DNA of 64,000 nucleotides, taken from assembly GCF_041146795.1 (NCBI RefSeq), contig NC_135177.1, positions 21,736,560-21,800,559 on the forward strand. The letters run 5' to 3'. This document shows positions 1 to 64,000 of this stretch, piece by piece. Position numbers and translations under genes: made by a program. Position 1 is the stretch's first letter. Each line of letters begins with the position of its first letter. The notes under the pieces were generated by a model. It ran no database searches and had not been told where the DNA came from. It saw only the letters and a list, made by a program, of their open reading frames with translations. Source of the DNA: Maylandia zebra (lineage: Eukaryota; Chordata; Actinopteri; Cichliformes; Cichlidae).

Positions 1-670
1 CAGGTTGGATTCCCTTTTGCAGGAAACATTCCTCAGAGATTTTGGTCCATATCAAAATGATCACACAATTGCTGCAGACTTGTAAGCTTCACATCCATGA
101 TATCAATTTCGCATCGGTGCATTGCCCTGCTGGAAGCAGTCGTCAGAATGGAAATGTTGGGGTCATAAAGAAAATATCCAGCTCATCAGACCAGGCAACG
201 TTTTTGAATCTGTGCTTCAATTTTAGTGAACCTGTATGAATTGAAGCCTCACTTTTTTGCTCTTAGCGGACAGGAGTGGCGCCCAGTGTTGCTGCTGTTG
301 CCCATCTGCTTTAAGCTTTGGCATGTTCTGTCTTTAGAGGTACTCTTCTACATATCTTAGTTCTAAGGATTGATCATTTCTGGTGTTGTTGCTTTCCTAC
401 AATCCCAAAGAAGTCTGGGCACTCTGACATCAACAAGACATTTTCACTCAGAACAGCGGCCCACTGTGAACCCTATGATTGTGCGGTAAATCTTAGTAGG
501 TCAGCAGTTTCTGAAATAACATTACATTTCTTCCCCAACCTAATGGTGGGGTCGAACTCCAGCGGGTCGTCTTGAACCTGTCTACGTGCCTACATGCATT
601 TAGCCGCTGCCATATGATTGGCTGATTCGATATTTACGATAACAATTACCTGAACAAGCACCTAATGGAC
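1..670 (-). repeat. Decayed Tc1-like DNA transposon, antisense, cut by the window edge
   Basis: Read on the minus strand this matches my memory of a widespread fish Tc1/mariner element whose terminal repeat begins with a TTAGGTACACCTGTTC-like sequence. The terminal repeat is near position 650-670, and the transposase 3' end lies at the left edge of the window. The transposase frame is broken by stops and indels, so the copy is inactive. The same family occurs in the opposite orientation at 1581-2515, and a shorter relic is at 41500-41890. Confidence 0.7.
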
Positions 671-1580
671 TGATGATACTGTATGTTAAAATGCTGTGAA
701 TCACATCATAGTGTGTAAATAAGACGAAGTCGATAACCGAATTATTTTTTAGTTGTTTTCTTTTGTGGGAGATAACAGAGGGCACTTTCTGACGTCTGCG
801 TTTTATTTGGTCCAGTAGCTCACCGTCGCATTTGATGACGCAAACACGTATGACACCAAGTGCAAAGTGAGGAACCAACTTCGCTAACTTGCAGGTAACA
901 TAATTAAATTACAGTTCTCGTGTCCTCTTTAATGCTAGCACACTTAACACGCAGCGGATAAGATGGATTAGAGCCCGCATACCCGAGTGCTGCACTGCTC
1001 CAGTTATTTGGACTGCTTAAGGAGAGTTGGTGTGTTTTCATTAGGAAGGCCAGCTAGCAGGTAACTGCTAAAGTAGCTAGCTGTTAGCAGTAGCACACAC
1101 TTGTTGCAAAACGACTGTGAAGTTTGACTTGATGGTATGAGAATTGTGCAGTAGTTTCAGTGTTTTCCTTTTTTAAATGTGCTGTTCTGCACCGGTAGAG
1201 TCTCTCCTCTTGGAGTTTTTCTTTGACTAACCCCTTTTCACGCCAACTGTTTTCGATTTTAGTCAGCGTAAACCTGCAAGCTGTTGTGGACAAAACAGAA
1301 GTTTGCATGTTTAAAGCAAGTAGAAATGGTATCCCAAATCTTTGACCTAAAGTTTAACGCTGTTTTGGATTTAATTGCTTTATACTTTTGAGATTCTGAA
1401 GTGAATACGTACAGTCAAACCATGCATTCATATAAATGTGTAATTTGGACTTGGTGATATTGAGATATGTGAAGTACAGGTAAGTGTTTATACGCTTTTT
1501 ATTGTCTAGAAGAGCAGATAATTCATTCATTAAAATTGCAATCAAACTTTGGTCAATACTTTAAGCGCATACACTTCGAC
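671..1580 (+). other. Upstream region of znf687 with candidate noncoding first exon
   Basis: No coding exon is recognisable here. Because the first coding exon of znf687 begins with a splice acceptor (AG at 3127-3128) a few bases before the start codon, at least one noncoding exon must lie upstream. Two consensus donors are visible, GCAG|GTAACA after 893 and GCAG|GTAACT after 1060. Either could end the first exon, which would put the promoter between two inverted Tc1 relics. This is inference; no TATA box or clear CpG cluster was identified. Confidence 0.3.
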
Positions 1581-2515
1581 CACTTCATTAGGTACATCCG
1601 TTCTACTGCTCTTTTATGCAAATAGCCATCTAGCCTCTCACGTGACAGCACTCAGCACATAGAGGCACGCGGACATGTTCAGTACGACCTGCTGAAATTC
1701 AAACTGAGCATCAGAATGAATTGATTTAATAAGTGACCTAGCATGTAGCGTGGTTGATGGTGTTAGACAGCATGCTCTGAGTATTTTAGATGATCTGATT
1801 TGCTAGGATTTTTCCGCGCAAAAGTTAAACACATTTGGACAGTGAAGGAATGTCAGGGTTCTTGCTCAGAAAAAGGATCAACATGCTCTGAAGTCAGAGC
1901 ACAAAAACCTTTTTTGTAACAAAATATCGATTTCTGCTGTCCCTGTATCGATACATTATTAGCAAACAAAATATCACGATACTACACAGAACCATTTTTC
2001 CCCCCACCCCTAGAATGTATGCGGAAGAGCATCTCTGAGTGCACAACAAACTGAACCTTGAAGCAGGTAGGCTACAGCAGCAGAAGACCACTCTGAGTGC
2101 TGCTCTGTCGGCTAAGAAAAGGAAACTGAGGCTAAAATCGACCACCAAAAATGGACAACACATTAGAAAAATGCTGTCTGCGTCAATATTTAGTTGGTTA
2201 GGTCAGAATTTGAGCTAAACAACATGAAAGCATGGATCCATCCTGTCCTGTATCAGCAATTCAAGCTACTGGTAGTGGTTTAACGTTATGGGGGATATTT
2301 TCTTTATGCCCATCTGTTGGTGGCTGCCTCCAGTAGGACAACCACTCAGATCATCTCAAACTGGTTATTGAGCAGGATGGGGAGTTCACTGTGCTCAAGT
2401 GACCTCCACAGCCAATCTCAATCTAATAAAGCAACTTTGGGATGTGGTGGAACAGGAGATTCAAATCATGGATGTGCAGCTGACGAATCTGCAGCAACTG
2501 TGCAGATTTCTTTTA
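1581..2515 (+). repeat. Decayed Tc1-like DNA transposon, sense orientation
   Basis: The left terminal repeat is recognisable at 1581-1610 (CACTTCATTAGGTACATC). Further in, segments at 1990-2290 and 2320-2510 match remembered parts of a fish Tc1 transposase gene, including the region encoding the late catalytic block near 2400-2500. The right end appears lost and the frame is broken. It lies about 0.6 kb upstream of the znf687 start codon. Confidence 0.7.
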
Positions 2516-3133
2516 TTTTATTTTTTTACTTTACTGGGAGTAACTGGTGAAACGAATATCACATATGGGATTTTTCTGGTGGCAGTGCATTTGGTGGTTG
2601 AGATTTAAAAACAATAAAAATTCCAGAGAGTATTACACATAATCTGTAGCTTTTACATGGACATTATACAACCAACACAAAGACCTTAGAGGCATCGAAG
2701 CACTGCCAACAACCAATTTCCTGTTTTTCTCCCTTTTTGGTAAAGAATTCTGCGTAAAATGTTCAAAAAGGGTACAGAAAAACAAAGAAACCTTCAGTAT
2801 TAAAAAAAACAAGCTGTATTATTTTTTTTCAGCTGAATGCTACGTTTAAATGCTTTAAACTTTCATTTTACCAGAATTAAAGTTACAGTTTAATGTGGAT
2901 TAGGGGTATATGTGGAATCTAACAAACACTTAGGGATTCTCTTCTGATTAGTAAATATAGAACATGTAGTTTATTAGAATTTTATAAGGAGCAGCTTTAT
3001 CAGTGTATATTAATATATATTCATCTTCATAAATGTGTAACCTTTGTAGTTTATCTGTGTCAGCTTGTCCTGACTAAATTAATCAGTTGTTCCAACTCAT
3101 TTGTTGCTTTAATTGGTTTTTCTTGCAGTGGCA
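2516..3133 (+). other. AT-rich intron sequence before the znf687 start exon
   Basis: AT-rich sequence without a recognisable gene or named repeat. It ends in a good polypyrimidine tract and acceptor (TTTTTCTTGCAG) at 3117-3128, five bases before the znf687 initiation codon, so it is most simply the 3' part of an intron in the znf687 5' UTR. Confidence 0.5.
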
Positions 3134-6100
3134 ATGGGGGATATGAAGACCCCCGACTTTGATGATTTGCTGGCAGCGTTTGACATTCCTGACATTGACG
3201 CCAAAGAGGCCATTCAGTCCAGTCCAGACGAGGAACGGGATGAGGCCCGGACTAACGTTCATGGGAGAGAGAGTGGATCTCCTTCAAGGTTTGCCGACCC
3301 TCCTGCCCCTCAAAGCGAGCCTCCTGTGGTCAGTGTTATTGTTAAGAACACTGTGCGGTCAGAGTCTTTTGAAGAGGAAGAGAAGTCTGCCAGGGATAAA
3401 ACAGACAATCCTTCAAGCAGTGCCTTAGCCTCTCCTGTGCACGTTAAGTTGGATGACATCACTTCACAGCTTTGTCCCAGACTCCCCTCCGAGTCTGCTT
3501 TGGAGGGTGAGACGACTAATGGCTTTGAGGAATCTCCCTCCAGCCGGCAGGGACAGTCTAGCACAGAAGCATGGCACCAGGCTTCACCTCTGAGGTCCAC
3601 ACTGAGTGAAAGTGACAGTGAAACCGATAAAAGGCCTGAGCCTGGATCTTCCCAGCATGCGGTTGATGTTATGAACAGTTTAAGGCCCCTTCTCCACCTC
3701 AAGTCGCCAACCGCTGGTGTTCCCACCCCATTATCTCCTCCTTCCCCAGCCTCTGTCAGTGATCACCTTTCTCCTCACTCCCCTCAGCAGGATGAAACTT
3801 GTCTCAGAGATAATACACTATCATCACCGTCACTACAAAATGACAGCATGGAAACCGGAATCAAGCATGTTATGCACACAGATGAAGATGACTCAGAACC
3901 AGAGCTGGTGATCCAGGAGAGCCCAGAATCTGTAATGGCCCCACCTCCTAAGTTTAAATACAGAGCAAAATTACCACCTACTTTTCTTGGGTCTCCTGAA
4001 ACGAGGCCTTCTGATCCTCCTAAGCTCACTTTTTCCAGAAAACCAAAACCCCAACACGAGGAGGATGGGCTGCCTACCACACCAAGCTCTCCACCCTCAC
4101 CTCAAAGTTCCCAGGACCGCCTCCCACATGTTAGCACCAGCTCTTCATCAGTCCAAGAGGAGAAATACCCAGAACATGTGATTGATGAGAGGGAGTCGCC
4201 TGAGAGCCCACCACCCAGTGAGACAGGGTTTTTACTCCAAAATAGAAGCAGCAGCCCTGATCCCGGCTCAACAACAGCTCTAACTGCAAACCATGACGAA
4301 TTCCACCATCAGGAGGAGCACATGGAGAGTGAGGACTGTCAGCAAGACAAGCCGGGTAACAGTGAAGGAATGGGTGAAAAGGTGGATGGGGAAAATTTAG
4401 ACACGGAGAAGTGTGATGCTGACACTGAGGATGCTGCAAGCGCCACAGAGACGGTTTCACCTCCACTGCGACCACTCAAAGTTAAAATCAAAATGCCCAC
4501 AGGCAGCATCACAAGGACTGTCACTGGTGTGGCGCCTAAAAGAAGCGGAAGAGCCACCAGTAAGGGTGTGACTGCTCCAAAACCATCACCACAGCGTCAT
4601 AACACAAGAGCCAAAAGGGAGTTACCGCAAGAAAGTCAGCTGACTGCAGTGGAGATGCTGCAGGATGCTTGCGCTGCCACACTAGAAGGTGCGAGTACAG
4701 TTAGAGAGAAAACCCCCGCTGACGCCAGGCCTAAAGTTTCCCCCACAGCAGTGAACATCACAAAAACTGCAGCTCTGCCCTCTATTACTACCTCCTCCTC
4801 CAGAGTCAGTGCGAGTACAGGCAACCTGCGCACCCTGGGCCAAAAAACTCTCAACAGTGGGGTGACACTACCTGCTTCTTTACCTCTGCTGCCCCCTCAA
4901 AGCAGCAGCAGGCCAGCATCTATAGTCAACAGCACTGGGGCCATCATATCAAAGAGCCAGACCAACTTAGTGGAAGCCTTCAACAAAATCCTGAATAACA
5001 AGAACCTGCTGCCCAGTTATAAACCAAATCTGAGCGCCCCTCTTCCTGCAGCGTGGGGCATTTCTCTACCTGCGCAGGTAAGCTCTCTTAGAAATTAAAG
5101 AATTAGTTGGTCAGCAGCTAAATGAAGCATTTGATATTTTTGTAAATCATTCGAGGTCAATAAGCTAAGTCTAAAAGCGGAACTCAGTTCTGCACAGTAT
5201 TAATTTGATCTCTTTTATAAATGGTAAATGGCCTGTATTTATATAGCGCTTTTACTAGTCCCTAAGGACCCCAAAGCGCTTTACATATCCAGTCATCCAC
5301 CCATTCTCACACACATTCACACACTGGTGATGGCAAGCTACATTGTAGCCACAGCCACCCTGGGGCGCACTGACAGAGGCGAGGCTGCCGGACACTGGCG
5401 CCACCGGGCGCTAAACAGCTACTGGTAAGAGTAGATGTTACAATTAAGCAATGAAAGTGTCAAAAAAGTGGAAATTCAACATTCCCAGAAACAACTGAAG
5501 GTTTTTGAAATTTTGCAAAAACATGAACATTTTATTCACAAAGTAGTAATGCTGTTTGCTTGTAGTTGAATCACTACATCTGCAGTTTTTCAGCTTCTTT
5601 TTCTTATTCAAGCCCAAAACAGATTAGATTTTTCTCATTGAAGTGCATTAAAGTCAGATTAAATGTCTGAGGTGGAAATGCAAACAACAACAGAGAGGTG
5701 ATTGTCATTGATAGAGGATCTGGAGTTAAATGTCGTCACTGACTGTTCACATATGAGAGTAGATCTTCTGAGGATGTGGAAAGTTCTTCTCCGTGAGGGA
5801 AGACTAAAAATCCAGCAGGGACATTGACCTAGAGTGCTCTGCCAGCAGTTAATCAGAAGTGTAGCAAACTCTTATTCAGTGGTTTTACCCTGAAGAAGTT
5901 ACCAACTTTAGTTACTAATAAGCAACATGGTTAATTTTTGTCACTCACTTACACAACACCACCTGGTGTATAACATGGTGAGAGAATACCAGTTTCACTT
6001 CTTTACAGTTTTGTCAGAATTCAAAAAGCTGGTCTTGAATGTTCCCTAGATGTGTAAAGCTTGATGCTTGTGACGTCTGGTTTCAATACAAAAACAAGGC

Positions 6101-9100
6101 AGCTAAATGCTAAAGTTCAGGCTTGAAAACAAGACTTCACAAAGCAACGGGTGACATCACAGTGACTATATCCATCATTTATATACAGTCTATAGCGCTA
6201 AGCAATTAGATTAAATTAAGAAAATCATGATTGTTTCACCGTTCAATCACAGACTGCTAATCAAGGGTTGAAAGTAGTTCTTTTAGTCATGTTATGTAAA
6301 GAGGCACGTTATCAGGTTAACACGGCTGAAAATGAAGATAAGCTTGATTAAAGCAGGAATCCTGACATTAGGAGCGTGTTTATATTTAAAAAAAAAAAAA
6401 AAAAGGACAGAAAATGTGGGCAGTATATCTCGCAATGGATTATTTTTCATACTCTGACATGTAATGCAAAGTGAGTATTTTTTCATTAGAACAAAGCTGT
6501 AGCATTGTTTAATATTATAGCTCTATGTCAGTTTGAGGAAGAGGATGTTTGATCCCCTGCAGGGTTACCGGTGTCTGGAGTGCGGTGACGCCTTTGCCCT
6601 GGAGCAGAGTTTAGCACAGCACTATGACCGGCGCTCGCTCAGAATCGAGGTGACCTGCAATCACTGCGCCAAACGGCTGGCCTTCTTCAACAAGTGTAGC
6701 TTGCTGTTACACGCCAGAGAGCACAAGGACAGAGGCCTGATCATGCAGTGTTCACACTTGGTCATGAAACCAGTGCCTGTGGATCAGATGATCAGCCAGC
6801 AGGAACCAACAGCAGCTGGTATGGGAATGTTTTTGTCTCCACTCCACTGTTTTGATTTTTGGATGTGCTTTAACTGCCTCTTCCATCCTTTCAACACCAT
6901 GCTTTTAGGCCAGACCAACCCAAAGGCAGCACCCCAGGCACATCAAGCAGTAGCTAAGAAAGCAGAAGCAGTGCAGTACACAGGCAACAAATGTCCTGAG
7001 TGTCAGGCTCAGTTCTGCAGCAAAGAAGAGGTAGCCGAACATTTCCAGGAAATCAAGCCAGCACAGAGCACCGTAAGTCTCCATCGTGTATGGAAGAGGG
7101 TCAAGTAATTGAATTTAAATTTCTTTGACTTGCTAAATGGACTCAAACTTAATTCTTTCCTTTTTGGCTTCTCCTGTTTCCAGTCGTGCTCCGAGTGCTC
7201 GCCTCCCATGCTGCTACCCAACAGCTGCAGTGCAGCAGCTCATCAGCGCATCCATCAAGGCTCCTCTCCACATGTGTGTCCAGAGTGTGGGGGCACAGCC
7301 AAGCAGGCACAGTTCAGAACACATGTGGACGAGACCTGCTTGCACTTTTCCCGCCGTATTGGCTACAGGTGTGACGTCTCCCCATGTGATTGGTTTATTA
7401 AACCACTGCTACACCAGTCATGATTCCACTCTGCTGATTTTTTATTTATTTATTTTTAACTTTTCTCTTCTCCAGATGTTCTAGCTGCCTGGTGGTGTTT
7501 GGAGGTCTGAACTCAGTGAAGTCTCACATCCAGCAGGCTCACTGCGACATGTTCCATAAGTGTCCCAGCTGCCCCATGGCTTTCAAATCTGCTCCCAGCA
7601 TTCAGAACCACATCACTGCCCAGCATCCGGGGCTCCCTGAAGGACAGCCAATGTATGTGCAGCACACAGAGTCTGAGTGTTCACGCTCGGATTTATTGCA
7701 TCACTTTCTGTTTCTTTACCCCGAATTTCTTCCTTCACAGGCTGATCTATAAGTGTGTCATGTGTGACACAGTGTTTACCCACAAACCCCTGTTGCATGC
7801 CCACTTTGACACTCATTTAACCAATCAAAAGGTCCACGTGTTTAAATGCCCCGCGTGCACAAAGCTGTTTTCTCAGAGGAACTCACTGCTGGACCATTTC
7901 AAGGTATAACTGTTATAGTTGAGGTAGTGCTAAAATCTCGTCCTCTACTTACTCATTTTTAAAAAAAAAAAACTTTTTAAAATCAAACTTTATTCTTGTT
8001 TCCATCAGACCCACAAGACTCCCAAATCAAAAGGAGAGCTACCTTTGCTTCCAGGTGGTGCTTCTCTGAAATTAGAGAGCTCTGATGGAGATGAATGGAT
8101 GCGTAAAGACAAAGAAGAGAAGGTGAAGCCAGAAAAGATGAAGACCCCTTCAGGGTGGAGGTGTTCATCTTGTAACACGCGCTACACGGACCGGGAGGAC
8201 TATATTACCCATATGGGTGAACTGCACGGCAAGGTTTGGAAGCCTCAAAAATCACAGCACCGTGTGCTGATAAATATGCAGATGAGTTCATTTATAATCA
8301 CATCTGAAATGGTTACAGATTCAACATCAGTTAAGCATTTATAAGTTGTTGTTAGCTTTGTGGTGCAGTGGTTACCGCTGTTGCCTCACAGCAGGAAGGT
8401 TGTGGCTTGAAAGCTGCTGGGGGACTGAGGGTGTGGGTGCTATGCTTTCCTCCAGCAGTCCAAAGATATGTATGTTAGGTTAATCTAAACTGGCCATAAG
8501 TGTGAACATGAGAGTGTCTGTACCCCTAATTTGTTTATCCACACTCCTGGATACAAAGTACTGATTCATACATGAGCACATTATTTTGACAGTTTTTGGT
8601 TTTACATATGCACTTGATTGACATAATAAAACCTTTCAGCTTTTCATGTATTTTCAAACTGGGTTTTTGGAGACCTTGAACCTTTCTGTGTTGACTGTCA
8701 CATCTATTTTATCTATAGCACATTTAAACAATAGAAGCTGATCCAGAGGTTTTTCACAGTTCATTTTTTTGGAAAGGAAGAAAAAAACATGATTAACACA
8801 GTTCAGTGGGATACATACTGAACCAGCGTTGACATTAATACGATCGATATGTGAATCGATCAGCACGCCTCTGTGCATGGCCATTACTCATTTATTTAAA
8901 ACATTTCTGCATTCTCTCTGTTTCTGCACCCCTGGCTGTGAATCACTGGTTTAAAATGTCTGATTTAATCAAATCCTTTAATTTTTTTGTGTAGATTTTG
9001 AAGAAGTTTCCCTGCAACAAATGTGAGAGCTCCTTCACAACCACCTCCAGTCTGAGGCGTCACATCAGAGATAAGCACAAAGCCATGAACCGCAGCTTTC

Positions 9101-11346
9101 GCTGCCAGTGAGTAACTTCCCCACCCAACCTCTACTTCCAGGGAATTTTTTCTTTTCTGTTAAATGCACATTATAGGAATGGAAAACCCCGCTGTTCAGT
9201 ACCAGTGAATCCTATGCATTTCTGGTTATTTTTTGACCACAGCTTTTGAATTTATTAGTGAAAGAATAACAATCATCACCTCAGTATAAGGAATAATAAT
9301 CACAACCTCAAAATAAGGACTCACAGATATCAGAAAATTTGTTTGCCATAGCCTTCCTATTTTGTTTGTACTTGCTCTGCATGTTAGACTGGGAACAACC
9401 AACAACTTTTACCCCACAACGTTTTTTTTTTTTTTTGTTTGTTTTTTTTGTGGGGCGATCGTGGCTCAAGAGTTGGGCGTTCGCCTTGTAATCGGAAGGT
9501 TGCCGGTTCGCTGGACAGTCTCGGTCGTTGTGTCCTTGGGCAAGACACTTCACCCGTTGCCTACTGGTGGTGATCAGAGGGCCCGGTGGCGCCAGTGTCC
9601 GGCAGCCTCGCCTCTGTCAGTGCACCCCAGGGTGGCTGTGGCTACAATGTAGCTTGCCATCACCAGTGTGTGAATGTGTGTGTGAATGGGTGGATGACTG
9701 GATATGTAAAGCGCTTTGGGGTCCTTAGGGACTAGTAAAGCGCTATACAAATACAGGCCATTTACCATTTACCTTTTTTTTTTGAAGGATTAACTAGCAT
9801 TTTATTGATTTCTATTGTGGTGCACATCAAACACACCCCCACTAGCTGGTAACAGTGTTGGTTATGTTGTAGGCTTTATAAAGATTCACCATAGCCATTA
9901 CTCCCTAATGTGGGATTTATATACTTATATAATGTCCACTGTAGGTTCATCCTAACTGTAAACTCTACACTGCTTAATGTTTAATTTATGGTACCGCAGT
10001 TGTGCCCATTAGTGTACGTATTTGCAAAGGCAAGTGTGCTTCCCCGCAGACTCCCAAATTCCCAACTGCATCCTGCTTGATGTGAATAAGGCTGACTTGT
10101 TGAAGTAGGCTGCAATGGGGAAGGAAGCAGGTGAACAGCAGAGTTCACCAGGAATTGGATAAGCATGAACAGACTCATTTAAAATAATGTTGCCATTGTA
10201 CTTTTTCCAGATGTTGAATCTAAAGGTGGTATGTGTATGAAGCAATGTGAGACTTCACTGATTTCATGTGGTGACACAAAAATTGTTGAGCAGAAGGTTT
10301 AATTGTTCCACAATTATGAAAGCTTACAAGCCTGTAAGCTTTCATGTTTTGGGCACCTCATATACTTTTGTCAGACCCTGGTCCCCAGTGCAAGTTTTGG
10401 GAAGCTCGTTGTAAACTCCTGAATACTAACTTTAAAAACTCTTAAATGTATGAAGTCCTAACAGAGGACAGTTATGACTGTAATTTGGTGTGTGTGTGTG
10501 TGTGTGTGTGCGTGTGCGTGTGCACGCGCAGGTTTTGCACTGAAGGTAAGAAAACCTTCAGCAGCAGAACGATGTTGGAGAGGCACCTTCAGCTGAGGCA
10601 CAGCACAGAAACTGCAAGCCAGAAAACCACAATGGTAAGCCAGCAGTAATCCGATCACACAAGAAGTCAAACAGTAAGTATTTTTTACTAAAGTTTGTAT
10701 CTTGATATCTCAGAGTGGTGAAGATGAAGCTGACAGTTCATCGGAACAGGACAGCAGTTTGGGGGCTCGCAAGAGACGGAGAGGAGCCGTGAAGGTGGAG
10801 CAGAATGAAGAGTCCACAGACAGAGTTAGTCCGGGGAAGAAGCTACGGTCCTCTTCCTCCTCAGCTCTCGCTCCGTCCTCTCTTCCCGAGTCTGGGTTTC
10901 GGTGTGCCGTCTGCGGCTTCACCTCAGAGGAGAAGGTGGCGTTCCTGGAGCACATCAGCCAGCACAGGCGCGGAGGCATGGACGACGGTGGCCTGCAGTG
11001 TCTCCAGTGTGGCGCCTGCTTCGCATCCACCTTCTCACTGTCACGCCATCGCTTCATCACCCACAAAGTGAGAGATGTGGTCAATGACAACCAACAAGCA
11101 CCCAGTGTGCACCTGTCACCCTCCGTTGGAAATAGTAGGCACCACGAGGAAAAGAGTTCTCTGAATGGCTCTGCACCAGCATCACCCTCCACTCAGCCCT
11201 CCACAGGAGAGGGGAAAGAGGAGGAGGGAGCACTGGCCTGTAAGGTGTGTGGTAAACACTTTGACAAGGTCACAGATCTGAATACACACTTCAGAACTCA
11301 CGGTATGGCTTTTATCAATGCGAGGAACGCAGGAAAAACGATCTGA
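3134..11346 (+). CDS. znf687: Zinc finger protein 687 (ZNF687/ZNF592 family), ten coding exons
   Basis: Nuclear C2H2 zinc-finger protein; in mammals ZNF687 works with ZNF592 and ZMYND8 in a chromatin-associated transcription complex (family knowledge). Coding exons read as 3134-5077, 6563-6818, 6909-7072, 7184-7368, 7476-7652, 7741-7903, 8009-8233, 8995-9107, 10532-10634 and 10714-11346. Phases agree and give about 1,320 aa, against about 1,237 in human. The start [19 protein letters not shown] is the diagnostic N-terminal motif, and the ATG at 3134 is preferred over an in-frame upstream Met (3113) that lies in the intron. Exon 1 is a long Ser/Pro-rich disordered region with acidic patches and a [14 protein letters not shown] motif near residue 455. 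Exons 2-10 carry about ten C2H2 fingers, for example [20 protein letters not shown] and [10 protein letters not shown] close to the C-terminus. Introns hold SINE copies and one acceptor lies in a TG repeat. Whether this is the a or b teleost copy cannot be told. Confidence 0.93.
5221..5405 (-). repeat. AFC-like SINE tail, antisense, head missing
   Basis: About 185 bp that is nearly identical, in reverse complement, to the last two thirds of the SINE at 9452-9773. The tRNA-related head is absent, as expected for a 5'-truncated retrotransposed copy. It lies in the first coding intron of znf687 (5078-6562). It forms an inverted pair with the 9.5 kb copy. Confidence 0.8.
8355..8525 (+). repeat. 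tRNA-type SINE-like repeat fragment in a znf687 intron
   Basis: The block starts with GTGGTGCAGTGGTTACCGC and TTGCCTCACAGCAGGAAGG, and ends with the AGTCCAAAGA and GTTAGGTTAATCTAAACTGG segments that I recognise from a common fish interspersed repeat. Related fragments are at 33800-34030 (same sense) and 54110-54330 (antisense). It is diverged and has no intact RNA polymerase III promoter that I can see. Confidence 0.6.
9452..9773 (+). repeat. AFC-type SINE (African cichlid tRNA-derived retroposon)
   Basis: The element begins with GGGGCGATCGTGGCTCAAGAG, a tRNA-related head with an A-box-like segment. It continues through the CCTTGGGCAAGACACTTCACC core and ends in a tail with GGCCATTTACCATTTACC. 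A T-rich stretch precedes it at 9422-9450. The B-box region reads GGTTGCCGGTTCGCTGGAC, which looks shortened relative to the usual GGTTCGANNCC, so this copy may carry an internal deletion. It lies in the znf687 intron 9108-10531. The family name comes from memory. Confidence 0.8.
10488..10530 (+). repeat. (TG)n microsatellite forming a znf687 3' splice site
   Basis: About 16 TG units grade into CGTGTGCGTGTGCACGCGC and end directly in the AG that precedes the coding exon 10532-10634. The exon begins with the G that completes the split codon from 9107. The usual pyrimidine-rich tract is therefore replaced by an alternating TG/CG tract. Confidence 0.85.
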
Positions 11347-13923
11347 GATGGCAAACATGAAGAATATGTCATGATTAAGAGTACTCACAAGTGCCTTTCT
11401 GTTACCGAGTACCAGTTAAAGTGCGAGTTCTGCTCTGATTTTACCAAAGATTACCAATATAGTCTGAAAACGTGAAATGTTCAGATGCGATTCTCATCTT
11501 TTGTGACACTCAGGATCTGATGCTGTGCTTCTGTGTTTAGTTAATGTAATGAAATTAGAGTTTAGTCTGTTTCCCTCACAATCATGTGCCTGCAGAGGCC
11601 GGTGAACACTGTTCTAACCGTGCTGTGATAACGATGGCCGTTGAATGAATATGCTTTTTTTTTTTCCTTTTTTTTTTTTTTTAAAGCAAACTGTTGCAGT
11701 GATTTTGATGCGTTTCTTTGAATTTATTGCCAGTCATTTTTCAAAGCATGCTGTCTCTTTCAGTTCATTCCCAGCTTAAACTGCAGCCGCTGGCTTCTCT
11801 ACATTTTAGTTTCAATTTACAGATACTTAAATTTCGCTTTTCTTGACTATTTTCACTGACTATTTCTGCACTGAGCTGAAATGGAAAAGTACACGTTTGT
11901 ACTTTTAGAAGATTCCCCCTGAATTTTGCTTTGAGTCACACTGCTGAAAGTTTTTCATTAGCTTTCGCTTAACTTTGCAATATATGCTTGCATATAGTGG
12001 AATCATGGTGGTGTCATCCCTGAATGAAAGCAGCAATAATTAAGGCCACCAATACTTTACTGCATATGTGCAATAAAGCATTGGTGCTTTGGGATTAGTT
12101 TTGAGAAAAAAAAAAACTTAACTTAAAATAATGTACACTTAAAGGCCACATATTACCGTTATTGATATTATCCTTGAAGTCTTTACACATTTAGATGCTG
12201 AAATAAATGCGGACCAAAAATTTCTGGAAATTTTTCTAAGAACTTTTGACTATGCTTTGGAAAATGTTAAGCAATAATCTGACTCGCAGACACACTATTT
12301 GTAGGGGTGTAACTTTCTGATGCATTGAAATCAACGTTTAATTCCTTATAAATTGAATGTATTTATATCAGATTGAGTAATTTATTCAGTGAGCAAGAGG
12401 TGGAAAGTGAAATTGTTTTTTGTTTTTTGGTATGCGGGCCATATGTTTACCTAAATCTTGCTTTATGGAATTACTGTAAATGGAAGATTGTTATATATGC
12501 ATTTTGTCTAAAGTCCTTGGAACGGCTAAAAGATTAAAACTATTGTTCCCCATAACCGACTACACGTTCTCTCGTGGTTCTTTCACCTATAGGTGTCAAC
12601 GTAGCTTCCTCATCAGTTCAGAGAAACTGCAAAATCGGCATGTTTAACACAAGTATTCTAAAAAAATCTGAAAGGAGGAATAAGTGCCAGTTTGATCGAG
12701 ACGCCTGGTTATCTTGTTTAGAGGATGTTTATTCAGTACAGATGTAATGCAGATTTTATTAATTTGGTAGCTCAACAAATGTTGCACCTCCTCAGGTTTT
12801 GTCACTACTGAAGAATACTCCCAATAAATTTAATCCTACCTTAATCAAATAGAGTTCACAGCTGAGGTTTGTAGGGTGGATTTATGAACTTTCATGTATT
12901 AAAACCATAAACCATAGATGGATGTTTGTATTTTCTGTCCTGATGTTTTGGTTGGATTTCATTTTTGTTTTGTTTTGTTTTGTTTTTAAAGGAGCTGCTA
13001 TACTTTTTCAGCTGACCACTCTCTTGTTGAGGCTGGCAGCTCACAAAGATCAAACACTTGCTTTTAACTGCAGACTATTTTGCATATTTACATTTGCAAA
13101 GGTATTTTTATTTCTAAAACATGGGTATTTTTTTGTTTTAGGTTTTTCTTTTTTTTTTCTTTTTTTCCATTTTCTCGAAAAAATACAAATAACTGAATTT
13201 AATTGGTTTTGGAAAGGTTGAAGCCAAGATGTTCAGCCATAAAACAAAATTGTCTTCAAATTAGAAAGGCTGAATGAACGTCTACATGTGGGTGATTTCA
13301 TAATGTGATCCTCAGTTGTAACTTTGCATTAACGTTCAGACAGGCTGCAAGTTCTGAGCTATTTCTCACCACCATCCATGAATAATATCAATAGACAGCT
13401 AACAGTTTTTTTTTTAAAAAACCTGTCAAAGTTAGCTCTCCCCTGTGCGTGTTTAGCATTGATAAAACAATTTCAAACCAATCATTTCAGAGAAAGAGGG
13501 AAAAAAAGTCACTTGTAACTTGGTCATTTCTTTCAACAAACTTCACTGTTGGCTGCTGGCGTAACAATAACGTTTATTAAGTTGAATCATTCTTCGGTTT
13601 TTGTCAGTAAATATCAACTTTTCAAAAAACAGTCTCATACCGAGAACATCTGAAAATTAAACATGAAATATTTCTCTGCAATTAATAAAATATATTTTCT
13701 TATTAACACATAACACAGTAAAGGAACTCTAACACATCTCAGAAGGTCATCTAATCGTGTGAGCTACAGTCACAAACATGTATCGATTATCATAAAACAT
13801 CAATCTGTGCAAACGTCTTCAACACTAAATAAACCTGAAGAATTGCTGAACTGTTGTTTATTTTTATTTTATTTTATTATTAATATAGGTCTGTAATTAG
13901 CTTAAGCAGATGGATGTGATGAC
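11347..13923 (+). other. 3' UTR of znf687 and tail-to-tail spacer
   Basis: No further coding exon is recognisable. The left part is most likely znf687 3' UTR, with candidate poly(A) signals near 12072, 12203 and 12822 and T-rich tracts at 11655-11683. The right part is AT-rich, with homopolymer T and A runs at 12960-13180. The last ~60 bases are probably the short 3' UTR of the convergent otoancorin-like gene, since reverse-strand AATAAA occurs at about 13858. Confidence 0.5.
12072..12077 (+). terminator. Candidate znf687 polyadenylation signal AATAAA
   Basis: AATAAA lies about 730 bases after the znf687 stop codon in AT-rich sequence, followed by a short A run at 12107-12116. Other AATAAA copies occur near 12203 and 12822, so alternative 3' ends are possible. 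Confidence 0.4.
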
Positions 13924-16900
13924 TCACAGCAGGAGAAACCCAATGAGAAGCAAGAGAAGGGGCTTCATGAAGGCTGAGAGCCCCTCTGCACCCAGCGATG
14001 GAGCTCCTGGACATAGCAGTGAAATATAAAGATTTCTCAGTGATAATATTCAAAGGTCATTAAAACTAAAGTCTAATATTTACATATTGATATATAAATA
14101 TATCATAATAATTGTTATTATATTGTTAATAAACAATTTAAGTCATATTTATGTTGAAAACACTCTGAAATTAGGTTTTTCAGAATAAGCCAAGCCTACA
14201 TGGCAGCGTTTAATGGCAGGATGAAATTTAACTTGTTCCAAATACTTCAAAATATTTAGATGACGAAGAACGTGGGAATTAAATGCTGTGCAAATTTGTG
14301 TTTTTACCTGATTGAACAGCTCTTTGTGCCTGGTTACGAAAACCAGTTAGAGCCGTTTCAACTGTGTCAAGTTGATCATTATTCAACAGATTTCGCTGTT
14401 CAGTGGTCACCATTGCTGCATTGTCAGGCCCAAGGGCCTCCAGCTGAGCAGCAGAGAGTACCTGCAGGGAAAACAGGCATACAACATTTAATAAAATAAA
14501 AGTCCTGCATTTAAAATTTGTACTGACATATATTCACACACGTAGAACAAGCGAACTTTAATTTCAATGTTATTAGTGATGCATTTATCCTCTTCATAAT
14601 GACAATATTTGTTGTCTTTCACTGTACCCTGTGAAAACCTTTATCTGCCTTATTGTAACTAATTACATTTTTATGATCTGCTTTGAAATGGAGTGAGCCT
14701 AATAAAAGTAAAACATAGTATACATTTGAGCTCAGTCCACCTGAGCTCAAATTTTCTCTTATAAAATATTGGTAAAAATATCAATTAAGGGTTTTTGTAT
14801 GTAGGCCTATTTCGGCACGGCCCAACACTCGAGTGAATGTATTTGTTAAATCTGGCCTCTAGGTTTGGCTTCTAGCTTAAAAACAATAGTAGGAAATAAA
14901 AAGCTGCTTACAGCAAAATTGTTTGGAGGGATGAGTGGGATACACGTCCTGCTGACAAATGGAAAGACAGATGGGTCCAAAGAAGCCAGCTCCGATGCAT
15001 CCAGCCCAGCTTAGGGACACAGATGAAAACATTACCAAAAGTGAAAGCTAATTTCTCTCCCAGGTGACACTTTACAGGTATTTCTATGAAATATTCCAAT
15101 GGGGGTTTTTTTTGTTTGCAGATATTATCTTACCAAGTATGTTGCCCAAGTCTGCAACCTGTGGTTCTGTCCAGGTGCTGGGTTTCCCAAATGCAGCCAC
15201 AGCTAGAGTTTTTAATTGCTGTAAAATCTGAAAGGAGCACTTAATACCATCCATCGAGCCCACAGCCCTCCTGTGACAAACACAAACTTTCACACATCGT
15301 GCAATTGTGACTCTGTATCATTGTGCAGCTCTTTAAAGTTAAAATAATCTTAGCATCACTACCTGTGAACGAGTCTACTCTAAAAAAAGGTTTGTTTATG
15401 CACCTGACCAGAAAGAAAGTATTTATGAACTATTTATGATCACTGCTTCAGAAATAAGAAGACATCACAGCTAAAAATTAAAAAAAATAAACTTTTAAAA
15501 AGTCTTGAATGAGTGGCAGAGGTTAAGATTTCTTTTATCTGCATATGACAGGATATCACTTGAATTTTCACTTCTCAAAAGTACTTTCACTACTGTTGCA
15601 GAGGTGGGAGGAGATGGGCTGTGGGCAGTCACGGATCATTAGATTAACAAAAAATAATCTGTGAAAATAAGAGCCTGGAAAAATGGGTGACTTAAATAAA
15701 ATGAAAAGTGAGATGTGCGGTGGACAAACTTGAAGGCGCTGATGTTGAGCTGTTTGATCTCGCTGGAGCTCAGGCCACAGATGAGCCGGTTCAGTGATAC
15801 CATCTCTGCAGCTCCCAGCTGCTGCGCTTTCAGATTGTTATATTTGGCAATTCCCCTCCACAACGACTCCATCTATTGGCACATGAGTCATGTCATGTGT
15901 GTAATCGATATAGCGGTGAGCATGCAATGCTGTTTCTATGCTTCACCTGTGATTGAGTCCACCCACAGTGGGAAATTCCCTCTACAATATCCATTGGCAA
16001 GGGGAGATTCTCCAGGTCAGAATTAGAAAAACCCTGATTTATACATTCAAGCTGTATGACCACGCCCTCGTTCATCTGTGACACGGGGCCAAAAGCCTAA
16101 AGAAATATACAGAAATATTCACACTAACACAAAATAACTAAATATAGGATTTCTACATACAGACCAGCAAATGCAACCTTAAGAAGTTACAGATTGCGTT
16201 TTAATTTTGACACCAGAAGAGTGCAGCGTTTTATTTGTTTGGATATTTACACAGACGTTATTCCTCTCTAACTTCCATTAAGCTGCGGAGCAAATTATAC
16301 CTAGGTCAGTTTATCAGTTAAGACAAACAGGGATAATAACTGCTCAATTGGATCTTGGTTCAATAATATTAAAATATTGATATTCAAAATGTACACCTTA
16401 ACTTTCATTAGTGAAGCTGTATTAATTATTATTAATTGTGGGAAAGTGGAAAAAAACTTTTATGTTCCACCTTGATTTACAATAACTTTTTATTACTGTG
16501 GCAATCTCACTGTGAGTGCCCGAATCAAAGCCAACTGTTCAAACTAGAAATGCTGGAAAGAAAAAACAGACTGGCGAATGAACGAAACCAAGATGACTGT
16601 GTCTCACTGTACCTCAGTAGCTTTTTTGCTGAGCACAGCCAGTTGATCTGCACTGTAGTTCGGGATTTCTCCAAGTATTTCTACAGTGGCCAGGAAAGTG
16701 CTGTTTGACATCTTATCCAGCTCTCCTGCTGACCAGTACACATTATCCATTCCCAGTTCTTGAATCAAATTCTCAGTGGGTTCTCTCAGGATCTCTACAG
16801 GTATAGACAATATAATCATAAGGCTTTTTAAAAACCACTTTAAATAAAATGTATTTTAATTCAAACTAAAAACTAAACTGTGGCAGAGATTCAAATAAAA

Positions 16901-17548
16901 AGTTACGCTGCTATTACCATGATCAGTGTTGCTCTTGCTGTTAGAGACACAAGAACTACAAAAAAACAGAAATATAAAACTGAATTGTTGCAAAACAGAT
17001 AAAGCATGCCTCCTTCTCACCCCTCTTTTTACGTGTTGCATTTGATCTAGTGGTGGTAAGAGCAAAGATTTTCTTTTTCAGGGCATCTGAAGGATCAGAG
17101 GACAGTGACTTTATGTAACGAAGAACATCCTTCATCCAAGGCTAACGGAGATACAGAGAGGGACAACATCAAGAAAAACTGAAAATATATATCCATTTTT
17201 AATCACAAGCAGGAGAGTCACTTCTGAGTTCTGAGTGACTTAATAATGAACATGACAAAAACAAACACAAGATGAGCTGCATGTAATGGACAAGGCAGAT
17301 ACGCACTTTGTTGGGTAGAGCAGACGTGGCAACCTTATCACAAAGAAGAAGGGGACCGACTGATTCCACAGTGTCCTCGGTCCAATCAGAAGAATTTCTA
17401 CAGATGTTTTAAAAAAGTACACAAGACTACTACTTTAGCTTTTTTGTTTGGCTCTATACAAAACATGTATGTATGCATGTATGTAAGCTGGATGTCACAC
17501 ACACAAAGCACACTGGCTTTGTTCCCCTTATTCACTCAAAAAGAAAGC

Positions 17549-17579
<31 letters not shown>

Positions 17580-20500
17580 CTTCATGTTATATTCAGTAAG
17601 AACCATAACTTTTCTGGAAGCCTTGTGCATCTTTTATAAACAGTCTATGGTCTTTCTTTGTGTTAACTTTAATGCTCATTAGGAGGGTGTCCTACCCAAA
17701 GGTCTGGTGAACCATCTTAATGATATCTGCCCTGTATTGTTGAGGAATATGTTTGCAGGAAGCCATCTCCTGGAAAGCGGAGTTGAGGACATCAGGGTTC
17801 ATTAGACGCAGCTGGGAAGGCTGCAGCTCACATACGAGGGGCCCTAGCTTGGGCAGATCACCACCGGTGAGGCTGGATAAATCTGTCCCCTACAAAAACA
17901 CAGCAGACATCTCTAACTGCTGTTGAACAAGCGGATCAATTTATCAGATAATACTTATTGTTACTATGTGTATCCTTGAGTGTACATTGGTTAGGCAGAA
18001 CAGGGCTTTCTTGGTGAGTGCAGGACGAGACGGGGAATTAAGAGGCAAAGAGCTGATGTTGGCTTCTTCCATCTTGTCAAGGAAAATAGGACAGACAGAA
18101 CTAGGCAAATCGTCCACATCTGAAGGGCTACGATAAAAGGAATGAGAAAACAGATTTCAACACAAACTTAAAAAAAATCTAAACAAACTTTAAACTAGTA
18201 AATACACCATTTGCTTACAGCAGGTGAAGAAGCAAAACTGAAGGAATCTTATCCAGTTCCTGTTCAGTGATGGTTTTGAAATAGTCTGCTCTCTTTTTCA
18301 CCAAAGTTGCAAAAAGTTTTTTGGCAGCACATCCTGCCTAGAAACATGTTTGTTATAATAGTTATTCTGTGCGGACTGCACACACTATGTAAAGACAAGA
18401 TGTTTATGTGTGAGTAAATACCTACCTGAACTTTGGAGAGCCACTCTGGAGACTCTGCCATGGCCAAAGCCATTTCCATTACACCGCTGTCAGGAGCTTC
18501 ATTAATCATCTTACAGGTTATGCCCTGAAGGACCGAACGCATCTTCCTGTGTTAGACAACAATGTTTCAGATGAAGGAGCAACAAACACAGTAACAAGAA
18601 CATGACAATAACTTAAGCACCAAAGAAAATTGTAAACCTGCATTAAAGGCTTTGGTAAAGATCACACGATAATCTTAAAGAGCTTCACAGAAACAACTAA
18701 ATGAATAAAATTAAGTAGTAAGGAAATTTATGGTGCAGTGAATTAGATTTTATAGTAGTCTGCAGAAAAAAAAACATATCAGTACTGGGGGCTCTTGGTC
18801 TTAATGTGGTCGTACTTTGCATTCACACAGGTGCTCCTAGATATGATCAAATAAGTCACAAATGTAAGTGAAACACTTGCGTTTACATGGCAGAAAGTGA
18901 GGGCCAAAGAGCTGTAGACTAATGTGTTAACGAGCTAACTGTGCCAACACACTGATGCCGTGCAGCCCCACGCACAGGGCGATCCGCAATAACTCGTTAA
19001 TGGAGATTTGCCGCAATAATGCAGTTATTTTAACAAGATTAACGCTGACAGCACTAATATGTATATATATATATCTATATATATATATATAGATATATAG
19101 ATATATATAGATATATATATATATATGCATGTATATTCTATGAACCGTTTCTGTGTACAAATATTTGTCAGACTTTGCATAAACATAAAAACTTGGGTCT
19201 ATTCTTATATTTGCAGTGACAATCTCAGCAGCATATTTGTACTATTTATAAGCTCTGCAATCTGTTCACGTGCATTACGCATTCAATGAAAAGCAATAAC
19301 ATTGACAGGTTGCTCTAAGGCAGTAATGTATTCTCTCTGTACTTGTAATCCTTCAAAAACGTCAAAGGACTGCCAATAAAAATGATCCATGAGGGTGGCA
19401 GTGAGTCAATAGGCCAATTCAGGTGCTTCAGCAAGAACCTATATGGACAAGTTTAGACAGAGAGCTCTAAATCTTAAATGAATACAATGTTTTCTGTTAC
19501 AGTTAAGTCATGTTACCACTTGTGGCAAATATCCAGGTATAGAGAAATATTTCTGAGATTTGCTGATGAATCAAGTAATAAAGTCAAGTGCTTTAAGCAA
19601 AAACTGTAGAAACGATTAGGTGAATAAATTCTTTGGATGCACTTTCTGTTTTTCTATTAGAAGGATTTTTTTTTGCCAAAAAGAGTTTCAGATATTTTGT
19701 CAGCAGCATACTTCTCTCACCTAAATTGAAGCTGTTTTAGGTCAGCCATCTTCTTTGCCAGGTATGCTGCCTGAGTAAGAACACACCACAAGTGGCACCA
19801 TTTTTTGAGTAAAAAGAGAAAATCACAAAATCAGTCATATACTTACTACAGCAATGCATGGATGGTAACAGTAAATAAATTAGAAAACTCAACAAAATAA
19901 TACAAAGAAGCTGCCTAAGGCATACTTAGCATCACTACCTGTGACCGAGTCCAAGTTTTGTTTGTCACTTGGTCCAAAGAGGTGACATTTGCATCGGCCA
20001 AAATGTTAATAGAAACGACGTTAAGTAACTGGGAAGACAACTTTGGCACCAGCGCAGGAGGATGCATTTCCTTAAGCATCTACAGGAAAACATTTAATTC
20101 TTTTAAGAATATGTTTAGAAATTAAATCAAAGAAAGAATACATACTTTTTGTTTAAGACGCAATGTATTTGGTGTGATGAAATGAAGAAACATGAAGAAC
20201 TCACCCCTACCAGCATGGCCATTAGCTGTCCCCTGCTCAGTCGTTTGGAGATGTTCTTTAGGCCCTCTGGCTCATTCAGGACCTCTACAGCTTTTACCTG
20301 TTTCAGTATACAGTTTGGCAAACCTTCTGCAACGGGCTGAAGTTTCATCAGCTCCATCCCGGATATCTGTTTACACTGAGGCGGAACAGAATGAGGTAAG
20401 TATCAAGCAATGAGGACAGCTATCTGACACAAGCCGTCAGCTGAATCCACCCACTTTCTTTTCACCCAAATGTTTCTCGATAAGAGCATGCAGCTGGCTC

Positions 20501-23500
20501 CTTGTCCATCGGATGTTGGGTCCCAGATTTTTGAGAGCCTGTGTGAGACTGGTGGCAGGGATTGCAGCAATTTCTTTGGCAGACAATGCAGTAACAGTAC
20601 TGCTTAAGTCTCGTATTATTTGAGCAGGGCTTGACAGTGACCTCAGAGAACTGAGAAGCCGTGTCTTCAGCTTGTGTTTTGGGAAGGATAAAAGAGAGAA
20701 CGAGTAATTATGACACTATTGAGATTCAAGAAACAATTCAAATCTTTGATCAAAGAAGATAAATGTGAAAGTTTGGGTAAGCGTAAGTGAAAAATACCCC
20801 TTTGATTTGGGAGCTGTCACACTGGTCCAGTTGAGAGAGGAGTTTCCCACTGAAGTTAGCATTCAACTCTGGGGGATCATAATAGCAAGCCAGTGGGCCA
20901 AGTCTGTGGAGATTCAAATACCAGACAACGTAGTGATTATTTCAAATCCTTCACACATTTTTGTGTGAAACCTTGTGTTTCTTTCTGTCCCTATAAGATC
21001 TAAGATCAGAAACCTCAGTGATGTTGTGTTATTTTGGTATGTAGCGGGTAAAGTAAAACCACTCGGCAGTCTTTTAAAAAATGACATGACATGTTATGTA
21101 CAACTAGATCCTTTTCCTGAAATGCTTCTTATCACTTCTTTCACAGCAGACATGTTAGAGCAAAAAAGAAGAAGACTCTGGGCTTTCCCCATAGTGACAA
21201 ATCAATATTTTTACTGTTAACACCTGCACCTGCTAATGTACATCAATAATGTATACACACTTTTCCACATGTTCTGGAAACTCCTGTGAACTGAAGCACT
21301 CTTGGATTCTATGGAGCAACTTCTTACTCAGAGTGGGGTTCATCGTGGTTTTGAACTTAGCTGAAGAGAAAAACTTGCATAGCTAGAAGACAAAGCAAAG
21401 CAGACCAACCAGGAAAAAATTATAACCTTGTTGTTTTTTTCTCTTCCATGTCTTATTTCTTCTTTATCCTTCTCTTACCTCTACTTTAGAAGAATAATTA
21501 ACATCACTTGGTGGTAAATAGGACAGGTAGGGTCCCAAAATAGTCAGTGCTTCCAAATTCAGCCATTCCAGTGAAGGGGAGCAGATATCCACATGCTCTA
21601 TTAATAAATCAAGGTTTTACAATGCACATTTATACTTATCAGAAGCGCAACGAGAGAAATGAGGTAGAAAACAAGGCATCTTAATTGCCTCTTAAAATGT
21701 ATTTGCGAGACTGTGGTGTGTTGGTGGATCTGTCTGTATGGTCATTTAAATTTTACTAAATTGAAACAGAAATTGTTCAAATGGGATAAAACTACAAATT
21801 AAGGTTTAACATAGATCAGAGTCAGGGTTTTGCAGGTTCTGGGTATAATGGAAGTCCCAACGTAAGTAACATGAGTCAATTTACAGTTTTTCTCACATAA
21901 AAAATGCCATCAAACTGTAATAGCCTCTGAAGTTATGCTAACAGAACTGTATGTGTGTACATAGATTTTATCAATTGATTTCTGACTTTTCTTACTTAAT
22001 GTTGCGTAAACCCATGGCTTTATTGAACAGTTGAAGTAGTTTTGGGTGATCTGATCTTTCGCCCATTCAGCCACACGAGTCCTTTGACCAGGAGGTATGC
22101 GATCATACATACTCTTCAACATGTCCATCCTGGAAACAACACCAGGTTTATTTATAGGAAAGGTTATGAAAAAGCCAGATAATATTATTCCATAAAAGCA
22201 TACTCACATGTTTTTTAGCTTTGGGATATCTACGTTCATCAGAAGTTTTGTTTTTAGGAAGGGCATAAGCCCCGCCATGGGTGTAACAGCCCACATCAGT
22301 TTTCTGTAGTCATTTGAGTCCATGCTGTTTTTATCCTGTGTGGTCAAAGTTGCCCAGGAAAGAGGGGCTGCAAACGCTTGCATATAACATCCAGAATCCT
22401 CCTAGGAGAAAAGGATAGATGGCAGACATGATAAGACTGTTAAAAAACAGTAACAATTTATCCATTGCATTTATTTTTTGGGGGGAGGGTTTCCCTTGCC
22501 TTTGATATGCCACCAGAATAGTTTCTCATCACCTCAATCATGCCTGGAAGATTGCTGCAATTCCACATCTGGTTAGTCTATTAACAGACAGACAGAAAAA
22601 ACATTAACGGTCAGAACTGCACAACAAAAAATTCATACTGACTATTAATAAGACAATAAGCGCTGCTTTAAATAATCAGTGACTTTAATGACTAACCTGG
22701 TACTCATAAAAAAATGAATTACATGTTTCAGTTAATACAGAGTGCATCAAAAAGAATCATCCGATTTCAAAAGGCTATATTTTTTAAGGAAATGGAGATA
22801 GATTATACAGTATGTGTGATTATGGGCGTATGGATGTTTATATTTTCAAACCATTTTTTGTGAAATATCCACGGGGAGTTGACCAAATGACTTCATGTTT
22901 GTTCCTGTAGTGACTGAGGTCAGGAGATGACGAAAAGTGGAAAGGAGGGCGTTCGACTGGTTAGCATCTCTGTTCTGCACAGAACCACTAAGGCTAATGA
23001 GAGAGCAAATAAAAGCTGATGAGAATAAATGTTTTCACATAAATATACCAAATATCCTTTGATTAACTAGACACATTTGACCAGGCAAAACCATATTCTT
23101 AAGATGGAGTTAAATACCAATGTCATAGCTTATCAATAAGTTATTTACTAACATTTTGCAGCAAAAAGCAAAAGCAAATCTTTTCTTTACACTTATTTAT
23201 GAAAATACTGGCAACCACCAGTGTTACCCCTCAGCCTCCTCGTAGACACATGTATGGTACCAATTTTAAAATCTTATGTCACCTTGTTCTGAAGTTCACT
23301 AGCTGGGACCGAATCCTCATTTTTAGGTTTAACGGCAGATAAGCGTTGAAGGAGTATGTCTCCAAGTTTTAGACTAGTTGGTTAGTTACATTTCTTTTCC
23401 TTGTTTATGCACAAAATTGATAAAGAATAACTTGAGGGACAAAAAAGACAAGAGAACTAAATTATTCCCAATTATCACGTTCAAAAGACTTACAGAAAAC

Positions 23501-26229
23501 TTACTCTGACCTCGGGGTCGAGATCACTCAGATTCAAACTTGTCCAAGATTTATAGTAGATGCACCTATGGTATCAGTTTAAAAATCCCACATTGCCTCG
23601 TTCTTGAGTTATTGCATTCACAACATTTTCAGAAAACTTGACCTCTGGCCTTTGACCTTTAAGTCGAGGTCACTGAGATTTGAGCTTGTCCGCAATTTTT
23701 AGTAGATGCATCTATGGTATCAATTTGAAAATCTACGGTGACTTTTTTCTTGAGTTATGGAAATCACAAAGAGTTTCAGTGGGGTGACGACAAAAAGTGG
23801 ATAAGCATAAAGAAAAATATTACACAACAGTCCAAATAAGTGTGATAACTGAAGTGACCACTTGATTCTTCAGGACAGCAACAAAATACAAAAACGAATT
23901 ACCTGGAGTTGAAGACACTGTTGACCTGCATCAAATTAGGCTCTGGGTATCCTGTAAAATCAAACCATTTGCCACATATCAGTTGTGGCTCATATTACAG
24001 AATGTGGTCAGGGTACTCACACTCTCACACTGACGCCAATTCAGCATGGTGACTGGAGTTACATTACAATTACTCCAACAAAACATTTTAAGGTTCAGCT
24101 TCAGTACACCCTGTGTCAGTTCCAAGATTTTATACATGTTAATTTTTTAATGAAGCTATTCATTTTGCAGAGGAATTCACTCCTGGGACTGGCAACTATG
24201 TTGAACGTACAGTGGTCCCTCGCTATAATGCGGTTCACTTTTCGCGGATCTTTTTTTGGCATGATTTTTTGTTGTTTACAGCGCTTTGTGTTCTGCGTCC
24301 TGGTCGGCTGTAGACCATTGTCAATCAATCTCCTCCGTGCCGTGTCCCCTGTACAGTACAGAATGTGTTCAGCTTGTCAAATTTATATAAATCTTCTATC
24401 TCTAGCAGTGTGACTGTGAAGTGCTGTACTGTATGTTTGTAAGTTTTCTCCCTCACAAACACAACAATGCCGACGAAATGTTTTTTTCACTATCAAAGGT
24501 ACCTGCGCTAGCACCCAAAAGGAAGAGGACGATGCTAACCATCGCACAAAAGGTTAGCCTTCTAGACATGCTAAAGGAAGGTGGAAGTTAGCGTATTTTT
24601 CAGACCATAAGGCACCACAGTATGAGACGCATTAAGCAACAAAATAGTCAGATCAGTCAAACTTTACTCAACTCATTCTTCTTTCTTCCTCAACGTCCGT
24701 ATCATTGATTTGTTAATCTTGAATTCTCTCACTGAGGCTCTATTCCCATGTTCTGGACCTGAAAACAGGGTTTGATCTTTGGTTTCATTATATAATACTG
24801 GACTTATTTTTCTACGAAGGCTTAAACTGTGAGGGTCTTTAAACAAGAGAGAAAAGTGTGAAAATCTTCGAGCCTGTCTGAGAAAACTGTATAAAGTGTG
24901 TAGTGAGGGGTTTTAATGTAAAAAATAAAGTTGGGATTTCACAGATCGCGGGTTATTTTTAGAACGTACATCTCACGATAAACGAGGGACCACTGTATTA
25001 CACTTGTGAACAATGTTTTTCACAGAAGAATGATCGGTTTGCTGGTTCGATTCCAGTCGGAGACACGAATCCCTTTTTGGGGGTTGCGTCAGTAAGGGCA
25101 GCTGAAGCACCAGGCTGGTAGGACTTATCCTCTTAATTCCTATGGAAGCAGTAAGGGTGTACTTTTGTAATTAATGTGTCATGCGTTGCTGTACATATGA
25201 GGTTGTGTTTGCCTAACTTAAAGACTCTTTAATGAACAGATTATTTTTATTACGCAGTGATGTATAAAAATGTGAAAGAGGGTGTACTTTACACACATAC
25301 ACATTCTTCTCTTTAAAAAGTGTATTGAAAGTTTTCTTACCTCTATAGTAGCACTTCTTCATCTGATGAAGAAAAAAAAAAAAATAAAATCACTGGCCCC
25401 AAACTGAATATGAACACATTTTATTCGCTTTGATGCTTTGTTTAATGCATGACTCTATGATTCAATTGTCACTATGTAAATGCCAGTGTTTCACCCGCTC
25501 CATTAAAGGCTTTACTGGGGAAAAGCTGATGGGAGGTTGACGAAACCTCAGCCCTCAGAATGTTGATATACGCACTTTTCTTAATGCTCTTTTCTTTAAA
25601 GGCTTACAGACACACAAGCACTCATTTATTAGCACACTAAAAAATACATGCAAAAAAAAAAAATACGCATGAAGCCTCCTACTAATGTAAGAAAGATCTC
25701 TAAGAAGACAGCTCTTTCACTTTTTTTTAATCTTAGTTTTGGCTGCATTTATACCTTATTTTTTTTACCGTGATTATTTATTTATTTTGGGATTTAAGAA
25801 AATGTTTTCTTTATAAAAAATATTCAATATCGGATAACTCGATAAACTGATGAGAATACTTAATTATTTAATAACTGACAGCTCCAGCCCTACTCTTAAG
25901 CCTGAAAAATAAATTTCTACTGACGTGAAATTCAGAAAACACCTTACCAGTTTTTCAGTCACTTTTTCTAACTGAGCTTTTTCTTGAGGCCCCATATGTG
26001 GAAGTTGAGCTAGGCAGACACGTAAAGGTGTGTATTAATGAACACACACTTTTAATAGCATTCATACATGTATGTTTATGTGCCTATGAGAACACATATT
26101 TACATTAACAAACATATAGTATAAAAAAGGGGTAAAACGGGTATACTGAGTGTGATGTTTTTGGAGCTTACCGAAAACTGCAGAGGCCAAGATGAGCAGA
26201 ACCAAACAGGCTCCTCCCTTCGGAGCCAT
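13924..26229 (-). CDS. Otoancorin-like GPI-anchored protein of the mesothelin/stereocilin superfamily, 29 coding exons
   Basis: Predicted secreted, GPI-anchored surface glycoprotein. Otoancorin holds acellular gels to inner-ear epithelium and mesothelin is a cell-adhesion protein; the role here is inference. The first coding exon (26172-26229) encodes a signal peptide (MAPKGGACLVLLILASAVF) and the last (13924-14006) ends SAFMKPLLLLLIGFLLL, a typical GPI-attachment tail. In between, 27 small exons join in phase to about 1,157 aa; human otoancorin is about 1,153. Exons include 25948-26009, 25341-25362, 23903-23951, 22852-22993, 22500-22568, 22208-22401, 21996-22129, 21479-21597, 20455-20670, 20205-20375, 19939-20079, 18426-18546, 17696-17889, 16613-16794, 15947-16096 and 14308-14461. 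The superfamily pattern is clear: C-terminal LSAAQLEALGPDNAAMVT, STWTEPQVADLGNI and GLDASELASLD closely follow remembered otoancorin. Odd points are a 22-nt exon, a GC donor at 22499 and a weak donor at 22851. A fish mesothelin-like name is possible. Confidence 0.82.
17549..17575. repeat. (AT)n microsatellite
   Basis: About 13 AT units in an intron of the otoancorin-like gene, followed by an A run. Confidence 0.9.
18790..19055. repeat. Interspersed repeat fragment
   Basis: The block around 18930-19055 has the TTAACGAGATTAACGCTGACAGC-like pattern (here AACAAGATTAACGCTGACAG at 19032-19051) that I remember from a common fish interspersed repeat, and it runs directly into an AT-rich microsatellite. 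The family is not assigned. It lies in an intron of the otoancorin-like gene. Confidence 0.4.
19059..19126. repeat. (TA)n/(GATA)-like microsatellite
   Basis: An imperfect TA repeat with interspersed TATC and GATA units in an intron of the otoancorin-like gene. An open frame reading Tyr/Ile repeats across it is an artefact of the repeat. Confidence 0.9.
23200..23790. repeat. Degenerate ~146-bp tandem repeat
   Basis: Two units are clear. GTCGAGATCACTCAGATT at 23517 and GTCGAGGTCACTGAGATT at 23663 are 146 bp apart, each followed by CTTGTCC, TAGTAGATGCA, CTATGGTATCA and TCTTGAGTTAT at matching offsets. A third, more degenerate unit is visible around 23240-23310. It occupies the intron between the exons at 22852-22993 and 23903-23951 of the otoancorin-like gene. 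Confidence 0.75.
24210..24995 (+). mobile_element. Tigger/pogo-type DNA transposon derivative with terminal inverted repeats
   Basis: Left end CAGTGGTCCCTCGCTATAA and right end ACGATAAACGAGGGACCACTG form terminal inverted repeats, flanked by TA on each side (24208-24209 and 24996-24997), the target duplication of Tc1/mariner/pogo elements. Near 24510-24590 a short stretch translates to PKRKRTMLTIAQKVSLLDML, which resembles the N-terminus of Tigger/CENP-B-like transposases. The rest of the transposase is absent, so this is an internally deleted non-autonomous copy in an intron of the otoancorin-like gene. Confidence 0.8.
25030..25095 (+). repeat. Short tRNA-derived SINE fragment
   Basis: Contains GCTGGTTCGATTCCAGTCGG, a good B-box-like segment, followed by GAGACACGAATCCCTTTTTG and GGGTTGCGTCAGTAAGGGCA, segments I remember from a common fish SINE. 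Only the middle of the element is present. Confidence 0.55.
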
Positions 26230-27050
26230 GTGGATAGGCTGTGCGTCTGTTCGACAGGATGGTATTACATAATGTGTTAACATGAACACAAATGACATGT
26301 TTGGCACAGATCTTCTTTCTTGGGCTTTAATTTCACTTCTAGTTGCATGCAGTTAATCCTCATTGGTCTTCACTTGTTGTTGAAACTGTCTCTATGTGAG
26401 CCACCTCCAGTTTTGTGATATACTTCCTCCAGTGAGGATTTATGATCACACTTTCCTAGTAACCGTGTGAGCTATTCATCCTTTGGGAATCTCTGAGGAC
26501 TTTGGAGGATAACTTGCAGTGAAAAACAGGTTTGGTAATGCACGCAATGTACTGTGGAACAATATTTTAGCACCACGTTGTTGTCTTCTCTTCTTTTGTC
26601 CTATCATTTTTACCTTTTTTTAATGTATTTGGTTCACATTCATTAGGATTTCCCTTCACCAACATTTGTATACTGTTATGTTGAATTCACTGTTTACTTT
26701 ACAGAGATTTTTCTTCTCATTTAAATATTTCAGCAGATTATGAATAATAAAGAATGAAAAGAGTATTAGAACAAAAATGAGTGTTTTAACCACGCAGTCT
26801 CAACAGTGTGTATGTAAGAGCAGGATTTAGAGCATATCTTTTCTTTACTATTATATCATCTATTAGCGAGAAAAACAAAACATTAAAATATAAATGTTCA
26901 TCTGTGCCAGATCTGTAAAGGTTTACAGTTAAATTTAAATAATAGTATTACAAGAACTGAGAAAGAAAAAAAAAATAACTTTTGCAACTTATGAATATAT
27001 AAATTAGTTGTTACTTACAGATTACCAGTCTTCTCCTTGGTAGATCTGAG
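26230..27050 (-). other. 5' UTR and first intron of the otoancorin-like gene (predicted)
   Basis: An acceptor (GTCGAACAG, reverse strand) after 26246 lies 17 bases before the start codon, so the first coding exon carries a short 5' leader. A consensus donor (GTAAGTAAC, reverse strand) ends a candidate noncoding exon at about 27020-27050. The sequence between is AT-rich and shows no coding signal. Confidence 0.35.
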
Positions 27051-27176
27051 AAAAAACAGGATGCATAAGCATAAGAGTGTTCGTCCTCTGTGCCTGTACT
27101 TCGTGACTAATGTGATCTGGGAGGATGTCCACCTGTAACTGACACAGTCAAAGCAGGGGGACGGCATTAATACAGC

Positions 27177-27179
<3 letters not shown>

Positions 27180-27235
<56 letters not shown>
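27180..27235. repeat. (TG)n microsatellite near the otoancorin-like promoter
   Basis: About 27 uninterrupted TG units, roughly 130-180 bases upstream of the candidate first noncoding exon of the otoancorin-like gene. Such repeats are length-variable. Confidence 0.9.
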
Positions 27236-27237
<2 letters not shown>

Positions 27238-27650
27238 TTGCTTTTTTTAACAATCAAAATAAGTTTCACGTTGAATTCACAAAATTTCTGATTCTTCAGG
27301 CAAAACCTCAGTAATAAGTCAAAACAGTTTTGTCTTTACTCATTGCTAACACCGCTGAGTATTCATTATTACATTCATGTAACTCAGATTTTTCCAATCA
27401 ATCATGTGTGTATTGCAGTTCTAGAAAAAATAAGAAAACATTAAGCAAAATTAGAACTGTCACCCCACAGTTACTACCTCCTAACTATTTTACAACGTGC
27501 TACGGCGTGTCTGGTGCGATTAAGCTCTTAAGTTCCTCCAATCACACAAGAAAAAGAAACATCAACTTTCACATTTTATATATACACAGTATATCTCATA
27601 ATTAAATCCTATATCACAGCAAAGCATCTAATAGACATGCTGGTCCACCA

Positions 27651-27955
27651 TGTCCATTTCACGCTTTGCCTATTCTAAGTGTGAAATGGACACACATGCA
27701 GAAATTGCAGTACCAGCAGGGGGAGATACTATATTCAAAGCCAAGAAGTCGCTGGCGAGCAAGGAAGGTATGAATCTAGGGTCCTTGAACAATTAAGCTA
27801 GGCTACTAGTATGTATTTACATGTAACTGTTGGTAATGTCTATTTAAACACTTTTCTGTGATATTTTCATGTTCAAAATAAAATATCTCTCTCTGCTGGT
27901 ACTGCAGCTTACTGAAACTTACTACAACTTTTGCATGTGTGTCTATTATTGTTTA
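27651..27955. repeat. Fold-back element with nested inverted repeats
   Basis: TGTCCATTTCAC at 27651-27662 and GTGAAATGGACA at 27681-27692 are perfect complements with an 18-base loop. Directly after, ACACATGCA and GCAGTACCAGCAG (27692-27721) recur inverted at 27895-27940 as CTGCTGGTACTGC and TGCATGTGTGT, with about 20 extra bases in the right arm. The arrangement suggests a small fold-back transposon. No family is assigned. Confidence 0.6.
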
Positions 27956-28124
27956 CTTTGCCATTATATTGAGTTGCATAGTTATTATCAAGTATGAATC
28001 AAACAAACATCGTGCTACAGAAGAAAAACCTTGAAAGAGGACACTTCAATGGGTAAATTGTGAAGTGACATATAAATCTGGTCTTATAAAATTCTGTTAT
28101 TTGTTTGCATAAACTATATAGAAA

Positions 28125-28500
28125 ACCGTATGTGGACAAAATCAAGCATTTAAACACTCTGCTTTAACAAACATTTGTTTAAGAATGGGTAATTAAAAAG
28201 AGCTCATTGAATTTGTGTGTGGCATTATAATACAATGCCAACATTACAACAAGTTTGCGAAATTTTCTGTCTCCTAGATACTCCTCGATTAACGATATGT
28301 GAAATTGCAAAGTGGAAGCATTTAGGAACCACAGTAGCTCAACCATAAAGAAGCAAAGTTGCTGCTGAGGTGGCTTAAAGTTTCAGAGCAGGGCTAACAA
28401 GTGCGTGCCTATTGCCTAACTGCAGACCTCCAAACCTCCTCTGGAATAAGTCTAATGTGTGAGTGGTCCAGGAGCTTTGATCATATCATGTATGGGCATG
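28125..28500 (+). repeat. Fossil Tc1-like transposon fragment
   Basis: Segments such as TTGAATTTGTGTGTGGCATTA, GCCAACATTACAACAAGTT, AGTGGAAGCATTTAGGAACC and GACCTCCAAACCTCCTCTGG match a remembered Tc1-like element that encodes the N-terminal helix-turn-helix part of a transposase. The frame is destroyed by stops and indels and both ends are lost. Confidence 0.6.
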
Positions 28501-29439
28501 TATGTATATCATGTAATTCTCATCTGCTGTGCACGTATACTAGTTAAATTACATTAGTAGCAAGTGTCAACAAAAATTAAGTGCTGTAATTGCGTATAAG
28601 GTCTGGTGAAGAGAACATTAATTCACCTAAAAGTTATGAATAAAATCATTCACAAATCATTAATAAAAGTAATAATTGGTAACTCTGAAGCTGTTATTCT
28701 AATAAATTCAGTGAAGCACAATGTTTATTTAGAGTTTATGTCATGATAATATCTCAGTTAAATTGTATTTAAGATAAACATACCACAGCTCATATACAAG
28801 TATTTTTCATATAAAAATGTGAAGTCAAAACAAAAAAAGACTATTTACATTTTCCAGGGCGAAAGCACATAAATATGAAACAACTGCCACTGGTGGGTAA
28901 GGCTACTATTAAAAAAACAGTAAATAGCTCACCCATCGTACTATTAAGTAATTAAAATATCTGACAGGACACTAGAGCAATAATATTTTTTAAGATTGAT
29001 CATAATATCTAGAGCACTGAGCACTGTGCAGTTGCCTCACTAGTTCCTAACAAGCAGTATTCAAAGAAGTCCATGTAGCTGAGCTTAAATAGCTCAAATG
29101 GGATTAAAGCAAATCACACATGGGGCACAATTAAATCCTTGTCTCTTTACAATAATACATCAGATGGACATCCTTTTCTCGTTAAAATATAATTACACTA
29201 TTACCTAACTGTTATGTTAAAATCAATAAAGAAATTAAATTGAATTCCTTCTTAACTCTTCTTCAAATTAGACCAAACTAGAAACGGAAATAGACATCAA
29301 AATAAAAACACACCCCAACCAAGTAATCGCACTCATGTCAGTTTAAGTCTGGTCAAGTGTTAAGCTCAAATTTTTTAATTTAACATTTACTAATATTAAA
29401 TACTTACTTACTAATATTTCCAAACATAACATAAGCTAA

Positions 29440-29920
29440 ATGAGCTAATAGTTACGGGTTAGCAAATGTTTACTCATTAGCCTACTATTACCATTAGCCG
29501 TTTTCCACATACACCTAAAAAGACTGAAATGGTTACAAGAACAATAAAGAACTTATACGGATGTTTTTATTTCATGTGTATTCAGCTCACATTGATCCAT
29601 TTACCTTCACTATTTCTGTGCCACCAGCTCCTTGCCCTATGTTAAAACAAATTTCTGTTAACTTAGCTAAGTAAGCTAACGAGCTATCTTTTACTTATTA
29701 GCCTATTGTTACACATCAAAAAATGCCTGTAAAGATTATAGGAAGGTGAAAAAAGTTAATAATGCAAATATTCTTGCTTAATGTCTTTTACCTTCAGCTG
29801 TCCAACTTTTTTCTGCTTATGGCTGCCGAATTAATTCTTTACTTTGCTTGTTTTTTTTAAGTTAGCTATTATTACCTTTATTTATTAGCTTACTGTTACT
29901 GGCAGTACCATTCAAACAAT
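29440..29920. repeat. Degenerate ~200-bp tandem repeat
   Basis: Three related blocks share a GTTAGC...TTAGCCTAYTRTTAC core, near 29450-29500, 29665-29715 and 29855-29905. Each is followed at a similar offset by a short A-rich segment and then ACCTTC-type sequence. Spacing is about 190-220 bases and divergence is high. Confidence 0.4.
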
Positions 29921-30841
29921 AGAAAATCTGTCTATAAAGATTTAAATAATCACAGAGAATAGTTGCCAAAAAGAAAAGAAGCACCAGATAAATGCAGTAA
30001 GTTGGCCTATACTTTTTTACCTTCTGTAATTTTTTGGTTTAGCCAAGTCGATCCTATTTTCACTGTAAAAGGATTATCATAAACTGGCCCGCCTACCTGG
30101 AAAGAGTTTCTGTCCACCTCCAATGCACATGGAACTTACACTGTGAAGGAGGAAAAAGTGATTCTTTAAATTTAAAAATGGTTTAGGTGTCTGTGTTTGA
30201 TTCCTAATATCCACGACCCCTTGCTTAACCAAAGGTTTACATTAATTATATTAGTGGTATTAGTGCTTTCTTTCTGCTTTCTAGTCTAATAAACAACCAA
30301 ATAACTAAAATTAAACTAATTTAAACTTATGCTACAGCTGTAAAATTTAGTTAGTTAGGCATCTAAAGATACTTGTATTTAAACACTTATTTTTTGAAAA
30401 TTTTTGTTATGTTATTGTTAGGCAGGTTGTGCTAGATCTGTGTATTCTGCTAACAACTATATGACAAGCTTATCTTAAATTGTCTTCAAGGGTTAGACTG
30501 ATAAATAATTCCTGTATATCAGCCAGGTTAACCAATAATTTGCATTTTCTTGTCAGTATGGCTTTCTAGAGTGTGGATCGTGGCTTTAAAAAACATTTTA
30601 TTGTGTAATTTATATAAATACTTGTGGTGACGTGACAAAATATTTAATACCACTCAAGGTATATCAAGGTAATTATACATTTAAGGATTTTGATTAATAA
30701 ATAAGCATAAAACCCTTTAGGACCCTTGTCCACAAACTGGACAATGGAGCAACTGAAGCAGCATCATTGTTCCAAAAAACATAGTCCATAAATTTTTTTT
30801 ATCAATATAGAGAAAACATAGGTGAAGTTGTTGGAAGTGTT

Positions 30842-32242
30842 TTAGTTTGTCTCGCTGTTTCCTTCCATTTTGGGGAGAATAGTTTCTTCAAGGTTTGGGT
30901 TTGAGAAGTGATCTGAAAAAGTCCAACAAAAGAGAGAAATTGTAAAAAAAAAAACGTGGCAGACTTTAAATATGTATTTATATTTATTCACTAACTAAAC
31001 ACTGGGCAAAAGGATGAATGTGAAAATAAATAATAGTGACCAACTGGCCATTTTTGGTGTTGATGCACACTGCACACAACTCACCTGCAGCAAACTCACG
31101 GATGTCAGCTGGCTGTTTGTGAAGCACATCCCTGTGAGGAGAGGTGGCAAATGACAAATTATTGCTCAAGTAGACTTGAGTGATGGTGCTTTAAGCTTTG
31201 GGCTGTTTGGAGGCCTTTTAAAATTATTCTTTGGACTTGGGCTCATTGTCAGTCCATCAAAAGAATGGTTATTTTAAGTTTGTTTGTTTGTTTATTTGTT
31301 AGTTGCAAAAGGCAGACAATATCTAAAGTAGAGCTCTGGGATGTCCTAAAGAAGCCTCGAAAAACTATTCCTGAATACTACTTAACAAAATTACAAGAAA
31401 ACTTTTGTAAAATCGTTTGTACTTTGCTCCATACTGTATCCACATGCATGTTTAAATAAATCACTGCACATATTTCCCATTTATTGCTCGGATATTAGAT
31501 TAATTATTCCAGAATTATTGAATTATTTTTTTTATTTTTTGAGGCTGTTAAAACCTTTTTTGGCAGCTCCAAAATCAATTTAAGCAGGGAAAACTCAGAT
31601 TTTAATACTGAGGTTGTAACATGTGTTAAAAATATGATACAGAGACTAAGCTTGAATAGCAGAAACCATATTGCAGTACATATATTGGTGTAAATCCTTT
31701 TCAGGGTATACATATATTGTATTATTATATTGTAAAATACATTGTAATCTTTCATACATTTCTTTGAAAGGGTAGCTGGTTCCACTGAATGTACAGAGGT
31801 TATTAATATAATATTTTATACACAGTGAAAATAAAATGAAAGTTTGCATATTACCCTAGAAATGTAACATTTGCTGTAAGATAAATAAATACAAACAAAA
31901 TTAAACTTAAAGCAGACAGTGTTAAGTTCAACAATAAAACATCACAAACATTTTTCCCCATTCAGCATGTATTTTTGTGATATTAATGTGAACTTGAGCA
32001 GACCTTAGAAAGTCGCCTATGAGTACGTCTACTTCGGGATGCGACCTCAAATACCTCTCGTTGTCGATTCTCGTCTTGATCTGAGTCAATGCGAAAAGCA
32101 TTTCAGGACATAGCTTACAAATAAAGGTGGTATTTTAGCGTTGAGAAATGCAACACGTTACCTTAAACTGTCGCAGTTTCTCTTGCTGCTCAGCGTTTAG
32201 TACAGAGACGTCTAGCTTGGTCACACCGCCTGTCTCAGCCAT
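30842..32242 (-). CDS. riiad1: RIIa domain-containing protein 1, four exons
   Basis: Small protein whose core resembles the dimerisation/docking (RIIa) domain of protein kinase A regulatory subunits, a fold that binds anchoring helices; its cellular role is not well defined. Exons are 32162-32242, 32004-32080, 31085-31131 and 30842-30912, all with GT-AG borders and matching phases, giving 91 aa; the human protein is 92 aa. The start reads MAETGGVTKLDVSVLNAEQQ. The domain core is spread over exons 1-3 (EKLRQFKIKTRIDNERYLRS, then HPEVDVLIGDFLRDVL, then QPADIREFAA) and the short C-terminal exon begins DHFSNPNLEE. These match remembered RIIAD1 positions (QLREFKIKTRIANEKYLRSH, EFAADYFTDP). The start codon is the only Met in the first exon in phase with the rest. 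It lies between il6r and the otoancorin-like gene on the same strand, each apparently with its own transcript. Confidence 0.9.
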
Positions 32243-34266
32243 CATTTCTCTAAGAAAATGCTATATTTCTGTCAAAGTGCGAACCCTGCAGTGTTCACTG
32301 ACTGCAAATCTACAGCGAACCCTGAAGTCACGATAAGCACGAGTCAACCGTTGCTAACACAGTGGTTTGGCAGTAACGGTTGCTATGGAAACGAAGTACC
32401 GTACACAATGAACGGCAGTGTCCGCGAGGTGGCGGCATACGTCAATACCACGTTTGAGCCGTTGCTGTGCAAAAAAGTGATTGACTACTAAATAACGATT
32501 TAATTCTCTCTCTCGCTTTTGAAATCTGTGATCTATTTGCTTAAATAGGCTGCAGTAAACATGATCTACAAAGGGGTTATATATTAAACGAAGAAATATC
32601 CTGCTTTGAAACCATCTTTATTACAATCCATCCAGCCCTTTTTGGCCACGTTACAGAACAGTGACACTATGTATGTATACCTTGCAATTTCTGTTGCCTT
32701 CTTGGCCAGATTTCTCTTGAAAAATACTTTTTTTTAAATGTCAGTGACACTTTTTATTTGGAACCCCCTGGAAAACCGATTACATCTTCTATCTTGTGAC
32801 GACTATTTTTTTCTCCGGCTCAAAACGAGTTAGTATCATTCTTGACAGATCGATATGCTTGACATATTATATACCCATCATTTGGATATGAAGTCACCAA
32901 AACTGCCCCACTGCTCCTTGGCCATCTCATTCTCACAATTACGCCTTCACAACATCTTCTGACAGGCAACCGTTTTCATCAACTGTTTACACATTTGTTA
33001 AGCACTGTATATGTTGGCATTGCCTACACATTACATATATATATGTAAATATTTATATCTCTTGGCATGTTACTGGGGTTACAGAACCAAATATATGTGG
33101 TAAAATGTAAATAAGGATTTGTGGTTGAACAGGATAAAAAACAAAAACGAATCCACACATGTCCTCCTCCTCCTCACTTTATATAAATGTCACACTATTA
33201 AGCATTAGTAAGGTATTAGCAAGTGCCTGATTTATCATTTATACATCATTACTCCCCCTTAGTATACCATTTAGACTTGCTATTAATTAAAAAGTGCTAC
33301 TAATGTTATTTATTCTTATGTTTTATTGTTGTTTTTGTACTATTTTAACATGTTTAAAAATCTATCTATCTATGCTGGTCTAGAAACATACAGCTTATTC
33401 AAAAGTAGCTCACATTTGTTTATTTGAAAGGTTCCCTTGCATTCTTATAACAGCAGGTGAACCATTTAAAGTCCACCATGTCACTGAAAAACTATACAAA
33501 ATAAGTTGTTGTTTTTTCACTGTGCAATAACTACAAAAATCAAAAGCATGTTGGGGACTATGACTGTCCCAGTCTAAAATCCCAGGCAAACAGATGAAGT
33601 ATTTACAAGACCTCAACCACTACTTCTGCAAACCCTGCATACATTATGAACACCCTGAAAGGAAACAATGTGATATATTTGATAACCTTTAGCAATATAT
33701 ACAAAATTCAGACAGGTCAGGTTGCTCAAAAATTGTAAATTATTTGACCTGCATAACACATATTTTAGTTGCTCTGATGCAGGACAGTAAACTCTACATA
33801 GCTTCAAACCTGGGACCTTCTTGATACGAGGTGATGGTGCTAACCATCAGACCACCATGCTGTGTGTGTGTTCTCTGACATGCATGGCAGGCTAGGTGGT
33901 GATTCTAAATTGGCCGTAGGTGTCAATGGTTGTCTGTCTCTCTGTGTTAGCTCTGAGACACAATGACCACCTGTGCAAGGTGTAGCCTGCCTCTTGGTTG
34001 GATGGATGATGTAGGATAGAGAAGGTAAAGGGCAACTCTTTGGACCAGTCACACAAAAAAAGTGTTTAAGAGGTATTTTAGGTATGAGATAAAGTTAGAT
34101 AGATAAAGACAGATAGAAGCAAAGTCAGAAAGCTGCTTCTGACTTTGCTTCTTAAAGTTCAGTGGAGAACATCGTGCCATCTATAAAACTGGCACGGAAC
34201 TGGAAAACAGTCCAACAGTATAAGTTGCCACATTTTCTGCCTATAATTCTTCTTTCTGCACAGCTC
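32243..34266. other. Spacer between il6r and riiad1
   Basis: Contains the riiad1 promoter region at its left end and the il6r 3' UTR at its right end; both transcripts run leftwards. I see no coding exon. A fragment of the same interspersed repeat family as 8355-8525 occupies about 33800-34030. Reverse-strand AATAAA motifs near 33418 and 33308 are candidate il6r poly(A) signals but I cannot choose between them. Confidence 0.5.
33800..34030 (+). repeat. Diverged SINE-like interspersed repeat
   Basis: Shows a GGTGCTAACCATCAGACCACC segment, then GATTCTAAATTGGCCGTAGG, GTGTCAATGGTTGTCTGTCT and GCAAGGTGTAGCCTGCCTC, which follow the order of a common fish repeat related to 8355-8525. It lies in the il6r/riiad1 spacer. 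Confidence 0.6.
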
Positions 34267-35022
34267 TCATTCCCTCTGGAGGAAGAAATAACTTGTGTTG
34301 TTGAAGTGCCTGGCGTCTGTCATCTCTCTCAAAGGCTTTTGTTCCTCATTTTCTTCACTTTCGTTTTCATCACTTGGTGGGTGCTCTTTGTTGCTCTTTG
34401 TAGGGACAAAGGTCACCAAAGCTACTCCTTCTGGGGCAACCGGGACAGAGGGCGAAGGTTGAGATGAGTCATCACAGAGGGTGGTGAAATAAAGACTGTG
34501 CAGTTTAGAGATAAATCTGTCCTTGTGCCTGAATGACAATTTAAAAAAAGAAAAAGAAATATGAAAATGAAGGAGCTGACCGTACATCACATCTTAGAAA
34601 TGACTAATGTTATGTCATAAATCTGCCCTTTTTTGAAGAGATGCATTGAAAGTGCCAATGTCAGTACCCGAAAGTGTAGATGGCCAAAATGACAGACAAG
34701 ATAGCGAATAAACCAACTATCCACAGCAAATGATGTGGCCACTCTTTAGGTTTTGGTGGAGGTTTTGTGGGATCTGTGGTAAAAAAGAAGGGTAGACTGT
34801 GATAAATCTTAACTGAGCAAGACAGCATCCATCTAAATACATCTGAGTGCAACTGAACGTCTGTGTTTGCGTGTAGGTGTGAGGAACCATAACTCCTGAG
34901 GCCTGTTTTTGTTGCAAGCCTGAGTTGTTATGATGACATGGTTTCCTGTTAAAACCCAGGGGGCAGAGGGGATTTTCAGCACTAACAACATTTAAGAGTT
35001 CCCTCTCGTCTTTTGGCTCTCT

Positions 35023-35116
<94 letters not shown>

Positions 35117-38100
35117 TAAGTAACTGTAATATTTCACAGTTTGCATGCCAACTCACCATCATCTGGATATTGATCACCTGAACCTGAACCTGAACCTACG
35201 GGGTAAATAATATATTTTAAAAACATATTAGTAGGATAATAATAAATGATAAACCTGAGATAACAAGGCAAAGTTGTATAAGGCAATTTTAAAAAAGACT
35301 GAAATTGTCCATTTCCTAAAGAACTATGTCAGACTGCAATAAGACATAGTTTAAGTGGTCCCAATAAGCAGACAAGGAGATGTTACAGCAGGGAGGAATA
35401 ACTCCTGGGGGAAAATTATTCTAAACTGAATTCTGCAAACTTTTCAGGTGTTTATAGCTATGTTAGTTCAGAGTTGCCAAGCAGCAAGACTTGCTTCTTT
35501 GGTTGTAAGAAGTTTTGGGTAATTTAGCAGACAAATTCTTTACCAATTAAAAGTCAATATGGCCTAACACTTGCTTTCAAAATAAAAAAGACTATAAATA
35601 ATCCAACATGATAGTGCCTAATCCAGCAGAATCTTGTTTCTCTCTTTCTCTCTCTCTTTTTTTGGAGGGCTGTTTCTTCCTTATTTTAAAAACAGGCTGA
35701 AAGAAGTGACCATTAAAGAGAACAGAGAGTTGGACTGATGTTTAAAAAGAAAGGGTTTTTTCACCACAACGAGGGGAAGTGCACTAATGGTACACGGTCA
35801 ATATCTTGAACCCCTAAGCCACTGAGAAACTTCTTAATAATAATAATAATAATGGATTGGATTTATATAGCGCTTTTCAAGGCACCCAAAGCGCTTGAAA
35901 AGCTATTCATTCACTATTCATTCACTCTCGCATTCACACACTGGTGGTGTAGCCACAGCTGCCCTGGGGCAGACTGACAGAAGCGCCCCTTAAACATCTG
36001 TCACAGGATTTAAAGTTTAATTTCATTCAGCACAAATAAAGTCCACTCAGCTACTTCTGTGAAAACTTACACTCTTGTACTGTGCTTTAATTGAGCATAT
36101 AGAATACTTACTGATAAACTTAAATATACTTATTTATTTTATTTTTAGAGGTGTGTGTGCATATTTATTTACCCGTTGGGGGGCTCACAGGATAAGGTCT
36201 ACTCCACTCACTCCACTGACCATCATGTTCTGCCTTACACCTCAGCTGTATCAGGAAGTCAACGTCAGGTGTAGGAGTCACTACGATGGTGTAGGAGCCC
36301 TCTCCTTCAAACTGCTGTACCAAGATGGACATATACAGGCAAACGTCTCCATTTACTGACACAACAGAGTGTTCAACTTTTCACAACTAAGTAAAACCTT
36401 GTCTACTTACGTTTTCGCTGTGAAAGGAGAGGTTTGTTTCCCCGTATTTGATCTCACAGATGAGTCTAAAATTGTGTGGCTCCTCGAAGTTTGTCGGTAA
36501 ACTCCAGCACACCGTCATCATCGTCGTCATATCCTGTCTTTCCTCCAACGTCGCTGACACGATTGACGGAGGCTGAGGCTTCTCTGAGGGATCAGGGACG
36601 AACATGTAAAGGTCTTGTATGTGGAATAATATGACTAGTTTAAAAGATGACGAATTTGTCTGTAATTTACTTGAATATGAAATATTAGTCAGATACATTT
36701 CACAATTAAATGTTTTGCAATTAGGAGCATTACAACTTATCCAAAGGTACAATAATAAGTCTTTAAATCATTACTAATGTGTTTAATATAAACCAGAAGA
36801 CTTTCCTAAAAATGAAAATATGCTTATTTGTTTTCTTCTTGGGAAATTAGCTAGTATTCCTCTTTCATGTCTGTAGAGCAATTGTGAAAATCAATCAGAA
36901 GGCATCTTAACTTACAGACGGGCAAGATTAACCGATAAAAACAGAACAAAACAAAACATAGACCACAAAGTGGTTTCACTTTCATGTCTAAACTTCGACT
37001 TTAAAGGGAATTTGAAGTATTTAATCTGGGAAGGTGCAACAGGACACTGTTACTCATAAACTTTTTCAACCACTTCATCAACTGGTATCCTGAATGCTGA
37101 GCCAATCTGCACATATTCAAGTCATTCATAGAGGAAGAAAAATTGGAGGCTGTATAAATGTACATGAGAGGATGTTTAAGCAAAGTTTTTCATGAGAAAG
37201 TCTAATCATATGGCACAGAAACAGAAATACTACCTCGTCATGACTCTGTGTCTAGGATGGATCATTTTTCTGATTTTTTTTTCTTGGGTTTGTGTAAATT
37301 TACCTGTCCAGCTCTTAGCATAGGTGGATGGACTCCATTCACTCCATTGTCCATCAAATTCCTCTTTAGCTCTGACTTGTATCAGGTAGTCAACACCAGG
37401 CATTATATCAGTGATGGTTGCTTGCCGCTGGCCATTAACTGGCAGTACCTGAATACATACATATAAGACAAAAATCTCTGAAACAAAACTGCGTTTTCTG
37501 TTTCATGCCAGCGTAATGAACATTGAAAAAAAAAAAAAATACACACTTAGTAGTTTGACAACAGGTGTCTCAGCACTGACCTGTTCGTTGCCAATTGACG
37601 GTTTGACAGGGTTGTATTTAACTTCATAGATCAATTTATAGAAGTTATCTTGCACCTTCCAGGATGTCGGTAAATTCCAGGAGACCGTCAGCCTGTTCTT
37701 CTTTCCTTTCTCCTGTCGGACTGACACATTTGACGGAGGGTCTGGTTTTACTGAGGAGTGGGAACAAACACAGTGAGCACAACTTTAAAGCACTTCAGAA
37801 GGCCAATACTCAGTCCTGTCATGGACACATGTACTTTGACTTGAGCACTTACAAATTTTTAATGGTGTAAAGTACTTAAGGGGGCTGGTGACATTGCCTG
37901 TGATGCTTGTCACACACATGTAGACCAGGTGAGGGGTTCTCCGATCATCCTCAATGTGGTCCAGAGCACACCAACAGCGAGAGAGCCGAGATGAGTATGA
38001 GCATGACACTCGCTTGAATTTCTCTCTTGGACTGAGAGAAGGAAAGGAAAAGAACAGTCAGTCACACAAAGATGGACATAAAGGAAAAGAGAAAGTGGCC

Positions 38101-40271
38101 TACAACAACATTTCTACTACATTAGGCCCATTTACAACTTTCACACTTTTTTCTTTTTCATTTTTGATCTCAAGTAGTTTACTGGAAATAGTATTTATTT
38201 ATGTAACAGCAATGTTAGCATTTTGACTGCACAAGATTACAGAAGTTTTGCAACATACACCAATATTGATCGAGAACAACCACAGTATGCACATTTTTTT
38301 ATCCATGGCTTGCACACATCAGTTTTCCTGTATGTATGTAAATACAGGAGCAAAATATTACTTGATGATCCTTTTAAAACACAACACAAAGCACTCATGG
38401 GGGACTTCAAGTGCAATGAACGTACTTTTTACTCAGCAAGAGGTAACAACTAGGCTGCTTTATGGCGGCTTTCTGAGGCATTCCTTCACAGCGGATTTTA
38501 CTACTGGGCGACTTTTTGTAGCAGAACAGACTGGGAGGCTCAGGAGAATCTAAGAGATAAAGAAGACATGTAAACACACTGTTCACCCATCCATTTTTAA
38601 AAATCAATTATCTAAATAGGGTCCTCTCAGGCTCTACAGCCCTCAGGTAGTTTGTTATATTGTTGGCCTTCATGACAGCACGATTAGAAAAAGACTGAAC
38701 TATGTGTTGTTTTAATGGCTGCCAGGAGAAAGCTTCTACTCTCTTAAAAAGATCATGGCAGCATGACTTAGATTTGCAAAGTGGCATGTAAACAAACCAG
38801 AAGAATTTGGGAACAATGAACTTTGGACAGACGATAGTCACAACACCACGTTTGGTGATGCATATCAGCAACAGTCTGGCACAACAGTGGAGTGATGATC
38901 TGGGCTTGTTATTTAGCCACAGGACCTGGGTGCCTTACAGATATTGAGTCAACCGTGAATACTTCTATGTAAAAAAAAAAGTATTCTAGAGGCAAATGTG
39001 AGGCCTTCTGTTTTACAGCCAAATGTTGACCCATACTGGCTCATGCAACAGGACGACGAGCAAGCACAGCAGCAAAGCTATAACATATCTGAAAAAGAAA
39101 AGAATGGATGTGTTACAATGGCCCAGTCAAAGTCCCGACCTCAGCCTGACTGGTATGCTGTGATGGGGCTTCAGGAGAGCTGTGCATTAGCAGTTCAGTT
39201 CAAATCAATTTTATTTATATAGCACCAAATCACGGCAACAGTTGCCTCAAGGCAAGCTTTACATCGCAAGGTAAAGACCCTAAAACTGCTAAACTGCAAA
39301 ATATTTTTGGTGTCACTATTTAAAATTTGAAATTTGCCCAAAAACATTTAAAGTCACAGTTCACCCGCTGGTTTGTTTACTGATTGTCTATCAGTGAGTC
39401 GTGTGTACAACATCAATCCTGACCCAATGATATACAAGTTCTGAGCTGGATTTAAAAGATGGATTTTAAAGCCATTTGCCTTCCACCTATAGGCTTTTTA
39501 TTTGAAAATGAAAGCATGGATGGAATTATATAACCTTCCTCCTCCATCACAAAGTCCTCACTATGAGAACTCACCTGCAACGATCACCTTTAAGCTAAAC
39601 TTTTCTTTGCCTTTGTGATGACAACTGTATTTTCCAGAGTCTTCCATTCTCAGTGAGGCGAGAGTTAGCGTTGTCCCACTCCTCCCAAATTTAATTTCAC
39701 CCCAGTCCCTGTCTTCTGTCCCCACTGTCATCGTGTTCCACTTCCACTCAGGCATCACTTTTATCCCCCTTGTTACCCGGTTCACTCCTTCCCCCACTTC
39801 ATCCTCTTCATCCTCCTCATAGTCATCCTCAACATCTGTTTCTCCAGTGGTCCAATGAGATTCGTCCTTCAGCGATCGAGTGGCCCTGGTTGGCTGGACG
39901 ATGTGAGGAGAAGTTGTGTACCCTGCATCTGAATATATGAGGCTTCTGTTTCCTCCTGCCTCCGTGAAATGAGGGCTGTAGCCCTCACTTACATTCTTCA
40001 GAGAACTGTCATCACTTTTGACTGAAACTGCACTGTTTTGTATATCATTTGGAGCGGCTGGTGTCCCGTTCGAAGAACCATCCCTTTTGTTGATGTTTAA
40101 GCTGCTTCCCTTCAGACTGATCTTTACACCATCCACCCTCACATGACCGCCACAGGTCAGAAACAGCTTACAGCCCGGCGATAAGACCAACACACCTGGA
40201 GGAGGGTCTGCAGAAAAACACACAAACACAGAATCTGTAGAACTAATAAGAACCAGAATCATTTTTGATGT

Positions 40272-40343
<72 letters not shown>

Positions 40344-42368
40344 AATGTTTGTGATTTGATTGTTCATACAGTGTTTTGTACAAAATGTTAGCTTCTCATT
40401 ATTTTCAGTACTGGTTGTATTTGACTAGGCACAACACAGAGTGACACATTGCATAACCTCCACCCCAACTTCCTCTTTTAACGTGTCTCTCATCTTCATC
40501 ATTTCTTTTCAGTCTTGTATTATTTCTAACATTTCCCGTAATGTTTCAGATTTTCTGCTCAGACCTCACACAGTCACTTATAACCTGACATGTTTTGGTT
40601 TAGTATGACTTGCCTGAACTTGACTGGGTTGAAGTCATAGTTTCATTCCCCTTAGTCTTTAGTAAAACAAATCTTTTTGCTCTTGCCCAGTTAACCGTTG
40701 TGTCTTTTTAAACATCTGATAAGACTTTATCTGATAAATCTGATGGAGACTGAAGCTGAAGCTGATAAGGGCCTGATGTAGAATCAACAGCCACTATGTT
40801 ATATGCTGGTACTGGGTTAGTCCTTCTCTGTTCATACTGACATGATAGCATCACACAGTCGCTATAGAAAGTTATGCTTAATTCAAACTAACTTAAAAAT
40901 AAAAATAAAACTCGATGTGAAAAAAATAGTTACTAATAAAAGTAGACTTTGAAGAAATTGAAATGAGCTTAAATGATTTTGTAAACTTGGAAAACTAACT
41001 AAAATAAAGTAAAATTGGAGAGAAAATATCCTTTTAACATTTGTTAGTTTTGTAAAATTTGTTGTCACAAGTTTCCTAATGAGGCTTTGACTGACTTTTT
41101 TTTTTTAAAACTTGTTACTTGTCACTTTTAAAAAGCTCTCTCTGTCTCTGGTATATGGTTTCCAGACAACAGTCAATAAAGAAACTAAAACTGACATTGA
41201 AACTAATAAAAAAATAAAATTAAAACAAAACATTTTCAGTAAACTGAATTAAAAACAAGAGGTCAAAATAAGATCCACATAAAAACTAAGCTTTCATGCT
41301 GTTTATGTCTGATCCTACCATCCACATGTGCAGCAGAAATTGACACATCACAGCAGCCAATATTTTCTGTCCAGTTTTAATGAGCCCTGTCAATTATAGC
41401 TTCGCTTTCCTCTTTTTAGCTGACAGATGTGCTGCTGCTATAGCCTATATATTTCAACGTTCAATGTGTTGTGCATTCAGAGACCTATACACCTTCATGC
41501 TTCTGTTGTAACTAGTGAATATTTGAGTTGCTGTTTCCTTCCAATCAACCTGAAGCAGTCTGGTCATCCTCCTCTGACCTCCGGCATCAACCAGACATGT
41601 TCACCCAGAGAACTGTCGCTCACCTGATATCTTCTCTTATTTGAACCATTCTCTGTTTACCCTATAGACAGATGTGTGGGAAAATCCAGGCAGATTCTGA
41701 GATACTCAAATTAACCTTTCAAGAATCACGCCACATTCAAAGTCAGCTACATCATCATCTCACATTCGGATGCTCAGTTTGAACTTCGGCAGATCGTCTT
41801 GACCACGTCTACACGCGTAAATCCGCTCAGCTGATAAGACCGGCATACTTGAACAGGTGTACCTAATGAAGTGGCCGATTAATTTTTGTTTGTTTGTTTT
41901 TATATGAATTTTCCTGACTCTGTGCCTATAATATTTATAAAATGTAAAGTTTACAACAAAATAAAAAAAAGCTTGTAAAATTAGCTGCCACAACGCGTCA
42001 TAACATTTCCCAACAGGATAAAAACGCATTTTCCCCGAAAGAACAAAAGCGGAAAGAGCAAGAAAAAAAGCTTACTTTATATATTATCCTGTAATAATAC
42101 AGTCAACTTCGATTAAGTAAATATTTTTAAACGCTGTGATTTTCAGTTAACTCCAAAACTAGACTCCAAAAAATCCTAAATTACAATAACTTTAACTTTG
42201 TCACTAAATTAGCCTAAGTTTTTGTTATTCTTAATAACAAAGAAAACAGATGAAGAAAAAAAATTACATTTAGACAATATGAGAGGAGAGGTTACCTTTT
42301 CTGGGACATGTTCCTTCAAAAACTCCGCTGACCGGAGCGAAGAACAGCAAAAGGAGAAAAATCCCCAT
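34267..42368 (-). CDS. il6r: Interleukin-6 receptor alpha chain with a duplicated WSEWS domain, 11 coding exons
   Basis: Type I membrane cytokine receptor; the family binds IL-6 and then recruits gp130. Exons: 42296-42368 (signal peptide, MGIFLLLLFFAPVSG), 39575-40207 (Ig domain), 38426-38549 and 37853-38031 (first cytokine-receptor domain, paired Cys), 37581-37750 plus 37304-37448 (fibronectin domain ending GQWSEWS), 36411-36583 plus 36173-36314 (a second such domain, again GQWSEWS), 35157-35195 (Gly-Ser stalk), 34668-34773 (transmembrane segment, about residues 573-594) and 34267-34528 (cytoplasmic tail). All phases agree, giving about 681 aa against 468 in human. The tail ends NNTSYFFLQRE, recalling the human NTDYFFPR end. 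The ATG at 42368 is preferred to an in-frame upstream Met at 42503 because it starts directly at the hydrophobic leader. The gene follows atp8b2 on the same strand, as in mammals. The extra domain and an enlarged Ig exon are discussed in the findings. Confidence 0.9.
35024..35115. repeat. (GCAC)n then (AC)n compound microsatellite
   Basis: About 16 GCAC units followed by about 13 AC units. It begins about 40 bases to the left of the small il6r stalk exon, in the intron between the stalk and transmembrane exons. Confidence 0.95.
35840..35990 (-). repeat. SINE-tail-like repeat related to the AFC copies
   Basis: Begins with an AAT trinucleotide run and GGATTTATATAGCGCTTTTC, then CACCCAAAGCGCTT, ATTCACACACTGGTGG, GTAGCCACAGCTGCCCTGGG and CAGACTGACAGAAGCG. 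These parallel the order of segments at 5221-5405 but are more diverged, suggesting another subfamily. It lies in an il6r intron. Confidence 0.65.
36173..36583 (-). other. il6r: Second copy of the il6r D3 exon pair
   Basis: Exons 36411-36583 and 36173-36314 repeat the layout of 37581-37750 and 37304-37448. The first exon of each pair begins with a split codon then KPxPPSxVS, and contains WxLPT and E(V/I)KY. The second contains D(Y/F)LIQ(V/L)R and GQWSEWS. Both pairs enter and leave in phase 1 with a phase-0 intron inside. The acceptor of 36314 is read as GTCCATCTTGGTACAG; an alternative upstream AG at about 36357 would break the phase. Confidence 0.85.
38605..39190 (+). repeat. Decayed Tc1-like transposon in an il6r intron
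   Basis: Segments near 38800-38900 (GAACAATGAACTTTGGACAG and GTTTGGTGATGCATATCAGC) and near 39110-39190 (ATGGCCCAGTCAAAGTCCCG and CCTCAGCCTGACTGGTATGC) match the middle and late parts of a remembered fish Tc1-like transposase gene. Stops and an A run near 38970 break the frame. Ends were not found. Confidence 0.6.
39196..39290. repeat. Interspersed repeat end (TTTATTTATATAGCACCAAAT type)
   Basis: A short block containing ATTTTATTTATATAGCACC, AAATCACGGCAACAG, TTGCCTCAAGGCAAGC and GGTAAAGACCCTA, which I remember as the conserved end of a very common percomorph repeat. A longer, more diverged relative is at 62720-62960. It abuts the Tc1 relic at 38605-39190. Confidence 0.55.
40274..40342. repeat. 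(TG)n microsatellite
   Basis: About 34 uninterrupted TG units in the large first intron of il6r, some 65 bases from the acceptor of the Ig exon. An open frame of His-Thr repeats reading through it is not an extension of the protein, because an acceptor AG separates them. Confidence 0.95.
41500..41890 (-). repeat. Internally deleted Tc1-like relic, antisense
   Basis: Same family as 1-670. Segments GACCTCCGGCATCAACCAG, then CAGATTCTGAGATACTC, TTGAACTTCGGCAGATCG and CTTGAACAGGTGTACC follow the family order on the minus strand and end in the terminal repeat at about 41855-41885 (TGTACCTAATGAAGTGGCC). Most of the transposase is missing. It lies in the first il6r intron. Confidence 0.65.
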
Positions 42369-44379
42369 TTTTACCCAGAGATCCTCCTTCCAGCGGCGGG
42401 TCCTCACACCATCGCCGACGGCAGCAACTGTACACTGACCCCACTCAAACGTTTTACACCGTGAAAACAAGACCGAGCTATTTACACCACGAAAACCTCT
42501 CATGCAACACCAAAACCCCCTGTGCAGACAGCAAAGTTAAAGGCGGCTCTCTCTGGTTGGCTCAGTCTGCTGTCCATGAGACCCGTTATTGTGAAATCCC
42601 TGCGCTCTTCCCCTTGTTCAGCGCCGTTACACAGAGGAAATCCTCCTCAGCATCAAAATAAGCCCCCCCAACCCAGCGAAAGCTGAATATAGCTCTGCTA
42701 TATTAATATTCATTTATGAAAAATCTCTTAACTTAGAAAGTTCCTTAAAAATATTTTCACATATCCTGTTTTCTTACTGTAGTGTTTTTAGTACATACAC
42801 CATGCGCACGAAAGGAAAATGGCAAATGTGGCAATACAGACTGAAGCTTTTAATATTTCATATATATATATATACTGGGAGTCATTTCCACCTGAAACTT
42901 CGTTTGATGAGTAAATCATTTGCACAGACGCAGCATGTTTCCCTCATGTGAAAGACAAATCAGATTTTTATTCAATATCATTCACATCCACACTTCCACA
43001 GAGACCTGCCTCCTGCTAAAACTGTACAGTACATTCATTTAGACCAGATTTTGCAGATCACGTGAGCTGTGTTTCAACTGCCTGTTGCTGACCGTAGTAC
43101 AGAGAGATGTCCAAGAGCAGGTCAGTGTTCCTTTGGTTACCCTATTTAATGATTATCCAAGTCTGAGGTGCATCAACACTTGGATTAGTGGAGGGGTGGA
43201 AAAAATAAAAGAAAAAAGGGGGCGATATCTTGGCTTTGTTAAGGCATGATTGTCCACAAACAACTTCCTTTCTTTAATTCATGAACAAAAATGAATATAA
43301 AGCACTTTACTGGAGTATATGTTTACAGTACGGATAAGCACTACTGTTCACAATGACAACAATCATGATTAGGAATTTAACAAATCACTTTTTTTTTTTA
43401 AATTTATTTTTCTTCTACCTTTTCTTTTCTGCAGAACTGGCCTAAAGTGAAGTCTTTCCATTCTGTTCTTACGTCTGCGTTACATCAGAGGCACATTAAC
43501 ATGATCTGGCCTTTGTTAGACCAAAAAAAAGGCCTAGCTTTAAATCACACATAAACACATCAATGTGATGCAAAAAAAGCAAATGTGGGAAGAGTTACAG
43601 TATAACAAGTAAGAACTAAACAAAACAGACCTTTGGGAGAATACTTTAAATTAAAATACCATTCTCATTGAGAACCTTTGCAGATAATACAGCTTGCACT
43701 TCACTGGTTAAAACTGTTATGATTCTGCTTGCTCATTCGTCTCATTACTGAGAGGCGCTGAGTGGCTTAGTTGTGAGTGAGGCTTGTGAAATAAGCAGAA
43801 ACAATCTTTCAAAGGCTACTTTGACATTTGCTTCTGCACCTGCTTCTGTCCCTCAGTTATGTACTGTAAATCTCAAGCATTCATTAACATAACCACCACA
43901 CACTGTGCGCTCAAATATCTCACCAGTAAATCTTAATTTATGGCTGAGAAAGTTCATGTCATAAGACGATATGTCGCTTCCTGCAGAGATCCGGATGTAA
44001 CTGATGCATTTTGAGACACTGTGCGGGTAAAGTTTTTTTTATTTAAATAACAGTCTTTGTGTTCTCTCCAGAAAAGCACACAGTGTGTACAGTTTGTGTG
44101 TCTGGTACACGCAGTAAATATAGAATTCATCCATCAGATGTTTACGTTTCACTTAATCTGGTTGTTTTCCTTGGCAATAGAGGTTGGGCCCGGACTGTTG
44201 GATGAACTGGCACGAGATGCAATAACCTTCCAACCAAACAGAGCTTCCTGTTGGACAAAGAAAGAAAGGTTATGTTTTAGCTTGGTGTTAGAAGAGTTGC
44301 ATCACACAGATATAAAAGTGCTAGTGTGTATTGTTGCATTTGTTATATAACTGTTGTGTTACTGCTACATCATAAAACC
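42369..44379. other. Spacer between atp8b2 and il6r
   Basis: The left part must hold the il6r promoter and 5' UTR, and the right part the atp8b2 3' UTR. I see no coding exon and no named repeat apart from a short TA run at 42861-42873. Reverse-strand AATAAA at 44037-44042 is a candidate atp8b2 poly(A) signal. The gap of about 2 kb is small and matches a close ATP8B2-IL6R arrangement. Confidence 0.5.
44037..44042 (-). terminator. Candidate atp8b2 polyadenylation signal
   Basis: AATAAA on the minus strand, about 340 bases after the atp8b2 stop codon at 44380, within a T-rich forward-strand stretch. Other candidates exist further left, so this choice is tentative. Confidence 0.35.
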
Positions 44380-47300
44380 TCAAATGACCTGCACGGTCCC
44401 CAGAGAAAGGGTCCAGCCTCCAGGTGAGTCTCCCCCCTGGGACTTTGCTGCTGTGGGGGTTAAAACGCCAGAACTGGTGGCCTGAGCTGAAACTTGAGAC
44501 GCAGGAGCTTCTGCATCTGGTGCCAAAGCTGGTAAGGTTTGTGTGACTGAAGCAGGGATCATCTGTGTGTTCTGAGCTGGTGCCGCAACCGTTTCCTCTT
44601 CGATCGGTGTTTCTTGAGAGCCGCCCAGAATAGACGAAGAGTTTGAAAGTGGTGGAACCGACACAGAGATGAAACTGGGTGCTGGGCTGCACTCCCCTGA
44701 GGTGCTGGGGGGAGTGTGAGTATGCTTCTTCCTGCGGAGCGTGTCAATCCAGCTGGAGCTATGTCTGGAGGCAAAGGATGCCAGGGCCAGAGACGAGAGC
44801 CTCATATTTTTCCCTGATGTGATTAGCTCTCCAAAGCCTTCCTGATGGGCGAAGGCATAGCCGGATCTCCTTGAACCACCACGGGCGCCCAGACGGCCCT
44901 CTGACACACTGCCGGTACCACGCCAAGCGCTTCCAGTGTTACGACCTGGCGGCTTTCGTCTCTTCTGCCGCACCAGCTGAGTGTAACGAACCTGGAGAAC
45001 GATGAGACAGGAAATGGGACATCGTTTCAGCTTATAGGAACACGGCTAGTTCACCATAGCCGCACAAATAAGATCATCCAAAAATAAAAATAAAAACCAA
45101 AACAAAAAAAATTCCCCCAAAACAAAACAAAAACTCAAACTAATATTTACGCCATTTGACAACAAAATAAAAACTGAAAGTTTCAGTGAAACTTTCAGTT
45201 TTAGGACTTCTAAACCATCACATTTTTTCAAACTTTTATGCATCCTGCCTTATTTTTAGTCTTTGTAGTCTTTGCATCTACCCAGCAGTTCATCAAACTA
45301 TTTCTGCTGCTTTTAAACTCATGTTTTAGGTCATCGAAACCCAGAACATTTTGCACTTAACTCAAAATTAACCTCATCATAAAAAAAATCTGTAATAGTG
45401 ACTGTTGAGAAACTACATGCAAATCAAAGCAGGAACTTCTTCACAACATCTTGACATCGGCTTCGGTTGGATGCACGGCTAAGCTCAAGACATAACGTCT
45501 GATAAAGCCACACACTTATGTTGGATGAATTTACTGAAAGCAAGTCATGACATTAGGGGAAACTGATTAGGTCAATATTTGCAGGGTATTAAAGTGCACT
45601 GTGACGGTTAGCAATTAGTCCCGACCACCCCACACAAAGACACACAAAGATAAAATGTTTTTACACATGCAGTTAATCATTGCACAGAGTTCAAACTGAC
45701 GTTCTAGAAAGACTGTAAAGCATGTTGCAAGGAAGAAGATGGAGACATCAGTGTTAGAAACGCTGTGTTTTTGTGTGTTTTCTCACCGTGTCTGAGAGCT
45801 GAGGTTTGAGGTCCAGCTTGAGGAAGCGGAACGCCAAAACTGGAACTATGCATATTGCTGTTGCCAGTGCAATCGTTAACCACACGACTGGCTGCAATAA
45901 TGTGCTCTGGGCACTACCTGCACTTACAAACAGACAGAGAACAGACAAATGTGTTTTAGACATGTCTTGCTTTTCACTGTGTACACATGATTATTATTAT
46001 TATCTCCAACAGTAATGCATTTGGTGCAATGAAGTGATATCAGATTATACAAAATCAATCTATTCTCAGTACTGAAACTTACTTGTGTTTAGTTTTTAGA
46101 CTCACAAAATAGATTTTCATTACAAAAAAGTATGTAAATTATGGATGAAAACAAATCGGTGTTGGCAGAATGATATCGGCTAAGAAGAATTGCAGTATTT
46201 GATTTGCTGGTACACATGTGGCTGAGAAATGGGAGCAGGGACGAACCTACAAAGTGGAACTGATTAGGAAAGATCCTGAAGAGGGTCTGACTGTGCAGAG
46301 CAAACATGATGATGAAATAGGAGCCCAGAGAGCCCCACACAAACACATGGTTGAACACTGTCCAGAAGCCGGTATCGAGAACAATCTACAAACACAGACA
46401 TGCAAACAAAACAAAAAGAATAAACCCCCAGAAAACAGCAGATGCTCACAGTTAATATGCCACTCCTGAACAATTAATTGTTATACAACGCTGAGCTTGC
46501 CACTTCCCTGCATTTCTTTATATTTTGCTAGTAAAATGGGAAACAGGTGCAGCGGTTTATTGAAATCTGTGCAAATATACATGGAAATACAGGATATAAG
46601 CATTAATACACAATTCTAATGAGTTTGAAAATTAATATTGTGTATGACCATCTTTAATCTTCATCTCAGCCTGAGCTCTCTTAGACAAGCTTTCTTGTAA
46701 TTTCTTTAAGTAGTCTTCAGGAATATTTCTCCAGGATTCTTTAAGTAGAGCCTCAAAGCTCTACTTTGGATCTTGGCTTCCTTTTGTTCTGTTCTCTGTC
46801 GACATGATCCCACAATCCTTCAGTAATGTTGAGATCTGAGCTCTGGGGAGGCCAGTCTTTTTAGGTGCACCTTTACTGCATTCCCAGTGTCTTTGGGATC
46901 ACTGTCATGCTGAAAAATGAAGCTGTTGCCAATCAGATGCTTTCCCGATGATACTGCATGGCGGGTCAAAATCTGATGGGACTTTTCTGTGTTTCACCAA
47001 TTTTGACAAGTTCTCCAACACCACTGGCTGAAATGCTGCTATAAACCATGACAGAGTCTCCACCGTGTTTTATAGATGACTCACTGTTCTCCGTACGTAT
47101 TGATGATGATTTCAAACAAAAATTTCACATTTGGATTCATCCTTCCATAAAGCCTGATGCCACTGATTATTTTAGTTCAGTTCATGTGTAATTTGGCACA
47201 CTTCTTCTTAAGGAAGAGAGAGTTTCTCATCCACTGAGACCACCTTTGATGAACAGTAGATGGCTAAACTGCAGCGCCAGATGCATCTCTATTTCTTCAC

Positions 47301-50300
47301 GATGTTATTTTCAATACAAATGAAAAATAAAAACCTTCTCTGAAAGTGATTAAGTACAAAGACTAGATGAGAAGAAACTGGGAATGTAATTTAAAGAAAA
47401 GCCTTGCAAGACCAGAAATGACAGAACGTCTGGCTCCTTTGAAGTAAAATATAAAGAAATGAGGGGTGGCTCAACACTTTTGCACAGCACTCTGTGAGGC
47501 AGTCGCCTGCTTAAAGCACTCTACAGTTCCTCACCTGTACACTGACCACAATAACCAGGGCTGTCGCTGTGGTGACTGCAAAGGTCTGGTAGTCAGCGAG
47601 GGGTACTCCGTTGCTCTGAGTGGCATTGGACAGGACAGCATATGGAACAAAAAACAGCACCACTGATGTGTAGATGCCCTGGGCAATGCAGATGAAGAAC
47701 TCTCTCTTGTTGAAGAGGAGGTTGAGCTGCCCGGGCTCATACAACTTTGGATATTCCAAACTTCTGTGATCAGGAACATCCTGCATTCATAGAGGAAGTG
47801 AGATGCTGCGTTTACTAAAATAACATTATATAGAAACTACAGCCAAAACTTGTGGCTTGGTGTTCTGAGCAAAATGCTAACATCAGCATGTGAAAACAGT
47901 TCCATATTTCATGCTAATCCTGAGTACTGTCACCTCAGTTAAAAGGATGTGGTGTTGAACTTGATTGTCTGGGACCTTTTTGTGTCTGTTCTGGTTTTCT
48001 CTCACAATGTGTGCAGTATTTTTAGCCACGGTCCAACAGACTCTGGCCAAAAACGTGTCTTATATGCATTTTTTTAAAATCCACGAGACAGATTTCAAAT
48101 GCAAAAGAAAATTATTTTCTGATTCATGAAACTTCATGGAGTTTTATAAAAAACGAAATGTAAAATAAAATCTTATGAGAGCTCAATACAAAGGAATAAA
48201 TGTGAAAGACCTGGTCAAATATCCCCATGGCCAGCACAGGGAGGGAGGTGTAGACAATGTTGAAGAGTGTGATGAAGTACTGATCGTATACGGTCTACAA
48301 AAAAAACACACACAAACAGAGTTATAATCATGACTGTAACCCTTTACAGTATGCTTTAATCATAACCTCTACTCTCTGACCTGGGCAGAGAAACCACAGA
48401 AGAAGCCAAACCAGAAGTGCACCATGGTGAAGGCAAAGTTCTTGTAGAAGAAGTAGCAGAGGAAACGGCACATACGCAGGTATGACCAGCGGCCGTGGAC
48501 CAGCAGGAGGCGCTGTAGAAAGCGGAACTGGGAAAAGGAGTAGTCACTGGCTAGCACAGCCTGGATGCCCTCCTGACCTGAGATACCAACTCCAATATGA
48601 GCACCTGGAAGCGTGCAGATGAAATGAAAAGACAAATTCAAGAGATTTTTTCCCCCCCAGTTTTCTATACAGACAGTGCTGGGAAAAAGGATTTGACCCC
48701 TTCCTGATGTCTTAGTTTTTATACATATTTGTCACACTTACACGTTTCAGACGATCAAAGAAATTTTACTTTTACTAGACAACTCTAAATCTTTCATTTT
48801 TTTGTGTGTTTTTTGAGCCACTCAGAGGTGGACTTGCTGTGTGTTAATTGTCCTGGTGCATAACCCAAGTGAGCCTGAGCTTCAGGGCACGAACTGATGG
48901 CTGGAGGTTCTTCTTCAGTAGAGAGCAGAATTTATGCTTCCATGAATTATAGCAAGTCGTCCTGAAGCAGCAAATCAACCCCAGATCACAGTACAACCAC
49001 CATGTATGATTATTGGTATGATGTCCTTTTTATGAAAAGCTGTGTTCGTTTTATGCCAAAGGCACTCTAACCTTTAAAAAAGTTCAACTTTTGTCTCACC
49101 AGTCCACAGAATATTTTCACAAACATCAAGATGTTTTTGATAATTGATGTTTGTGAAACAAGCCTTTGTGTTCTTTTTGGTCACTAGTGGTTTTTTAACT
49201 TTTGAATTCACCCATTGATGCCATTTTTGTTGAATCTCTTTCTTATTGCTGAATCACAAACTCTGATCTTAACTGAAGCAAATGAGGCCTGCAGTCTCAT
49301 ATTGAAATTTCTTTGATCCTCTGAAACATGATGAGTGTGACAAATATGCAAAGAACTAAGAAACCAGAATGGGGCAAACACTTATTTGCCCCAGTGTAGA
49401 CAATGGTAAAAGTTTCACACTGTTTTTTTCTCAGATGTGTATGATATCAATGAGAGGGGAAAACCAAAATGGTGCACTCATCTTTGACACCTCACACGCC
49501 TACTGTTCAAACCTTCTGTTTATCAAGGGCAGACAGTCAGAAGAAAGACTGAAATAAAACAACTGTTGCATAAAGGACCAGAGCATAATAATAAATAAAT
49601 AGGATTATTATAAACTGTGAATAATATAAAGCTACTTGCAGAGTCCAAGAGTAAAGAAATAGAGTACAGGGACATATGGACACAACAGGTTACCTTTAGG
49701 CCCTGCTGTCTGTATTTTACACAATCTAATAAGTGAAAACTGTGGCAAAAGCTAACTCTAGCTAATAAAACTTTATCATTTTCTAACGGAGAACCTTTCC
49801 TCTCGGTTATGAGCTATAGTTAATGCCATGTTGAATAACTTAGCAACGTTAGCATGCTCATTACCTTCCTGTCGAGAAGACTAATGCCACATAACATTAT
49901 GTGGAGGAAGAAAGCGGTAGCCAGAAAATGTTTTCACAACTTGGGAACCCAAGGTTCCCACAAACTTCCCACAAACTTCCCACTAACTGCTGGTAACTGA
50001 TTGGGAAACCAGCATTACCATCAGCAAAACCATAATTCTCAGTTTAACTTGAGTATGTGTTCCATTTTCAATAGCTGGACAAAAAGAGCACAGAAGGGGG
50101 AAAAACATTTGATTGTTTCGAGATTTTTAAATCAGAAATTACAGGAAGTGAACCAATCCTTCTCCTCACTGCTGCACTGATTGCATTTCTGTTTTACACT
50201 TGCATGCAGATATGTAGACATGATGTACATCCACAGACAAACACACACAGGCTGATGCACTTACAACACACTGATTACAAGACATGCAGAGAAACAGAGC

Positions 50301-53262
50301 ACTGAGGTATTAATAGTTTTCTCTTTTAGTTTGCCTTTAAGCTTAGAAATAAATATTATGAAGCAATGATTGACAGTATAGTTCAGTCTTAGTACAATTA
50401 TTTGTACAGTGAACAGTTCAAACACAAGCCTCCTTTCTATTAAACACAAATACGTTATCTTCTAAACATCTTTTCAAAGCTTAACAGGACATATTTGGTG
50501 TTTTGGGATTTTAGGAGTGACACTAAAATTAAATGTGACTTCTGTCGATTTGTTTTGTTTGTCGGCGTCACATCCATCTATAAGCAGTGAACAAATAATT
50601 TGTAAATAAGGCCTAAAAGAACACTGACAACCAAACCTTTACCTCAGGAGGACTCCTGCAACACAGATTTCCACATGACCTACATCACTACTAGGAACAG
50701 CGTGCAGATAAACAACTTCTACAGCCGCACTTCTGCTTAGGATTTCCATTGCTTAAAAGTAGACAAGCCACCCAAATGGCTAAACCCAACTTCTCTCTTC
50801 TTTTCTGAAAACAATATTTCAGTTACACTTTTGCACAACTCACTTTTGATCATGCTGATGTCATTAGCACCGTCTCCTATAGCCAGCGTGACGGCCTTCT
50901 TGCGCTTCTTGATGAGCTCCACCACCTGAGCTTTTTGCAGTGGCGTGACTCTGCAGCAGATGACCGCTTTGCACGCGCACGCTGTCGACACAAACTCTGC
51001 CTCCATGTCTGCTTCGAGAGCGTGGGCCTACCACAAGACAACGGAGAGAGGTTTTAGACGTTCAGGCGGTAAAAGGAGTCCAAGTTGCTGCTTTGAAGAA
51101 AAGTACTTAATGAGAAAGAATTGTTTTTATGTAACTAAGCTTAAATTTCCGTGACAGATATCATGCAGGAGTGTTATTCATACCAGACTGTGACCGTTGA
51201 TTACGAGGGCAAACTCTCCTGAGATGTTGTCCATTAAGTTAGAGAGAGGCAGAGGAGGAGGAAGGGGAGAGCCATGCAGCTGCTTCCCCACTCCTCCTCC
51301 ACTTCCACCTGCCGTATCACCTCCTTCTTGTCCTTCTTTGAATCCATTTCCATTGAAACATGGCTCCCTCCATCCCTGCATTCCCTCCTCTTTAACTCCA
51401 TCTCTGGTACGTGACAGCTCAATCATCCTTTCCCTCGCTCTTCTAGAGAGGAAGACAAACAAAGCCCACATCAACAGTGTCTATCTGCATCACAGAGACA
51501 TAATTACATGACAACATGATCATGCACAGCAAAAAAAAAAAAAGAGATCTGAGTGTGGGATAAGGAATATAGACTCACAAAAGCAAGTACATAGGGGATA
51601 GTTGGAAAAGTAACATGGATGTGAAGAAGATTAGTGATAATGGCAGGTTTTATCCTGAGCCTGATATTCCAATATAGGCTCTTTATAACTTGAATAATTG
51701 CACTTTCCAAGTGAATTTGAACATTGCACAAAGAACATCAAAAATACCAGTTTAGAGTTCTTCTGTCTTTGAAAGATAATTTTATTCTTTTGCACCATTA
51801 CACTGGATTTGGTCACTTTCTAAACTGACTTCATAGTTAAGGGGTATGTTGCAATGCTGCTCATATTTAACCTTGTGAGTTCTCAGCCATAATCAGTGAT
51901 GACTGGAACTCTAACCCTTTGCTATCAGTTCATGTCATGATGATCACTGAAGTCTGGGAAAAATCTCTTTCAATTATTCCTTTTTGCTTTTATCTAAAAT
52001 GTCAGGGTCATGAATCAGTCCTCACAGGGTGACCTGGATGATTTGACTAGAAATGAGTCAAGAAGCTCTGGTCACTGTCGAGTGATTCTCACAGAGTAGT
52101 TGGAACATTTTGCTACCACACCTACCGACTTCAATCATGCATACATTTCTTAGTTTCTGCCCGCCCGTCATCTGGAGTTTGGCATTTATTCTCGATCCCA
52201 CAGTGTACAGTCTAGTACAGTGTGCACATAACCAGACTGACCTGAGTTCTTGCCGTACGCTCTGGACGGTGTGGCCACTGATGATGAAAACCTCGGTCAT
52301 ATCATCTGTCAGCATCTTGCAGGAGTAGCCTATGTTTACAGCCGTTTCTGTGTGAAGGAATGGGAGAGGATCTAACAAATACAAGTGCTGTTTCAGTTAA
52401 AAGCTATTTGCTAATGTACTGCTCGTCGTTTCGGCTACTTCTCCCTTTGCAGGCATGCCTCTGGCCTTAAACTATAATAGCTGCTGCAGGCACGTCAGTC
52501 AACATGTCCCTTTATTTTTCATTCACTGCACTCATTCCTACAGCCTACGGTCCTTTGGTGATGACAGAATACATGATAAATTTCCAGAAATTAATTTTTC
52601 CAGTGCTAGCCCAGTAAATAGGTTCAGACTACAAAAGCAAGAGGGGTGTAGCAGTACTGTATGTTTACATGAATGACAATACACCCACATAGTCAAGGTG
52701 CAAATAGATGCACCGATGCTTAAAGTTTTCAGTTTCAACAACCTCCTCATCACAAGGATGCTGCTCTATAATTAGTTTAAATTTTGCAGATTCTTTTGCG
52801 TTTTAAACCCTTGTCTAAACGGTTTAAATGTTTTAAACATGCACACTAAGTTCTGAAAGCTGGTGCAAAACTGTGTGCATCTCACCCTGTTTATCTCCAG
52901 TAAGAACCCAGATTTTAATGTTAGCCAGAGAGAGGACAGCAATGGTCTCTGGAACGCCTTCCTGCAGCTTGTCCTCTATAGCAGTGGCACCCAGAAGCTA
53001 GAAACACAGGCCGAGAGAGAGAGAAACACAAACAAATAAATTGCATATTTAAGGAAATTTAAGACGGGCTTAAATGCAATTGTTGTGTTAACACTATGAG
53101 TAGAAAACCCAAACTCAAAAGCATACGTGTGCTCCAAATATAGAAAGTAAAAGAAAGGAATTTCCCTCGAACTGCTTAAGTTTCAGTGATCCCAACAAGT
53201 TCCCCTTGCTCATTGCAACATTTTTACTTTATTTGAACTTTTTACATGAAGGGCAAACGGGC

Positions 53263-53318
<56 letters not shown>

Positions 53319-56300
53319 TAAATAAGACACATTATCTTGATACAGATTCATACATTATCTGAAAATAAACTCACTGACCATCATATTTTGTTCTACTTCC
53401 TCATAAGCTGCTGCCAGTCTATCCTCCCTGCAGTCTGTGGCCTTATCAGCAAAGCGGTGGCTCTCTGACCAGGCCTCCCATTCATCCTCTGACAGGTCCC
53501 TGTAGGCCAGAGCCAGGGTCCGTAACCCATCTGCTGCATACTCCTAGCACCAAAAATATACACATAAACATGTAGAAAAACAAAAATATACAGCAGGGAC
53601 ATTAAGAATCACATGACTAAGCATTAAGTAGTGTTGTTTGATGATTTTTAACTTATACTTAATCTAAGAAATGTGTCATGCCATGATGAGGTTGACTGTC
53701 TCATTAGGAGAAGGTAAATAAAAATGAAGTGCTGTTAAAAGTTGTTTTAAAGTGTGGAGACTCTAGATGGCAGTGCAGCTCAAGCCATCCGTCCAAGAGC
53801 TGACTTACATTGAGGTGGTCTGAAGTAATACTCATTACTTCCTGGTTACAAGGGTGGAGTCTTTCCAACAGAACAGTGTCAGCTCCTTTACAGTAGAGCC
53901 GAATCCTGCCCTCTGGGTTACGTACTGAAAATAAAAAAGAGAGAAATGAAGAAAAAATAAATCTCAGCAATTCAGACAATTTTTCCATCACCTTTACAAT
54001 AACGGAAGAACTCTTCAACAAAGGCCACCGGTAGTCTTTATAATTATGGGTGTATGTGTGTGTCCTCAGAGCCTGGCAGCAGAGGTAAAAGTAATTTATG
54101 ACCAGAGGTCAAATTTACAGCATATTCATCCATCCATCCATTCATAGCATATTTCAGCTGTAAGGGGTCTAGAGGTGAGATACACCCTACACAGGTCACC
54201 AGGTTATTGCAGGGCTGCCACAGAGAGAAGGACAATCATACACGTTCACGGGCAGTCCAGAATCACCAGTTAACCTAACATGCACGTCTTTGGACTGTGG
54301 GAGGAAGCCAGAGTAACCCACTTCACACAGAAAGACCAAAAAAACCCCGAAAACAAAGGTTAAAACCCAGAACTTTTATGCAACAATGTGGCAACAAAGA
54401 TAAAGATTGCACCACAATGCCATCCTGTACAACAGCACTGTACAGCCATACCAGTTTCTGCTATGGCAAGCTGTTAAGTGATTGTCTTGTGACATTGCAC
54501 AGATACATGTGGCCCTGAAAGGTCAAATGCACTGCAACTTACGAAAACACAAATAGAAAAATGCTGCAAAAGCGCACAATGCACAATGAAAGTTAAAAAA
54601 CCCAAATCTCACAAAACAAGACAATAATGTGACGTAAGTGACAGAAACCAAAATATGTGGAGGATTGCACTGAGACACGCTTGAAAGAAGCCAATGATTT
54701 ATAAGTGTTGTTTTTGCATATTTGTTTCCTTTTCCATTGTGTGCTTTTGTAGAATTGCTGTGCATTTGACCTCTCGGGGCCACCATACACAGGTTTTTTG
54801 TAGTTAAATCAGAAGAAAAAGCACGGATTGCTGCATACCTATAACAGACATTCGCTTGCGTATGTTGTTGAAGTCCAGTATGGCGAGCAGCGAGTAGGTG
54901 ACGGTGCGTCCCATTTCTGTGGTGGTTATCGTCCCAGGTGTTCGGGAGCGAAACACAAAGCCAAAGTTTCGAGCCGCCGTCACTAAAGCGCCCTCGTCTG
55001 GAGACTGAGCCTTATAAACCAGCTCTCCTGTGCAGGCAGGTAAAACAGTCGTTAAATATTATACGATAACGAATGAGCAGATGTTGAGTTTTGATGTCAT
55101 TATTTGCTGTTTTGCAGTTTCTCTCTTTTTTTAAGCTCACCCTCACTTTTCTCCTCACTCATAACGGTGTGACAGAGGGAGAGCAAGCGGAAAAACTCAT
55201 GAGTGCACGAGTCTCCCACTTTCACTGATTCCAGCAGCTTGTCATCATAGAAGCAGAAGTCTGGGTCCGCCAGCGGGTTGAAGGGACTGAAGTCCAGCCT
55301 CTGAAGACAAATGAGTGATAAATAAAATCACAGGTGATAACAGACATGCATGTGATCTATGATTGATCAAAAAACACTCATACGCACCTTTGGCTGAGTT
55401 TCCAGTGGGTCTGTTAGATCACCTGACAAACACATCGGCACCACATGTATGAGCTCTGATATACACGTACATACGGTCTCGGCTACATGCACATGTATTG
55501 TGTGTGTCCTTACCGTAACTCTGTCCATTGATGGAGCACTTATTGAACGTCATGATGTTCTGAGTGAGCGTTCCAGTCTTGTCACTGAAGATGTATTCAA
55601 CCTAGGATCATTTTAGGAGTATATAACTACTCAAAGCAAAGCACGATGGATGGATTTGCAGAGTAGAGTGAGTCTGGACACTTACTTGTCCCAGTTCCTC
55701 GTTCAGAGTGGTGGTCCTGGCCTCAGCTGCTGTGTTACATTGTGAGCAGAACATCTGTTGGTCCCAGTTAATGAAGTAGCTGTGACCGAGCCTGATCACC
55801 TCCACACTGAAGCAGGTGAGGAAAGGGAGAGGTTACAAACTCCGAGCCGTTCACAGTTTAAAATAAATGTAACTAAGTAAGTAACAGAACAAGTAAGCAC
55901 AGAACAATACAAAGATTTTCTGGCCAAATACATTTGGCATGCAGTCAGTGCAGTTCACTGACTTACTGATTACCAAGGACCAGATCTCTTTGCACACACA
56001 GTAAGATTGTGTGCATGTAAATACAGAAAAGCATGTAGCGATTTTTGAAAATTACGTTTATACAGCTGTGTGCATGTTCCTCTTTTCTAAATCTCAGTCA
56101 TTATGAAATTTAAGCATGTGCACAACTCTCAGTTCCACTTCTCTGACTGGATATAGACACCAATACTTTCAATACTTGCACTCCTATTTGCACCTGAAGC
56201 TGTCTGGAAAACAAAAGACCACAACTGGCTTGACCAGAGGAATGAAGAGAACAAGAAAAAAGAAATGTGGGTTTTGTTTGCCTCACTTCTGGAGACACAA

Positions 56301-59300
56301 ACAGAAGAAAAACTCTTGTAAATGAAAAATAATTGGGGCCATTGTACCACTAGGCACCAGCTTTTTACAGCACTAATATTACCAATGAATGACTGTGATA
56401 AGAGGACTGATAAAACCAAGTACACGATAAATTTTCAATGATGTTTGCAAATGGCAAACACTATCTCCAACTGCCGCTTTATATTAATCGCTGTCTAACT
56501 AATCTTTATCTCTACTTCCGAGTATTGTGGTTGACTTTCTATGTAAAGTTGGGAACACGCATGGTCACAAGTCCAGTATTATGCAAATTGTTGTGCAACC
56601 CATCATTTCTTGATATTTTGAAGTACAGCAATCTATTGACACACAGATTGCAAGATATAAGGAAGAAGTAAAGCTTATAAATGTTTATATGTGTGTGTGT
56701 GTGTGTGTGTTTAAATCCAGGTATGCTTTAACTGCTTTGGCAGTGTGTTTGGGATCAAGACAGAGCCTCGACTATGTTTTACAGATGGCTGTAGACGCTG
56801 TTGTATCTCTCTCTTTACCTCCTGTGAACATCTTGATTTCAACGGTCACTAAACACAAATGTGAAAATTTCATATTTGGATTCATCACTCCATCAGACTT
56901 GTTGCCAGTTCTTAAAAATGGCTTCTTAACAGCTGCACTACTATTGAGGCCATTTCTGATGAAGCTTCAGAGAACAGAGAACTGCCTCAGGTCTTTGCTT
57001 TGTCTTTTCCAATTCCATAATGACTTTCAGATGCTATTTATCTGTTGTAGATAGTTCGTTTTAGTTGTTGAGGTGTTAGGTTTTGAGTTAGTCTTCATTT
57101 TTATGTTTTAATGATTAACAAACACACAAAAACAAGCAGTCCTACGAACATTGTCAGGTACACGGACTGGACTGAAAATGAGTGAAAAAGAAGCTAATGT
57201 CCAAAGAAACACTATAAATGATTTTCAGAAAGTCTGGAGCACTTTTGCTCAAGACAATTAAAAAAAGTATGAAGTAAGCCTGAAGTAAGCAAAATATGAG
57301 GAAATGAGGGTTGGCTTAAGACTTTTGCACAGTATTCTATCCATGAGGTCCATACATTCTTTCTTTATAAACACCAGTTTATATGTGGGAAGGGCAAACA
57401 CAGGGTTTTTGTCTGTAAGCATCATTTATATATTCTTATAGAACTATTGCTTTCTTCCTACCTGACATATAGAGAGATAGGCACGACGGTATTAAGAATG
57501 ATGACGTAGGACCAAAAGGAGAGGAAGGCCGAGAACAGGAAGTTATTCACAGGAGTGTCCCAAGCCAGGTAGCTCTGGAACAAGGACCCCACCTCTTTCT
57601 CCCACCCTGCATTACCCACAGCCAGGATCATACCCATGCACACCAGGAAGCCAAATATCTGACAGAAAATGGACACAGGCAAAAAAGTAGAGATTAAATA
57701 AATGAATTTTACAGTTAGATCTATAGTCATTTAAGCCTAAGTTAGAACAGAATACATCAGTAGTGTAGATATATGAAACTAAATTCAAGCCAGTGAGATC
57801 ATGTCCTGAAATAGTTATGAGCTATGAAAATGAGAAGTGTGGGATGTCCTACCCAGAGGACCAGTGTGTTCATCAATCGATCGATACTCGTACGCTTAAA
57901 CTTGGTGCGACCGCTGTTCTGCATTAGCTTGGTGTCTGGGCCTGGCAAACAGAAACAGGGTAAGACTTGCAACATACAGCAAATGCATTATTTTTCTGTG
58001 CAAACATGCACACACCTACCTGCAAAGATGACCAGGCCATAGCAAGCCTCTGTGTTGCGGAGCACGCATCCTCGGAGGAGCATGTTCTGATTGGTCAGGC
58101 TGTATTTCTTCTCTCTCCAGTACAGAGTCCCGGAAAAACGATCCAGCTTGTTGTTGGGAGGCTCACACACCACCTCTCCTTCAAACAAAGAAGAGTGTGG
58201 ACAAGCAAACACACAAATGTAAATTAGATGCTCATTCATAGTCATCTGAATCCAGTCACTGCTATGTTTTTAGAATTGAATTAATCACCCGGATGACATC
58301 ACGCTGTTGTCGTGCACCTGAACACGTGCACAGAGGGAGGATCACACACCTTTTGTAAGCTGATGTGAGGCAAAACGTGAGCAGATTTGCTGCAGTGATG
58401 CATTTTCCCGAGCAGGTGAGGAGTGTGTGGGTGTGATGTGCTGACACAGTGATGCGGTGGCTGTGTGATAGGCTGCCATTCACTGGTGGTGGAGCCGTAC
58501 AGAAAGTGTGTGTCTCTGTTTGTGTGTATGTGTGAATTTTAGTGTGAAATGTGCATTAGCATGATTGAGAAAACATTTGATTCAAGCTTCCTGGTGCATG
58601 CTGAAGACCGTTAATCCTTATTCTGCAATGCAAAAAGACAAAACAAGTTTCTCCTCCTAACTCACCGTCAAATGAAGCCAAGTTGTTCGGGTCTCCAAGT
58701 TCAGATGTCACTGACACAGACTGACGCACCTTCATATTGGTCTCTCTGCAAGATAAAACCACACACAGCAGTTTAGATGTAGTGTTGCGTTCCTTCTGCA
58801 GATTTTAGGTTTTTTTTGGTCACGCGAACAGATGTTGAGGTGCAGCGTGTTTTCTGACCCGTCTAGCTCGGCTGTCTCGATGTAACAGAGACCATGAGGT
58901 TCAGTGCTAGACAACAGGAGCAGGTCAGCCTGAAAATGGATACAACAGCTGAGATTAGCATCAGCACGGTCAACATGGACTGAACTAGAAAAGCGCTGAT
59001 GACACAGCAACGACTGTTTGCATCTATTACAGCTACAAGAAAAGGCAGAATAATTGCAACTGAAAGCATGTTAGTGATTAAATGTAGCACTTCTAATGAG
59101 GCACATAATGCATTACAATCCATTTAGCATCAGAGCTTGTGGTCTACTGAAAGCTATTATGATCAAACAGAGGTCTAAAAACACGAGAAGATGCTGGTGC
59201 TGAACACTAAGCTGGTGTAATGGTGGATAAATGGGCCTTTTTGGACTACTGATCACTATGTTTTCTTTTGTTTCTGTGCTGGGTGCACACTTACTGCCAC

Positions 59301-61208
59301 AAACTGGTTGTTTTCCAGTTTAATAATATCACCCACTCGAACATTCATCCACTTTTCATTTTGAAGCCTGGAAGAGCAAAACGAAGAGAAACAGTAAAAA
59401 AAAAAAAAAAGTAACGGATGCTGCTCTATTTTAAGAAACCTCTTAAATCAAGAGATGGGTAAAATCTGAACAGGTAAGTTGTCAGATGTAATGACTCACG
59501 AGCCACGGATGAGGACCTGAGACTGACGATTGTTCACTTGGTTGTCGCTCTTGTGACGAAACTGGAGATGACAAAAGGTAACGTGTAGTAGAAATACAGA
59601 CTCGTATCTGTGCCTGTGGTGCATGAAAACATACTCACGTAGTCATCCGTGGCATCCTTTACTGCAGTGATGCTCAGCACCAGAGCTAAAGGCACGATGG
59701 TGGTGAACCAGGAGAGGGAGGAGATCTGAGGTATCAACTAAACACAGGGAGACAAAGCTTATTATGCAAATTACTTTTAAAATGGAACACAAAGGCAGTG
59801 TAAGATAAAGAGATAGCTACGTCTAACCCCAGCCACATCAAAGACAGCTTGTTATGATGGTGAGTGTACCTGATGGTACAAAATCGTGGTGAGACAGTAC
59901 CAAGGAGGCAAAAACAACAAAGCTACAGTACACTGGTTTGTTTGGGTAGTTTTAAAATAAGCATTTGTTCAATAATAGACCCCTAACTTTACCAGAGTGT
60001 TAGGAACCAAACCTTGCTTTTAGTTGAACTATAACATAATATAACATTTTGGGGCTTTGAAATGAGTTTAAAGGAGCTGAGGGGGTATGATTTCATTTTA
60101 TATAGCAAGGTTTAAGATTGCAACTAACTCAATATCTCTAGCCTAATGAACAGGAGAACTTACAGTGGCTTCTAAAAATGCAAAAACATAAAAGAATTAA
60201 CAGCAGCTCTGTTAGCCTGGACTTAAAATCAGCATCCTCACTGCCCCACAGTCACGTGCTAATGATGTGCAGGTTTCCCTGCATATCATTTGATTGCACA
60301 CTCATTTACTATTATTTAAAATATTGATAATTGATAACATGCCATCACTACAATCATACAGTACAGTACCAAAGTATTGCACGTAATGAAATTTTGCTGC
60401 TGGTGTGCAGAAAAAGTTCCAAGGATCAGCCTCTGGCACGTGTGTTTTTCTGGCTTTATTGTGACAGGAAAGCTAGAGGAGAGAACAGGGGGAAGTGGCC
60501 TTGGGCCTCTGGTCTGGCCTTACAGCATATAGTTTGCCTCATTCACACAATGAGCTAACTGTGTGTATGAATTTTCATGTTACTCCATCCACTAGACATT
60601 ATGACATAATCAAGAGGCATTTGTTGCCAGTGAAATGTGTTTGAAATGATTTGTTATGAAATAACTGATCTCATATTCCGCATTGATGTTTTTTTTCATC
60701 ATATTCTCAAGTGCAGGAAACTGTGAGGCTCACTACTTCCCTGAAAGTCTTTTATTAATAGCTTATTTTCCATTTCTACAACAGATTAGATCAGCCATTT
60801 GGAATTTGAATGTACCAATATTCATCTAATTTTGTACCACCAAACTTTAACTAACAGTTACTGATCACGGTCCTTTAAGGGCGTTAACTAGAAAATCATG
60901 TGCCCCTTATGCCTCCTGTCTGTCTTTGATTTCTCACCTGTAGTATGAGCAGGAAAAGAAAGTAGGTGTTGGCTACTTCCTGGAACTGCTCAAACAGATT
61001 GACGGGCAGAAACGTGATGATGTTGTACTTGGATGTCATGATGCAGTTACTCTGGAGGATTAGGAGAGAAGAAAATACCTCTCAGTTAAATTGCTTTACG
61101 AGTATAAATATTTTGAATATGTACAATAGAAAACAGCAAACTCTCTTACGGCATACTGAAACTTTTCGTTGTACTCTCTGTCATTGGCTCTGACCCTTCT
61201 CTCCTCCT
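44380..61208 (-). CDS. atp8b2: Phospholipid-transporting P4-ATPase ATP8B2, 27 visible exons, 5' end outside the window
   Basis: Membrane flippase that moves phospholipid to the cytosolic leaflet at the expense of ATP, working with a CDC50-type partner. Exons run from 61150-61208 ([17 protein letters not shown]) to 44380-44991 and join in phase to about 1,323 residues; the first ~35 are missing. Landmarks: first membrane helices (60938-61051, 59639-59737), PISLYVS of the P4 membrane gate (57462-57658), phosphorylation motif DKTGTLT (55514-55601), nucleotide-domain KGADT (53809-53924), [18 protein letters not shown] (52886-52997 to 52242-52347), hinge [11 protein letters not shown] (50844-51027), later helices (48381-48604, 48211-48294, 47535-47780, 46247-46385, 45787-45917) and tail motif [18 protein letters not shown]. 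All catalytic motifs are intact. The exon at 51184-51442 carries an extra Gly/Pro-rich stretch, and the last exon adds about 100 Ser/Ala/Pro-rich residues beyond the usual end. One donor (GTTCGT at 46246) is weak but is forced by phase. Confidence 0.93.
46565..47494. repeat. Decayed Tc1-like element in an atp8b2 intron
   Basis: The right end reads GGGGTGGCTCAACACTTTTGCACAGC (47464-47489), and a diverged copy of the same end is recognisable near 46565-46580. The interior carries remembered segments of a Tc1-like transposase gene read on the minus strand, such as CATCCACTGAGACCACCTTT near 47230. It shares its right end with 56712-57343. Confidence 0.6.
48674..49415. repeat. Tc1-like element with recognisable ends in an atp8b2 intron
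   Basis: Left end ACAGTGCTGGGAAAAAGGAT plus TTGACCCC, and right end GGGGCAAACACTTATTTGCC plus CCAGTGT, look like diverged terminal inverted repeats of an element I remember by its AGTGCTGGGAAAAGTATTTG start. The interior shows a Tc1-like transposase relic on the minus strand (for example CTCACCAGTCCACAGAATAT). It lies between atp8b2 exons 48381-48604 and 50844-51027. Confidence 0.6.
53265..53312. repeat. (AC)n microsatellite
   Basis: About 24 uninterrupted AC units, some 65 bases from the donor of the atp8b2 exon 53379-53543. Confidence 0.95.
54110..54330 (-). repeat. Diverged SINE-like repeat, antisense
   Basis: The CCATCCATCCATTCATAG run, then GGGTCTAGAGGTGAGATACA, CCTACACAGGTCACCAGG, AATCACCAGTTAACCTAACA, TGCACGTCTTTGGACTGTGG and GAGGAAGCCAGAGTAACCC follow, in reverse, the same common fish repeat family as 8355-8525 and 33800-34030. 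It lies in an atp8b2 intron. Confidence 0.7.
56689..57343. repeat. (TG)n run and decayed Tc1-like element
   Basis: A short TG repeat (56689-56711) is followed by a Tc1-like relic. Its right end GGGTTGGCTTAAGACTTTTGCAC resembles 47464-47489, and the interior includes TTCATATTTGGATTCATCAC and CCTCGACTATGTTTTACAG, which match the copy at 46565-47494. The frame is broken. It lies in an atp8b2 intron. Confidence 0.6.
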
Positions 61209-62719
61209 CTGCGGAAACACAGCACACAAGATGAGTCATTAAGGCATCAAAACAAACACATGCAGTAAGTCTGCATAAGGAGGAATTTTTAGCATGTTTG
61301 GCAAACTGCAGAGTTTAAAAATGTCGGCACTATTCACAGCTTCCTAAAACCTGGAAACAAAAGAGAGGGAATCAAGCAGTGAAATCCAGACGTTTATTGT
61401 CATATACACCCCAAAACACAGTGGTTACACTGAGCAATGATTGTTTTACTTTGTGAGTTGCCCTCACAGTAAAATAAATAACTACACTAAAAGAAAAGAA
61501 AAGAGTAATAAGCATAGAAAAACAAATAAGATGAATGAAGTAGTATGAACAGAAGGTTTGATTGTGGTTAGAATATAAAGTACAAGATACTTATGGATGC
61601 TATCTTACTTACTAATGGTAATGGACATTCAGAATGTATGAGTGTTATTATATAATACTGTATTATATTGTGTGCAATTGCAGTTGTACAGGTCAGTATG
61701 GAAGAAAATAGCCGGCAGTGTTGAAGCATGTATTCATACATCAGTGACTGTGCTGTGCATTGGTTGAGTGTAATAGATACAGAGTGTCAGGCAGGAGGCA
61801 TGCAAAACCAATAAGCAGGCCAATCATCGCTGATGTTTCGTTAGCTGCTACTACTCTTTGTTATTAACCAGATGTGCAGTTGTGGCCAGATACACGCAAC
61901 CAAACATGAGTGTGCGTGCAAAAGTTTAGGCACCGATAAAGGCAGATCATAGTATAGTCTCCAAGTTTCAGAGAGTAAAATTAAGACCGTTTCTTTTTCC
62001 TGTGCTCAATCTCTTGTGCACCCCTCCTCCTGACCTTGCACTTTATCCTATTGCTGTTTTTAGGTTTCTGTTATGCTGATGCAAAGTAGTTTGGGAGTTC
62101 CCCTCCTCATCTTCCTCCAACACCAGTTGCTTCTCTTCTAATATTAATGATGTGGCTTTTAAAATGAAATGACTGGTCATTTTGAACAGGGCTGCACACA
62201 CACACACACACCAAAGTAATAATATCCAAGACCAAGCGCATGTTTTGTGCACGAAAGCACAGTCCTTAGCATACTTTTGACAGATTTGTGAAAGGCAGTG
62301 AGGTGCCACAGGAAGGGACATCACACAACAGAAACCGATAGGCTATAATCAAATGCCGGCACATAAACAAAGACGCTGTGGTTTCCTGTGTTTCTGCAGC
62401 ACAGTGAAGCTTTCGCACTGCTCATAACCTACATCTTTGTCCCTGCTGTATTCAGCTTCACCAAAAGAGACAGAGGCCACTTAAAGTGATCCCATTAGAG
62501 CTGCACTTTACCGTCAGATTATAAGACAGATCTGATGTGACAGATTAGCTCTGGTTGGCTTTAGACCAGTCAGGGTGGTTTTAGTCAATTTAGAAAAACA
62601 CGTTACGTCCACTTATTGCTGATGGTGTTGAGTGAGACTGACAATGAGAGGGACACTAGCAGAAATGATTACATCATTGTTTGTTATGTTGATAAAATAT
62701 TGGCATATTTAAATGTATT

Positions 62720-62960
62720 TTGCTCCGGTTTATTAAAAAGAGGTCAGTTCACAACTACGGTCACCTCATGGTGCTTTACACTGTAAAGCAAAGACCATAC
62801 AACATTATAGAAATAACCCCAACAATGCAATAATTTCCGGTAAAGTGCTTGTTAGGCTGGCAACTCCCTGTTACCACATAGAGACCTCAAGCAGAACCAC
62901 GCTCAGTGAAGAGTAACTATCTGCCAGGACCGGAAAAAGAAGGCCGAGAAAACAAAAGCA
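62720..62960. repeat. Interspersed repeat fragment related to 39196-39290
   Basis: Segments CACCTCATGGTGCTTTACAC, TAAAGCAAAGACCATACAAC, AACCCCAACAATGCAATAAT and CTCAAGCAGAACCACGCTCA follow the order of a very common percomorph repeat. The copy is diverged and lies in the atp8b2 upstream intron. Confidence 0.55.
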
Positions 62961-62984
62961 TGGTCAAAATTTGTTGCACAGTGC

Positions 62985-63405
62985 CCTTAAAAGTATTTGC
63001 CCCTTCCCGATTTCTTTTTTAATATATTTGTCTATCTAACATTCAACAATTTGGGGGTTCAGTATCTCACTCAAAAAGTGCAGGATTGAACCACTGCCCT
63101 TCTGATTAATAGACAACCTACACTACCTCCTGAGCCAAAGCCACAAAACCAGATTGAGATATTTTTGCGTGACTTGTAAAAGATTGCACATGCTGGAAAA
63201 CCATCCAGTGCGACTAAATTAAAACAATTCTACGAAGAAGAGTGGACCAAAATTCCTCCACAGTGATGTTAACGCAAGTAAATACAAAACTGTAGTCGTT
63301 AACTTTGTTCATTATTAAAATTAGTTTGTATGATCCAAAGCATGTAAGTGTGACAAAGCCCCCAGGAAGAGGCAAATTGTTTTTCATTGTTTCCAAAAGC
63401 AAGTG
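62985..63405 (+). repeat. Tc1-like relic interrupted by a tRNA-SINE-like piece
   Basis: The left part AAAAGTATTTGCCCCTTCCC matches the end of the family at 48674-49415. At 63230-63260 AGAAGAGTGGACCAAAATTC and CTCCACAGTGATGTTAACGC match the end of its transposase gene. Between them, 63050-63140 looks like a different, tRNA-SINE-like repeat (GGATTGAACCACTGCCCTTC, CCTCCTGAGCCAAAGCCAC), suggesting a nested insertion or a junction of two relics. Confidence 0.5.
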
Positions 63406-64000
63406 AGTTACTTTTGTTTTTAATATTCCTATCTGTCATTGTGGCTGTTGTTGAGTAGCACGATTTATTAGAAAAAAATCTAAATAGTTACATAAGAAAA
63501 ATTGTTTTAGGCATCAACTTCTCTTTCTTGGAGTTTCTATCTGACAGATGTGAGATTTCTGGGTGCATGCAAAAAGCTGTGAATGTGATTGTGCACAATC
63601 CACAAACTTTTCCAATCCCTCTGGCATTTCTCCTCTTAAGACGAAGGTCATCGTGCTGTTTTCTGAGACAAATGTCCACCAGAGAGATCTGTCTGACGTG
63701 CAGTGCCAAGCCTGGTGGGAAAAGCCAAGATCCTTGTGCCAGCTAAGCACCAATGTGAAGTCAGGACCAGCCTGTGTCTGTCCCAGCCACTGCTGTGCAA
63801 GCTGAACACCTCAGCCTAAATGCATGAGCATCTTTAACAAACTGCTCAGTAAGTGTTTAATGTCTCTGACAACTTCAAGGGCATTAGAAGCCCTGACGCA
63901 AGCTGCATACCATACAGTAAACCTGCGTGAATCTATAAAGCTCCATTACGGAGAAACTTTCAGTGGCAGCCTTACTCCCAGCATAAGGTTTCCATAAAGG

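Follow-up and report, generated by a model that had tools for sequence, protein, structure and literature searches.

Background

Several cytokine receptors carry more extracellular domains than a single cytokine-binding module. In the gp130 and G-CSF receptors, additional fibronectin-III domains separate the cytokine-binding module from the membrane; these extra domains are not known to carry a WSXWS motif. The leptin, thrombopoietin and LIF receptors have two whole cytokine-binding modules, in which every WSXWS domain has a D2-type domain ahead of it. As described in passages of PMC4858764, the human IL-6 receptor (IL-6R) has a flexible stalk of 55 residues that keeps D1-D3 away from the membrane; classic signalling needs at least 22 stalk residues, and stalk deletions affect shedding too. 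Among fishes, a conserved topology is given for zebrafish il6r in an excerpt of PMC1963337, and a review lists a soluble IL-6R as known in fugu (PMC4929537).

We analysed a window of 64,000 nucleotides (C11:21736560-21800559) from the Maylandia zebra genome assembly (962 Mb, 63 contigs); by window we mean this whole stretch. The il6r gene that it contains shares with the mammalian gene a signal peptide, an Ig domain, D2, a D3 with WSEWS, a stalk, one membrane helix and a short tail. It differs in that a second D3-type domain stands between D3 and the stalk, in that the stalk has 28 residues whereas the mammalian one has 55, and in that the Ig exon carries a long acidic insert. Compared with gp130 and the G-CSF receptor, the extra domain of the fish receptor is a copy of its own D3 and has a WSEWS motif. 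Like the leptin, thrombopoietin and LIF receptors, the chain has more than one WSXWS; unlike them, it doubles only the D3 half of the module.

Gene structure

In our gene model, il6r lies on the minus strand with 11 coding exons running from 42368 to 34267 and encodes 681 aa; all introns (10/10) start with GT and end with AG. The exons are as follows.

42296..42368, minus strand: exon 1, the il6r start, with the ATG, a GTAACC donor and phase 1; apparent signal peptide by eye
39575..40207, minus strand: exon of the Ig domain, into which a long acidic low-complexity stretch is inserted
38426..38549, minus strand: first exon of D2; IL6Ra-bind match at residues 243-336 and human IL-6R alignment
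37853..38031, minus strand: second exon of D2, ending in phase 1 with T as the last base
37581..37750, minus strand: first exon of copy 1 (canonical D3); F373 is the F229 equivalent
37304..37448, minus strand: second exon of copy 1 (canonical D3); F424 is the F279 equivalent; GQWSEWS
36411..36583, minus strand: first exon of copy 2 (D3'); first bases AG, which would give TAG if spliced to the D2 exon
36173..36314, minus strand: second exon of copy 2 (D3'); His529 at the F279 position; GQWSEWS
35157..35195, minus strand: stalk exon containing SGSGSG
34668..34773, minus strand: remaining stalk and transmembrane exon; by eye, what looks like a membrane helix starts at residue 575
34267..34528, minus strand: cytoplasmic tail exon with the stop, as placed by the gene model

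Copy 1 (37304-37750) and copy 2 (36173-36583) each encode a complete WSEWS fibronectin-III domain. The first-pass annotation had described them as two tandem WSEWS exon pairs with the same layout and without a stop or a broken splice site, and the gene model agrees on each point: each of the four exons has an open frame and is preceded by AG and followed by GT, the phases are 1-0-1 in each pair, and the shared motifs that it listed are present with small variations. The ectodomain order that it predicted, Ig-D2-D3-D3', is upheld as well.

Three other exons deserve a comment. The Ig exon (39575-40207, minus strand) encodes 211 residues, and its acidic low-complexity part, which includes EEDEEDE, lies inside the Ig domain at roughly residues 65-178; the Pfam matches to Ig are weak and below threshold (residues 179-226). 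The 39-nt exon at 35157-35195 (minus strand) encodes SGSGSGDQYPDD, a stalk that resembles a flexible linker, and could be removed in frame to leave 668 aa. In the interval 34661-34773 (minus strand), the transmembrane exon is followed by a weak donor, CGG/GTACTG, with a score of -2.3 in an approximate matrix. Read-through past this donor adds YTFGY and then an immediate stop, so that a retained intron here would give an anchored receptor with almost no tail.

Identity as an IL-6 receptor alpha

We compared D2 and both copies, as a single query of 310 aa, with solved structures. The best seven matches were all IL-6R (E from 1.2e-31 to 5.5e-28), followed by CNTFR (6.9e-19). The alignment with human IL-6R covers D2 and copy 1 and ends a few residues inside copy 2, and for this reason we regard copy 1 as the canonical D3. 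Note that D3 alone does not separate the two receptors, as copy 1 by itself matches CNTFR with 5.6e-16 and IL-6R with 1.4e-15. Pfam finds a single IL6Ra-bind domain (PF09240, E 2.8e-13, residues 243-336) that passes the cut-off. With this domain, and with D2-D3 closest to human IL-6R among solved structures, the name il6r given in the first pass is supported.

The D2 cysteines C245, C256, C287 and C298 align with the human ones and give the two expected pairs, and D3 closes with a WSXWS motif, which reads GQWSEWS in both copies. In the C-X-W motif of D2 there is Gly instead of Trp (CEG). An IL-6 receptor alpha has exactly one D3, whereas two D3-type exon pairs are present here. They do not amount to two whole cytokine-binding modules, since copy 2 comes directly after copy 1 and Pfam shows one IL6Ra-bind stretch. 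The Pfam fn3 model has one match in the protein, which is copy 1 (42.9 bits; human D3 reaches 28.0 bits). For copy 2 there was no fn3 match at E up to 10, in a search in which the filters of HMMER remove the majority of matches beyond an E of about 0.1.

Splicing of the two copies

It had been claimed that a transcript could include both pairs, or either one alone, without a frameshift. For copy 2 this is correct: when it is skipped, the frame and the membrane anchor are kept and the product has 576 aa. Copy 1 also has a multiple-of-three length, but here the claim breaks down, because the D2 exon ends ...ATT T and copy 2 begins AG AAG..., so that the new junction reads TAG. The product would have 336 aa and no membrane anchor. 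By direct reading, an alternative AG two bases further on in copy 2 would give TAA. The use of copy 2 alone is thus ruled out by the junction codon, and the further suggestion that a choice between the copies yields isoforms with different ligand geometry fails, since skipping copy 1 creates a stop codon.

If any one of the four copy exons is removed by itself, the frame shifts and the membrane anchor is lost. Removal of the two middle exons (37581-37750 joined to 36173-36314, minus strand) gives an in-frame hybrid, D3a/D3'b, of 575 aa. The possible remaining options are therefore D3' present or absent, or the hybrid. As a stop codon arises when D3 is skipped, D3' would be unable to replace D3 and could be present in addition to it, be left out or contribute half of a hybrid.

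We propose, with a probability of roughly 0.6, that the D3 exon pair of il6r was tandemly duplicated long ago, that copy 1 binds the ligand and that copy 2 is included as a spacer. The duplication would have been a single step of about 1.15 kb. Transcripts would normally contain copy 2, whose product would fold as a third fibronectin-III domain; D3' would thereby hold the elbow of D2 and D3 further from the membrane and extend the spacing given by the short stalk of 28 residues. The spacing provided by D3' would then be the counterpart of the unstructured 55-residue stalk of mammals. By analogy with these, a folded membrane-proximal spacer appears to be the likeliest role of D3'. If copy 2 were left out, the receptor should still be anchored, with a stalk longer than the human minimum of 22 residues; since the stalk after copy 2 has 28 residues, the 22-residue rule would be satisfied whether or not D3' is present.

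It is also conceivable, although rather unlikely, that copy 2 is an alternative cassette and that the gene produces both a form containing D3' and a form lacking it, by which reach and shedding would be tuned. Both copy 2 exons can be skipped in frame with the anchor and the 28-residue stalk intact, and the last donor of copy 2 scores 2.5, below the 4.6 and 4.8 of the copy 1 donors. However, these scores come from a simple, approximate matrix, in which the constitutive D2 donors are lower still (1.8 and 1.5). Symmetric phase-1 borders are expected for this class of domain, and for this reason the skippability of copy 2 is no evidence of skipping.

Contact residues

According to passages of PMC4919466, the site I cavities of IL-6 are filled by F229 and F279 of IL-6R; binding is lost when F229 is replaced by Val or Ser, and F279 contributes 20% of the interface. 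In our alignments (human residue numbering from the 1n26 chain), both hot-spot residues are present in copy 1, where F229 aligns with F373 and F279 with F424. Copy 2 has F480 and H529 at these positions. Note that the F279 position depends on the aligner, as MAFFT puts a gap beside F279 while phmmer pairs F with F. With both residues in place, copy 1 appears equipped for IL-6 binding, whereas copy 2, with His at the F279 position, is short of one of the two anchors. From the sequence we infer that copy 1, together with D2, would bind IL-6 as it does in mammals.

These residues also bear on the idea that D3' is a contact domain, which forms a second elbow with D3 or touches gp130 or another cytokine. 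Copy 2 retains WSEWS and the F229-equivalent Phe, it has cysteines of its own, and dN/dS between the copies is below 1 (see the following section). With the F279 equivalent replaced by His and with no second D2-type domain ahead of copy 2, we consider this reading improbable.

Three cysteines (467, 484 and 525) occur in copy 2, whereas copy 1 has none. With an odd number of cysteines in this extracellular domain, a disulfide-linked dimer could form.

Origin and age of the duplication

The two copies are identical at 42 of 102 aligned residues (41%), and a shuffle test (z of 17.5-19 against 200 shuffles) rules out that they are similar by chance. Their nucleotide identity is 56% (172/306); this value and the protein identity rule out a recent duplication or an assembly artefact. 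Between 36100 and 37800, the direct DNA repeats of greatest length (69 nt with 75%, 60 nt with 70% and 36 nt with 78% identity) match exon to exon, and the 36-nt repeat extends a few bases into the introns. We did not see any long match between introns among the direct repeats within 36100-37800. The absence of such a match supports the earlier statement that the duplication is not recent.

Could copy 2 have come from another cytokine-receptor gene, for example as a prolactin- or leptin-receptor-like exon pair? When copy 2 alone is compared with solved structures, the prolactin receptor is the best match (E 4.1e-7), the leptin receptor is also among the top matches and IL-6R stands at 0.012. 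Moreover, in a domain tree with prolactin and leptin receptor rows, copy 2 joins the leptin receptor (94/94), a grouping flagged for long branches. Without these rows, copy 1 and copy 2 form a pair (98/96); when only the prolactin receptor is added, the tree does not show this pair, yet the pairing is not rejected (p-AU 0.231). Such small domain trees are unstable: their outcome depends on the rows of the prolactin and leptin receptors, which have long branches. We give these trees little weight. Copy 1 is clearly the better partner in the pairwise scores, where it is the best of the seven sequences compared with copy 2 (174; the next is human PRLR with 102.5). A search of the fish's own genome with copy 2 returned five rows, four of them il6r itself and the fifth with an E of only 0.45, and similarity at the DNA level is still present between the copies. 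We therefore hold a foreign origin to be very improbable.

The divergence between the copies is dN 0.54 and dS 1.43 by NG86, and dN 0.58 and dS 1.54 by YN00, which corresponds to a dN/dS of about 0.38. At the residues that the copies share, 24 of 39 codons are identical, compared with 14.1 expected from the codon usage of the gene (binomial P 0.001). In 14 older paralogue pairs, which are non-independent, the pooled proportion is 74/206 (one-sided Fisher p 0.003 against 24/39). Two of these pairs also reach half or more identical codons (11/20 and 7/13), so that dating by codons is noisy. For the prolactin-receptor-like loci on C7 and C12, named by resemblance and presumed to be a teleost-duplication pair, the proportion is 16/36, which does not differ significantly from 24/39 (two-sided Fisher p 0.17). 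As a rough estimate, these values suggest that the duplication postdates the separation of the receptor genes and is of about the age of the teleost radiation or somewhat younger. Gene conversion could bias the dating.

In a neutral simulation with 0.75 substitutions per site, the frame and the four splice dinucleotides stayed intact in 1 of 4000 runs started from copy 1 and in 0/4000 started from copy 2; with 0.2 substitutions per site they did so in 44/4000 and 95/4000 runs, respectively. This argues that copy 2 is maintained by selection. Since neutral change so rarely keeps the frame and the splice sites, both copies are probably in use. That copy 2 is a relic outside mature transcripts, for which one may cite its lower similarity to other receptors and its lack of a Pfam match, is hardly credible in view of an open frame and four GT/AG sites intact despite a dS of about 1.4-1.5, a state that was kept in only 0-1 of 4000 runs at 0.75 substitutions per site.

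Relation to other teleost receptors

The IL-6R of Megalobrama amblycephala (blunt snout bream, a cyprinid) is given a long ectodomain, residues 1-491 of 598 (excerpt of PMC8880141), which is similar to that of the receptor described here; its extra length might stem from a duplicated D3, from an insert in the Ig domain or from the stalk. The il-6ra of yellow catfish is depicted with a single FN3 (excerpt of PMC7959794), which is not decisive, because a Pfam-type search would miss copy 2. A survey from 2026 puts IL6R and gp130 jointly at "three to four FN3 domains" (excerpt of PMC13203501), and this count could include a duplicated D3. A duplicated D3 is not stated in the passages on teleost IL-6R that we read; the D3-D3' layout may already be annotated as normal for teleost il6r.

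A more far-reaching and doubtful scenario is that this fish lineage swapped most of the flexible, mammal-type stalk for a second copy of the receptor's own D3, which would provide receptors with two different reaches and a hybrid that, without F279, might serve as a weak or decoy receptor.

Pfam-type domain diagrams can miss a domain of this kind, as fn3 detects copy 1 and human D3 and misses copy 2. In human cells, the distance between the binding domains and the membrane decides on IL-6R signalling and shedding, as stated in passages of PMC4858764. The fish receptor, which has a shorter stalk and would have gained a folded domain, would provide a natural test of this human distance rule.
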